Program-made: the position numbers and the translations under genes
In this document: positions 1-64,000 of the stretch, piece by piece
Numbering within the stretch: the first letter of the stretch is position 1
How the letters are laid out: every line of letters begins with the position of its first letter
Origin: Arabidopsis thaliana
Lineage: Eukaryota; Streptophyta; Magnoliopsida; Brassicales; Brassicaceae
Direction of reading: 5' to 3'
Length of the DNA stretch: 64,000 bases
NCBI RefSeq assembly: GCF_000001735.4
Contig: NC_003076.8
Span: 5,146,001 to 5,210,000, forward strand
Notes under the pieces: model-generated
Seen by the model: the letters and a program-made list of their open reading frames with translations, nothing else
Database searches by the model: none
Told to the model about the DNA's origin: nothing

Positions 1-101
1 TCTGTTCTAGAATCCAAAAAACATTATTTTCCAAGTAGTGTTACCAAGAAAACACGAGCAAGACTGCAAGAGGAAAAAAAAACAAAAATCAGAAACCAGA
101 C

Positions 102-297
102 CTGAGATTAAGTGGTTGGGTGATTTCGAGAAGGCGCCGTTAAAACAAGTGTCACAGTAGACAGTTCCTACTACAACTGCAGAAGAACGTGTCTTCTTCA
201 TAACATGTTGCTGTCCTTGAGACAAACCTCCATTGATAGAGATTCCTAAGAAAATCATAAGACTAAACCAAAACCATAAGGTCGTTATTCTCTCCAT
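102..297 (-). CDS. Pollen Ole e 1-type secreted protein, first exon only (gene cut by window edge)
   Basis: The exon starts at the ATG at 297 and reads to a CTCAG|GTCTGG donor after base 102, giving 65 codons plus one base. The first ~27 residues are a hydrophobic signal peptide (tract LWFWFSLMIFLGISI). Then comes VVVGTVYCDTC, the hallmark start of the Pollen Ole e 1/extensin-like domain, whose cysteines form disulfides in secreted cell-wall proteins. The open frame beyond the donor is intron read-through and is not coding. The remaining exons lie left of base 1, so the rest of the protein, which could include a proline-rich extensin part, cannot be seen. By position it should be AT5G15780. 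Family assignment is fairly sure; its substrate or partner is unknown. Confidence 0.75.
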
Positions 298-338
298 AAT
301 TATCGACTCTATCTCTCACTATCGGAGGAAAGAGGGGG

Positions 339-348
339 TATATATATA
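339..348 (-). promoter_or_regulatory. TATA box of the Ole e 1-type gene
   Basis: A TATATATATA run on the minus strand lies about 42 bp upstream of the ATG at 297. The transcript leader would then be very short, around 10-20 nt. This is the only good TATA candidate close to that start codon. Confidence 0.45.
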
Positions 349-349
349 G

Positions 350-2720
350 GAGTGTGGTGTGAAGATGAGTGAGCCACGAAAAACGAAGAGATTGTTAAAA
401 GATGAGTGAAGCTTATCTCTTTTTGTTTTGCCATGTTAATAAGAATCATGGGAAAAATACAAAATCGAACTACAAAGCTAGCTACTATAATGTCTTGTGA
501 CCCTATCTTTCTACAGCTCAGTAGCTGAATTATTGTAAAAAATAGTAAGAGGTGAGAAAAAAGACAACACTAATATTTTGGATTCACGTTCGCGTGTCGA
601 TTAGATTTGATCGAACAGTACACGGTAAAAACACGTTCAAAGTAAAATACCAAACCTGTTATATCATTGTTTCTTGAATTGCGGGGTTGCTAAAACTAAA
701 AAAATTCAGACACATATGATTTTTTTTTTTTTTTCTGAGTTAAAGGTTCCGAAGATGAACATATCTGAGATACTTTTGTGTTGAAAATATCTGTTATCAT
801 CATCTTTCCCTTATTTACATTCTGAATTTTGGATGAGACTAAAACATGACATGATGTTTTCATTTCCAAACTGTGAATCACTGTCTGTCATGTTTGATGT
901 TTATAGTATAGTCTACATCCATGTTTTTTTAAAGAATGACATTTACAATCATTATTGTTAGAAGGATATCCTAATTGTCAATATTACATCGAAATATTTA
1001 TTTTTAGAACATCCGAGAATAGATGATTAGTTACTGTGGTGATGATTTTGATAGTTAACTAATATCAGTAACAGTCTATCATGGACGGATTTACATATTT
1101 CTAATCGGTAATCCAAACTAGATGTAAGAAGAGGTTACAGAGATTCATTAATTCGCAATATAATTGTTCTAAGAAACTTATACATTGCTTATTATACATT
1201 TGTTTATAGATTTGGAGAAACATATAGCCAGTGAGGCTAAAGTTGATAACTAGACTTAAGTAAGTTATAGTTTCTATTTTCTTTAACAGAGGAAACAATA
1301 CATGCAATTTAAGAAAGTGAAGGCTTATGGGAATGAGAATGGGGAAGGGAATACAGTTGGAGAGTCTCTGTCGATTCACGAGACACTAAGGATGTCCACA
1401 CAATCATATATACCCAATTCTTACTTCTGTCTTCTTATAGAGTACTACATACATACTCATTCTTGATAAGGGACAAAAAATTAAATAAAATGAGTTAAAG
1501 AATGTGAATGTTTTTTAATGGTATTAAAGACTCTGAATGTTCTTCTCGAATTTTCATATTTTAACTTTTGATTTTTGTGTTTTTTTTTAATCAGGAACGC
1601 CGTATGTGCTAAAAAAAATACCATTTCATGAGAATAAACAAATTCTATTAGTCGACGACATAAAAAACAACAAACAAACACTATGGTGGATTATAGATAG
1701 ACTAGGGAATATTGTAACTTTATAAAAAATATTGAAAAAATATGAAAACATTGTAAACTAAAAATCATTAATTTCTAGATAATATAGGACTAAATAATAA
1801 AATGGGCCAAGATCAAATTAACCCAAACTGTAGTTTACAACTTGGTTGTTCCCATTCCTTGATATGGGCTAAGTGACATAAAAAGCCCGACTCTTTATTG
1901 TCCACTAACAATTGGTCTTTTAACTTCTTGATGGATTAATTGTGGGTGTAGAAGATTATTTTGACTATATAAAAACAGAAAATTAACTAAATATTTTCGA
2001 TATATTAAATAACTAGATGATAGATGATTTTTTTTTGCAGTAATTTCATAAATTTAGTTTCATAAATTAGTTTGGTTGAATTCAAATTTAGTAAATTGTC
2101 AAATTTGAGACATAGATGATAGAACTAAGATTAGTAATTAGTAGCGCTATATATGACTCAATGGATGTGAACAAGATGATAATTTAAAAAAATGTTTTAT
2201 AAAATTCTTTTTGTCCAATGAACAATAGGTTAAAACGGACAAATTTACTTTTGTGATTTAATTATTGCCATGCATTTTGGCATATAGTCACTCTGTTTCA
2301 TAATATAAGCTGTTTAATTTTTGTCATTTAACAATTTTAATACGTGTAACATTTCGTCATGCAATGTTATTTTATGTGTAGATATCTAATTTATTAAATG
2401 TACTTTTATTTCAGTTATAAAAGTTATACATAATCTGCGATTATAAAATTTTATATTAATATAATGCGTTAAACATTAAGTATCTGTTTACGATAATACC
2501 AAAATAAAAAACAAGGGAAAAATTCCATCCCAAATTTTTGCTTTTGTTACTTTTGAATAGCAAATCTCTAATGTATTATTTTTCTAAAATAAAATCTTCC
2601 TATCCTAATGTCATCATCTACAAAATCATTAAAATATGTAATGTCTGATTAACTAAAATAATTTTATCAACTAGTATAAAATAAGAGAATCAACCAAAAA
2701 AGTTTGGTTTAAATTGTATA
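350..2720. other. AT-rich intergenic region between divergent genes
   Basis: It separates the minus-strand Ole e 1-type gene from the plus-strand RING gene. It is AT-rich with poly-A/T tracts, for example the T run at 721-734. Open frames here are short, biased to low-complexity residues and lack domain signals. Around 1800-1900 there are several GGGCC/GGGCT words of the type found in plant promoters, but no ORF follows them. I see no gene here. Confidence 0.6.
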
Positions 2721-3014
2721 GAGAGAGTCCTCCATTAGCGTCCAGCAACAACGCCCACCCACTTTCACACCAACTTGAACACACTACTCCTCCTCCTTCA
2801 CTTTTTCCTTCAATCTCTCTTCTCGCTGACGACTTGGAAATAAAGTGAGGGAAAATATTCCTCCAACTTCACTTTCCTGAGAATCTGCAAATAAAGCAAT
2901 TCAACTTCCTTTTCTTTCTTTCTAAATGAAATTTCGTTCTTTGTCTCAGTCTCTCTCTCTTTCTTCGGTCGAGTCCGATCAAAATTGAAAACCCATTGAG
3001 TTCCTCGCCAAAAG

Positions 3015-3599
3015 GTATAGTCTTCGTTATTTCTTCTGTAATTGGATAATGGGGTTTGATCGATTCTGATTAGTACAATCCCAAAGTGTTGTTCTTTGTT
3101 TTCTGGTAAATTTTCTCTGCTTTTTTTGTGTTCTGTTTTAAAACAATTATTCTGAGTTAAGCAAAGCAACTTGTGGTTTTGTTGTGTAATGATATCAAGT
3201 GGGTTATTTTTTTTATTATAAGTTTCTCTGTTTTATTGCGTTTGTTAGGGATTATCTACCTAAATTAGGTTTCAACTTTTAATCGGTTAGTTGCTTGCAT
3301 TTCACTTTGACCACTTTTGCCCTTTTTTGTATATCCCCAATTGAAGCCTCGAGTTTTCTTTTTGACCAAACACAATTTTGTACTGAGTTTGGTGAATGTT
3401 TGTTTGATGTCTCTTGTTGGGAATCTCTCTGCTTTAAAGTTACTTACTGTCAATGCTGGCAATAAATCTTTAGTTTTTTACTATTTTCATAATATAATGG
3501 ATTGTTTTGGGGGTTGTGATGAGTTTTGGATAGTAATTGAAGAGGTTTAAAACTCCCTTAAAAAACTACAGTCCAAACAGTGATCAGATCATTCTACAG
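3015..3599 (+). other. Probable 5'-UTR intron of the RING gene
   Basis: A donor AAAAG|GTATAG at 3014/3015 and an acceptor TCTACAG at 3599 bracket a T-rich stretch typical of plant leader introns, upstream of the ATG at 3800. The leader exon before it is CT-rich (about 2730-3014). The open frames inside the intron on both strands have no recognisable domain. Confidence 0.5.
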
Positions 3600-3614
3600 G
3601 TGAAATTTGAGAGA

Positions 3615-3668
3615 ATGAATCAACGAGAGAAGCTGATTGTTGGTGAAATGTTTGGAGAGTTTCTGTAA
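3615..3668 (+). CDS. Upstream ORF, 17 codons, in RING gene leader
   Basis: ATG at 3615 reads MNQREKLIVGEMFGEFL and stops at TAA 3666-3668, 131 nt before the main ATG. It lies in the leader exon left after removal of the 5'-UTR intron, so ribosomes scanning that mRNA would meet it first. Whether it is translated or represses the main ORF cannot be judged from one sequence, and I do not recognise it as a conserved-peptide uORF class. Confidence 0.35.
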   Translation: MNQREKLIVGEMFGEFL

Positions 3669-3799
3669 ATAGACGCCTCGGATTTGGCATTGTTAGTGAA
3701 GGTTAAAGGAGTTTCCTAGAAGTTTCAAAGCAATTTGCCTCCAAGTTCTTGACTTATAAAACATATTGGAACTAACATTTCAAGAAAGAAGAGAAGGAG

Positions 3800-4964
3800 A
3801 TGGGCTGTGTTTCTTCTTGCTTTGGGGTCGATGACTTTGAGGATTACCCCAATCCAAGTAGTTCTGTTAACAGAAGCTGCCCATGCCCGAGATGTCTTGT
3901 TAACAACTTCCTTAACCTGGTAATGCTCTTTTTGCAGTTTTTACTTTTCACCTGCTACTTATATGAAATAAAGGAGAGTTCATTGAAGCTTCGGATTTGA
4001 TCTCTTCTGCAGTATATCTCTTTATTCAGAAGAGGCGAAACCCGCTCTCTCCCATCCTCCTTACAGGCTACTAATGTATCGATAGCTACATCAACTTCGT
4101 ATGATAACTTTATGTCTAATACATTCCATTCTACTCCAAGGCCTCTGCCTTATGACGCTGATCCAAGATACTTCCGGTCAAGGCGTGATTCGCTTGTTTC
4201 TAGACGCGATAAGGGTTCAAGTCATTCTCATGAGGAAGCTGAGCCCTTAAGAAGTGATGCTGATGTGGATTCTGAGTCTTTCTCAGTGGAAGGAAGCAAA
4301 TGGGCTAACAAGCTTATTATCTCTGGTGAAGATTCCAAAGAAGAGTTCTCTAGATCCTCTCGGAGGATTCTTCAGTCAAGGACAATGTCTACTAGTAACG
4401 AAGGCCTGTATATAACATCTGATGATGAAGATGTCTGTCCAACGTGTCTTGAAGGTATTCATTTTCATCTTTTTTTTTCTTTTTCTTGGATCAATGCATT
4501 TCAAAGAAGCTTAGTATCAGATTATTTCGTGTGTTTTGTAGAATACATATCAGAGAACCCGAAGATTGTTACAAAGTGTTCTCACCATTTCCACCTCAGT
4601 TGCATTTATGAATGGATGGAGAGAAGTGAAAACTGCCCTGTTTGTGGAAAGGTAAACACTTTTCATGTTCTTCCAAGCCAGTTTTCGGCTTCTCATTTAC
4701 TAGTGTTTCAGAGTCAGACTCAGACACCATCACGCGTAAATAGACGAGTGATCCAGAGATCAATAGAATGAAAGATGTACAACAACCCTAGAAGCACATG
4801 CGTAAAATCTTTACTTGTCTTGTCTATGACAAATATGGCTAATCATTCTTCCTGAAACTCAGAACATTTGAATTATTTCTCATTCATGTTGACTAAAGAA
4901 TATTTTTTTCTCTGCTGTGAATTCGTCTCATTTGCAGGTGATGGAGTTCCACGAAACACCGTAA
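3800..4964 (+). CDS. RING-H2 E3 ubiquitin ligase-like protein with N-terminal lipidation motif
   Basis: Four exons (3800-3919, 4013-4454, 4542-4651, 4938-4964) join in frame to 232 aa. The N-terminus MGCVSSCFG is a textbook N-myristoylation site (Gly2) followed by cysteines suited to palmitoylation, so the protein is probably membrane-tethered. The middle is Ser/Arg/Glu-rich and looks disordered. A RING-H2 finger starts at C182 (CPTCLEEY), continues with CSHHFHLSCIYEWMER and ends in NCPVC, with all eight zinc ligands present; the last exon adds only VMEFHETP. This predicts E2-dependent ubiquitin ligase activity at a membrane. Substrates are not known. Position matches AT5G15790. All junctions are GT-AG. 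Confidence 0.9.
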
Positions 4965-5593
4965 CTTGTTGCCATTGATCCTGTCTTGTACTGCCTAGAC
5001 CGGACCTGGGGAGATTGACAAGGCAGCAGAGAGATGTGAATATATTTTTTAACAATATATGATATTGTATATGATGGGGAAATGAGGAAACGTCTCTCTG
5101 CACGTTTGGCTTATGGAGTTCTGAGGAAACCCTCTTGAGAGAAAACAACAGCAGCAGCAGAACAGATGCACACAGGAATCTGACATGTTTCTTAGGATTT
5201 GCCTTTGGCGCAGTGTTTTGTTCAAGGCATGAAACTTTTTACATCATTTTGTATGATTACTTTTAACCTTTTATGAATTTATGAATATATATGTGATGCT
5301 TGTATTTTGGCATATAGTTTACATTGGGTATTTGGGTCAAGGAGAGATCACATTGTAACCCAAATGTTTCTCATTACATGATAATAAACCAGTGTCATGG
5401 TTCAGTGTTAAAACAAGTTCCACACATTTGAATTCTTAATATAAGCAAGGATTCCCAAAAGATACAAATGTCTTGAAGATCCTCAGGACCATTATATATA
5501 GCCACTTATGTCTACAAATCCAAAGTCTTGTGTCTATACTTTTATATATATAAAAGATCTTTTGTTGGTGAGCTTTAACACAGCACATGACTC
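4965..5593. other. Convergent 3' flanks of the RING gene and SEP1
   Basis: The stretch holds the 3'-UTR of the plus-strand RING gene (to about 5390, with ATAATAAACC near 5380) and, from the other side, the 3' end of SEP1. The two genes converge with about 630 bp between stop codons. The open frames here lack domain content. Confidence 0.6.
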
Positions 5594-7767
5594 TCAGAGC
5601 ATCCACCCCGGGATGTAACCGTTTCCCTGCTGCGCCTGAGCTTGGGTTGTCGCAGTTATTTGCTCTGAGCATACCGGATTATCATACCTGTCATCATCAT
5701 CATCATCACCAAAACAGCAACTTAAAAGGTTCACACACATTGATGATCCTCTTTACACCAAGTAACTAAAGAACCTTATATAAGTACAATCTTAGTAGTG
5801 AAGTACACAAGCTGATTTGCAGATGATTGTTTAAGGCAAAGGATTTACCCCATTTGCAGAGTTGGATTGCATTCAAGAGGCTGGTATAGTCCCTGAGACT
5901 GAGCTTGATGATGCGCGTAGGTAACATTCTGTTCACCACCTTCCCATCCTCCTCCTCCTCCCATATGATGACTTCTCACACCAATCATATCATCCAGCTA
6001 AACATTTACATTTCACCAAAAGACTATAATCAGAAACAAGAAAACTAGAGATGTTTCCAAAAATGTTTAGAAACTTAAACTCTGTGAAAGAGATTGATCG
6101 CAAGGCACCAAATGCATTTATTCTGTAATTATACCTTCATTGCCAAAGCTCTATTGGTTTCAAGCAACATTTGCTCTTTATTTTGAAGATCCGAGAGCTG
6201 GTCAAGCATGTACTGTGTCTGCAAACAATCATCATACCACCATAGTAGTTATAATTAAACAACACAAATTAATCTCATTTGAATCATTGATTCCATGTAT
6301 AAAGATACCTTGATGGACCGAACTTGCTTGAGAGAGCCGTCCAGTTGACGCTCAAGCTGCTCTAACTCCTTTGAATTCAAAGGTCCTAAATCCTCCCCAA
6401 GAAGATTTCTGCACCAACAAAAGCCACACACACCTACAAATATGAATCTACATGGATACAGAATTGAGTAAATATACGGAGGTAGACAGATATGTACCTC
6501 TGTTGACGTTGAAGGTTCTCATATCTACCCTTAAGCTTCAGATATTCTCTGTAGCTGTTCTGAAATATTTCACGAAAACAAACTTTTAAAAAAGATCTTT
6601 CTTGAAATGATATGATAGGAATCTAAAATAGTATTTGAATTAAGAACACCTCAAGTTCTTTGGCAGGTTTGTTGTTGACTTCAATGGATCCATAGCTGCA
6701 TTTCTGGTACCGATCAAGTGTCTTGAGCATGCTGAAAATAACTCAAAAAGAGAGAATAAGAGTTTATTAAAAAGATCATACTTGACTTTGGAGATCTAAA
6801 CCTATAAATCACCATAAAAAAAAAGCTCTTCAAGTTTTAAAGTATTCTTCCATCAAAATTGAAGATTGTTTCCATTATTTATCTGATTATATACGAGTTG
6901 ATTTGGATTTGATTGTTTCAACTTTCAAACGTAAAGTTTCGTATTTATATTTACAAATATCAATAGTTCAATCCTATCATTTGCAAGCAATATCTTACGT
7001 TTTCGTTTGATTCACAAATTGTGATTTGAAAAAAGGAATTAATCGCTATATTTTCTTGAATGCATGTAAGCAAAACTATTTTAACATATAATTAAAAATC
7101 TATTAAACATTGTTTTTAAGAAAAAACAAACAATCAAAGCCTTCACAGATATACACGCGTTTGAAGTTTTAACCACCATAAAGTATGATGAACTAACAAA
7201 TGGTTAATGCATGTAACCATATATTATCATTCTACGTTGGATACTTGTAATTTTCATAGAAATCTGTGAACAACTTTTAAGTTTCCAATCACACAGACAT
7301 ATATTAATTATATAAAACTTTTCAGATTGCATATCAGGATTTGGAATCTATTCGATTACAAAATTCACAGTTCTAAATCATTGACAACAAAAAAACCAGA
7401 TCTTAAATTTCAAGAATTGGAAAAAAACCCTAGAAAATGAAATCAAGAAATCTAATTAACTCAACTTCGTAGAAATCAAGATCGTGTGATCTATATATAA
7501 CAAGTCCTTGAGACAAAGATCTAAGCTCAGATCTAGCAAAAACTCAATCAAGAAACTGATAAAGAGTGAGAGAGTTGTTTACTTTGAGGAGCTGCAAAAC
7601 TCATAGAGCTTTCCACGGTTGGAGAAGATGATGAGAGCAACTTCAGCATCACAGAGAACAGACAATTCATAAGCTTTCTTCAACAAACCGTTCCTACGCT
7701 TTGCAAACGTTACTTGTCTGTTGATTTTGTTCTCTATCCTCTTCAGCTCTACTCTTCCTCTTCCCAT
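5594..7767 (-). CDS. SEP1: SEPALLATA1 (AGL2), MIKC-type MADS-domain floral homeotic factor
   Basis: Seven coding exons (7767-7583, 6731-6650, 6559-6498, 6408-6309, 6218-6135, 5997-5849, 5687-5594) total 756 nt, 251 aa. Exon 1 is the canonical 185-nt MADS exon ([18 protein letters not shown] start). The next exons encode the I and K domains ([34 protein letters not shown]), and the C-terminus ends GYIPGWML, the SEP motif. Sizes 82, 62 and 100 nt follow the MIKC pattern; an 84-nt exon stands where many MIKC genes have two exons of about 42 nt. SEP1 acts redundantly with other SEPs in quartets specifying floral organs. Intron 1 (about 850 bp) is long, as usual for regulatory first introns. Identification is essentially certain. 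Confidence 0.98.
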
Positions 7768-8248
7768 TTCTTTTTGTTACCTTAATTTCCACTTTTTATG
7801 TCTATACACAAATATGGGTATGTAATGTTTATCTATATACAGACACACAAAAACATAAGTTGGGTATCTCTTTTTCAGAGGAAAGATCTGATCTTTTTGA
7901 GTTTTTATGGTCTGGAGAATTGATGGTATTTGGAAAAAAGAAATTAACCCTAATTTCAAGAACAAAAGGTACTAGCTTAAGGAAGAAGAAGAGGAAACTT
8001 CTGTTTGTCTGATTTTTTATTTATAGGGTTATTGATTCTTTTTCCTCTCTTTAATTGTGTTTGGAAGTGTGTGGAGGTTGTGAAATCTTAATGAAAATTT
8101 TGTTTTGAATCAATGGAATCTATTGAGAGCAAAAGATAAGAAATGTGTGAGGGTGAGGTTAGGGTTTGGTGTGTTTTCTCATTTCTAGCCCATCTCTCTG
8201 CTTCTTTATTCTTCTTTACTTTCATTCCCACGCTCTCTTTAAGCACGT

Positions 8249-8299
8249 GTGATACAGTCACCAAATAATTGGCTCTTGTGATACAATTACCAATTAAAC
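8249..8299. promoter_or_regulatory. CArG-like box inside a short direct duplication upstream of SEP1
   Basis: GTGATACAGTCACCAAATAA at 8249 recurs imperfectly 29 bp later as GTGATACAATTACCAATTAA. The first copy contains CCAAATAATTGG, whose core CAAATAATTG is a C(A/T)8G CArG variant bound by some MADS factors. It lies about 490 bp upstream of the SEP1 start. A regulatory role is inference. Confidence 0.35.
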
Positions 8300-9782
8300 T
8301 TGTATATATATGTTTATATGTTATTTAAAGGATAAATTTTTATTTCGTATTACTTACTTTAGAGTTTTCATTATAGGGTTATTATTTAATTTGAACATCT
8401 ATGTGTTTCTCCTCAGGTAGAATTCATGTTTGTGTATATATGGGTGTCTACTATTTATGGAATATTTATACAAAACATCTAAACATATCATTGCTTGAAA
8501 ATTCTATGTTTATATCATAATAGCAAATTGTTTATGTTTAGTTATATATAACACAACAATAGTACTCTAAGAAAAACAGCATCATGCACGTTTGATGGTT
8601 GACTAGTAACTAGACACACGAGGCACAAAGGTTATCAGTTGATTAACATGTGTATGTATATACGGTCTTTCACTTATCACATTACAAACTTGAAAGTAAA
8701 ATTTGTTTAGCGATATTAAGAAAGTTTATATATAGAGACCTCGTACTAGCTGGAAATGTATATCTAAAATGAAAGTACACTCCCTCTTACATACAGTTTA
8801 ATATATTTTCAACATAAAACATATGTACATAGTACTAGCTTATTTTTTAACCAAAACTTTTGGGTTTGATAGTTTAACAACTCGGTCAAGAATCTCATAT
8901 TTTCTTACTTCAAATAATTGCCAATATATTCTAGTTCTTTTTGTTTTTAAATTATACCTGGTAATTTTCTAACGAGAGTCTCATAATTGCAAGTTGTAGT
9001 AGTCTTGCAGCTGGATATGAAGCGCGTGAATTAAAACTAAATAATACTTACAATAAATGAAAGCAACGTATCATATCATTTTCTAGTTGTTTTCAGAAGC
9101 CGCAGAAAAGCATCTTCTACCTTAAAATGGGTTTCCATGTGTCGATGCCTTATTGGATCATACTTTCTTACTTTTTAATTCAGTTTAAAATAAATTGAAA
9201 AATGAGATAAACATTTAAGTGGTTCAATTATCATAAAAAACACTAAAACTGATAAAATAGCCACATAATATAGGTCATATCAAATAAATGAGAAATAATA
9301 TTTGTATGCCTAAATCAAGTTATCCATGTTTGAAGGTGTTTGCAGTGAGGTATATATGTTTTTGTCTAATAAAGATTACAGTTATGATTATGTAACATAA
9401 ATTAGATAATATTTACAGCTCGCGATACACTACAATTGAAACGTGGTTAATTAGTGAAACTGAAATTTGAAGAAGAGGATGAAATATGAATGATATTCGT
9501 TAAAATGATCTCTTAGATTGTATAGTCATTGTCCCCCATTGCCAAAAGATCAACCACTTACATAAAGTAAAACGCATCTTTAGTTAAAAGCTAACCAAAA
9601 GAGTGGAACATATTTATTTTTGGATTGCATTTGCGAATTTCATCAATATATGGTTTTGTTCAATTGGGAAATTTAAATAACTCCACTAAAATGTACAAAG
9701 TAATTTTTTTTCGACAAAGAATCTATGAAGCTAAAAAATCTACCCATAAGTCACTTTTAGCAGAAATACCACCATATAGACA

Positions 9783-10110
9783 AGGGATTATTGTTGATTT
9801 TGCCATTTTTTATAGAGATCTTTTGAAATTGCCATTTTTACTAAAATCTTACGGATAAGCCATTTTCTAAGATTTAAAAATATATGGATTTCGGACTTTT
9901 TTTGGTAAAAATACGTAGTTTACACAAAATACTAAACCCTAAGAACAACCACAACCGAGTAAACCCAAACATAATGAATAAAACGTATATTCATTCACGT
10001 AACCTGAAAAATGGCAAAATTCACAAACTATTAAAAAAAGGGCAAAATCCACAAATGCCATCCCAAAAAATGGCATTTTCATAATTGATTCTATAGACAA
10101 TTATTTTTCT
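9783..10110. repeat. Candidate MITE-like element with imperfect terminal inverted repeats
   Basis: The left part (TAGACAAGGGATTATTGTTG then TTTTGCCATTTTTT) and the right part (AAAAAATGGCATTTTC then ATAATTGATTCTATAGACAA) are imperfect inverted copies. The interior carries further GCCATTTT/AAATGGC words. There is no coding capacity. A short non-autonomous DNA element is plausible, but the ends are not crisp and no target-site duplication could be fixed by eye. Confidence 0.25.
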
Positions 10111-10577
10111 GCCTATTAACTTTATTTGTTTTGATAAAGATAACCAACCTACTATCAGTTATGGTTGATTTTTTTTATTCATATTAAAAAAAACAAGAAA
10201 ACGAAGTAACTTTATTTAAGTTAAACAAAAATTCAAGAAAAATGTGTGTTTGCACCAATTATGGTACATCAACTGCCAAAAACCCACCTATAGTTGCTCA
10301 CTGAAAGAAAGGTCCAGCAGAGCATTTGGTTACTAGATGAATTTCTCCGGTTTAATGACGATAAAACCCGGTTAAAGTTAACCTACTCAGTAATTCATAA
10401 GCATCCGGTACATCTAAGCAAAGTGCCTTATTTGCAGTAACAGATCAAGAATTGGAATAAGAGACTTCTCGAATAAACAAGACATTCTTCAACTTTAACA
10501 TTACCATTACCAATGGACCGATTACACTTATCATAGTGTCAAGAAGATGAAACAACTATAAAATACCGAGAAAATGG

Positions 10578-11520
10578 TCAAGATTTTGAGCATTCAGGGC
10601 AAGGGAAACAACCTTTGGCTTGGCAATTATCGCAAGCCACTGATCTTGTGTTTGATGAGTCACTGAAACCAAAGAATCCTCCTGATTTGATTGTTCCTGT
10701 TCCTTTGCAACGGCCACAAGCTACATTCTTAAGATCTCCACATTTTCGACACATGCCAAGAGATCTGCAAAACTTGTGTTTAGAAACATATGATGATGGC
10801 AAGTTATAGATTCAAAAACAAGTCTAATGTCATTCAGCCATGGACATACAACACTCTAGAACATTTCTTATAGCCGTCAGCAACCACAATGAACAGTCTT
10901 AAGATCATGTCTCATTACAAAGGTCAGATTTTCAGAATCCATAATCAAGATCAAGAATGATTCAATACCTGAATATTTCAAAAATCAAAAGATCTTTCAG
11001 TGAGGAATACAGAATTTCAGGAAAACCATTACTTTCACATGGTGTGAACTCAGAAAAAAAATGTAATCCATTGGAGATTGAAACTAAAAACATAACTCAA
11101 CAATGGATTTTTTTTTTCATTCAGAATCTATCCTTCCAAACTACAGATCACAAAGAAACTCTTAAGGATGAAAAAATAGTTTAAATCAAACCCTCTTGGA
11201 TTAAAATCAAGCAGCTCATTGCAATTCTAAGCAGCTACTACAAGCATCATCATTATCACATAACAACAAAACAAATCCACACGGTTTAAATCCAAAACAG
11301 GATATAACACGACATGGGTTCCACTCAGAACATGAAAGATTGAGCAAAAAGTTGGATTTTGTGGAATTTCAGAAATCTTATGTAATGAACTTGAAAAGCT
11401 TTATTACCTTCTCTGAGAAGCAGCGATAAAAGCATCAACTTTAGGAGCAGCGATGGTGGCACCAAGAAGCAGAGCCCCAACTGCCAAACCCGCAACTTCG
11501 TTTGACGTTAAACTCTGCAT
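10578..11520 (-). CDS. Small protein with DnaJ-type CXXC zinc finger and no J domain
   Basis: Two exons (11520-11408 and 10764-10578) join to 99 aa; the split codon AG|A closes the frame. Residues ~9-35 form a hydrophobic Ala/Leu/Gly-rich stretch (LAVGALLLGATIAAP) that could be a membrane anchor or transit signal. Four CXXC pairs follow (CRKC, CGRCKGTG, CDNC, CPEC), the layout of the DnaJ/BSD2 cysteine-rich zinc finger, with no J domain. Such proteins often act as chaperone-like factors in plastids, but location here is not decided by sequence. The upstream tRNA-Ile lies 118 bp away, divergent. By position this may be AT5G15802. A minus-strand open frame across exon 2 has no ATG and is explained by this model. 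Confidence 0.8.
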
Positions 11521-11638
11521 CGTCGTCTTCCTTTTTCTCTTCTCTTCTCTCGTTCCTTCTTCTTAACTTGATGATAATGATATCCTGAATTTATTTCAAA
11601 CGGGTAAATATTTTACATATCTAGAGCTTATCAGATAT

Positions 11639-11712
11639 GGCCTATTAGCTCAGTTGGTTAGAGCGTCGTGCTAATAACGCGAAGGTCACAGGTTCGATCC
11701 CTGTATAGGCCA
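11639..11712 (+). tRNA. tRNA-Ile (anticodon AAU)
   Basis: A 74-nt cloverleaf: acceptor GGCCTAT pairs with ATAGGCC plus discriminator A. The D-arm is GCTC...GAGC, anticodon loop CTAATAA gives AAU, and the T-arm ACAGG-TTCGATC-CCTGT is perfect. There is no intron and no encoded CCA. The base between the D and anticodon stems is G (position 26), the site used by Trm1 enzymes. It sits 85 bp upstream of the TRM1 start codon on the same strand. Confidence 0.97.
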
Positions 11713-11713
11713 C

Positions 11714-11719
11714 TTTTTT
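11714..11719 (+). terminator. RNA polymerase III terminator of tRNA-Ile
   Basis: A run of six T begins two bases after the tRNA 3' end, a normal Pol III stop signal. Confidence 0.85.
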
Positions 11720-11797
11720 GTTTTTCCTTCTTTTAATAATTTCAATTTTGACCCCGTATCTTTTGATTTCACCAATTTGTATCCCAAAGTTAAATAA

Positions 11798-14700
11798 ATG
11801 AATTTCTCCAAACGATTTGTAGGGTTTAAACAACTTAGTATACTCCGTTACTCGCTTCCAAACCCGTACGGCCTCTTTAGAGTTTCACCTTTGTGTCTCT
11901 CTGAAACTGCAACAAAGCTTGAAGCGATAGGGTTTATTCAAGCTTCACTCAAACCAGTCGCTAAATTTCGACATCTTTATTCACATATCTATAGATTCAA
12001 GCTTTGTGATTTGCCATTCGGGTTTCAGATTCGTGTTGGTAATTCAATTTCTGAATCCTCTGCTCCTAAAGAGAAGAATCTGAGATCAGCAATGGAAACG
12101 GATCTCAATGATTATACTGTCATTAAGGAAGGAGAAGCTGAGGTTCTTATGCACAAGAAGAACCAAGTCTTCTTCAACAAAGCTCAGGTTTGCTATATGA
12201 TTTGATTTTCTGCAAAGGTTCTTCCTCTTTGGTGATAATTGATTGAATTATGTCAAGGGCAATCTTAGGATTGATCAAGTATTAGTTTTGAGCATTTTAT
12301 CTTGGTTTAAGATTTCAAATTTAGTGTTTTTTTCTTGTTATGGATTAGTGTCATGCTTGTGTTAGTGAGAAATTTGAAGGCAACTGATCCCAAATCCTTC
12401 TTAGCAATTATGTTCTCTTGTGTGAATCCATATGGATATAAGTGTGAGCTAAACTAATTGCGTGTTGTTTTATGGTTAGGTTAACAATAGGGACATGTCT
12501 ATTGCTGTGCTAAGGGCATTTATAATCAAACGCAAGCAAGAGCATGAGGCTATGTTATCTAAAAGAGCTAGATCATCTGGGAAAGTGGTTGAGAAGGATG
12601 TCTCTGAAACTTCCAAGGAAGAAACTCCTACTGAAAACGGTGACGATAATGGAAAAACCAATGGAGAACACGAAGTAACAACTCAGGATGGACCAAAGGA
12701 AGCTGCTAAGACCGCATATGAATCTGCACGAAGGGAACTCAAACCACCAAGAGTGCTTGAGGTTTACCTATATTCTTTCCTTTATGACTGTAATAGCTGT
12801 ACTTTTGTTTTCTTATTTCGTTGCTTATTATGCGTTTCTAGTTGATAACTTTTTCTTGTGTTATTTATTTTATAGGCCCTGTCAGCTTCAGGGCTACGGG
12901 CTTTGAGGTATGCTCGTGAAGTTGAAGGAATTGGTCAAGTTGTGGCTTTAGATAATGACCCAGGTATTTTTTCCTTCTCAACGTTTGTGCTTGTGAAGAG
13001 GTTCGAGACTCTACTTTTCTTTCGTCCTAACATCCCAGAATAATATAGTATTTCCATTTTCCTATTAAAGCATCGGTTGAAGCCTGCCAGAGAAACATTA
13101 AGTTCAATGGTTTGATGTCTACTTCAAAGGTGGAGTCACATCTTACTGATGCTCGTGTTCACATGCTCAGCCACCCAAAAGATTTTGATGTGGTAAGTAT
13201 CCAATTTTTGCAAAATCTTTTCATCTTATTGATCACATAACTAACTTGGTTCAGTGATGTCTTAGGTTGATCTTGACCCATATGGTGCGCCGTCTATTTT
13301 CCTTGACTCAGCTGTTCAATCAGTTGCCGATGGTGGTTTGCTGATGTGTACAGCAACTGACATGGCAGTGTTATGTGGAGCTAACGGCGAGGTCTGCTAT
13401 TCCAAGTGAGATTTTACTCCTTCATTACCTTATTCTGAAAACAAATATCTTTGATTTTGTCTGAATGTCTTAAATCTGTCTGTTGTTAGATATGGCTCTT
13501 ATCCACTGAAAGGGAAATATTGTCATGAGATGGCTTTGAGGATCCTCCTCGCCAGCATCGAGGTAATTTTTTGCTACCGTTGAATTGATTCACTCTCGCC
13601 AAATCTTCCAGGCTTTGATTGTTTTAAAGATGCTCGACTGGTATTTCTTTTCTAAAAAGCTTTTGTTTTTGATATATTGACTTTGGTCATATTTTTATTT
13701 GCAGAGCCATGCAAATCGCTACAAGCGGTATATTGTTCCTGTTCTATCGGTCCAAATGGATTTCTACGTTCGTGTTTTTGTCCGCGTCTACACGTGAGTT
13801 TTCCTTTCTTTTCAAACTGTTCCTCTCAATTAAAGGGAAGTAAAGATTGAAGCTTTATGAAATGCAGTTCGGCGAGTGCAATGAAGAATACTCCACTAAA
13901 GCTCTCATATGTCTACCAATGCATTGGTTGTGATTCCTTTCATCTTCAGTCTGTTGGAAGATCTCTCCCTAAGGTTTTGTGGCTGTCTCGTTGCAATGTT
14001 AGTTTAGTAGTTTTTGAAAGCTGCCTTTTCTGATAATCCTCTTCTATAATTTCTTACAGAATAACAGTGTGAGATATCTACCTGGAGTTGGTCCTGTTGT
14101 TCCTCAGGATTGCACTCATTGTGGAAAGAAATATAATATGGGTGGACCAATATGGTCTGCTCCAATCCACGATCAAGAATGGGTGAATTCGATACTAAAC
14201 GGTGTTAAATCCATGAAAGACAGATATCCTGCTTACGACCGAATTTGCGCTGTTCTTACCACAATCTCAGAGGCAAAACTCTCCTCCACACTCTGATAGC
14301 TTTAGTTTTTGGTTTTGATCAATTTCTCTAAATCCCTAAATGTTTGGCTTGTCTCCAGGAATTGCCAGATGTTCCTCTCTTTTTGAGCCTGCATAGTCTC
14401 TCTGCAACGCTAAAATGTACTTCACCATCAGCTGCTTTGTTTCGATCAGCGGTAATCAATGCAAAGTACCGTGTCTCTGGGTCCCATGTGAACCCGCTTG
14501 GGATTAAAACTGATGCTCCAATGGAGATTATCTGGGACATCATGCGGTGCTGGGTAAACCAACCATTTAAGTCTAAAGGCACAAGCTTTGAATGTCATTT
14601 CTTTTCCTCATTGATAATGAATGAACTCGTTTGTTTGATTGTAGGTGAAAAATCATCCCATAAAGCCGCAATCACCTGAACATCCTGGAAGTGTGATTCT

Positions 14701-15121
14701 ATCTAAAGAACCATCTCATCAGGTCTCTCTTTCACTAAGCCATTGTTGTAATGCTTCATTCATTGTTTATATATTTAAAGTTCCAAACTTGAATCTTTAA
14801 ACACCGCTTTCTTTCGGACAGGCTGACTTTTCGCGCCACGTCGGTTCGCTTAGTAAAGCACAGGCGAAGAAAGTAGCCCGGTTTCTACCAAACCCAGAGA
14901 AGCATTGGGGTCCCAAGATAAGGGCAGGTCGTACAATCACAAGCAAACATGTATCGCTTCTTGGTCATGAAGCAGTAAACGGTCATCTCAATAACAATCA
15001 TAAAGAAGCAGGAGACGAAGAAGAAGAAGAAGAAGAAGAAGAGCCCGAAGAAGATATCATCGAGGGTGAGCCAGAGCTCAAACGCCAAAAGACAACAGAA
15101 GATTTTGCCTCAACATCATAG
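11798..15121 (+). CDS. TRM1: tRNA (guanine26-N2,N2)-dimethyltransferase, Trm1 family
   Basis: Twelve exons (11798-12187, 12480-12761, 12876-12963, 13071-13192, 13266-13405, 13490-13562, 13705-13793, 13868-13973, 14060-14272, 14359-14553, 14645-14722, 14822-15121) give 2076 nt, 691 aa. The family makes m2,2G26 in tRNAs with SAM. Visible are the SAM-fold segment [16 protein letters not shown], the catalytic D298-P-Y-G motif (VDLDPYGAP), and a Cys4 zinc site (CIGC with CTHC). Residues 1-98 are basic and poor in acids, like an organelle presequence, with a second in-frame ATG at M99 (12092). The C-terminus has an acidic Glu run and a Lys/Arg patch (ELKRQK). The intron after 14272 is GC-AG. Matches AT5G15810. 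Confidence 0.94.
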
Positions 15122-15511
15122 GGCGAATGTTTACACAAGAATTTTATATTTTTGTTTGCAAAAGATTTTCTCTTTTCTTTTCTTAAACATTTGTTATCAC
15201 AGTTCTGCGTTTTTGATCCTAGCACTTCACCATTTTTGCAGACTTCTACAACAAACAACTTATAAGTCTCTATTGGATTCTTCAGATCTGTTAGAGACTA
15301 TTTAAAAAAACCTTGTAATGTGTAAGTTTTCATCAGTAACACTTTTCTATGAATCTTTCATCATTATTTCCAGTTTTTATTGGCAATATGATTGATACAT
15401 AAACGAGGAAAACAATAATCATGGAGTATCATTAACTTTTGATCCTAAGCAGCAAACAAATTGTATAACAAACAAGTTCATTAACGATAAAACAGAAAGA
15501 AGAGCAAATAA
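15122..15511. other. TRM1 3' flank
   Basis: T-rich 3'-UTR and spacer before the tRNA-Asp gene. Nothing else is recognised. Confidence 0.6.
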
Positions 15512-15583
15512 GTCGTTGTAGTATAGTGGTAAGTATTCCCGCCTGTCACGCGGGTGACCCGGGTTCGATCCCCGGCAACGGCG
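15512..15583 (+). tRNA. tRNA-Asp (anticodon GUC)
   Basis: A 72-nt cloverleaf: acceptor GTCGTTG pairs with CAACGGC plus discriminator G. The anticodon stem-loop CCCGC-CTGTCAC-GCGGG gives GUC, and the T-arm CCGGG-TTCGATC-CCCGG is perfect. There is no intron. It lies about 390 bp downstream of the TRM1 stop codon. Confidence 0.97.
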
Positions 15584-15587
15584 TTAC

Positions 15588-15593
15588 TTTTTT
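15588..15593 (+). terminator. RNA polymerase III terminator of tRNA-Asp
   Basis: A T6 run four bases after the tRNA end. Confidence 0.8.
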
Positions 15594-15786
15594 CTTTTTC
15601 CTTTTTTCCTTTTCAAAGTTTTCCACGGCATAATCGTAAAGCCCAGCCCACGAGTGAAAGTAACAGAGACGATACACGTCATAATGTGATCATCTTAAAA
15701 TCTTTTTTTATGTATAGAGAGATACGAATCTTTTAACCTTGTCAAATTTTGTTTTTCTTTTCTCTCTGAACCCGAAAACTCCAGCA

Positions 15787-16833
15787 ATGTCGTCGGCGAA
15801 ACTTTTCGGTTGTTCTATTAACGTTAACGTTGAGGCAGAGGAAGAAGAAGGCGGTGACGGTGGTAGCTCAACCAACGTGGAGGTTTCTCGATCTGGTAAC
15901 CAACCGGATTGTGAAGCTATGAGTTTCTCCAATCAGATGGAAATCGGCGTTCGCAATACATATTACCAGTTTCTAGAGTCGAATTCAGATTCTGGATCGG
16001 ATTCTATGTATGCAGAACCTGAATTCATCGATTTCTTCGATCGAGAGTCGTACGAGGTCGACACGGTCCGTGAGGTTTGTGTAAGTTCGAATCAGAGGGT
16101 TAGTACTCCAGGTTATTTCAATATTTGGGATCAGGATGTAGATTTAGGGCTTGGAATCGGGTTAGGTTCAAGGTCGGGTTCGGGTCAGTTACCTGGTGAT
16201 TCAGGTGGGGTTGGGGTCGAAGTTGGTAGGGGTGTTACTCCTGTTGAGTATAATCTCTTTGGAGAGGAAGCTATGGTGGTTGATGAAGTATTGGAATGGG
16301 AGAATTTCAATAACGCTATCCACTTGGTTCAAGAACCTGCCTATGCTAGTATGGAGGGAGAAGAAGAAGAAGAAGAAGACGAAGTAGTAATGGAATTTGC
16401 AGCATCCATTTATAGTGATGCTTGGGAAATATTATTGTACGATAACATGACAAACTCTGCTCCTATGGATTTGGATGTTGAAGTTTGGCTAGATAGTGTA
16501 GATGGATATGCTCCTATGGATTACAATGCTATCATAGGACAAATGTTTGATAACGAGACTGGAATCAAAGGAACTCCTCCTGCATCCAAAAGTGTAGTAG
16601 ATGGTCTTCCTGATGTGGAGCTTACCATTGAAGAATTGAGCAGTGTGAGCATTGTTTGCGCGATATGCAAAGATGAGGTTGTGTTTAAGGAGAAAGTTAA
16701 GAGGCTTCCTTGTAAGCATTACTATCATGGAGAGTGTATAATACCTTGGTTGGGGATAAGGAATACTTGCCCGGTTTGTCGGCATGAGCTTCCTACTGAT
16801 GATCTGGAGTATGAAAGGAAGAGGAGAGCATGA
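15787..16833 (+). CDS. RING-H2 finger protein (intronless)
   Basis: A single exon of 348 aa from the first ATG at 15787; the open frame extends upstream only without an ATG. Most of the protein is acidic and low complexity (Glu runs near residue 190), with several APMD-type repeats around residues 220-245 and no membrane segment. A RING-H2 finger fills residues 291-331: CAICKDEV, then PCKHYYHGECIIPWL, then CPVCRHELP, with all eight ligands. A basic tail (ERKRRA) follows. This architecture suits a soluble E3 ubiquitin ligase of the RING/U-box superfamily; the partner is unknown. Matches AT5G15820. The tRNA-Asp gene lies 204 bp upstream, so its promoter must be compact. Confidence 0.9.
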   Translation: MSSAKLFGCSINVNVEAEEEEGGDGGSSTNVEVSRSGNQPDCEAMSFSNQMEIGVRNTYYQFLESNSDSGSDSMYAEPEFIDFFDRESYEVDTVREVCVSSNQRVSTPGYFNIWDQDVDLGLGIGLGSRSGSGQLPGDSGGVGVEVGRGVTPVEYNLFGEEAMVVDEVLEWENFNNAIHLVQEPAYASMEGEEEEEEDEVVMEFAASIYSDAWEILLYDNMTNSAPMDLDVEVWLDSVDGYAPMDYNAIIGQMFDNETGIKGTPPASKSVVDGLPDVELTIEELSSVSIVCAICKDEVVFKEKVKRLPCKHYYHGECIIPWLGIRNTCPVCRHELPTDDLEYERKRRA

Positions 16834-17019
16834 AGGCGTGGTAGTGGCGGGTTGGAAAGGGAGTCGATGCTCGGGTAGAGAAGGAGTAACTGTGCGTTAT
16901 ATCTTCGATAATTGTCTAATCAGTAACGATCTGTTCCTCGTTGATATGATGTACATATTGGTTCTAGATAATAGGAAGCATACATTTTTTAGCCATATCT
17001 TTTTGCAAGTTATTTAGGT

Positions 17020-20000
17020 TCATTAATCTTATTAGACTTTGCAGGTAATTGCAGTCAGAGGTTATATTTAATTGTTGATCCGACTTTGATTAGTTCTAAA
17101 TATGATTTTTTTCGGATGTGGTTTTGTTGCTTTAACAGCGCAAGATTCTACTGTAAAACGTGAAAGAAAGTGAAAAGCTCAATCATGTTATTTTTACCGT
17201 TTGTGTTATCTAGGATTTGAATCAATTAGAGATGAGATGTTGTTGCCATGGGGCTAATCCATTGTCTGATGTGATGAATCCGGCGGATCCAGAGTCAAGT
17301 CATGTGAGTCTGTGACCACCTTGTGGTTAACCAAAAACATATTAAAACGATGGATTTGGTCCGGTTAAACGTGGTCTTCTGGGAATGGGTCTCATATGGA
17401 CCTGATCTAATCCAAAGTACGGGCCTTTTAGTCCACTAAAGAATCTCTAGTTTAAATTGGTGTAATTTGGTTTTATTTGGAAGCTACAAATACTAAGAAT
17501 TTCCACATGAACGTGTATTTGGGTATCCACACGACCATACTCTATACACAATTTTTTTTGTTCGCATGCGTTTGAATTTTGCCAATTAGGTCAATTTTTA
17601 ATTAGTTGTTTAAAAGCTTTTGAATTATTTATTTATATTTTCATGTTTCATTTTCACTAACTACTTGAAATATGAACCGAAAGTCCATTAGCAATAAGAT
17701 TGTTAAACAAAACTAAAGTTAAAAGTCATTTTCACTGGCAGTGGCTCCCTCTTTTCTCTTATAGTGACTCTACATTTCTAAAGAGCCAAACTTCAAACAT
17801 TGAGTGTCGATTTTTTTTAATAAAAATTCTTTTTAATAATCTTAGATTTTTTTTAATTTTTTTTTCTGGCTCTTGGATACCCATTTGGCTCAACACTATT
17901 TGCTTATCCTCTCATATGCGATAATCATGTCTCTTGTCTCATTCGATGTAACAAATACTCCACACAGAAAATTTCTTAACTTCTAAAACTATAAGCTCCT
18001 CTATGAAATCTTAATTTTAAACCTTGTGCGTCATTTACGTTGTTCACATCAACCATAGAGAGTTGCAATTAACTACTTGCAAATGATCTAGTATATGGAA
18101 TTTGGCAAGAATTTCCATGTTCCTCAGTTTAGACTCATCTTACCAAAGCTATATACAGTATATCTTTAAATGACTAAACATTTGTGACGTTTTAAAACTT
18201 TATTTGTGTGGATATGTTTCGAAGTACAAACGGATTAAATAAGTGAACTGCAATGAAAAAAGTATAAGAAAATCAAAATAAAACGTAATGTAGTTGGAGT
18301 GGGTGAATAACATCACATCAAAACAAATTCATCACACCATTTGAAATGTTTTCATTAGATAATTATTACCTCAATCATTTTGGGATTGACATTTGCGCTC
18401 GAGTCTTCAGTGACGTTCTCCCACTTTGTCTTCTTGTCTCTTAGGATTCTCTCTCTTCTCCTTAAGGGACATTAAGCTTTCTAGACCAAAATGCACATCA
18501 ACTACGTACTCTCAACCAATAATAACTAGACAAGATTATCAAGTTAAAAATTCAACGTAAATCATATTTTAGACTAATAATTTCATGGGGTAAACTTGTG
18601 ATTGTGTTGTGTGATTAAATTTGCATGGGTAAAATTTGTTATCTTATAGTTCGTTTTCCTACTCAAATTGTAAAATCTGGCTTTGATATATACAAAACAT
18701 AAGCACACTAATTCTTTTTAAAAACTAAAAAGAACTAAAATAAACAAAGGAAAACACAGTTAGGCAATGATAAGTGGGTTATTTGAGAATTCGTAAAATT
18801 ATTAGCATAATCATAACTATTATGATTAGGACTGGCAATATATAGTTGTAAAAATTGGCAGTAATAGTGGTTAGTGGAGCAAGACCTTAGTAAAGTTTAC
18901 AAGTATCTTAGCATATTTGTTTTGGCCTTTCTCCATATCTTTCTATTAAATTAGAGAAATGATGGACTACGGTCGTGCCTAAGATACAATAATTTAATAG
19001 ATCATGTAGTTTTGTAATATTTGATTATCTGATAAAGATTATTTAAACAAGAGATCAAATTTACACCGCAAATATTAATAAAAAGTTAGGTATATATATA
19101 TATATATATAGTTAAAACATATTTATAAGTATTCTTAATTTGGCAAATTGGATAGAATTATTTAAAGGTACGAAAACAAAATACCATAGTATAAAATGGA
19201 TATACAATTATAATATTTTCATAAAAACAAAAGGTGTAGAATTATAAAAATTATCGTAAAAGGTGTGATGATACAATAGACTTTGATTTGGTGATTGGCT
19301 TATCCTTAATCCACCAATCAGGTGTACCATCATGACATCATCCATTTTTCATTAAAAAAACATTATAACAATAAATTAATATGTTGATGATTTTTGGAGT
19401 TTGCTTAACAAAGAAGATCGTGGAATTTCGAATTCTCATATGGTATTAAAGATTAAGAGGCCGATGAATATAATCTGACCAAAAAAGAGTTTCAAGAACA
19501 ATTACCAACGAGTCAAAATATAATATATATGTTAGAAAAATGTGACAAAAGTTATATGTTTTTGTTTTAGTTAGAATAGCATGTTTAGATACGACAACAT
19601 TTACATGGCATGTACTATTTAGATTAAATTACAGTTACACAAAATTATAAATTTCTTAACAGAATAGAAGATCTAAGGGAATTCTTTGGTAAAAAAAATG
19701 AAAAATCAAGGTAGGCCAATTTCAGGTGGTAGTGTCATTGATGGGACCAAAACAATGAAACATTCAAAAACACTTTATAGTTTATGATCCAGTGAAAAAT
19801 AATACTAAAAGAATATCAGAAAAGGAAACACTAAGAAAAAGCAAATTGGAAAAAAGTAGAAAATGATAAAATAAGAAAAAGAACTTGAGGCTGTGGAAGA
19901 AGAACAAACCGTGCAAAGGACATGAGACTGAAATAAAGATGAAATAGACTTTGTCTAAATGATATGACTTGATGGTGTGTATTTGCCTTTCGTTTGACTA

Positions 20001-22505
20001 ACACAGTGATATGCACACTCTATTTTATTCTAATTTGCCATATTATGCATCAACAGGGAATTTCAAAGTTTAAGTCAGTCAAATATTTTTAGGTGTTGTG
20101 AATTTCACATTACAAAGTTATAAAGTAGTTTTAAAGTCACCAGATGAGAATCTATGAGATCAACAAGTACAGCCAAATGAATATCCAGTCTGATGAATTA
20201 AAAAAAACTATACTACACATGTTCAACATAAACTATAGTGTTTCTTGAATATATGTGGTTTCCTCAAATAGTAAGGTGCATCAGTAAAACCCGAAATTAG
20301 TTATTGAAATAAACAAGCTCCATTATTGTATAACTTTCAGTCGACACCCAAAAAGTCTATCTAAAGAGGACCAATATCAATATGCACATATTTTTAATTA
20401 ACATTGCCTTTCTATGGATGGATTATTATAAACCCATGCATGCCTAAGTTTTTGGTTATATTTATCTTAAAGAAAGATATGTTTTTAATAGTAGAATAGT
20501 AGCAAGAAAGAAAAGAGGAGACCAAAAAAACGATTTTTTCAATTCTCCAATCATTAATTGTACAAAACTCAAAAACGATTTTCCTAAAGTTTGATATCGT
20601 TATATAAAAATCCAGACATCTATTCTCTTAATCTTGACCAACTAAGAGATAACACTCGCTCATTTTATAACTTAGTTAGTTAGTTAAATCAATGAATTTT
20701 CTTTTGGTTTTAGTTTGTAATCACTAATCAATGATCATTATACAAGTGTGTGTGGTTTTAAACTAAATAAAAGGTATTGTTTTAAGTGGTTGTTGAGTCA
20801 TCGGCTCCTCAATTGTATTATAGCCTCTGCCTTAGCCTTTGTAATGAACATCATAAAACGACAAGGCAAGCCTGCCTAACACATCTTGCTTTCCTAGTGC
20901 AAGTAAGGAGTTTGTTTTTGTAAATAGTGGTCTTTGACCATATATCTATATATAATAAAAGAAGAGTTGAATTAATAATTCTGTTCTTGTATCAATATGA
21001 TCTTCTTTGTATTGATTCTATAAGTATAAAAACATACCACTTGAGACAAACAAAAAACCATAAATAGGGTTAAAGGATGAATCATGTGAATAGACCATGC
21101 ATGGTTCGAGTATTTCCATTGCGCTAAGGACTGAAGACTGGAAATGTTTTCAATGACAAGAATAAACAAGTATTTCACATATCTCTAAGATTAATTAGTA
21201 CTATATATGATATGGGATGATTGGTTAAGAGATCATGCATAATCAATGGGTTACTAAGTACTGTAGATTTGGGTTTTGTATACAATGTATATTGAAACTT
21301 CGGTATGCCATGTTTGTGTGTGGAAAAAATAGGAAAAGATTGTCATTTTTTCGGTAAAATTCTAATTTATTAATTATTGTATTACTAACATTTATATATT
21401 AATTATTAAGTCTTTAGGTTTGCTTTATTTTTGTTTACGTCTGTCTGTGTGATATTAGTATTATAGTAGAAGACCACATTTTTTTATAGTTTATCTAGGA
21501 CCTAATATATGCAGAAATCAATATAATAATTAATTAAAGAAGAGAAGCAAATCTTAAAGGTCCTATAGATATATAATCTTCTTCTTTTTTCTAAAGAGGA
21601 AGAAGAAGAGAAATTGGTGATTAATTTTACGTAGATGTTAGAACTAATTCATTTAGAAAAAGATATATACTTTATAAATTGACTTATTTGGCATCATCGC
21701 CACTTTATATATTGGCTAACAAAAGCATCGTGTTTCGAAACTAAAATAATTTTGAAAACCCCACAACTAAAAACTACAATTTTTTTTATCTCTGATGTAA
21801 GCACATAACATTGATCTAAAGCTTGATTTTATCCACAATATATATGTACATATGGTACCCAAGTCCTTATGTGTCATTATCATCATAATGCATGAACATG
21901 ATATAGAAACCTTTTCCAGTTCATGTCCTGCATGAACATCATGATCATGTTTCTTGTATGTGTATCGTTTAGAGATACCACTAGATGGCCATGGCCCTGT
22001 TAGTCTGCTACTCACATGTACACGACAAGATGCCACCACTTGGTTGTTAAACTAATCCTATAATGAAGTAGCACCTTCACGTGTCATCATATATACACAT
22101 CCATATATAATTTATGTGAATATGATACACTATGATCTATGCATACAAGCCATGAAGCCAAGGTTACTATAAAATTCAAGCATTCAATTCCTTCCCAAGT
22201 CTCATTCTCATGCATGGACAACCAATGAATATACAATATATGTATGGGGACTTCTAACCAACATGTTTATCGATCTTTACAACAGCAAAGTAGCCATAGC
22301 AGATTTACACAGCAACGTGTAAATACTTTTTTAAACTTCTCTCAGTAAGTCATTTACAAGAAAAAAAATTATGTCCATAGCCAATGGGTTATGTCTTATA
22401 TCGACATAATCTAAATTATTTTTTAAAAAGCAAAACCCTCTTAAGCCAATGTCACGAAAGCCACCAATTTGCAAAAAAAGTTGTGGTCCACTTGTATGCC
22501 TTTCT
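17020..22505. other. Long gene-poor AT-rich region upstream of bZIP3
   Basis: About 5.5 kb without a convincing ORF, tRNA or splice-consistent gene on either strand. It contains a (TA)10 microsatellite, many A/T homopolymers, and a short inverted pair TGGGTATCCA (17520s) / TGGATACCCA (17874-17883) that may mark a small repeat. The last few hundred bp are presumably bZIP3 promoter. No miRNA-like long hairpin was spotted by eye. Confidence 0.5.
19091..19110. repeat. (TA)10 microsatellite
   Basis: Ten perfect TA dinucleotides in an AT-rich spacer, likely length-polymorphic. Confidence 0.9.
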
Positions 22506-22511
22506 CAGCTG

Positions 22512-22518
22512 TATAAAC
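22512..22518 (+). promoter_or_regulatory. TATA box of bZIP3
   Basis: TATAAAC lies 79 bp upstream of the bZIP3 ATG, leaving a leader of about 45-50 nt that ends in a GAGAGAGAGA tract just before the start codon. Confidence 0.5.
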
Positions 22519-22590
22519 ACTCCTTCTCATCCAATCTCCACCATTAAACTCACCCTCTTTGAGTTCTAAAGAGAGAGAGAGAAATTGACC

Positions 22591-23151
22591 ATGCAGCCAA
22601 ATTATGATAGCTCAAGTCTTAACAACATGCAACAACAAGACTACTTCAACTTGAACAACTACTACAACAACTTAAACCCTTCAACCAATAACAACAACCT
22701 CAATATCCTCCAATACCCTCAAATTCAAGAACTCAACCTACAATCTCCGGTAAGCAACAACTCCACAACTTCCGATGACGCAACTGAAGAAATCTTCGTC
22801 ATCAACGAGAGGAAGCAAAGACGTATGGTATCTAACAGAGAGTCAGCAAGAAGATCAAGAATGAGAAAGCAAAGACACTTAGATGAGCTTCTCTCACAGG
22901 TTGCTTGGCTTCGAAGCGAGAACCACCAGCTTTTAGATAAGCTTAACCAAGTCTCCGACAACAATGATCTTGTTATTCAAGAGAACTCGAGTCTTAAAGA
23001 AGAAAACTTGGAGCTTCGTCAGGTTATCACATCCATGAAGAAGCTTGGAGGAGGCATACATGACAAATATTCTTCTCCGTCGTCTATGGATGAATTGGAT
23101 CAAGACTTTTCTTCTATCACAGATGATCCAAGAACTCATCATCCATCATGA
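22591..23151 (+). CDS. bZIP3: bZIP transcription factor 3 (group S type)
   Basis: An intronless CDS of 186 aa; the ATG at 22591 is the first true methionine codon in the frame. Residues 1-60 are Asn/Gln/Ser-rich. The basic region lies near 73-93 ([18 protein letters not shown]), with the invariant N82 and R90 spaced as in all bZIPs. A leucine zipper follows through about residue 145 (HLDELL...[15 protein letters not shown]), ending in a Ser/Asp-rich tail. Small intronless plant bZIPs of this shape are group S factors that bind ACGT-core elements as dimers, often with group C partners. Its short leader shows no SIRT-type uORF of the S1 members. Matches AT5G15830. Confidence 0.92.
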
Positions 23152-23759
23152 GTTGTTCTGATCGAGAAAAACATTACTTCAAGTTTCTGCCTCTAATCTT
23201 ATCTATTTTCTTTCTTTGGTATCACTTTTTAAACCGTTTAACTACGTACCAAAGTTTGGGTTTTATTTGTTTTTCTGTTGTTTTGTCAGAAGATAATTAA
23301 ATGATGGATATTTGAAGATGATGCTGTAAACAAAGATTTATAATTATATACATAAATTTGGAAAAGAAGAGTATAATTTTATAATAATTATACGTAGAGA
23401 AATAAAAAGAAGACAAACAACTACCACCAAACCCTCTTCACCCAATAGAGAAGCCAAGTTTGATATACTTGAAGAAAAGTAAATTATTCAAAAGGCCGCG
23501 GATCTTGTTAATTATTCTGCATTCTCAGTGAGGATAGTTCGAGGAGGATCTTTCTGAAATCAATGAGATGATTAAAAATATCATTCATTTACTTAAAACT
23601 ATCCGTTGTGCAATTATGAAGTTCGTTGTCGAAATGCTTAGAATAACTCATCGTGAATGATAAGATTATTATCTTTTGATAAGATAAAGATAGAAAATGA
23701 TCATGCAACAACAAAAAAGGAAACTTCCTGAAAGAAGATAAGCTTAGTTCGGAAGACTA

Positions 23760-24245
23760 CTTGGGCCGTCCCCTGAAACAGAAGTTTATCGCGCAAGAAT
23801 AATTGGGCCTTATATCAGATCCTTTGGCCCAGCCCGTTAGTATTAGACAAGACCAGTTGCGTGCGTCATTGTTGAATATTTCGAAGTTTGATGATCGATC
23901 GTCGCTCAAAATTTAGGGCTTTTCACTTCACAATCCCGATTTGGGGTTTTCTGGTAAACTCCTTTAATCTCAGCTCGTCAGACAAAATCGATCTGGGATG
24001 AATTTGGATCTAATTGAGCAAAAAATTGTGTTTTTTCAATCTATTGAATTTCACATCCTTAAACCCTTGCATATTCAATCTATTGAATTTCGCATATTTT
24101 TCCTCAAATTTATCCAAAATCATCCCAAATCTATTGTGACGGGTTGAAAGTAAGTTTCTTTATCGAAAATCAGTTTGAATGAATGTTAGGGTTTATATTT
24201 TGATGGTGACTGATTCCGATTTGTATAAATGTTAGGGTTTATACT
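23760..24245 (+). promoter_or_regulatory. Promoter- and leader-like region without an ORF, facing the CONSTANS 3' end
   Basis: Between 23762 and 23838 there are TTGGGCC, ATTGGGCC, TTGGCCCA and AGCCCG words, like site II elements of plant housekeeping promoters. TTTAGGGC and a CT-rich leader-like stretch follow, with a donor-like CTG|GTAAAC near 23952. Then come two direct repeats: TCAATCTATTGAATTTC at 24036 and 24075, and AATGTTAGGGTTTATA (containing TTAGGGTTT telo-box) at 24182 and 24228. No plus-strand ORF of useful size follows before CONSTANS sequence begins. It resembles the start of a non-coding or decayed transcription unit; transcription is inference. Confidence 0.4.
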
Positions 24246-25342
24246 GGTTTCTGACTCTCTGGTAAGTATAGAGATGATTATATATTAAATGGTGTTTTAA
24301 GGCGTGTTCAGATATAGCTGTGCTTGTGTTGTTCTGTTTTGGCATTTTTCATTTGTTCTGTCTTTACTTCTTCTTAGTCAGTCTGTGGATTTCCTTTGTA
24401 ATGGTTATTGGTTAGTTAGGAACTACTCTCAGGCCTTCTTCACATGACACCAAAGTTTTTTGTGGATTATGTGGAGGAAATTGCTATTTTAGTATATGGT
24501 CATTGAAGCAAGATAAGAACCTTAGAAAGCAGAGTGTTATAATTTTTCTGTCAAACTCATGCTGTAGTTGCAGACTTTTTCCTACTTCAGATTAAGGAGA
24601 ATGGTTTTTTTTTTGTAAGCAAGAAGTTAAAAGAGTGAGAATCTATGAAGGCCCAGGGACCATGTAAAGTTTGGGAATGGTTTTAAAATTTGATGGCTTT
24701 GAGAATCGATCTGAACTATCCTTAGATTTTTGGAAAAGTGCAAAAAAGTGCAAAGTGCAGCATCCTTATATCACTTTATGAACTTTTCACGTGAGGTCTC
24801 GAATCCATCACTTAACATTAACACATAGTATAAGCTATACACTTGGTTGTTATTACTTATTTCTTCTTACAGTTCTTGAAGCCGAGAACATATATGGCTG
24901 ATGGTTTCTACAATTAGGAACGTGATATGACTCATTTTAGTAAGAAGTTGTGATTTACAGCTGAGGAGTCTGTGTTATCAACTTGAATTGTAGAATCTTT
25001 TTGTTGTCAGGGAGGCGTGAAAGTGTCACATGTTCAGGTTATCGGGAAGTTATTGGCTTTGAACCTTGGCTTCCCTCTTAGTAGTTAGCAAGGTGAAATC
25101 TGCGTTTTCACTTCTTGATGATCCATATTTCACAAATGGGGATCTGTACCAATTAGACTGGTTTTGTTTAACTAATGCAGAGAAAGAAGAATACTATAGT
25201 TTTAATTAGCCAAAACTACAAACCCATTTGCACAACAGTAGTAATACTTCTTGAAGCTAAGAATTTCACCAAACCTAACATAATCTCAAACTAAAAGTAA
25301 TTTACAGCTTGCAATCTAGTTTTTCTTTTTGCCACAGGAGTA
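24246..25342. other. CONSTANS downstream flank (copied beside COL1)
   Basis: No ORF of note. From about 24.4-24.6 kb onward this sequence is recognisably similar to the COL1 downstream flank (about 28.8-30.3 kb); for example AGGGACCATGTAAAG at 24655 matches AGGGACCATATAAAG at 28848. It is therefore part of the duplicated unit. It includes the CONSTANS 3'-UTR near its right end. Confidence 0.65.
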
Positions 25343-26697
25343 TCAGAATGAAGGAACAATCCCATATCCTGTGTTGTACATTAGCATCGTGTTGAACCCT
25401 TGCTCCTCGGCTTCGATTTCTCTCTTTGCGAACCGGCCATTGACCCGCGGTCTTATCTCTGCATATGCCTTCCTCGAAGCATACCTTATTGTCTTCTCAA
25501 ATTTCCTTGTCTTCCTCTTCTCTCTGTATCTCAGGACCCTGGCTTCTCTGTCCATTGGACTGAGTTGTGTTACTGTTATCATCTGGCTTGCAGGGTCAGG
25601 TTGTTGCTCTACTGTCCCTTTGGGCGTTCTTGGGTGTGAAGCTGTTGTGACACATGCTGTTGACTCCGGCACAACACCAGTTTCCATGGATGAAATGTAT
25701 GCCTAATGACAGAAACAAAGACATTCTCAATCCCCCTGGTAAGAGGACTAAAGAGAGTCGATGCAAAAGGAAGCATATATTGTTTTTATTATAGACTTCT
25801 GGTGAAATTTCTATGTGCTATAGATCAACTGTTGGCAGTGGATCAGTGGATTTGTGTGTATGATGAAAGAATTCACCCTGCTGCGTTATGGGAAGATGCT
25901 AAATTGAAGGGGTAACAAATATACAAAAGCCTTACGTTATGGTTAATGGAACCATTGTCGTTGTAGTGAGTCCCTGAGGAGCCATATTTGATATTGAACT
26001 GAAAATTCTGTTGGTTATGGCACTGGTGGCCCCTTGATTCTTCAAGTTTAAGCGGAACAACTCTATCTCCCCCGTAGCTCGTCTGTGGTACGCTGCAGTT
26101 TTGTTGGTGTTGACTGTATTCACCTGTGAATTTGTAGTCCATACTCGAGTTGTAATCCACAAGGTTTAGATACTCATCACTAAACAATAACCCATTGTTT
26201 TGGTTATTGTTATTTTTGTCTGAATTAGGGAACAGCCACGAAGCAACCTCCTTGGCATCCTTATCACCTTCTTCACCTTCCTCTTGATCCACCACCAGTC
26301 TCTTCTCTGGATCGGTCATTGTTTTCTCGCTTTGGTGGTGAGTAGTGGTCATGGAGCTGAAAGAGTTTCCAGAAATTGGTAGAATTGGAACTCGCTGATG
26401 GCGTCTAGCAAGTGGGTTTGCAGAATGAACCTCTGAATCACAGGCTGTGCATAGAGAGGCATCATCTGCCTCACACAAAAAAGCAGCCGGAGCACGCTCA
26501 CATGACTCGCAGACCCGGACACGTTTATGGCGGGAAGCAACGCGATTGGCAGAGTGAACTTGAGCATCACAGCTCATGCACAAGTAGGCAGAATCTGCAT
26601 GGCAATACACGGTGCAGGCGTTTGACCGGCATGTGTCACAGGGTCGTGCCCTGTTGTTCTCTCCACTACCTATGTCGTTACTCTCTTGTTTCAACAT
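25343..26697 (-). CDS. CO: CONSTANS, B-box/CCT photoperiodic flowering regulator
   Basis: Two exons (26697-25936, 25702-25343) join after Asn254 to 373 aa, the known CO length. The first ~105 residues hold two tandem B-box zinc fingers ([13 protein letters not shown]...; [13 protein letters not shown]...). The middle is Gln/Asn/acidic. The CCT domain spans about R306-R348 ([20 protein letters not shown]), and the C-terminus ends in GYGIVPSF, containing the VP pair that COP1 recognises. CO activates FT in leaf phloem in long days through NF-Y complexes on CCACA-type elements. Family invariants appear intact, with no frameshift. The upstream G-box and GTGTAAA array are described separately; COL1 is a tandem paralog about 5 kb away on the same strand. 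Confidence 0.99.
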
Positions 26698-26815
26698 AAT
26701 AACTCAGATGTAGTAAGTTTGATGGTGTGGGAGCTGGTATCTGAAAGAAGGGGCTAATAAAGCTTATATCTGGTGTGAGAGAATAAGTAGAGGGGAGATC
26801 GAATCCTGAGTGCCT

Positions 26816-26823
26816 ACACGTGG
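26816..26823. promoter_or_regulatory. G-box in the CONSTANS proximal promoter
   Basis: ACACGTGG lies about 120 bp upstream of the CO ATG. The COL1 promoter has the same ACACGTGG at nearly the same distance (about 128 bp), so it survived in both duplicates. bHLH or bZIP factors would be expected to bind. Confidence 0.6.
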
Positions 26824-26892
26824 CACAGCGTTAGTGGCTCTTACATGTTATTGGATCCTCTTGCAGCTAGTTGAGCTTTTGGGAAGGCCTAT

Positions 26893-26927
26893 GTGTAAAG
26901 TGTAAAGTGTAAAGTGTAAAGTGTAAA
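26893..26927. repeat. Five tandem GTGTAAA units in the CONSTANS promoter (DOF/CDF-type sites)
   Basis: Five perfect 7-bp units run head to tail, about 196-230 bp upstream of the CO ATG. Each of the four internal junctions creates AAAG, the core recognised by DOF factors, so four evenly spaced sites result on the strand opposite the gene. CYCLING DOF FACTORs are known repressors of CO acting through DOF sites in its promoter. COL1 keeps a single GTGTAAAC in the matching place (31809-31815). Confidence 0.85.
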
Positions 26928-29900
26928 CATCTCCTCCTATGCACTTCTTCGTTGGGACCCGTTCACAAGTTGCTTAGGTTTTGCCACTTGCCATACTGAG
27001 ATTCTCAAGAGGAAGTGGTCCGGATAATGCCATGGTGTTGCAGGCAAATTGTTACTATTTTTTCGTATCACCTTTTACTATTTTCATATGCATTTTATTT
27101 AAAGTAAAGCTAGATTCGTTTTATCTCTTTGGCTTTATACAAAGTTTAAGTGGTTGAATATTCATCCTGAACCTTGTGATTACTGTTCAGGTATCTCTCC
27201 GAGTAAGGCTTCGAGTGTCAGAGCCATCACCAACTGTTATGGGTTGACTACCTATACAAAGGTTAGACAAACTCGTGAATATGGTATAGTTGTTGTTCCA
27301 TTATTTGTGAATGCATCTGCATCATTTAGAAAGATTTGCAATTGAAACTTTCGAAGGATTTTCTGATGAAAAGTGTTATAATGTTTAATCTGGTTCATAA
27401 AGTCATGGTAATGAGAATCATATCGGAAAAGTGACATGAAAAACATAGAGACGGTGGATTTTCTAGGATCAAACTCGAATCCGCCAAGTAGTCTTGAGAC
27501 TACAAATTAGAATTTACCTGACGCACAAGTTAAAACTTAAAAGGCATTTTGGAGTCCACATGAGCAATAATTAGATTTATCATATATAGTATGTAGAAAT
27601 TTGCACTTGGTAACCATTATAGTAAGTAGTTACAAAACATGACTCATGAGTGTTGTCACATCTCTGTAATTTGGGTTTATGATGATACTCTATACTATTT
27701 ATTGTAGCTTTATTAGATCTCAACCTGTGGAAGTAATCTAATACAAACGACACTTGTATGGAATTTTCAGGACATGTTTCTAAGATCACAGAGGTAATTG
27801 TGAAGTTTTCTGCTACACTCATTTACTAGTCCACATGATCCATAGATGCAATTTAACCATCTTCACTCTATTTGGTGACCCATTCATGTGTTTAGCATCG
27901 TGGGTTTTCCTGTACTAATAACCATTAGTACTTGGAGTTGCCTTGTTGGTGTTATGCTCATAATGTTTACTATGTGGAAGCTACAGGATACGATACTCTC
28001 TAGGTTTGAGGACTAGCTCCAGTTACGCTTTTGGGTCCAGTGAATGTATGATACCCATTATGTGGTCCAAAAAGAATGAGATTTGACGGACGCTCTAGTG
28101 GCCAAATTCATATGGCTACCTTCACTCTATGCCTTAAGAGCTGAAAAGTGAGTGTTTTTTTTTTGTATAAAATGCTGGTCCTAGGATACACTTTTCGCAT
28201 CTCTTCCTCTTTCATATTTGCTTACACCGCACTTCTCTTTCCCATTTTGAACTTTAAACTTTGAAAAGTTTTTTTTTGCTTGGTAATTGGAACTTAACAT
28301 ACAAGTTCTTGTTATTTACTGGTTTTACGATGAATGTAATGGCATTTAGAATTGTTATGAAATGGTTATATGATCATTGAATTCTAAAGAAAAGATTCTA
28401 GGTTCTTTAGTAAGCATTTTTGGAGATCTTTATCCTGCCAAGTTGGATAAGTTGAGGCATCTTTGGCTTTTAGTGCTTTGGTGATGAAATTTTTTGGAGA
28501 TTGTAACGTGGTTCGAGTTCATGAAGAGTAAATTGTGTATTGGCCTTTTCACTTGTAGCTCAAGAAAAAAGTAGTTTTGCTTATTATTGCTCGTTGACAG
28601 TCTCTAATTAAGTTTATTGTTGTAGCGGTTTGGAACTTCTCTCACATGTGTAGGCCTTCGGATAACTGTTACGAGTAATAGATCATATGTAACAATATCC
28701 TCAAAGTTGCATCGAGATTTTCAAGAAAACACTATTGCTTATTTGTTTTCATTCTTTATCAGGTTTCCGTGGTTTCGAATACTTTGCTTCTTTCAGATTA
28801 ACGAAAACCCTATTTAGTTGCAAAGACTGAGAAGAGAATAAGAGTCGAGGGACCATATAAAGCTTGTAATTGTACGTTTATGCGGATTCTCCACTTTCCA
28901 TGGCTGTGAGAAACTATCTGAGGAAAAGTGCAGTGACCTTTGGCAAAAGGTAATCACTTTTATGCACTTTCACGTGCTAGCTCGAATCCACACCAAATAG
29001 TAACATTCTATTGGCTCTGAAACTCATAGTGCTCCAAGTGGTTGTCATTGCATTTTAAAAATTCCTGACAAGAAATTTAGTAGAAACTTTGCTACTTCAA
29101 GTTTCCTTCTTTATGATATGCTAGCTCGTATTATATGCAACATGGGATATCTTTGTTTTGCTTGTGTGGCTTATAAGTTTATGTTGCATGATCAAAACAG
29201 ATCACTGAATAAATTTTCTGGTGGTCTGAGAACTCGCTGCAGTGAATGAATGAGATCCATGTAAGTGGCCCCAAAAGAACATAATTTACAACACTCTGGT
29301 AGGTAAATTCATGTGGATACTAAAACTGACTCATTTATGGCTAAAAAGTATTGATTTGGTACATGAATTCATCAGCTTAACCGTTGAAGTGGGAAGCTAT
29401 CCTAGTGGTAAATAAGTTGATCTCTGGCCCTTTCCAGGTGGCAAAAAGTGAAGGCTTTACAGTGTCACCCTTTTTCTTTTGGTTGCGTCGTTATTCTTTA
29501 GTGCCAGTATATACCTTGGAAAAAGTGAGCTATTATTCTAAAAGATAGACCAAGAAATAGATTTCTCACACTGAATATCTTTGTTCATTTGGATGGTCCA
29601 TAGGCATTGACATATTCTGCTAGTAGTGGTTGTGAGTGATAGAATCTTGTTATCCGAGACAACCTCGTGGGAATGGATTTAGCACCAATGCTAATCACTA
29701 ATCAGTACAAGAATATGCGTTGATGTAATTGTACCTATTAGCATTGTTCACTCAGGATTCTTGGTTATTTGTTACCTGACTATTCAGTGTGTGATTTTAT
29801 TGGAGTTTTACATGTTTACACTTGTCTCTGTAATCTACTTTTGGTATAAAATCATATTGAGTACAACTTTCTTTTCTCAGGGATGTGCGAAATTGTCTTT

Positions 29901-30296
29901 GGGGCGGCATAAGTGGAATCATTTATCTTCTACGTGATAAAGTGATGTGGAAAGTGTCACCAAGAAAGGAATCATTAACTTTGAACTTAGGCAAGGTGAG
30001 TTACGTGTTGACTGTTCTTGGTACAGCTAGCTATACTAATGCATATCTCTTTGTAGCATCAGTTTGAATTTAGACTGTAGGGCAGTATTTCATAGATAAG
30101 AGGACTTCTACCAAGTGGGCAAAATTTGTATTAACTTACAGCAGCTAAGTATGAGTGTATATCTAATTAACTCGTACTAGTTAGGCAAAACTAGTAAACT
30201 ACAGACCCTATATGCATAAAACCGTGGTAATAACTTGCAGGAATTTCAAACCAGAAGTAATTTACAAGCATGCAGTCTAGTTTTGCCATAGCAGCA
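26928..30296. other. CONSTANS upstream region and COL1 downstream flank
   Basis: No convincing ORF. Roughly 26.9-27.8 kb is similar to the COL1 upstream region; TAGTTACAAAACATG at 27627 is identical to 32390. About 28.8-30.3 kb is similar to the CONSTANS downstream flank. An extra block at 28038-28125 resembles 29240-29320. A 60-codon frame near 29.9 kb lies in the copied 3' flank and has no support as a gene. Confidence 0.6.
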
Positions 30297-31473
30297 TCAG
30301 AATGATGGAACAATTCCATATCCGGTGTCAAATGTTATCATTGTGGAGAAAGCTTGGTTTGCCTCTTCATCGACATCTTTCTTCTTTGCAAACCGGCCCT
30401 TGATCCGTGGTCTTTTCTCTGCATACGCTTTCCTTGAAGCATATCTTATCGTCTTCTCAAATTTCCTCATCTTCTTCTTCTCTCTGTATCTCAGGACTCT
30501 AGCTTCTCTGTCCCTTGGACTGAGCATCTGAGCTGGAGGGTAAGGTGGTTGGTCTGTTACCGCTTTGGGCGATCTTGGGTTTGATACTGTTGCGTCACTC
30601 GTTGTTGACTCCGGCACAACTCCCAGGTCCATAGATGAAACATTCACCTAATGACAGTAACAAAGACATTCTTAGAAATTTACTTCATGGATTTGTGTGA
30701 AAGAAGCAGCATGCTGGTCATAGTAACGGATCTGAATTAAATATATGAAAGCTTACCATATGACTGAGGGAACCATTGGAGCTTCGAAGAGCTCCCCAGG
30801 AGCCACAGTTGATACTCAGCTGAAAGTTCTGTTGCTCTTGGTACATGCCCTTTGATACTTCAATTTGAAGTGGAACAACTCCATCTTCCCCATAGCTCCT
30901 CTGAGGTACGTTGCAGTCTAGTTGATACTGATTGGATTGATCTGTGAATTGCTTATCACTCGAACTATAATCAACAAGGTTCAGAAACTCATCCCCAATC
31001 GAGAAGCCATTGTTGTTACCACTGTTTTTCCCTGAATTAGGCAACAACCATGAAGCCGCCTCTGCTTCATCTTCATCCTCTTCTTCTTGACCAAGCACAA
31101 GTCTGTTCTCTGGATCTGTCACTGTTGTCTCACATGAATGGTTAGTGGCCGTGGAACTGTAAGAGTACTCAGAAATGGGCAGAATTGGAACTCGTTGATG
31201 GCGTCTAGCAAGTGGGTTTGCGGAATGAATCTCTGAATCACAGGTTGTGCATAGAGATGCAGCATCTGCCTTGCAGAAAAAGGCAGCCGGGGCTCGCTCA
31301 CATGATTGACAGACTCGAACACGTTCATGGCGGGAAGCAAGACGATTGGCAGCATGAACTTGAGCATCACAACTGGAGCACAAGTAGGCAGAATCAGCCC
31401 GGCAGTACACGGTGCAGGCGGCTGATCGGCATGTATCACAGGCTTGTGCCCAGTTACTCTCTACTTTCAACAT
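30297..31473 (-). CDS. COL1: CONSTANS-LIKE 1, B-box/CCT transcription regulator
   Basis: Two exons (31473-30757, 30647-30297) join to 355 aa. The intron sits at the position equivalent to that in CO, in the same phase. Two B-boxes ([13 protein letters not shown]...; [13 protein letters not shown]...) fill the first ~100 residues, the CCT domain spans about R286-R328 ([20 protein letters not shown]), and the C-terminus ends GYGIVPSF as in CO. The middle region is the least conserved part between the two. COL1 is the tandem paralog of CO; it is expressed rhythmically but does not replace CO in flowering, according to published work on the family. Spacing is ~3.6 kb from the CO start to the COL1 stop. 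Confidence 0.97.
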
Positions 31474-32675
31474 ACTAACCGCAGATGTTGTAGTTGTTTG
31501 ATGGTGAGTGAGATCGTATGTAAAGGCAGCAGGGGACTAAGAAGGCTATATTAGTTGTTGAATGGAAATGGAAAGGAAGGATAGAATTCTGAGGGCTGGA
31601 CACGTGGCGAGAAGTTTGTGGGTTTGATGTTGAGTGATCATCTTGTGGCTGGCTGAGTTTTTGAGAAGGGGTCCAGTGCAGAGATGCTTACAGCTTTGGA
31701 ATCATCAACCAGCACGAAATGTGAAAGAAAGAAAAAAACTAATTGTCTTCTTATATCTTTGCAATGGCACCAATAGTTACTACTTTTTCTCTCTTTCTTC
31801 CTCAATAAGTGTAAACACCTCTTCCTATGTAATCTTCTATAGGACCCATCCACATGTTACCTAGGTTCTGAAACGTGCAACTTCTAACTATTTTTGTATC
31901 ATCTACTACTATTTTGGTAAAGCTGGAAACTTTAGTAGCTCTTTGGCTTGACCATTAGCCTAATGTTTATCTTGATTCTTAACTTTTGCCATGTTCTAAC
32001 TGTTCAGGTTTCTCTCATCGTCTCATGATTTCAATTATAAAAATTAAATGATCACTGTTTAGCATTGTTAAAAAGATTATGACTCTTAACCATTTGTTAT
32101 CTTCGAATGATGCTAGGTGTCTTTTTTGGTGATATGTTGGAGATAATAGATATGGCATGTCCTAACTTTGTTTCCTTCCACATCAAGTCGGTCAAGCTGA
32201 TTTGGCCAACGGTGGAGATCCAAGGAGCCAATTGGAATCTGCCAAGTCGCTACGAGTCTCTAGAGATTAGGAGCCACAAGTTGAAGCAAATGGTGGGTCC
32301 AAATTAAGGTGAATAACGATAGTTATATCAACATCACCTGTGGTCTGTTTATACAAGTCCAATTTGCTTATGATCACCATCATATTTCATAGTTACAAAA
32401 CATGTATAAGTCTATCAAGTGTTTGTCACATCTCAATCACCTTTTTGAGAATATGATAAAACTCGATATTATCTTTACTAGCTTTTATTAGATTTCAAAC
32501 TTGTGGAAGTAATCATATTCATGTGTTCAAATCTACATGGGTCAAATAAATTTGGTGGAGCAACAAAGTTTGTTTTTATTTACATGATGTTCTACTGATG
32601 CAATTAAAAACACAGCAACTAACAAAGGTAAAAACTGAGGATCAACAAACAAAGCTTGTTTTCCTTTCTTGGCAG
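31474..32675. other. COL1 upstream region
   Basis: It contains the single GTGTAAACACCTCTTCCTAT block (31809 on) equivalent to the CO repeat block, and further words shared with the CO upstream region to at least 32.5 kb. No ORF with domain content is present. Confidence 0.6.
31600..31607. promoter_or_regulatory. G-box in the COL1 proximal promoter
   Basis: ACACGTGG about 128 bp upstream of the COL1 ATG, matching the CO promoter copy in sequence and distance. Confidence 0.6.
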
Positions 32676-35263
32676 TCAGAAAGGGCTAATCTCACGAGCC
32701 AGTTTCAGTAACAACTCTGGTACAAGACGCTTTCTGGGAGGAGCCAACGAGTCTTTGGTCAGCCCATCATTGTCCTCCGCATGTATCACAGAGACTATGT
32801 CATCAAAGAGTTCGTCTTTACCTCCTCGTAAGGGATCCTATAAACAATACTCTCATGAGTTTTATTGTACTCACACTGAGCTAAGTGTTTGTGTGTGTGA
32901 CACAATGTAAGGTAAGTTGACTGATTTATGTGGCTTACCTGAAGAAATAAGTCAGTATGTGTCTTTCCGCTGTATAAAACAAGCTCGGCTTTTGCTCCAA
33001 CAGCTTGCAGAGCGTCTGTAAAAGTTTTGCTGCAAACGAGGTGGTTTTAGTATCCCAAAAGGTTTCATCAGTAATGTATCACTTCAAGAAGATGATCATA
33101 TATACCTTTCATCGCATGGTATGGAATAATCTGAGGATCCGTGGAAAAGTATAATAGGAGGTAAAAGAGAAGCAGCTTTTCCAACAACTGGGTCTTTCAG
33201 TCTTACTTCCGGAGAGAATTTCTCAAAGGACTCTTCTCCTTCCATTATGCTGCAAGTTGGAGTTGAACATTAGATCTGATCAGACTGCGTTTAGGATTTG
33301 GTTAACCAAGCATTTACCTTAGGAAAATCGAGCGATACAGACCCCGATTATGGAAGTGATCAACCAACTTGTATAGATTGTACCTATTGAAGTTCAAAAT
33401 GATAAGCAGATCAATTGCTGTAGACCAAAAAGCACATAGAAGCCAACGGGAATCCAAAAGCTTAGAAGATACCCTCCAGATAATCCAAAATAAGCTTTTA
33501 TCTGGGACACTGTCCAGGAGATGCTCTCTCCTTTTAATTCTTTAGTAGCTTGTTCCAATAGAGCACAAGCGGCTATATGGGCACCAGCTGATTGCCCCAT
33601 CAGGTAGATCCTAGAGAGACAAGCAGATACATGCAGTTTAATAGCCGAGAGACCAATTGGAAGATCAAATGGTAAATAAAAACAAAGCCAATGAGATGAA
33701 ACCTGTTGGGGTCACCTCCAAATGCAGAGATGTTATTGCAGACAAATGAGATTCCTTGAGAAGCATCAGTCACCATATCACTAATTGTTCCCTGAGGAAA
33801 GTTCCTATACCATAAAGAACGGATTGCTTGGTAAATGCATGAAAGTTCTTCCTATATTCATAAAAGACGACTAGTTTTTTGAATTGTGTAATTTGTTTAC
33901 CTGTAGTCAAGGCATGCTACAATGATATCTCTTTCTGCTAGCTGCATTCCCAAGAGCGAGCCCCAAGCTTTGTACCTAAATATCAGTACAAGATTAGCAA
34001 ACATGAACTTATTAACAAGCAACCAGCTAGTACAAGAAGATGAAACTTGAGTGAGTCAGTGAGATAAGAATACAGAGCCCATCATGATCTTTACTTTTTT
34101 CTTTTTGTAACTCAAACATCAACAAAAGAACAGTGAAGGGGAAAACTTCTATAAGTGGGACACGAGAAATTGTAAAACAAACAAATTTCAACATTATGCA
34201 GAAGAGAATGCTGTAAATCTGATGTGCAACCCACCCAATAATCCAAGCTCCACCCGTCACAAAAACCACAACCGGCTTCAAGCCATCGTTGTTGCTTGGC
34301 AAGTACAGATCCAGCCTATCAAATCACCGTTCATACATCAATAATCTCAAGACAAAGGTGATGTGATAAAAGCAGGCATTCAACATACCACTTAAGGCCG
34401 ATGTGAAAGGAGAAGGTAAGATTCTATTCAGTTCACACACAAACCTGTTCCTTGGTTGATCTCCATACACTATACTCCTCCGGACTTGCTTTGAGAAAAA
34501 ATAACTATATGCAACTGCACAAGATAATACAAACTTGAGACGAGGAATCAAAGACTAATTTTCCAATTAAAACAACATCTTAATCAAAAGGAAAAATCCT
34601 TTCTATGAATTTATTTATCAGCAAAGAAAAAAAAAAAAAAATCAAACCTTGAAGAAAGCCAGGCATAAGAAGCATAGCATAACATGTAAGGGCAAGTAAT
34701 TTTGTCATCCATCGATAGCCTACCCTGAACAAAACTTAACAATTAGATCAATCCTTGCTCAACTGGAAATATAAAAAGAAGAAGTTAAACAAGAGCAAAA
34801 CAACAGCACATGGAGTAACTTTCATAATTAGAGTAAAGTTCCAAAATAAAAGACAGAGAACTTTTATATATCATTGGATTCTTTGCAGAGCAAGGCAAAG
34901 CCAGCTAATATCTACACGAATTACCTCCCTAAGCGTAATCATCAATATACCTAAATCCAAAAACAGGGACAATCGAGATCAGTACCCGAGGTATCGAAGA
35001 AGCTTGAAGCTAAGTCCAGTAATTAGATACGTTTCAGCTGCCGCGTGGCCGATATCGCGACCGAACGATTGCTGCCGGAAAATCCGACGAGGTCCTTCGT
35101 CAACCGGCGACTTCCCGGAAACTCGACGACGTAACGGTTCACCGTTAAGAAGAGTCGTTCTATCGGAGTCCTCATCGGGTAGAACTTCCTCGATCTCCGA
35201 TACCGTCGAGGTCATCGGCCAGCATCGCTGCTCCGGCTGCTGAGTCTGAAGAGGCGAATGCAT
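32676..35263 (-). CDS. ICME: Isoprenylcysteine methylesterase (ICME), alpha/beta hydrolase
   Basis: Eleven exons (35263-34986, 34724-34648, 34514-34445, 34315-34235, 33975-33901, 33804-33703, 33610-33473, 33383-33318, 33249-33106, 33029-32939, 32837-32676) give 1284 nt, 427 aa. ICME removes the carboxyl methyl ester from prenylated C-terminal cysteines and is known as a regulator of ABA signalling acting on endomembranes. Residues ~95-125 form a hydrophobic membrane segment ([16 protein letters not shown]). The hydrolase core shows FVTGGAW (oxyanion region), the nucleophile elbow GQSAG with S235, a likely acid D336 (GSSDYSIP) and H368 (GKTHT). The start is the first ATG; the open frame upstream has no ATG. 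Matches AT5G15860. Confidence 0.95.
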
Positions 35264-36040
35264 CTTTTCCGCCGTGAAATAGTGGATCTCGAATTCCAAG
35301 ATTCTTCGTGTTGCTCTTCTCTTTTGAATTTCAAACTCTTTTTGTTATCTTCGCTTTTGTGCGCTTTCCATTTCCTTCTACACGAGGAATGTAGTAAAGT
35401 AGTGTGTAGATATAACCAAAAGTTTGTACAAGACGACGACGTTCTTAGCTCTTATTGATGACGTTTGATCATGTAATGATGTGTGATTAAAGAGAATCAA
35501 ATGTCAGACAGTAATGAAATTATTCGCAAAATATTGATTATTCTAAAATGTTTGTTAGTCATTTCATTTGTGATTGGATGGAGTAGTGTGACGACTTTGG
35601 AAGCTAGTATTAGCAAATCATGGGCTTTACCACGTTCGGAAAATGCTAAAACTCGTGGGCCCAAAGTGTGACGAATATTTCCGAATCTAAGAGAAAGTTC
35701 ACGAATCACGATCCACCAACCACTACAACCATACCACTGGTTTTATTTTATACGAGCATCACAGACAGACGTATTCGATACTTCGATATTACCAGTGACC
35801 AAAACAAAACAAATCTATATTTGGGTAAACAAAAGATAAACCGGAGTGGAGCCGAGCCACCTTATCCAAACTTGCAGCCACGTCTATTCCATCATTTCAT
35901 CAGAAACAAAATCCACACAAAAAACATATTTTCTTGAAACGAAAAAAAAAACTTATTACTCGATGATCATGAAGCACTAGCTTATCCACAAAAAAACCAA
36001 CTTGATCCCAACTAAAAATAGGAAAAGACTTTGTTTTGGT
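35264..36040. other. Spacer between ICME and the peptide gene (divergent)
   Basis: The ICME leader and promoter occupy the left side. The right part is A-rich, with several short open frames that lack a signal or domain. Nothing else is recognised. Confidence 0.55.
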
Positions 36041-36050
36041 CATCGACTAT

Positions 36051-36058
36051 TATATATA
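36051..36058 (+). promoter_or_regulatory. TATA box of the small secreted-peptide gene
   Basis: TATATATA 92 bp upstream of the ATG at 36150, giving a predicted leader of about 60 nt. Confidence 0.5.
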
Positions 36059-36149
36059 GAGTCCAATCACAATCTATCTTGTTCAGATTTTGTTTGTGGC
36101 CATATTCTTTGATCTCTTTTTTGAAATCTTCAAAAGCATTAAAAACACC

Positions 36150-36467
36150 ATGACGTCTAGATTTGTGCTTCCATGTACTACTCTCTACGTTCTTTCGGTA
36201 ACACTTATCTTATCATTATATATCCCTCTCGCATCTGCGAAACGATCATTAGAAGAAGAAGAATCAATCATATGCCCTTATAACGACAAGGGATGTCTAT
36301 TATATCTGAATGAGTTTGCAATGGAACATATCAACAACCATAATGATTATGAAGCAGCCTTAGCTTCTCTGGAGAAGGAGTTTCAAGATCATGACAGAAT
36401 TCACTTGATACACAAACCATACATGCACATGACTGATTCTTCCCTTTATAATACTTTAGACATATAG
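36150..36467 (+). CDS. Small secreted protein, family not recognised
   Basis: A 105-aa intronless ORF from an ATG in fair context (ACACCATGA). Residues 1-30 form a strong signal peptide, with core LYVLSVTLILSLYIPL and a LASA-K cleavage site. The mature part is about 75 aa: an acidic stretch (RSLEEEES), a two-cysteine segment CPYNDKGC, a charged stretch (EAALASLEKEFQDHD) and a His/Met-rich end (HLIHKPYMHM). A TATA box stands at the right distance and an AATTATATGAAG-rich 3' flank follows. I do not recognise a family; it is not cysteine-rich enough for defensin or RALF types. It runs convergent to the GH81 gene, stop codons 173 bp apart. The gene call is supported by promoter plus signal peptide, its function is not. 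Confidence 0.6.
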   Translation: MTSRFVLPCTTLYVLSVTLILSLYIPLASAKRSLEEEESIICPYNDKGCLLYLNEFAMEHINNHNDYEAALASLEKEFQDHDRIHLIHKPYMHMTDSSLYNTLDI

Positions 36468-36640
36468 AATTCTGTATATATGTGGATATTCTCATAGAGA
36501 GATCATTGGTGTAATTAAGAAGAAAGGATTTGAAAAGATCATCGAATCATTTCAATTATATGAAGCTTCATTATATAAAACAAGCTAAAATTAACATTGA
36601 TTAATAACAAACCAAAACGCAAACAACTTTTTATTAAAGC

Positions 36641-38878
36641 TTAATGACAATAATGACCAAAGGAACAATACTTCCCGCCACCGCCATGACCACCATAACC
36701 ACCTTCATCGTCTTCTTCATAATCATCATCATCATCATTGTTTCTACTATGAACCCACCACAACAGATTACTTAAAGAGTTCCCATCATCAAACCCATTT
36801 AATCCTTTAATCTTCTCCATTGCTCCATCTTTGTCGTACATACTTTCCAAAGCATACACAAATCCTTTCCACCCTTCTCCGACGCTGTCTCTAGCCAAAG
36901 CAGGCATTGTCCAATTCACGAGCTGTTTCACGAATGTCACGTCCGAGAACAGAACTTCTGATACCGGAAGTAACGGTAATAACTGTATCCCAAGGCGACA
37001 TTCTTTCCACTCTTTAGGCGCGAACCATAAGCCACTGTCTCTCTTTGTTGACCATAACACTCCAACCACACGATTCTCCGATGTGAAATCTTGCGGGTAA
37101 ATAGCGTCGTCTTCTTTCACCTGCCACCACATTTTCGCCGCGTGAATCTCCAGCGTCAGAACCATCGAAGCAGCCGCCACCAAATGTGTATCCCCATAAG
37201 CTAGCCCCAACAAAGCAGCGGAGTAATACGCATTGACAGCCTCGCTTGTACTCTCTTGATTCCTCCCGTCAGCGAACTCCGTTAACCCTCCAGCCCAAGA
37301 ATGAAGCTTGAAAAGATCAAAGCATCTCAAACGCGGGTAATTCGAATTCGACTTGGCTCCTTTCTTCCCCAACGTCAAGTAATCCGCCATTAAAGTATAC
37401 GCTTGAGGTCTGTATCTCTTCCCCCATAAAGGATCAATCTTTGCAAGCACAGCAATCGCATAAACAAAGTAACCTAAATGATAATGATGATCATTGTAAA
37501 TCCCAAACCCAAAATCTGCTCCTGAATCTCTAGATCCTAGCTTAGTAATCACACCTCCCCATTTTGGATCATACAAGAAACCATTTGGTCCGAAACTTCC
37601 ATTAAGCCACGGCTCGATCATGTTCTTCAAGTAAGTTCTAATCTTTGGAATAACATCCAGATAACAAACTTCTTCAGCTATTAAAGCTAACCTCGCCGCC
37701 CTCGCGATCAATTTCGCGTAGAAATACGAAGAGTTGGTGACCTCAGCTGATGAATCTAAAGCGTTAACGTCTTTGATTAGAGCAGAGATGATCTCTTGGT
37801 GAGAATCTTCTTGAACTCCTTTGATAGAGTGCCACGTAACAGAAACAGGGTCTGGTTTTAAAACCCATGAATCTCCGATGACACCTACTAAATCACCGTC
37901 GATGCTGTTGTATTTGAAATTGTCTAGAACTGTGATAGAACAATCGTTGGTTGATAAAAGCTTGAGATGAAGAGGATGAGCTAGCATTAGAAGATCTCCA
38001 TAGCCTCGTTTCTCCCATTTATACTCTAAAGCAAACGGCTTTGTGAAATCAGCGTCACCGGAAACTGGGTAAGAGCAACTGAATCCGTCGAGGATTGTTT
38101 CGAAATACGGATTTGGATTTGGTAACACGACGATCCGGATAATACCCGAAAACCCATCACCGCAATTGATTGAAGAAACGCCGTCTTTGGTTAGATTGAT
38201 CGGAGAAGAGGCGTAGATTAGCCATGTTTGGTTGTTGTTGAGTTTGACGGTGTACTTTGTTGAAGAGGTGTTACCGGAAAGTGATAAAACAGCGTGGATC
38301 GTTGAGATTGTGATGGAGGAGTTAACGGAGAAGGTGATGAAAGGGCTTCCTCTAACGAGGAAGAATCTGAGATTAGAGGAGGGGAAATCGAGAGTGACGC
38401 CGAGATCGCTGAAGGAAGAGATGAGATGAGATTTACGAGAATGCGGGTCGGGTCCATCTGACCCGGTTATGGTTATGTCGGCGTTGAAAGCTTCGTAGAT
38501 GAAAGCAGAGTTGTGGGAGAGAGATGGGTAGGAGATGGAGAGAGATGAAGTCGAGGGTTTGATGATGTAAGGATGAAAGTACTCAGCTTGGTCGCCATTG
38601 TTGAGAGTGAAGTTTTGGAAGAAAGAGTTTGTAGGGAGAGGAGATGAGAGGAGATCGTGGCTGAAGAAACGAGACGGGTCGGGTAGAACAGAGGAATCGG
38701 ATCTTGGGAAGAGAAACGGAGTGTTTTTTTGTCTTGAGGAAGACATTTGTTGAGACGGTGGTGGAGATGGTGAAGGAGGAAGAGGAAGAGGTGGTGGTGG
38801 TGATGGAGGTCTGTTCTTGGGCTTTTTAAAGGGTTTGGTGATTAAGACTTTGACTTTTCGCCTCACTTTTTTCAACAT
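36641..38878 (-). CDS. Glycoside hydrolase family 81 endo-1,3-beta-glucanase
   Basis: A single intronless exon of 745 aa. The N-terminus is basic and lacks a hydrophobic signal peptide (MLKKVRRKVKVLITKPFKKP), followed by a Pro-rich tract at ~22-42. The GH81 N-terminal beta domain and the catalytic helical domain follow. The conserved motif DGRNQESTSEAVNAYYSAAL puts the family catalytic glutamates at E542 and E546, with HSWAGG just before and GIYNDHHYHLGYFVYA upstream. The enzyme class cleaves beta-1,3-glucan (callose in plants). The C-terminus carries an unusual acidic run then a Gly/His/Cys tail (DDDDDYEEDDEGGYGGHGG). Matches AT5G15870. Lack of a classical signal peptide leaves localisation open. 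Confidence 0.95.
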   Translation of the reverse strand: MLKKVRRKVKVLITKPFKKPKNRPPSPPPPLPLPPSPSPPPSQQMSSSRQKNTPFLFPRSDSSVLPDPSRFFSHDLLSSPLPTNSFFQNFTLNNGDQAEYFHPYIIKPSTSSLSISYPSLSHNSAFIYEAFNADITITGSDGPDPHSRKSHLISSFSDLGVTLDFPSSNLRFFLVRGSPFITFSVNSSITISTIHAVLSLSGNTSSTKYTVKLNNNQTWLIYASSPINLTKDGVSSINCGDGFSGIIRIVVLPNPNPYFETILDGFSCSYPVSGDADFTKPFALEYKWEKRGYGDLLMLAHPLHLKLLSTNDCSITVLDNFKYNSIDGDLVGVIGDSWVLKPDPVSVTWHSIKGVQEDSHQEIISALIKDVNALDSSAEVTNSSYFYAKLIARAARLALIAEEVCYLDVIPKIRTYLKNMIEPWLNGSFGPNGFLYDPKWGGVITKLGSRDSGADFGFGIYNDHHYHLGYFVYAIAVLAKIDPLWGKRYRPQAYTLMADYLTLGKKGAKSNSNYPRLRCFDLFKLHSWAGGLTEFADGRNQESTSEAVNAYYSAALLGLAYGDTHLVAAASMVLTLEIHAAKMWWQVKEDDAIYPQDFTSENRVVGVLWSTKRDSGLWFAPKEWKECRLGIQLLPLLPVSEVLFSDVTFVKQLVNWTMPALARDSVGEGWKGFVYALESMYDKDGAMEKIKGLNGFDDGNSLSNLLWWVHSRNNDDDDDYEEDDEGGYGGHGGGGKYCSFGHYCH

Positions 38879-39787
38879 TTTGCTTAGTCAAGAGGAGAAG
38901 AGATAACGACGGATTTGGAAATTGGGTTCACAAAAAGCAAAATTGTGGGGTTTGTTTGGTTAGAAAGAAAAATGATAGGGAAATTTTGTAAATATATAAT
39001 AAAAGATGGTTTACAAGTTAAGGTTTTGGGAACGTGCAGGAGACTTGCTAGATGCTAAAACGTAGACAAGATATTGGTATATGCCCAAATTAAAAATGTA
39101 AATTAACGGTACGAATATGGTTGGATAACAATAATTCTCTAAGGTTATTTGTATTCTTGCAACAAAATATTTGGTTAAACAACTTAGTTCGTAATTCGTA
39201 TGTGACTTTGTGTGATTGAGTATTACATGTTTGGTTTGGATTGGTTATTTGAAAAAATTCCAAATTTGTTGGATAGGTTTGGAAAATGCTTGAGGTCTTT
39301 GTGACTTGATGTTGTTTTGCTTAGAGAAGGAGGAAGAGGGTTGATTGCAAGCAATGTAAATTGCAAACACGCGGTAATGCATATTACATTTCTTAAGGCT
39401 CATATTAAATAGGCATAGGACAGGATATTTTTTTTATTTCTTTTACCATTTTAAGTCATTTTATAATGCTGCTTTCAATGCATATATGACAACTTTATGT
39501 TTTGCTTAGTATAAGAATTAATTTGTAAAATTTTGATTTGGTCGAGATTTGAGCATAGTCCCATAAACTATTTTTGTTTAATAGACAAGGCCTTATCTTA
39601 AGGCCCATATATAAGACGGATACTAGAAAGTAAAAGCCATTTTGAGTGTTAACCGGACCAACAAGAGAATTCAACTAACATAACCGAATCGTGCCGGTTC
39701 AACCACCAACCGCTTCGGTTTAGCTCTGCCATCGTCCCGCGAGTCACATCAAAGAGACGGAGACGGAGAAGGAGAAGAAGAAGAGAT
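38879..39787. other. Divergent promoter region between GH81 and golgin genes
   Basis: AT-rich spacer shared by two divergent genes. No ORF with domain content; a minus-strand frame at its right end overlaps the golgin 5' end and is a shadow. Confidence 0.6.
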
Positions 39788-41461
39788 ATGGCCGGACTTC
39801 TAGCTTGGGCTGCCGATGTCGTCGGTAAAAATGGAAAAGAAGGAGACGATGAGAAGGATCGGATCCCATTGGTTTTCACGGAGGAGCAGCAGAAATACGT
39901 CGATGAGCTTGGCCGAAAAGCGACAAACCTCAGCCGTTCGATCCAAGATCTGCGGCTCAGATTGCCTCCACCGGATATCTCCCAGCGTCTACCTGACCTT
40001 CATGCTCACTCCCTTGCGTCCAATGCCGCTCTCACTCTTCAGCTTGATTCGCACTCCGCTACTCGTGAACAGGTTTGAGTTATTGAAATACTATAGCTGA
40101 TTTGGGAATTGTGTTTTTGCGTTATAGGATTAGTCTTCAATGGATATGGCTTTGGCTGATGTTGAAGTGATCCTAATGGTTCTTCTTTTGGTATTGCAAC
40201 TAGGCACACATGAGAGAGCAGACACTGCTGGAAGAAAATAGTGCATATGAGAATGCAATATCAACCTGTGAGACAAAAATAGAAGAGAAGAGGAATGAAG
40301 CAGATTCTCTTCTTAGAAAGTTGAAGGTGAGTTATCAGATAATTGTTCTTTTCTTGTCTGTGATCTTGTTCAGATATGTATGTTGGTCCTGTTACCATTT
40401 GGGTTCTGCCTGATATTAGATGGTTTGCAGGAGCTAGAAGCTGTAGAGGAAAACTTGAAAACTGAGCAGGATAATGCACAAGCTTCTCTAGATGCAAGGC
40501 AGTCCAAAAGCTCTAGTGAAACTGTTATTCAGCCTGATGGGAATGGAAAAGATGGAGCAGATACAGAGGCCATGAAGTCCTTTATGCTAGAGAAGTTGGA
40601 GAGCAAAAAGAACGATATGGTTAGTTTTCATTTTACGTTTCATGGGTATGGATTGGAATAGTCGATTTGGCTGTATATCTGATGGCAGTGTAAGTTATAT
40701 TTTCCATTTAGAGTTTAATGGAAGAAAAAGTTCAGGATTTAGAGAGGAGTTGGGCTGTTATACAGGAAAGAGCACTGAAGCAGCCTTCTCCAGGTACTTT
40801 TTTTTGTCATCAATTCTGATTAGTTAGTAAATTACTATTTTATCACCATTCAGAACCATCACGTCTTCAATATATATGAAACAAAAAAAAAATTGTTTTA
40901 CATAGCTTATTTTCAGTAAGAATTCAATAGAGATCTGTTTTTTGGTTCCGTTAGATAGGTTGATAGCGTGAAAAATTTCATTCACATTATCTGACTGGAA
41001 AGGTTTTTCTTTCACAGCTCAGAGAGAGAAGACACTGGATAAACAACTTCATAGCCTAATCGAGCAATTAGCTGCAAAGCAGGTCCATCACAACCCAAAT
41101 TAATCTACACTTTTCCCTTTAGACTGTTTCTTAACAGAAACTTTGATATGCTTATCAGGCACAAGCAGAGGGGATTGTTGGTGAGATTCATCTAAATGAG
41201 ATGGAGTTAGAGAGACTAAACAATTTATGGAGAAGATATGAAAGCTTTAACGTTGAAGGGAACGCTGCGAGGAACAGATTCAAGAGAACAAATTCAGATA
41301 GAGAATTTACATCAGACCACGAAGTTGATGGTCATTCCTACCTTCCATATTCATCTGCTACAAGAAATGGGACCCAAACAAGGCTTATGTATCTCAGGTC
41401 AGCTTTTGTCGTCTACATTTTGGCTTTGCAAGTCCTGGTTTTCATCAGAATTTCCTTTTGA
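39788..41461 (+). CDS. Coiled-coil golgin-like protein with C-terminal membrane anchor
   Basis: Six exons (39788-40072, 40204-40326, 40431-40619, 40712-40793, 41018-41082, 41159-41461) join in frame to 348 aa. After an N-terminal WAADVVG segment the protein is mostly heptad-like and charged (EENSAYENAISTCETKIEEK; ELEAVEENLKTEQDNAQ; HSLIEQLAAKQAQAEGIV), predicting long coiled coils. The last ~20 residues are hydrophobic (FVVYILALQVLVFIRI), a single C-terminal transmembrane segment as in golgin-84/CASP-type tethers. Together these suggest a tail-anchored Golgi tether. Matches AT5G15880. An AG|GTCAGC word at 41399 could act as a donor and would change the anchor, but the unspliced reading gives a sensible end. 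Confidence 0.85.
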
Positions 41462-41686
41462 GAAGTTGTGTACACGAGTAGTCTGTTCTGCTTTTAGTTT
41501 GCGCAAGGGAGTCAAAATACTGCATATAAAAATTTATAGGAATACAATAATTGTTGTCAAATGGTTTTCTGTCCTTCCATATGGATATATGGCAATTGAA
41601 TACTGAGACTCCTACATGAATCTTTCTTTACAATTTTTCTTGATATTAGATATATGTCTCCACTACTCATTCTTGAGGGATGCTTT

Positions 41687-43348
41687 CTAGTTATCTGTCT
41701 TCATCATTTGTAGCAATATATCATTCAGAGTATCGATAGGTCCAGGCAGGCACCAATGAATACAGTCATTTCTTAAAGTCACATTTGGATTCTGTAGATG
41801 TCCATATCTCCCAGGATGCCCATCTGGTCGCAATAGCATTGCCTGTGTCGTGTCCATTAACTTCAGTCTCAAACCACTCTTCTTCATCCCATCTTCTTCT
41901 GCAGCTCTAAATTCCTCCCTTTGAATGTCGTGAACCTTGAGATCTGCCTCGGGTATAGTCTCGTTTCTTCTGTAAGGTTGTGTCCGTACACAGTCCCCTC
42001 CTTCGTTCCAAGCCCCACCTTCGAAATGTTGAGGAGAAAAACTCCTTAAAAATGCCAGACCCTTGAAATTCTCGATTATAGCTTTTAGAGATATTCTTAA
42101 AGCCTTCCTGTATCCATAGGTCAAAGGCAATTCAGTCGTGTTTGGTAACGCACAGTATTGGCACCCAGAGATTTGTTGGTTTTCATAGAAAATAACCGGC
42201 CGGGAAAACCAGTGGCCGGATGATATAACCAGGTAGTCGAGTTGGTCGAGCTGACTCGTCCACTTCGTGTCATATTCGTCGAGGTATAGGCTGAAGAAGT
42301 TGGACTTCGGATCAGGTTTAGTAGCCTTCACTAGAAATGGTGACCACATGACATGAAGAGTGAAGTTATAGGATGTGTAGTTCCATACTTTGAAATCCGT
42401 ATCTGGTGAAGGAGAAATGTCTTCAGGGTATTCCACCTACAAGGAAATAAAAAAAGTCAACACATTAGAGAGATGGTGGTTCGCTGGTGATCATTGACAA
42501 TTAGTTTGGATTTTTACCCTAGAGAGAAGGCACAAGAGAGATTGGACTTGGTTTCTGCTAATGGAGTCACCAACAAACCCCATGGCTTTCCCTCTAACCA
42601 TTTCCAAGAACTCTTGAGGATCAAAGATGGGAAGGTCGCAACTCTCCGGCTTCCACCTCCATCTCATGAATCCGGTATCAGGTCTCCCATATTTCATGCA
42701 GTTCTGGTGCTCATGTATTGCCCAGCATGTCGTGTTGGTGTAGTATGGAGCTTCTTCGTTTGGTACCCACTCCCCGGTAAAAAGGTCACACATTTGCTCA
42801 TCATCTCTGATCCGCGTCCTTGATGGTGATGTGGTGACTGGGGATGAATGATCATCAGATGAAGAATTCAGATGTCTTAAGGACGTGTGATTGAGTGGAG
42901 CGGGAATGGGACCGTTCACAGGTGAAGGACTCTGATCAGCTGAAGAATTCCGATGTGGTGGAGCGGGAACGGGACTATTCATGGGTGAAGGAATCTGATC
43001 GAATGAAGAACTCCGTTGTCTTAAAGGTATATGATCGGTTGGAGAGGAAATGGGACCTTTCTTGGGTTTAGGAATCCGATGGAAAGAAGACTTCCGATGT
43101 TTTGAAGGCGTATGGTAGGGTGGCGTGGGAATGGAACCATTCACGGGTGAAGGAATCTGATTTGATGAAGAATTCAAATGACTGAGACGTGTATGATCAG
43201 TCTCGAAAGATGAGATTGATGGAGGTAAGATTGGATCGGCAAGGAGAGTATATAAAGCAGGAACTATTGTGAGGACAAATAGAACAAATGCTAATGTAAT
43301 TGCAACTCTTGGTGTTCTTTGAAGGATTGCAAACAAAGGAAGCTCCAT
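41687..43348 (-). CDS. TBL21: Trichome birefringence-like protein (PC-esterase/DUF231), TBL21
   Basis: Two exons (43348-42518, 42436-41687) give 526 aa; MELPLF at 43348 is the likely start. A type II membrane anchor ([19 protein letters not shown]) is near the N-terminus, as in Golgi enzymes. A Ser/Pro-rich repeat follows, then the TBL domain ([17 protein letters not shown]), the GDS motif ([10 protein letters not shown]) and, in exon 2, the DxxH motif ([10 protein letters not shown]). TBL proteins O-acetylate wall polysaccharides such as xylan and mannan through this Ser-Asp-His esterase-type site. The intron interrupts right after the GDS block, as in TBL19. The paralog TBL19 lies directly upstream on the same strand. 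An ATG 12 codons further upstream in frame (43384) would precede the anchor. Confidence 0.93.
42830..43190 (-). repeat. Coding tandem repeat in TBL21 (~27-aa Ser/Pro unit)
   Basis: The word GATGAAGAATTC and close variants recur at 42858, 42939, 43002, 43082 and 43164, spacing about 81, 63, 80 and 82 bp. In protein these are units such as [35 protein letters not shown] and [17 protein letters not shown]. One unit is six residues shorter. TBL19 lacks this region. Confidence 0.8.
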
Positions 43349-43523
43349 TGTCTGCTTCAAGACAATGGTGTCTGGTCTTGTCATAAATATGTATGTATAT
43401 ATGGTGAATAATGGTGAGCTCGTGGTCATCCAATAACTAGGCACAACATTTGACCATTTCCTGAAATATAATAAATAAACCTGAGGGAGACAGAAAGTCA
43501 AAAAACTTGATTTAGCTTGGTCA

Positions 43524-46070
43524 TTAGGACAACATTTTTCGAACTTGCGCCAAGAATCCTTTGTCTTCTTCTCTCTTTAGCATAGCCAGCAAGAAGTCAT
43601 TGAGGTTGTCGATAGGACCGGGCAAGCACCAGTGGACACAGTCGTTGTACAACGTGACATTGGCCTCTGGAATATGGCCGTAGCGGCTTGGGTGACCGTC
43701 GGGTCTAAGCCACATAGCTTGGGTCGTATCTAGTAATCGTAACCTTTTCCCTTTCTTCTTCGCTTCTTCTTCAGCTCTCCAAAATTCTTCCAACTGAATC
43801 TTGTGTAGCTTCATTGTCGTTTCGTCTTGAGTCTCATTGCTCCTATAAGGTTGTTTCCTCAAACAATCTCCTCCTTCATTCCACAACCCGCCTTCAAAAT
43901 GTGACGGTGCAAAACTTCGTAAGTACATTACGCCTTTGAAGCTTTCCGAATCCAAGATCGCTTTAAACGCGGTTCTAAAAGCTTTTCTATACCCATAAAA
44001 CATTGTGAGATCGGTTATGTTCGGTAATTGGCAATAATGGCAACCGGTGATAGTCCGGTTTTCGTAGTAGACTGATGGCCGGTAATGCCAGTGGCCAGAA
44101 GAGATGATTACGAAGTCAAAATCTCCTATATCGGCTGTCCAACTCTCGTCTGCCTCATCAAGGTATAGGTCAAAAATATCAATATGCTTGGGCTGGGTCT
44201 GGTCGGGTTCTTTGGACTTAACCAAGTGTGGTGTCCAAAATGCGGCGATCGTGAAATTGTATGTTTCGTATGTCCATCGTTTGAAATAATCGTCATTCTT
44301 AACCGAAGCATCCATCGGATATTCAACCTGAAATGAGAAATTCTAGTTTAATCTCGAGAAACCAAGTAATACGAGGGATCTCTAGTCCGGACAGATCGAA
44401 AAATTGGATTCAGAAACGAAACTAACTGCAAACAAATCAAGTTGGTTTCATCTTTTTACTTTGAACAAAGTGTAACAAAAACGAACCAAATCTTACCAAG
44501 ACAAAACTTGATTTCATTTGATTTAAAAGATAAAAAGTAAACACTTTCATTCTTTGACGCCAAATTGTAAAACGAAACCAAATCACAATAGATTCGATTC
44601 CTATATTTAGTACACAAGATTCCAAACCGAATTGTAACAAACGAGAAAGCTGGACAAGACATCCATGTTTGGTATTGTTTATGCAATTAAATTATCCAAC
44701 TACGTAGTTAATTAATCTAAAATGACCAATGGACTCCGTGGAAATGTCAATGTGTTCTTTTTTTTTTTGTAGAATCTTTTAACACAAGTAAACTAATATT
44801 AAGACATCTAAAATCATTGGACGGACCGCTCCCATTTCTGTTTCATAATTATTTTTTAGTATAAGAAGAAAACATTATTTCAATAATTGTGGCACCGGTG
44901 AACCAAAAACACCTTTATGCACGTTCCAATCTCTCTATTTAAAACAAATAATTGAGTAGTTATTTAATTTGTATCAAGTTTTGGTAAAGTAAAAACATAC
45001 ATGTCAAGTTAATATATGTATATGACACTTCTTAAAATAATGATATTTGATCAAAGTAATGATGCACATCTTACTTCCGTTATAATACTTTACCAAAAGT
45101 ATATAACTTCTACTAATAATTAAATCATTTACAATGTGAGTCTATGACCTAATGATTCGAGTTATAGAAGCTCATCGATTAGAATGTTACTTCGAAGTAA
45201 AGAGTGGTTATATGATATTCTTTGATGCATGAGTACTAAAATATGATTTACTAAGTTTAATGCGTTATTTTGCCCGTTAAACTTAGAATTATTAAAAGAA
45301 GGTTTTAATGACCAAAAAGGAGAGTTTGATGAAATATAATACTCCGATATGTTTACATCATATATTAGATTTCTTATTTTAGAAAATCGAAATTTATGCT
45401 AGCAAACGAAAAGATTAACTTTAATTTGTAAAAAATTAAAAGCCATATATGTTCATAAAAAAAAAGGAGAAATATTATTAACAAACAAATGTTTTTTTTT
45501 TGTTGATGGTTATCAAGATATCATTCTAGATATTCAATAAAAGGCAAACAAAAAAACAAACAAGAAAAACTAATGTAAGAAAAAAGGTGTTACCTGAGAA
45601 AGAAGGCAGATCAAAGACTGCATGTGGTTTCTGCTAACTGAGTCACCAACAAACGCCATGGTTTTACCTCTCACGATCTCAAGAAACCTAACCGGGTCAA
45701 ATACCGGCAAGCCGTCTTCGCACCCGTAAGGTTTCCATTTCCATTTGATGAAATCCGTGTCGGGTCTTCCAAACTTCATGCAATTTTGGTGTTCGTGTAT
45801 CGCCCAGCACGTCGTGTTGGTGTAGTAAGGTGCCTCAGGGTTAGGAACCCACTCTCCCGAGAATATGTCGCAGCTGTCATGTGATGTTACAACACCGTTT
45901 TCGAGGTTGATGATGCTGCTTTGGCTTGGAGGTTGTTGCTTGAGGAAGAAGTTAGGGTCTTCAAGCAAAGGGTAGAGAAGAGGGATGATGGTTAAAAGAG
46001 ATGTAGCAATGGTCACTGCGATGAGTAGCTTTTGTTTACATGGAAATGTTGCAGAATGAACAAGCTCCAT
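43524..46070 (-). CDS. TBL19: Trichome birefringence-like protein (PC-esterase/DUF231), TBL19
   Basis: Two exons (46070-45594 and 44327-43524) flank a 1.27-kb intron and give 426 aa. Visible are an N-terminal anchor ([21 protein letters not shown]), the TBL motif [27 protein letters not shown] (GDS) and [10 protein letters not shown] (DxxH). The stem between anchor and domain is short, unlike the repeat-filled stem of TBL21. The same [20 protein letters not shown] block and the same intron site show that the two are tandem duplicates. The predicted role is wall polysaccharide O-acetylation in the Golgi. An in-frame ATG at 46127 would add 19 hydrophobic residues ([13 protein letters not shown]); the shorter start fits the family better. 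Matches AT5G15900. Confidence 0.93.
44328..45593 (-). other. Long single intron of TBL19
   Basis: AT-rich, 1266 bp, with CTCAG|GTAACA donor and TTTCAG acceptor on the minus strand. The short open frames inside have no domain signal. No nested gene or repeat was recognised. It is far longer than the 81-bp intron at the same position in TBL21. Confidence 0.8.
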
Positions 46071-46139
46071 TGAAGGAAAGATAGAGAGAGACAGAGAAAG
46101 AAGGAGAGATTTTGAGAGAGAAAGCATACAAAGATTATA

Positions 46140-47206
46140 CCAGAGTAATTGGGACTCGATTTGTTTATAAGTTGTGAATTATTTCAAATCATGAAATTTT
46201 GTGAATTTTTCTTCTATGTTAGAACAAAAAGAGTAGGTGTCACATCTAAATTATGAGTTATTATTATTGCAAAATAGCTAACTGAAAATTTTAAAGTGAT
46301 CAATCAAACAATAAATTCACAATGTGATGACTATTCCGCTAATTTGGACGTTTTTTGTCGGCAATTTGGACGTTTAAGTGATATTTAATTCTGTAACACA
46401 TGTAATTAGTGTTTAGCTAGGTTGTTAACTATGCAATTGTCACAATATAATTTTTTTTTTTAAAACATGCATTGTGTTGTATAAATCTAAATGATAACAC
46501 AATGCCGGAAATATTACAATTCACTAGGCTATGTCTTGGTCATAATTTGCTTAACTAGTACTTATGATTTTTTCAACAATTCATATTTTTGATTATACAG
46601 TATCAAGTTATTATTATGCACTTTCCAACTGTTACGAACAAGTTTAGTATATGAATTTGAGAGTTAAAACAAACATATGAGCTTCTTCACCCATGTGGAT
46701 TCATTTTGGTTTGTCGTTATAATTTAACCAAAAGGTAAGCAAACATTTTCTGTTTTATCTTATCTTAAACAAAAATTTCTGAATCGAGTCAGTATACCAA
46801 TTGCACTAACAAGTATACACTATGATTCTTTATTATATGTCAAAACGGTCTAATAAGTAAAATTGAATGTGAGTAACATCTAAGAAACACTGAATCGCTG
46901 CAGCGTTGTTTGTTGTTCTCAGTTTCTTGAGTGTTTCTTATTCTATTCAATGTTTTAGTTTTTTATTCATGATGACACGTGGATAGTCTACGTGGAAGCT
47001 AGAACGCCACAATCGTCTCCACAGTTGTGATTGTGAAAGGTCTCTTTTTTTTTTTCCCGAAGATCTCGACTTCACGACTCATGATTCCACAAAGTTTTTA
47101 AGAATTCTGCAGTTTCAGATTTATAATCGCTTGCCTAAGTTTCAATTCATCTTCATTCCGGGAGAAAAAGTCGCGATACTTGAGCTACTCAGCTTTAGGG
47201 TTTAAC
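46140..47206. other. Divergent spacer between TBL19 and the SDR gene
   Basis: AT-rich. The right ~230 bp contains ACACGTGGATAG (46976 on) and a leader-like segment ending in CTTTAGGGTTTAAC just before the SDR start. Nothing else is recognised. Confidence 0.55.
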
Positions 47207-49202
47207 ATGTTAAGGTCTCTGATTTGGAAACGATCACAGGCATATTCTTCAGTCGTCACGATGTCGTGAGTTCTTCTTCTAAGGCCTTTCGAATTCTATA
47301 GAACTGTTTTTCGAATAAAGCATTGATCTTTATTGCTGCCAGAGACGAATGAATCACTTGTAGGGATTTTCATTTTGGGGACATAGTCTCTGACCCAACA
47401 CTTGATATTACTGAATTGTGTGATTTCTTCATAAAATCATTGACAATGTTGCATATACTGATGATGGTCTTCTTGTCTTTATCTCTTTGGCAGTTCAATC
47501 AGTCAGAGAGGAAATGAAAGGCTTTTGTCTGAAGTCGCTGGTTCACATTCAAGAGATAATAAGGTAATAGACAATAACTCTCTCATTGCTTTTGAGTCTC
47601 ATGAGACTTTGTGATAAGAGAGTTCCTCAAATCCGATTGCTACATCAGACAATTAGTTAGGAATATAATCAGTTGAAATAAGAGTGTAGAGTTTTCTATG
47701 GTTACGGGGTTGTTGTTTGGAAGTCTCTGGTTTGTATCTCTGTTTGTGTGTTTCATATGTGCAATATAAAGAAACTTGATCACAAACTGTCTCCCTCTCT
47801 TTCGCTGTATCTATTACAGTATTTTGTCTTGAATGCAGATATTGGTTTTGGGAGGAAATGGTTATGTAGGTTCACACATATGTAAGGAGGCACTGAGACA
47901 AGGTTTCTCTGTATCTAGTCTTAGCAGGTATTTGTATCATTACCGGTTTTAAATCTGATTTAGTACTCATAGACTGTCTCTTCGTAGCTTAACCTTTAGT
48001 CTTTGAACTGTTTATTAGGTCTGGAAGATCTTCTCTTCACGATTCGTGGGTCGATGATGTAACCTGGCATCAAGGTATTCCCAACATCTGAAAACACATT
48101 TTCAATTTGTTCATCATTTATGAACAAAAGACTTCGATGATTCACTCGATTTCTGTTTTCTACTAAAAAAATAGGTGATTTGCTTTCACCCGATTCTCTG
48201 AAGCCTGCACTAGAAGGAATTACATCTGTGGTAATTAAGAAATCTTCTTAAAAGGTACTTCATCATATGGTTCCTTCGCATCTCTGATGGAAACTTGTGC
48301 AGATTTCATGTGTTGGTGGTTTTGGTTCCAACTCACAAATGGTCAGAATTAACGGTACTGCAAACATCAATGCTGTTAAAGCTGCAGCAGAACAAGGTAA
48401 ACAACTAAACATTCATAGATTTCTTGTGTTGTATGGGGATGAGAGAAAACTCAAATTGTTGAGTTATCTGCAAAAATATATAGATAAGGTTTTTGTGGCT
48501 TGTTGTTCTTTGGCAAACTAACAGAAAAGCGGCTTATATATTCTGTTTAGGTGTGAAGAGATTTGTGTATATATCAGCTGCGGATTTTGGTGTCATAAAT
48601 AACTTGATTCGAGGATATTTCGAAGGGAAGGTACTTATTCTTATTCTTTGTCTTCTTGGTTTTTGTTCTTAGTTATTTACATATCTCTTTGATCAATTTA
48701 TCTATCTATTTTCAGAGAGCAACCGAAGCTGAGATTTTGGATAAATTTGGAAACAGAGGTGTGTAAATTCTCACTTTTAATCAAAAACTCCATTTCTATA
48801 TACATGCGTGTTCACTGATAAGTCGTTGTTTTTTCCTCTGCTTTCGAAGGTTCGGTTTTAAGGCCAGGATTCATACATGGGACTCGTCAGGTCGGTAGCA
48901 TAAAGCTGCCACTTAGTCTCATTGGAGCTCCTCTCGAAATGGTAAAACACGATTTGCATCAATCTTGGTAATCTTTAGGTGAAAGTAAGAATCTTTTTTT
49001 TTTTATCTCAAAAACATTATATCATTTACAGGTTTTGAAGCTGTTGCCAAAAGAGGTGACGAAAATTCCTGTGATCGGGCCACTTTTAATACCTCCGGTC
49101 AATGTCAAATCCGTTGCAGCAACAGCGGTAAAAGCTGCAGTTGATCCCGAGTTTGCTTCTGGAGTCATCGATGTGTACCGGATTCTTCAACATGGTCACT
49201 GA
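47207..49202 (+). CDS. NAD(P)-binding Rossmann-fold protein (atypical SDR)
   Basis: Ten exons (47207-47265, 47494-47563, 47839-47927, 48019-48074, 48175-48230, 48303-48396, 48551-48630, 48716-48758, 48850-48941, 49032-49202) give 810 nt, 269 aa. The N-terminus is Ser/Arg-rich without acids (MLRSLIWKRSQAYSSVV), resembling a mitochondrial presequence. The dinucleotide site is ILVLGGNGYVGSHI (GxxGxxG). Later come ISCVGGFGSN, KRFVYISAADFG and LRPGFIHGTR, in the order seen in atypical SDRs related to complex-I NDUFA9 and NmrA-type proteins. The YxxxK catalytic pair of classical SDRs is not obvious, so it may bind the cofactor in a structural or regulatory role. Matches AT5G15910. Substrate unknown. 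Confidence 0.88.
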
Positions 49203-50209
49203 AAACAACACCTGTCTTAACAAAGTTCTCCTCAATACGGTTTTAAATGTCAAATTCAAATGTAACCAATAACCATCGTCTCTGGTCTTCTGCTACCAAA
49301 TAAACTATGACTTTCGCATATTACACAATAGGAGAACAAATAATGAAATCTTTTTGAAACTGGAACCAATAACCATCGTCATTAGAGATTCAACTTTTTT
49401 GGTTTGTTTTGATAATCTTCCAATGTCAAGACTCAAGAGCTTCCACACAAAAAAAAAGGGGCCTATGAATCTGTAAACCGGGTTTTTATTTAATAACCGG
49501 ACTTAATGAGTCGATTTTAATTTTAAAACGAGTTGAATTTGAACCGGCGTCAAGGTTTTAAAAGGCTAACCTAGAGAGAGAGAGTGTGCTTTGGTCGTCG
49601 TGCTTCTCTTTTCCCGGGTTTTCGCTTTTTCATGGTTTCACTTTCAGCTCTGCAAACAAACTGAAAAATCGCAATTCAGATAGAGTCTAGGGTTTATCCT
49701 CGTATGGTTCAATTCCGCGCTCCATATTTCAATTTCGGCTAAATTCACTTGTTCAGGTCTGTTTTCCTTCTCGATTTCGGAAATTCAACTTTGTTTGTTA
49801 GCAAATCGAATTGTCTATTCTTCTTTTGGGGTTCGTTTTTCAGCGTTCTCTTTTATTTTCCGTCTCTGTCTTGTTCGTAAGTTGATTTCGCTATTAAAAA
49901 ATTTGATTTTTTTTTGGTTTTACTGTTCATTTTCCAGTCATAGGGTTTATGTTGGAGAGAAAGGCTAATGCGAAACTGATGATTGCTTGTGATTTGAGAT
50001 TGTTACTAGAAGTTTCTGTTTGATTAGATTTTAGTTTTCAATTCTTCAATTTTGGTTTTAGGGTTAGCTTTTGCACTGTCCAGATTCTAAATTTTTTAAG
50101 TTTCTAATTTTCGATTCTACATTGTTTCCCTGTTGGATTTCATACGAAAGTTTCAATTTTTTTCAGGTTAACTCAGTAAAAATCTCTGAACCGCTGAGAA
50201 ACGACAAAG
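49203..50209. other. Spacer and SMC5 leader
   Basis: The 3' flank of the SDR gene is followed by the SMC5 promoter and a T-rich leader. A candidate leader intron runs from TTCAG|GTCTGT near 49757 to TTTCAG just before 50167. No other gene is recognised. Confidence 0.55.
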
Positions 50210-53200
50210 ATGTCTGAACGTCGTGCTAAGCGTCCTAAAATCTCCAGAGGAGAAGATGACTTTTTGCCTGGGAATATAATCGAAATCGAGCTTCACAACT
50301 TCATGACATTCAATCACTTGGTATGCAAACCTGGATCACGTTTGAACCTTGTTATTGGACCTAACGGATCAGGTAAGAGTTCTCTTGTCTGTGCCATTGC
50401 ACTCTGTCTTGGTGGTGAGCCTCAGCTTCTTGGGAGAGCTACTAGTGTTGGAGCATATGTTAAGCGTGGGGAAGATTCTGGCTATGTCAAGATCTCTTTG
50501 AGAGGTAACACCAGGGAAGAAAATCTTACGATTTTTCGTAAGATCGATACACGTAACAAGTCTGAGTGGATGTTTAATGGAAGCACAGTTAGTAAGAAAG
50601 ATATTGTGGAGATAATACAGAAATTCAACATTCAAGTTAACAATCTCACGCAGTTCCTGCCACAAGATAGGGTTTGCGAGTTTGCCAAGTTAACTCCTGT
50701 GCAACTCCTGGAGGAGACGGAAAAAGCTGTTGGGGATCCTCAACTGCCAGTCCATCATCGCGCGCTAGTTGAGAAAAGCCGTGATCTGAAGCAGCTTGAG
50801 AGAGCTGTGGCGAAAAATGGAGAGACGCTGAATCAGCTTAAAGCTCTTGTTGATGAGCAAGAGAAGGACGTGGAGCGTGTTAGGCAGAGAGAGTTGTTTT
50901 TGACTAAGGTTGATTCCATGAAGAAGAAATTGCCATGGCTAAAGTATGATATGAAAAAAGCTGAGTACATGGATGCTAAGAAGAGAATGAAGGAAGCCGA
51001 GAAAAAATTGGATGAAGCTGCAAAGAATTTGAACAGCATGAAGGAACCTATAGAAAAGCAAAAGAAGGAGAAAGCAGAGACAGATTCAAAATGCAAAAAA
51101 GTTAAGAATCTCATGGATGCAAATGGAAGAAACCGTTGTCACTTGCTCGAGAAAGAAGATGAGGCAGACGCACGTGTAGTGGCAACGTACAAAGAACTGG
51201 AGGAATTGAAGAAACAAGAAGAGCATCGTCAAGAAAGGATTCTGAAAGCTACTGAGGATCTCGTTGCTGCGGAACGGGAACTCCAAAACCTGCCTGTATA
51301 CGAACGTCCTGTAGCCAAACTTGAAGAATTGAGCTCTCAGGTTACAGAGCTGCATCATAGCATTAACGGAAAGAAGAATCAGAAGGAGGACAACGAGAAG
51401 CTTTTGTCTCAGAAGAGATACACCCTGAGGCAATGCGTAGATAAGTTAAAGGACATGGAGAATGCAAATAACAAACTCTTGAAAGCGTTAGCTAACTCTG
51501 GAGCTGATAGGATATTTGACGCATATCAATGGGTGCAACAGAATCGTCATGAGTTTAAAAGGGAAGTATATGGTCCTGTTTTGGTGGAGGTTAACGTTCC
51601 AAATCGAGAGAACGCTTGCTTTTTGGAGGGTCATGTTTCTTTTTATATCTGGAAGTCTTTTATCACTCAGGATCCGGAGGACCGTGATTTGCTGGTTAAA
51701 AATTTAAAACGATTTGATGTTCCTGTTCTAAACTATGTGGGCAATAGCGGCAATCAAAAGGCTCCCTTTCATATTTCTGATCAGATGCGTTCTCTTGGGA
51801 TCCATGCTCGGCTTGATCAAATATTTGATGCTCCTGATGCCGTCAAGGAGGTTTTAAATTCCCAGTTTGGTCTGGAGGACTCGTACATTGGATCAAAGAT
51901 TACCGATCAGAGGGCTGAAGAAGTCTATAAGTTGGGTATTAAAGATTTTTGGACCCCAGACAATCACTACCGGTGGTCTTCCTCAAGATATGGTGGTCAT
52001 TCCTCTGCAAGTGTAGATTCTGTATATCAATCACGTCTTCTATTATGTGGGGTGGACGTTGGAGAGCTTGAGAAACTGAGATCAAGAAAGGAGGAATTAG
52101 AAGACTCTATTTTATTCATGGAGGAAACTCACAAGAGTCTTCAAACAGAGCAAAGACGTTTGGAAGAAGAAGCAGCTAAACTTCATAAAGAGAGGGAGGA
52201 GATTGTAAATGTTTCGTATCTGGAGAAGAAAAAACGCCGTGAGTTGGAATCCCGTTACCAGCAAAGGAAGACAAAGCTGGAATCTTTAGAGCAAGAGGAG
52301 GACATGGATGCTTCAGTTGCTAAGCTGATTGATCAGGCTTCCAGAGCTAACGCTGACCGCTATACATATGCAATCAATCTCAAGAAATTACTTGTGGAGG
52401 CTGTTGCTCATAAGTGGAGTTACGCCGAGAAGCATATGGCTTCTATAGAATTGGAAAGAAAGATCAGAGAGTCGGAAATCAATATCAAACAATATGAGAA
52501 AACGGCACAACAGCTATCTCTCGCCGTTGAGTATTGTAAGAAAGAGGTAGAAGGAAAGCAGCAGCGGCTAGCAACTGCCAAGAGGGATGCAGAATCTGTT
52601 GCAACCATCACACCTGAACTTAAAAAGGAGTTTATGGAGATGCCTACCACAGTCGAAGAATTGGAAGCGGCTATACAAGACAATCTGTCTCAAGCCAATT
52701 CGATCCTTTTCATAAACGAGAACATTCTCCAAGAGTATGAACATCGCCAAAGTCAGATATATACCATTTCTACGAAGCTCGAAACTGATAAAAGAGATCT
52801 GAGCATATGCATGAAAGAAATCGATTCGCTAAAGGAGAAATGGCTTCCAACGTTGAGACAGCTTGTTGGTCAGATAAATGAAACATTCAGCCACAACTTC
52901 CAAGAAATGGCTGTTGCAGGAGAAGTTTCATTGGATGAACGTGACACTGACTTTGATCAATACGGAATACATATCAAAGTGAAATTCAGAGAATCTGGGC
53001 AACTTCAGGTTCTAAGCTCTCACCACCAATCTGGAGGAGAGCGTTCTGTCTCAACTATCCTTTACCTCGTCTCTCTTCAAGATCTGACAAACTGTCCTTT
53101 CAGGGTTGTTGATGAGATTAATCAAGGTAAAAAGTGTAAATGTTTTTTTTTTAATGTAAAAACTGTCTCGAAACATTAGTCAAAGTCTCTTAAAAATATA

Positions 53201-53559
53201 CATTTGCTTGTGCAGGTATGGATCCCATAAATGAAAGGAAGATGTTTCAACAATTGGTTAGAGCTGCTAGTCAACCAAACACACCACAGTAAGTTTTTCC
53301 TTTTTCTATTCATACGAAAACACCCTGGAAACTGCTCTCAAGTGTCGTAAAAAGTAAGAAACAAATGTTTGGTCTTTGCTGTTGTAGGTGCTTCTTACTG
53401 ACCCCAAAACTCTTACCGGAGCTAGAATACAGTGAAGCCTGTAGCATTCTGAACATCATGAACGGTCCTTATATCGCGGAGCCTTCAAAAGTTTGGAGCT
53501 TAGGTGATAGTTGGGGCAGTCTCAATAGACGGAGAACCGAAGCTAGTCAATGTTCCTAA
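50210..53559 (+). CDS. SMC5: SMC5, structural maintenance of chromosomes ATPase
   Basis: Three exons (50210-53126, 53216-53288, 53388-53559) give 1053 aa. SMC5 pairs with SMC6 in the SMC5/6 complex for sister-chromatid cohesion and homologous-recombination repair in the nucleus. An N-terminal basic stretch (RRAKRPK) precedes the Walker A site GPNGSGKSS (G50-S58). Coiled-coil arms flank a hinge around residues 430-610. The C-terminal head has the ABC signature HHQSGGERS (from ~938) and Walker B RVVDEINQGMD with D968/E969. The first 972 codons are uninterrupted, while two small introns cut the last ~250 bp. Matches AT5G15920. All motifs are intact. Confidence 0.97.
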
Positions 53560-54328
53560 CTTGATCATCTTTTCTGTTTTGGGTTTTCGAAGAACAATGT
53601 ATTTTATGCTATTAAACCGACCGGTCAGAGCAGATTGAACCTGAACCGATTTCGTTTTTATGGTTTGCAAATGTAAAAAGTTCAATGGATAAAGTTTCTG
53701 AAGCTTTTTGATTTATATATATATCTGGAACGTGATAATACGCGTATGAATGATCGATGTGATCTCCAAGTCCAACGTCTCCTTTCTATTTACCGTGTTC
53801 CTTCCTTTGAAGTCATTCTTCAATTCATCGCTCCATTGTTCTTCAGATTTCAATTTTGCTGGGAAATTTTAGAGTAGGCGACTCCTTTGATCGCCTTATT
53901 TCATTTCGAAAGTTGAGATTTTGGATACGACCCTCTTGATCTGACACCGGAATGTTGGTGAGTTTCGCTTTTTCTCCGACAATCTTTCTCTGTTTCTTTT
54001 TTTCTGGATCGTCGTTGTGTTAAAGAACTGGTCACCATGAGTATATAAAGTTTACCTCTTTCTTCAGCATTTTGCTACTGTTTGCGTTTTGGGTGTTGCT
54101 CTATATATATCACCATTGGTCTAATTCTATCTACGAAGTTCTAGAATTTTATTTGCTGATTGCGTTTTTTCTGCAAAAACCCTTCTCTTAGAGTCATATT
54201 GAGATCAAAGCTCCGGGATCTTAGATGATGATCTAAGTTTGAATGTAGCTTTTAGGTCTGATTCATTAGTTGAAATTTTGGGGATTTTAAGATTTTTTGA
54301 GTATGTTGGTCTTTTTCAGGTTAGTTAA
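53560..54328. other. SMC5 3' flank and leader of the TBC gene
   Basis: SMC5 3'-UTR, a short promoter and a T-rich leader with a probable leader intron ending at TTTTTCAG near 54319. ATG GAG at 54329 is the first codon that opens the TBC frame. Nothing else is seen. Confidence 0.55.
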
Positions 54329-56250
54329 ATGGAGAGAAAAAGAACAAAGGACAGTGAACCAGGACCAGTCCCTCTGCTTGTACCGGTTGATAGATTTGGG
54401 TTTCTGAAACAGGAACATGGCAGTTCTCCTCAACGTTTCACCAAGACTAAATCATCTATTAATTATGAGAAGTATGTCAATGTGAAAAAGTGATTGTTTT
54501 GTCCTTTGTTGTTGTTGAGGATAGTATATTGTGCTTTGTTATTTAACCATGGATGCTAAATTCCTTTAGGGAGGAGAAGAGAGTGACAAAATGGAGGAAG
54601 ATGATTGGAACTGGGGGTAGTGATTGGAAGCATTACGTTAGGAGAAAACCTCATGTTGTCAAGAGGCGGATTCGAAAAGGGATCCCTGATTGCTTAAGGG
54701 GTCTCGTTTGGCAATTGATCTCTGGAAGTCGAGACCTTTTGCTTATGAATCCCGGTGTTTATGTGGTAATAACTTATTATCTCCTTGTGTGTTTTGTTAT
54801 TCATTTTCTTTGGCTTCATTGCTGGAAAGAAAAAAACTTACAATTCTCTCGATTTCATTATAGCAACTGGTGATTTATGAGACGTCGGCATCAGAACTCG
54901 ATATCATTCGGGATATATCTCGTACTTTCCCGTCACATGTTTTCTTCCAGAAGAGACATGGACCAGGCCAAAGATCATTATACAATGTTCTAAAAGCATA
55001 CTCTGTCTATGACAGAGATGTCGGATATGTTCAGGTATTTCCAGAGATCTTTTCCTTTATTCTTATTTGCCCAAGATGGTACTAATTACGAAAGACTCAT
55101 GGTACTAAAAATAATGCAGGGAATGGGTTTCATAGCCGGTTTGTTGCTTCTTTATATGAGCGAAGAAGATGCATTCTGGTTATTAGTTGCATTACTCAAA
55201 GGAGCTGTCCACTCCCCAATAGAAGGATTGTATCAGGTGAGACTTTCTTCTTACTCTAGAAGATACCGATATGCTATTAGTTGCTACTTTCCTCTTTGGT
55301 TACGCGAGTTTGATAATGATAGAGCCGCTTTGATTGTTTGAGGGATAGTAAGAAAATGACATAAAGTCAAATAGATAAAAAAAAAAAAAATCCTTTCCTT
55401 CATCAACTAGTTAGTTTATGACTGCTTTTTCAGATTCTCTGCCAACTATCCTGTAGAGAGACTTTCTATTCTTTTAAGAGTCTCCAAGATTAGCTTCAGT
55501 CTCTATCAAACGTGCTTCTTGCTGAAGTTATGATAGTAGCTCTTTGGAACATTATGCTTGAAAACAGAATGTCAATTCCTTAAGACAATTTTAATGATTT
55601 AATATGTTCTGATTTGTGTAAATGTAGGCAGGGCTTCCTCTTGTACAGCAATATCTGTTACAGTTTGATCAGTTGGTAAGAGAGCTAATGCCCAAACTAG
55701 GAGAACATTTCACTCAAGAAATGATCAATCCGAGTATGTATGCAAGTCAATGGTTCATAACCGTCTTTTCGTATTCACTTCCTTTCCATTCAGCGCTACG
55801 AATTTGGGATGTGTTTCTAGCTGAGGTACTTTTAATCAACATCTTCTAATCTCAAAAGTCTCTTTCTTTTGTGTCATCATATCTTTGTGTTTTTTGTTTG
55901 TTTCCGGCATAGGGTGTTAAAATCGTGTTCAAAGTCGGTTTAGCATTATTGAAGCATTGCCATGATGATTTGTTGAAATTGCCATTTGAGGAACTCATGC
56001 ATGCTCTGAGGAATTTCCCTGAAGATGCCATGGATCCTGATACTTTGCTTCCATTGGCTTATTCCATTAAGGTCTCAAAGACTAAAAAAGCTATAAATTT
56101 CCTTTAGATACTTGAAATTGAAGCTCTGTGTCACTGTCTAATTTTGTTATGAATCTCTTCCAGGTATCAAAGCGTTTGGAAGAAATGAAACAGGATTGTG
56201 ACAAGGCCGTTGCTAAACCGACTCAAACGGCCAAATCGGTTCGACAATAG
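54329..56250 (+). CDS. PAM1: TBC-domain Rab GTPase-activating protein (PAM1-type)
   Basis: Seven exons (54329-54471, 54570-54765, 54864-55034, 55120-55236, 55628-55825, 55913-56071, 56164-56250) give 356 aa. TBC proteins speed GTP hydrolysis on Rab GTPases in membrane traffic. Visible motifs are the domain entry RRKPHVVKRRIRKGIPDCLRG, the arginine-finger motif IIRDISRTFPSH and the glutamine-finger motif VGYVQGMGF. Further on are YASQWFITVFSY and LRIWDVFLAEG, all in canonical order. There is no signal peptide or membrane segment, so the protein should be cytosolic or peripheral. The gene is known as PLANT ADHESION MOLECULE 1 (AT5G15930). A short Lys/Gln-rich tail follows the domain. Confidence 0.94.
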
Positions 56251-56797
56251 AGTTTGATATTCTTGAACCGAATCAAACCGGAAAGTGGATTCTCGAAGAT
56301 TCTTCTCATTATTTGTGCAAATTTTATCTTTCTCTCTTTTTTTACAACTCGTGTGAAAACAATAGAAGAATTACTTTTGTAAAAATATATTTCGACTCAA
56401 CAACTTTAGATTCTTCTTTCTTTTTGGTAATGAAAAGTCAAATTTGAGCAAACTTGAATCATGTATAAGTTACGTCTTTTCGCATGTGTGGCTTTGTGAT
56501 GATGTAGTGATTTCGAATTCAAATCCGAATACTACTCTTTCTCCCTCTGGAATCCAGTCTGGTTGATTTGCTCGAGGCAAAGATAACGTTTGCGTTAAGC
56601 ACAAAACCCTTCACTCCGAATCACGCTTCCTTCAAAGTTTCGAGAGTTTGGTTTCAAGTCTTTGCCATTCCCTATTCATTTTTGGACTCAGGTTAGTTTT
56701 CTCTGATATATTAAAGTAGTATCCATTGATGCTAATTGCTCAACTGAATTCTGATAATTAAAATACAAAACAATCTTTGAGGTTTTTTTTACAGAAG
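56251..56797. other. Spacer and leader of the SDR gene
   Basis: 3' flank of the TBC gene, then a leader with a probable short intron (GACTCAG|GTTAGT near 56693 to TTTACAG at 56794) immediately before the ATG ATG start. Nothing else is recognised. Confidence 0.55.
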
Positions 56798-58715
56798 ATG
56801 ATGAGAGAGGTAAAGGAGGTTTTGTGTTTTGTCTGTTCATCTGAATTCTGGAGGATGGTTCTGTTTTGGAATATTGCTCTTGTTTCTTCTTACTTTCAAT
56901 TGCTTAAAGCAAGGATCTTTGGCTCCAAATCTACTTCCATATCTGGCTCCATCAATCCACAAAATGGATCTTCTAGACCCATTTGTGTTATCACTGGTGT
57001 AAGTGAAGTAATGGTTCAAAAGTCTACTATCTATTCTTGTTACTTCACTGCTTGTGTGAATCATTTCCTTGATTATGTCATGTTGTAATGCCTCTATTTT
57101 TAAATGTTGATTACTCATGTATTGCATTTTGTGTATATGGTTTTTGATTTCAGGCTACTTCTGGGCTTGGTAAGGCCACTGCATTTGCTCTTGCAGAGAA
57201 AGGTTTCTACGTCGTTCTTGGTAAAAAACATCTATGATCCATTGCCTCCTAAAGTACTAATGTTTAAGTATCACAAATTTAGTTCTCTGTGGACTAATCG
57301 GATGAAATCCTTCTTGATTTTTTTATCAGTTGGACGGTCCTCTCAGCTTCTTTCAGAGGTTATCTATAAATCTTTTTGTTTCGGCTTTGTCGAATTAGAA
57401 ATGCTATCTTTCACATTATTCTTTGATGCAAAATCTCTTGGCTTATGACAGACCCTGAAGGAAATTAAGAACAAGAACAAAGATGCTCAACTCAAGTCTT
57501 TCGAAGCTGACATGTCTTCATTTGAATCAATCTTCACGTTTAAAAACTCTCTAGAGCAATGGCTCTCGGACTCAGCGTTACATCCTTCTATTCAGGTTTT
57601 GGTGAACAATGCTGGGATCTTGGCAACTTCTAGTCGACCAACCATTGATGGTTATGACAGGTAAGTCTGGTTTGATCAAATCTTTTGTTTTCAGTTGTCA
57701 ATAACTTACCTTATGTATTAGCCTATGGATTTGATATTTTAAAACTGCCTTTTCTTTGTCTCCCTCTTTGTCAGGATGATTGCTACAAACTATGTTGGTC
57801 CATTCTTTTTGACCAAACTTCTTCTACCACTTCTGAAAAACAGCAATGTTCCTTCACGGGTCGTTAACGTTACATCTTTCACACATCATTCAGGTAAGAT
57901 GTAGTGATATATAAGATTTAACAAGAACCATTAAAGACTAGCTTAAGTGACTTGATATCTCTTTGTTTTCTGTAGCTTTTATTCAAAAGCTAGACAAGGA
58001 TTCTGTTACTGGAGTGTGTTTTTCGACATCAAACCAATATCCATGCGCTCGAATCTACGAGTATTCTAAATGTAAGCCGATATATTTCTCACAGTCACTT
58101 AATTACGAAACATATATAGTTTCTTCATACTAAATTTTGCTTCATGTTCTTGACCAGTATGTCTTCTACTGTTCTCATATGAATTGCACCGACAACTTCG
58201 GCTCATAGACGACTCAAGCCATGTCTCTGTAATGTATGCAACAAAACACTCGTTGCTCTCTCACTGATTAAAAGATCGTGTGTTTTGACTTGTGAGTATT
58301 GGTTGTTGATTGTAGAGCTGCTGATCCAGGATTTGTGAAAACGAATATAATGCGTGAGCTTCCTTGTTACATAACTTCCATGGTGTTTCTTGGCTTCAAA
58401 ATTCTTGGCCTCCTGCAATCCCCAGAGGATGGAGCTGAATCTATCATCGATGCCGCTTTATCCACACCCGTAATATGAATGAATAATGAATTTTATTGAT
58501 TCTCTCTTCTTCATATATGATCTGATTTTCTTACTTACACATACTAAAAACATGTTATTGATTTGCAGGAAACATCAGGTGCTTACTATTTTGGAGGAAA
58601 AGGAAGGACCATTGAATCATCACAAGTTTCTAGAGACCCTAAACTTGCTAAACAACTCTGGGAAACATCTTGTGATTTGTTCAATGACTTGCAGCTTCTT
58701 CATCACCACAACTAA
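56798..58715 (+). CDS. Classical short-chain dehydrogenase/reductase with N-terminal membrane segment
   Basis: About nine exons: 56798-56998, 57154-57220, 57330-57358, 57452-57660, 57775-57893, 57976-58071 or so, then three more to 58715, about 364 aa. Start is the tandem ATG at 56798/56801. A hydrophobic N-terminal stretch (MVLFWNIALVSSYFQLL) suggests a membrane anchor. The SDR core is complete: TGATSGLG cofactor motif (T66-G73, split by intron 1), VLVNNAGIL, catalytic VVNVTSF serine region, YEYSK (YxxxK) and AADPGFVKTNI. Plant SDRs of this type include retinol-dehydrogenase-like and protochlorophyllide-reductase-like enzymes, but the substrate cannot be predicted. Matches AT5G15940. Confidence 0.88.
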
Positions 58716-59053
58716 TTATTAAAGACTCTAGAAGATCCTTTTATGTTTATCTAAGAATAGAGTCAATTTCATGAATATGAGAAACTATATGAAAGAAATG
58801 TATTGAAGTTTTATAGATGATATCTTTGTTTTATTGTATTAAATATTGCTATACAATTACATTTACCATTCTAAGAAAACGTAAAATCACACATCGATAG
58901 ACCAAACTTGTATGTAAAATGGCAATTGTATGTTAACACATGTAAAATGGCAATCGTTAGTATGCCAGATTACTTTTAATAGTATTGTTTTAGGTGAAGG
59001 GAGACTAATATATTTTTATTTTGTTTGTTTTGAGTACTGATTTTGAAAAAAAA

Positions 59054-59209
59054 GTGTATGTTGATTGGTTACTTTTCTACACATTCAAAACTTTATAAGA
59101 CCAGACGAAGGCACGAGGAAGATAACCGAGTGTATGTTGATTGGTTACTTTTCACTTTTACACATTCAATATTTTTCTATAAGACCAAACGAAGTCACGG
59201 GAAGATAAC
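59054..59209. repeat. Imperfect tandem duplication (~76-80 bp) upstream of SAMDC2
   Basis: GTGTATGTTGATTGGTTACT starts at 59054 and again at 59130. Both copies continue with CACATTCAA, TATAAGACCA, ACGAAG, CACG and GAAGATAAC. The second copy has a few extra bases. A weak third trace, AAGACTAAACGAAGGTCGTC, follows near 59277. Confidence 0.85.
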
Positions 59210-59262
59210 AAGGTCATGATGAAAAAAAAAAAAAAAAAAAAAAGGAAGATAACAAGGTCATT
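59200..59262. mobile_element. Possible truncated retroposon: poly(A) between 18-bp direct repeats
   Basis: GGAAGATAACAAGGTCAT occurs at 59200-59217 and 59245-59262 and encloses only GATG plus 23 A. A poly(A) run bounded by a perfect target-site-like duplication is the signature of an extremely 5'-truncated LINE or SINE insertion. The left repeat overlaps the end of the tandem duplication. Template slippage is an alternative explanation. Confidence 0.4.
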
Positions 59263-59837
59263 TTAGTCATTTAAATAAGACTAAACGAAGGTCGTCTAGT
59301 AAAACAGAATTTGATTCTCTGGGACCCACTATTGCACAACACAGCTCATGTACTACGCACCTGTCTTTTTCTTGTAAGTATCGAATTCTTGAACGTGTCG
59401 TCTCACACAACACACGTGTAGTATTTTAATTAGCTGCAGTTTTTGTGTGGCTTAGCCTATCTCGGAGATCTAAACGTATTATTAAATCTTTAAATACATT
59501 TTGACAAAAACAATTAATTACCAACAAATAAAGCTCTCTTATCTTTTTCGTGGTCAGAAATCGTCGAGTATCAAAGACTTTAACGTGGCTGCTTCGAATA
59601 ATCCACGTGTCACCTTAAGATTCGTTGATAAAATAAATGATTTATTGACAAAAATAGCATACACAAAAAGATTTATTGCTGTAAATGGATTTGTGGCCAA
59701 GAATCGTCGCGAATCTCGCACCTATAATATTCTCACATAAAGAAGGGGTAAGGCTATTTTAGTAAAAGATACTAAAAGGGTAAAAACGTAATTTAGTCGG
59801 AGCCCTAATAGCCTCACAACGTATCTGGGCTGGACAC

Positions 59838-59845
59838 TATATAAA
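59838..59845 (+). promoter_or_regulatory. TATA box of SAMDC2
   Basis: TATATAAA precedes a CT-rich leader start (about 59865). The leader has two introns: 59971-60083 (AAG|GTTTGT to TTTCAG) and 60154-60409 (CAT|GTAAGT to AACAG), placing both uORFs in the third leader exon. Confidence 0.6.
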
Positions 59846-60420
59846 CAATTCCCTCCACCTTCTTCTCTACAATATCACAAACTCGTTTGCTCTTTTCATC
59901 ATTACTAAATCATAAGCGGCTCTCAAGTTCTTTAGGGTTTCGAGTTTTCTCAATCTCCTACCTGATTAAGGTTTGTTTCTCATAGCTTTTAGAGAGATTT
60001 GTTCTTTTGTTATCGTTGTAGATCTGAGATTATGTTGTTTTTTGATCAGCTGATTAATCTGGCGTTTGTTGGTTCGTTTTCAGGTTAATTTCTTATCTTG
60101 GATCAATAACAAGAGAATTATAACTCCGGATTGTAATCAATATTCCTCTACATGTAAGTCTCTAATCATGAACGTGTTATTATGTTTTTCAATTATCAAT
60201 TTTTAGGGTTTGATTATTAGCAATTTGTTCTTCCATTACATAGATCTGATAATGACATATCTGGATTTGTTGGAAAAAGTTGTATATGTAATAATTTGTT
60301 TGAAACTGCAGAATCGTTGAATTTCTATGTGTTTATGATGCTCTAGTTATGTTTGCATTACATAGTATATGATTATCTAACTTTTGGTTATATGGTTTTG
60401 TTAAAACAGAAAAAGCGTGA

Positions 60421-60432
60421 ATGAGATTATGA
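60421..60432 (+). CDS. Tiny uORF (3 codons) of SAMDC2
   Basis: ATG AGA TTA TGA. Its stop codon shares its last base with the first base of the next uORF's ATG at 60432. This is the plant SAMDC tiny/small uORF overlap; published work on plant SAMDC genes links the tiny uORF to how many ribosomes reach the small uORF at low polyamine level. A second ATG at 60429, in the same frame as the small uORF, lies across the tiny stop. Confidence 0.85.
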   Translation: MRL

Positions 60433-60587
60433 TGGAATCGAAAGCTGGTAATAAGAAGTCAAGCAGCAATAGTTCCTTATGTTACGAAGCACCCCTTGGT
60501 TACAGCATTGAAGACGTTCGTCCTTTCGGTGGAATCAAGAAATTCAAATCTTCTGTCTACTCCAACTGCGCTAAGAGGCCTTCCTGA
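60432..60587 (+). CDS. CPuORF10: Conserved peptide uORF of SAMDC2 (51 aa)
   Basis: It encodes MESKAGNKKSSSNSSLCYEA, continuing PLGYSIEDVRPFGGIKKFKS and ending SNCAKRPS. This is the deeply conserved SAMDC small uORF peptide that represses main-ORF translation when polyamines are high. One codon upstream (60429) an extra in-frame ATG would give MMESK. The stop is 118 nt before the main ATG. Its class is certain; the number CPuORF10 is from memory. Confidence 0.93.
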   Translation: MESKAGNKKSSSNSSLCYEAPLGYSIEDVRPFGGIKKFKSSVYSNCAKRPS

Positions 60588-60705
60588 GTACTAGCCAGTT
60601 CCCTCCATAGCTTTTCAATTACAACAATCTCCTTTTCTCAAAGCTCTGGTTCCCCAAATCCTCTCGTCTTTTGTTTGCCCTCACAACAACAACAACAACG
60701 CAGAG

Positions 60706-61794
60706 ATGGCCATGTCTGCTATTGGCTTCGAAGGTTACGAGAAGCGGCTTGAAGTTACTTTCTTTGAGCCTGGTCTCTTTCTTGACACTCAAGGAAAAGG
60801 GCTACGTGCTTTAGCTAAGTCTCAGATCGATGAGATTCTTCAGCCAGCTGAGTGCACTATCGTCTCATCTCTCTCGAACGATCAGCTTGACTCTTATGTT
60901 CTCTCTGAGTCCAGTCTCTTTATCTTCCCGTACAAGATCGTCATCAAGACTTGCGGTACTACTAAGCTCCTCCTCTCTATTGAGCCTCTCTTGAGGTTAG
61001 CCGGTGAGCTTTCTCTTGACGTTAAGGCTGTGAGGTACACTCGTGGAAGTTTCCTCTGTCCTGGAGGACAACCATTCCCTCACCGCAACTTCTCTGAAGA
61101 AGTCTCTGTTCTTGATGGTCACTTTGCTAAGCTTGGTTTAAGCAGTGTTGCCTACTTGATGGGCAATGACGATGAAACCAAGAAATGGCATGTTTACTCT
61201 GCTTCTTCTGCCAACAGCAACAACAAGAACAATGTCTACACGCTTGAGATGTGTATGACTGGTCTAGACAAAGACAAGGCATCTGTCTTCTACAAGAACG
61301 AGTCAAGCTCTGCTGGTTCTATGACTGATAACTCTGGCATCAGAAAGATACTGCCTCAATCCCAAATCTGTGACTTTGAGTTTGAGCCCTGTGGCTACTC
61401 AATGAACAGCATCGAAGGCGACGCAATCTCTACCATCCATGTAACTCCAGAGGATGGTTTCAGCTACGCTAGCTTTGAAGCAGTGGGATATGATTTCACA
61501 ACCATGGACTTGAGCCATCTTGTCTCAAAGGTACTAACTTGCTTCAAACCAAAACAATTCTCTGTAGCTGTCCACTCGACCGTGGCACAGAAGAGCTACG
61601 ACTCTGGTCTCTCTGTGGACCTAGACGATTACGGATGCAAAGAGTCAACAATGGAGTCTCTAGGAGAAGAGAGAGGAACAGTGATGTATCAGAGGTTTGA
61701 GAAGCTAGGAAGGTATTGTGGTTCTCCGAGATCTACCTTGAAATGTGAGTGGAGCAGCAACAGTAGCTGCAACAGCGAGGACGAGAAGGAATAG
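60706..61794 (+). CDS. SAMDC2: S-adenosylmethionine decarboxylase proenzyme
   Basis: An intronless main ORF of 362 aa. SAMDC makes decarboxylated SAM, the aminopropyl donor for spermidine and spermine synthesis in the cytosol. The proenzyme self-cleaves at YVLSE|SSLF, predicted between E68 and S69, and S69 becomes the pyruvoyl cofactor. A conserved catalytic cysteine is C83 (IKTCGTT). [10 protein letters not shown] near the N-terminus and the C-terminal half [14 protein letters not shown] are family hallmarks. Two in-frame ATGs (codons 1 and 3) are possible starts. Translation is controlled by the overlapping uORFs in the intron-containing leader. Matches AT5G15950. Confidence 0.97.
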
Positions 61795-63780
61795 GGAATC
61801 TAAAAGCTCAAGTTTTTAATTTTCGTTTTCTTGAATAATGTCTTATGGATATTTTTCTTCTTCTTCTTATTTCCCTTAAACCAGTGTTTGTGTCTGGTCT
61901 ATGTGAATTCGGATGATCCAAATGTTGAATATAATGGATCAAGTATCTATTATTATGATCATTTTCATGATTTTAGTGTATTAAGCTAATTGCTTTGCAT
62001 TTGACTTTAAATCTCATGACACCTTTGGTTTTTCACATAGTTGAAATCTAGCTTAACCTCATAGTTAACAAGGTCATAATATTTCGCCGAGGCATAATAA
62101 TCGAAAGAGTCAAAGAAAGCGAGAGACGCACGATAGAAAGAAAAAAACTAGATATATTAAAAAAAATTGTTTTTTTTTTTAGATATATTAATTTGACTAA
62201 ACGGCTACGCTTTGTGCCCAGTCTTCGTAGAGAATCGCTACGTTTTTATTCTAACCGAAACAAGACAAGAAACGTGTTTTCGATTGTGTTTGTGTATGCC
62301 GATAAACTATTATATTTTTGTAATTTGATTTAGTTCAAGAAATTGTTGTGGCCTATCGGCTATCAACATGCTTTTTGTAAGAGAGAACTTGTAATTTCTG
62401 TCTATGATTTCCTTCGTTTTCTTTTTCTCTCTCAAAGTCATTTATTTAAAGAACAACATTACGTGTGTATAATTGTATAATTTTTTCTATTTCTTACTAT
62501 ACTTAGAGAATTACATGTTATAACAAATGATCTTTGATCAAAAGAAAAACAACAACAAATGATCAAGAATTGCTTTCTTTTTTTTATATGTTGCAAAATG
62601 AATAGACGAGCCAAACTTATACTCAAATATTGTTTTATCTATTTTTAAGAAATATTCTTTATGCGAGAGAGCAAACTCCCCAAACGATGTTAAATGGATC
62701 ACAACACATAAGTCGATCCGAATAGTTGAAGTTTTCTAAAAAGGCAGTCCCTATAATTGTATTAAACACACTAAATCCTCCACACAGACAAAAAGAAATC
62801 ACGTAAACGAGACATTTACATGAAACAATCAAACCAGTTTGATTTTATCCGATTTTGCTAATGAGATGAGTTCTGTATATTGTTATAATGGATATAGGAG
62901 AACTAACTAAAATAAAAAACGCAAAGAAAACTTTATACAGTACATATTCTTACGGTCTTACCAATTATCAACGATGTGTTGGTTATGTACACAAGGTAAA
63001 ATACATCGATTCATATTATGCATAATATAAAAAAAATAAAGAATAAAACTACATTTTGGTAACTTGAATTCAACCATGAACTGTTTGGATTGGCAAACAT
63101 AAACTCAAATAAAATATCTAGGTATAATTGTGGTTCATACAAGAATTACTTCATACTGTTGGGCCAAAGGACGTATCCTTCCCCGCACCTCCAAACCATG
63201 GGCTTACTACTGATCCGACATCAAAACCGTGTTAGTTGCAACCAACGAATGATAAGTCAATAAGATTCAACTTGTCAACAAATATACAGCTTATATGACA
63301 TGTCTGGCTCCAAACTGAATTTTAGTAGAAAGTTACTAATTCATAAAATTAATTTATATACAATTTTTCAATTTTTATTTTATAAATTAAAGAAAAAAAC
63401 ATGAAAAATACGGGAGGTTCGGCAAACACAACATTTAACTTGCCAAACGTATCATCTAACTTTCCCACCTTATACAAGGAACCATTTTTTCAATAATAAA
63501 GTTTTTTTTTTTTTGTCTTCGCAAATAAGAGCACGAAATGTTTGCCAAACGCATATGCAACAAACCCACGTTACATAATTCTGTTTACAGCCATAGAGCA
63601 AGCTATATTGTTAAAGACCTAAAAAAAACTTTACTATAACATATAGAGGCTTCGAGATATTTCGAAAGACTCAACTTATATATAAATAAACTCAAAAAGA
63701 AAACACGGAGGCGAGAGGATCATACTCTCACACAGAAAGAGTCACATTATTATATCCTCTAAAAAACCAAACTAAAACGA
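61795..63780. other. SAMDC2 3' flank and distal KIN1 upstream region
   Basis: About 2 kb without a recognisable gene. After the SAMDC2 3'-UTR (to ~61950) the DNA is AT-rich, with a short direct repeat TAGATATATTAA (62149 and 62180) around a T run. Only noise-like open frames are present. Confidence 0.55.
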
Positions 63781-63860
63781 CACGTGAAGTCTTGATCAGC
63801 CGATAAATAGCTACCGACATAAGGCAAAACTGATCGTACCATCAAATGTAATCCACGTGG
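63781..63860. promoter_or_regulatory. Cold/ABA element cluster upstream of KIN1
   Basis: CACGTG at 63781-63786 (in ACACGTGA) and CCACGTGG at 63853-63860 are ABRE/G-box motifs. Between them TACCGACAT at 63812-63820 is the perfect nine-base dehydration-responsive element bound by CBF/DREB1. All lie 130-215 bp upstream of the ATG. Confidence 0.85.
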
Positions 63861-63896
63861 TTTTAGATTACTCGTGGCACCACACTCCCTTTAGCC

Positions 63897-63904
63897 TATA
63901 AATA
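63897..63904 (+). promoter_or_regulatory. TATA box of KIN1
   Basis: TATAAATA, 88 bp upstream of the ATG; the predicted leader is about 55-65 nt and A-rich. Confidence 0.7.
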
Positions 63905-63991
63905 TAAACCATTAAGCCCACATCTCTTCTCATCATCACTAACCAAAACACACTTCAAAAACGATTTTACAAGAAATAAATATCTGAAAAA

Positions 63992-64000
63992 ATGTCAGAG
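63992..64000 (+). CDS. KIN1: First three codons of a KIN/COR6.6-type cold-induced gene (cut by window edge)
   Basis: ATG TCA GAG ends the window, encoding MSE, which is how KIN1/KIN2 proteins begin. Nine bases alone prove nothing. The call rests on the DRE plus ABRE promoter cluster, the TATA box at the right distance, the A-rich leader, and gene order, since KIN1 follows SAMDC2 on A. thaliana chromosome 5. KIN1 encodes a small hydrophilic Ala/Lys-rich protein induced by cold, drought and ABA. KIN2 is a near-identical neighbour, so the distinction depends on position. Confidence 0.7.

Follow-up and report, generated by a model that had tools for sequence, protein, structure and literature searches.

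The heptamer array upstream of CONSTANS in Arabidopsis thaliana is very probably the known 4X promoter repeat, tuning CDF control that it did not create

In the 64,000 nucleotides of Arabidopsis thaliana DNA that we analyzed (here called the window), a perfect array of 7-bp units stands upstream of CONSTANS (CO). We put the probability at about 0.93 that it is the known CTTTACA repeat of the CO promoter in its 4X form (Col-0, haplotype A), that it was derived on the CO branch, and that it tunes control by CYCLING DOF FACTORs (CDFs) without having created it. Overall, the feature is known, and what we add on its evolution is modest. The array is an experimentally tested example of how gaining or losing one small promoter repeat unit alters a life-history trait. 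Our additions are the polarity obtained with COL2, the shorter spacer in CO, and an excess of AAAGTG words outside the array; they suggest that experiments confined to the array may overlook some of the Dof control of CO. The features are listed in Table 1.

Table 1. Features of the window, in window coordinates
Feature	Position	Strand	Remarks
tRNA-Ile (AAT) gene	11639-11713		
tRNA-Asp (GTC) gene	15512-15583		
CO-COL1 homology, coding plus proximal promoter block 2	25917..26887	-	COL1 30739-31669; BLAST
CONSTANS, first 240 codons of open frame	25978..26697	-	ATG at 26697; B-box zinc fingers
Genotyping amplicon, COSSLP01F/R	26777..26991		each primer one exact match (26777 and 26972); primers from PMC3997802
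CO promoter repeat, five GTGTAAA units, four Dof cores, 4X allele	26893..26927	+	sequence, assembly searches, PMC3997802
Conserved promoter block 1, upstream of array in CO sense, contains GGGTCC	26919..26991	-	homologous to COL1 31807-31878 and to COL2 promoter
GGACCA class II TCP word	27016..27021	-	-324 from CO ATG
AAAGTG/CACTTT words outside array, 12 sites	27369..29956	both	+ strand: 27370, 27428, 28145, 28925, 29445, 29522, 29939, 29951; - strand: 28189, 28892, 28955, 28965
Further conserved upstream block	27598..27738		homologous to 32361-32514 upstream of COL1, 73%, E 7e-15
COL1 stretch between two CO-homologous segments, unmatched in CO, where CO has array	31670..31806		BLAST
Single GTGTAAA unit upstream of COL1, edge without AAAG	31809..31815	+	

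Identity and rarity of the array

The open frame on the reverse strand is CO of A. thaliana, as exact matches of published CO primers indicate, and it is adjoined by COL1, whose ATG is at 31473. Read from the sequence, GTGTAAA is repeated five times without error (CTTTACA on the CO sense strand), 196 to 230 bp upstream of the CO ATG. The window spans 5146001-5210000 of contig 5 in its own assembly, which puts the array at 5172893. The unit junctions form CTTT/AAAG Dof cores at -224, -217, -210, and -203 from the ATG, with a spacing of 7 bp, which bears out the sequence-only reading of five perfect units creating four evenly spaced AAAG cores. With AAAG taken as the core of a CDF/Dof site, the array holds four predicted sites.

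Perfect heptamer repeats with at least two copies occur at seven places in the window including the array, and only the array has at least three. Apart from poly-A/T, at least three perfect copies were seen in 0 of 200 resampled windows, and there was no such array in 20 other 10-kb pieces (200 kb) of the genome. The resampled windows, like our shuffled sequences, were drawn from dinucleotide transitions; single-base shuffles were used for Dof-core counts in intervals. When its own assembly was searched (119.7 Mb, 7 contigs) by a DNA search that can skip very common words, (GTGTAAA)x3 was not found elsewhere, and the 35-bp array had no second match with up to 3 mismatches. Two units in a row gave 16 matches, 4 inside the array and 12 elsewhere, compared with 8 for the reversed control pattern. 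At this level we claim no genome-wide GTGTAAA regulon, and that candidate was dropped.

The array is already known. Rosas et al. 2014 (PMC3997802) describe the repeat with 2X, 3X, and 4X alleles, where 4X, the copy number of Col-0, means four complete CTTTACA units and one incomplete unit. The window is 4X; its four CTTT cores correspond to the four complete Dof sites of Col-0. The published repeat and our array agree in gene, unit, and position as well as in copy number and genotyping primers, and we found no difference between them. Ten outer primers of Rosas et al. were tried, and nine match the window exactly, the genotyping pair flanking the array with one site for each primer. The matching primers are COSSLP01F/R, COP02F/R and COR (with added tails removed), COF, CO1165F/R, and COrev. 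No match within the window was found for COfor, a cDNA primer that may span the intron. The primers for engineered 3X and 2X repeats (COP4mR and COP3mR), by contrast with the outer ones, do not match, which identifies the allele in the window as 4X.

Among 25 accessions, 4X was found in 7, 3X in 17, and 2X in 1 (Cvi-0) (PMC3997802), and according to earlier work cited there CDF1 binds the CTTTACA repeat. Transgenes in which the Col-0 promoter carries engineered repeat numbers differ in bolting time and expression rhythm, 4X plants bolting later than 3X plants (PMC3997802). In published work the delay with more units is clearest in FRI-active backgrounds. In the congener A. lyrata, CO is reported to carry a single complete copy plus a truncated one (PMC3997802). 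The CO promoter of A. arenosa also varies (PMC6049958), and a transgene of its 5-copy GTGTAAA allele gave lower midday CO expression and later flowering than the 3-copy allele. This CO-A/CO-B variant shares unit and promoter with the window array. Unlike the A. thaliana array, it belongs to another species, contrasts 3 with 5 copies, and is confounded by coding differences; as the alleles also differ by 14 coding SNPs, and as the coding sequence of the 5-copy allele looks ancestral, the repeat is a candidate cause only (PMC6049958).

Two statements in the sequence-only reading are therefore published results: CDF/DOF factors repress CO, with the array cores being published CDF/Dof sites (PMC3997802), and natural variation of Dof sites in the CO promoter, to which it referred only loosely, is tied to flowering (PMC3997802, PMC6049958). 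Its description of the array as a mutable dosage knob holds insofar as natural copy-number variation affects flowering, but the knob is not simply repressive. With more units, total reporter expression goes up while the daytime trough becomes relatively deeper (PMC3997802). Because total expression rises with copies, heterozygotes have about 1.5-fold more of the 4X transcript, and the behavior of 2X constructs is irregular (PMC3997802), additive repression does not explain all published data.

Comparison with COL1 and COL2

To polarize the repeat, COL2 of the same genome was taken as the outgroup paralogue; the comparison covers CO, COL1, and COL2 of this one genome. All three promoters have GGGTCC followed by ATAGGARGAGRTGTTTWCACTT. 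In CO, the TTTACAC of this shared block is followed by four more, while COL1 runs on with TTATTGAG and COL2 with TTACAGAAG, so that neither has a CTTT there. COL1 and COL2 each have one unit-like heptamer and then TTA, which makes CTTA and not CTTT. The COL1 unit, GTGTAAACACC, lies 336 bp from the COL1 ATG, and its edge reads TAAG instead of AAAG. This agrees with the earlier statement that the homologous COL1 block has one unit and no AAAG junction, and the array is absent from the COL1 and COL2 promoters of this genome.

The sequence beside the array can indeed be aligned between CO and COL1, as had been noted: BLAST matches block 1 to its COL1 counterpart with 76.7% identity (E 2e-8), the match extending over the array's final 9 bp. 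Local alignment scores of the block were 37 with COL1 and 32 with COL2, compared with maxima of 24 and 25 in 1000 shuffles. E-INS-i, the local block alignment, and BLAST of CO against COL1 were concordant; an L-INS-i alignment put block 1 in the wrong place and was discarded. As both COL1 and COL2, the outgroup paralogue, show only one heptamer and no Dof core, the expansion is, on promoter sequence, derived on the CO branch. In the abstract of Simon et al. 2015, CO reportedly originates at the root of the Brassicaceae, together with cis-regulatory change. COL1 and COL2 are considered ancestral, with CO having arisen by duplication within the Brassicaceae (PMC5853477, citing Simon et al. 2015), and the divergence of CO, COL1, and COL2 studied by Simon et al. 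likewise involves promoter change after duplication in the origin of CO's role (via PMC5495492 and PMC5853477).

The spacer next to the array also differs among the paralogues. From the ancestral TTT[A/T]CAC to the next conserved block there are 33 bp in CO, 78 bp in COL2, and 139 bp in COL1, and 28 bp of the CO interval are repeat. The homology of block 2 stops 5 bp short of the array, and the next homologous segment begins inside the array end. The spacers themselves have no reliable alignment; since both paralogues are longer, loss in CO would be the simpler reading. By position, CO 26888-26918, which is mostly repeat, corresponds to the unmatched COL1 stretch.

Motifs elsewhere in the CO upstream region

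AAAGTG, the array's own core plus its 3' flank, was first spotted by eye, and the ranking of all words came afterwards. We ranked words in the CO-COL1 intergenic region over 3.5 kb (26698-30240), with expectations taken from the remainder of the window. Once the array is masked, AAAGTG ranks first of the 1376 six-letter words present, at 12 seen versus 2.8 expected (nominal p 4e-5, about 0.05 after multiplication by 1376). AAAAGTG, which may resemble preferred Dof sites, ranks first of 2504 seven-letter words under the same masking (nominal p 4e-5, about 0.11 after multiplication by 2504) and sixth of 2510 when the array is left unmasked. Across 260 stretches of 3.5 kb from 20 background loci, the AAAGTG count never reached 12, the largest being 10. 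The 1.2 kb upstream of COL1 lacks the word and the 3.9 kb upstream of COL2 has it 4 times, and AAAAGTG numbers 8 in the 3.5 kb of CO, 0 in COL1, and 2 in COL2. A search for longer repeats within 26700-30300 as a source of the excess gave short, weak pairs only. As the background loci were not matched for intergenic sequence, we treat the excess as a lead: CDF input may be distributed along the CO upstream region. Plain AAAG/CTTT counts were dropped as a hallmark of CO, 8 of the 20 background loci having a 3.5-kb stretch that equals the masked CO upstream region. We recognized no treatment of the dispersed words or of the shorter spacer in the literature searched, in which Simon et al. 2015 is represented through citing papers.

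The class II TCP word GGACCA occurs at -1484, -1371, and -324 in the 1.5 kb upstream of CO, and the corresponding 1.5 kb of COL1 and of COL2 has none. This is in line with published CO-specific TCP sites; GGACCA is enriched in CO homologues (PMC5495492, citing Simon et al. 2015). The word at -324 is probably the published site at -263 to -257, as the offset fits a 61-bp 5' UTR. A G-box (GCCACGTGT, 26817-26822) is conserved in all three genes, with CACGTG at -125 in CO, -133 in COL1, and -146 in COL2. The further conserved block lies about 0.9 to 1 kb upstream of both CO and COL1.

Possible roles of the array

According to published work, CDF1 and its relatives would bind the CTTT core formed wherever two units join, repressing CO by day. 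CDFs would occupy the cores in the morning and be stripped from them by GI-FKF1 in the afternoon, and activators would act later, TCP4 at GGACCA and FBH at E-boxes (PMC3997802, PMC5495492). Both kinds of word are present upstream of CO. More units would mean a deeper daytime trough and later flowering, as has been published, and slippage of the short repeat would add or remove Dof sites. The array is most likely the adjustable part of CDF repression, a tuner and not the creator of it.

The sequence-only reading went further in proposing that repeat expansion after duplication gave CO its CDF control. The expansion part agrees with the single heptamers of COL1 and COL2; the control part we consider unlikely. 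The homologous blocks of COL1 and COL2 do lack a Dof core, the cores of CO are much denser (4 in the 33 bp corresponding to the array, compared with 6 in 139 bp of COL1 and 2 in 78 bp of COL2), and COL1 and COL2 peak at dawn while CO peaks in the afternoon (PMC5853477). The density, however, is higher because the CO interval is shorter. Dof cores are also present nearby in COL1 and COL2, with similar totals in the proximal 500 bp (13 in CO, 11 in COL1, and 16 in COL2). CO of A. lyrata is reported to have one complete unit and a truncated one (PMC3997802), CO of A. thaliana carries the dispersed AAAGTG words beyond the array, and conservation of Dof, class II TCP, and E-box elements among Brassicaceae CO promoters has been described (PMC5495492, citing Simon et al. 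2015). The evidence does not support the array as the sole basis of CDF control.

Perfect short repeats slip readily, and the array might also be the neutral outcome of slippage in a promoter that tolerates it, with the flowering effects coming from linked variation. The variation of copy number both between and within Arabidopsis species would suit such an origin, but the neutral reading is contradicted by the transgenes with engineered repeats in a constant Col-0 promoter, whose bolting and rhythms differ (PMC3997802), and we regard it as very improbable. Somewhat less remote, though still improbable, is an effect of helical phase, whereby 4X would differ from 3X by one in-phase pair of Dof sites, beyond one extra site. 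At 10.5 bp per turn, a 7-bp period places successive sites at 0, 0.67, 0.33, 0, and 0.67 turns, and the fourth site would be the first in phase with the first, three units being 21 bp or two turns. The non-linear effects of 2X, 3X, and 4X (PMC3997802) are compatible with this, and phase may be one possible reason why total expression climbs as copies are added; on the other hand, its basis is arithmetic only, and Dof sites may act independently. A broader scenario, doubtful but less so than the others, would have the CO branch lose most of the spacer, grow the array in its place, and gain or keep AAAGTG words over 3.3 kb, giving a distributed CDF platform in which the array is the adjustable part and phase drives a non-linear step from 3X to 4X.

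Other observations in the window

Besides the two tRNA genes, the window has diverged 63/81-bp repeats at 42895-43172, within an open frame on the reverse strand (42491-43501) that we take to belong to the trichome-birefringence-like family. The repeats encode Ser/Pro-rich repeats ahead of PMR5N and PC-Esterase domains.
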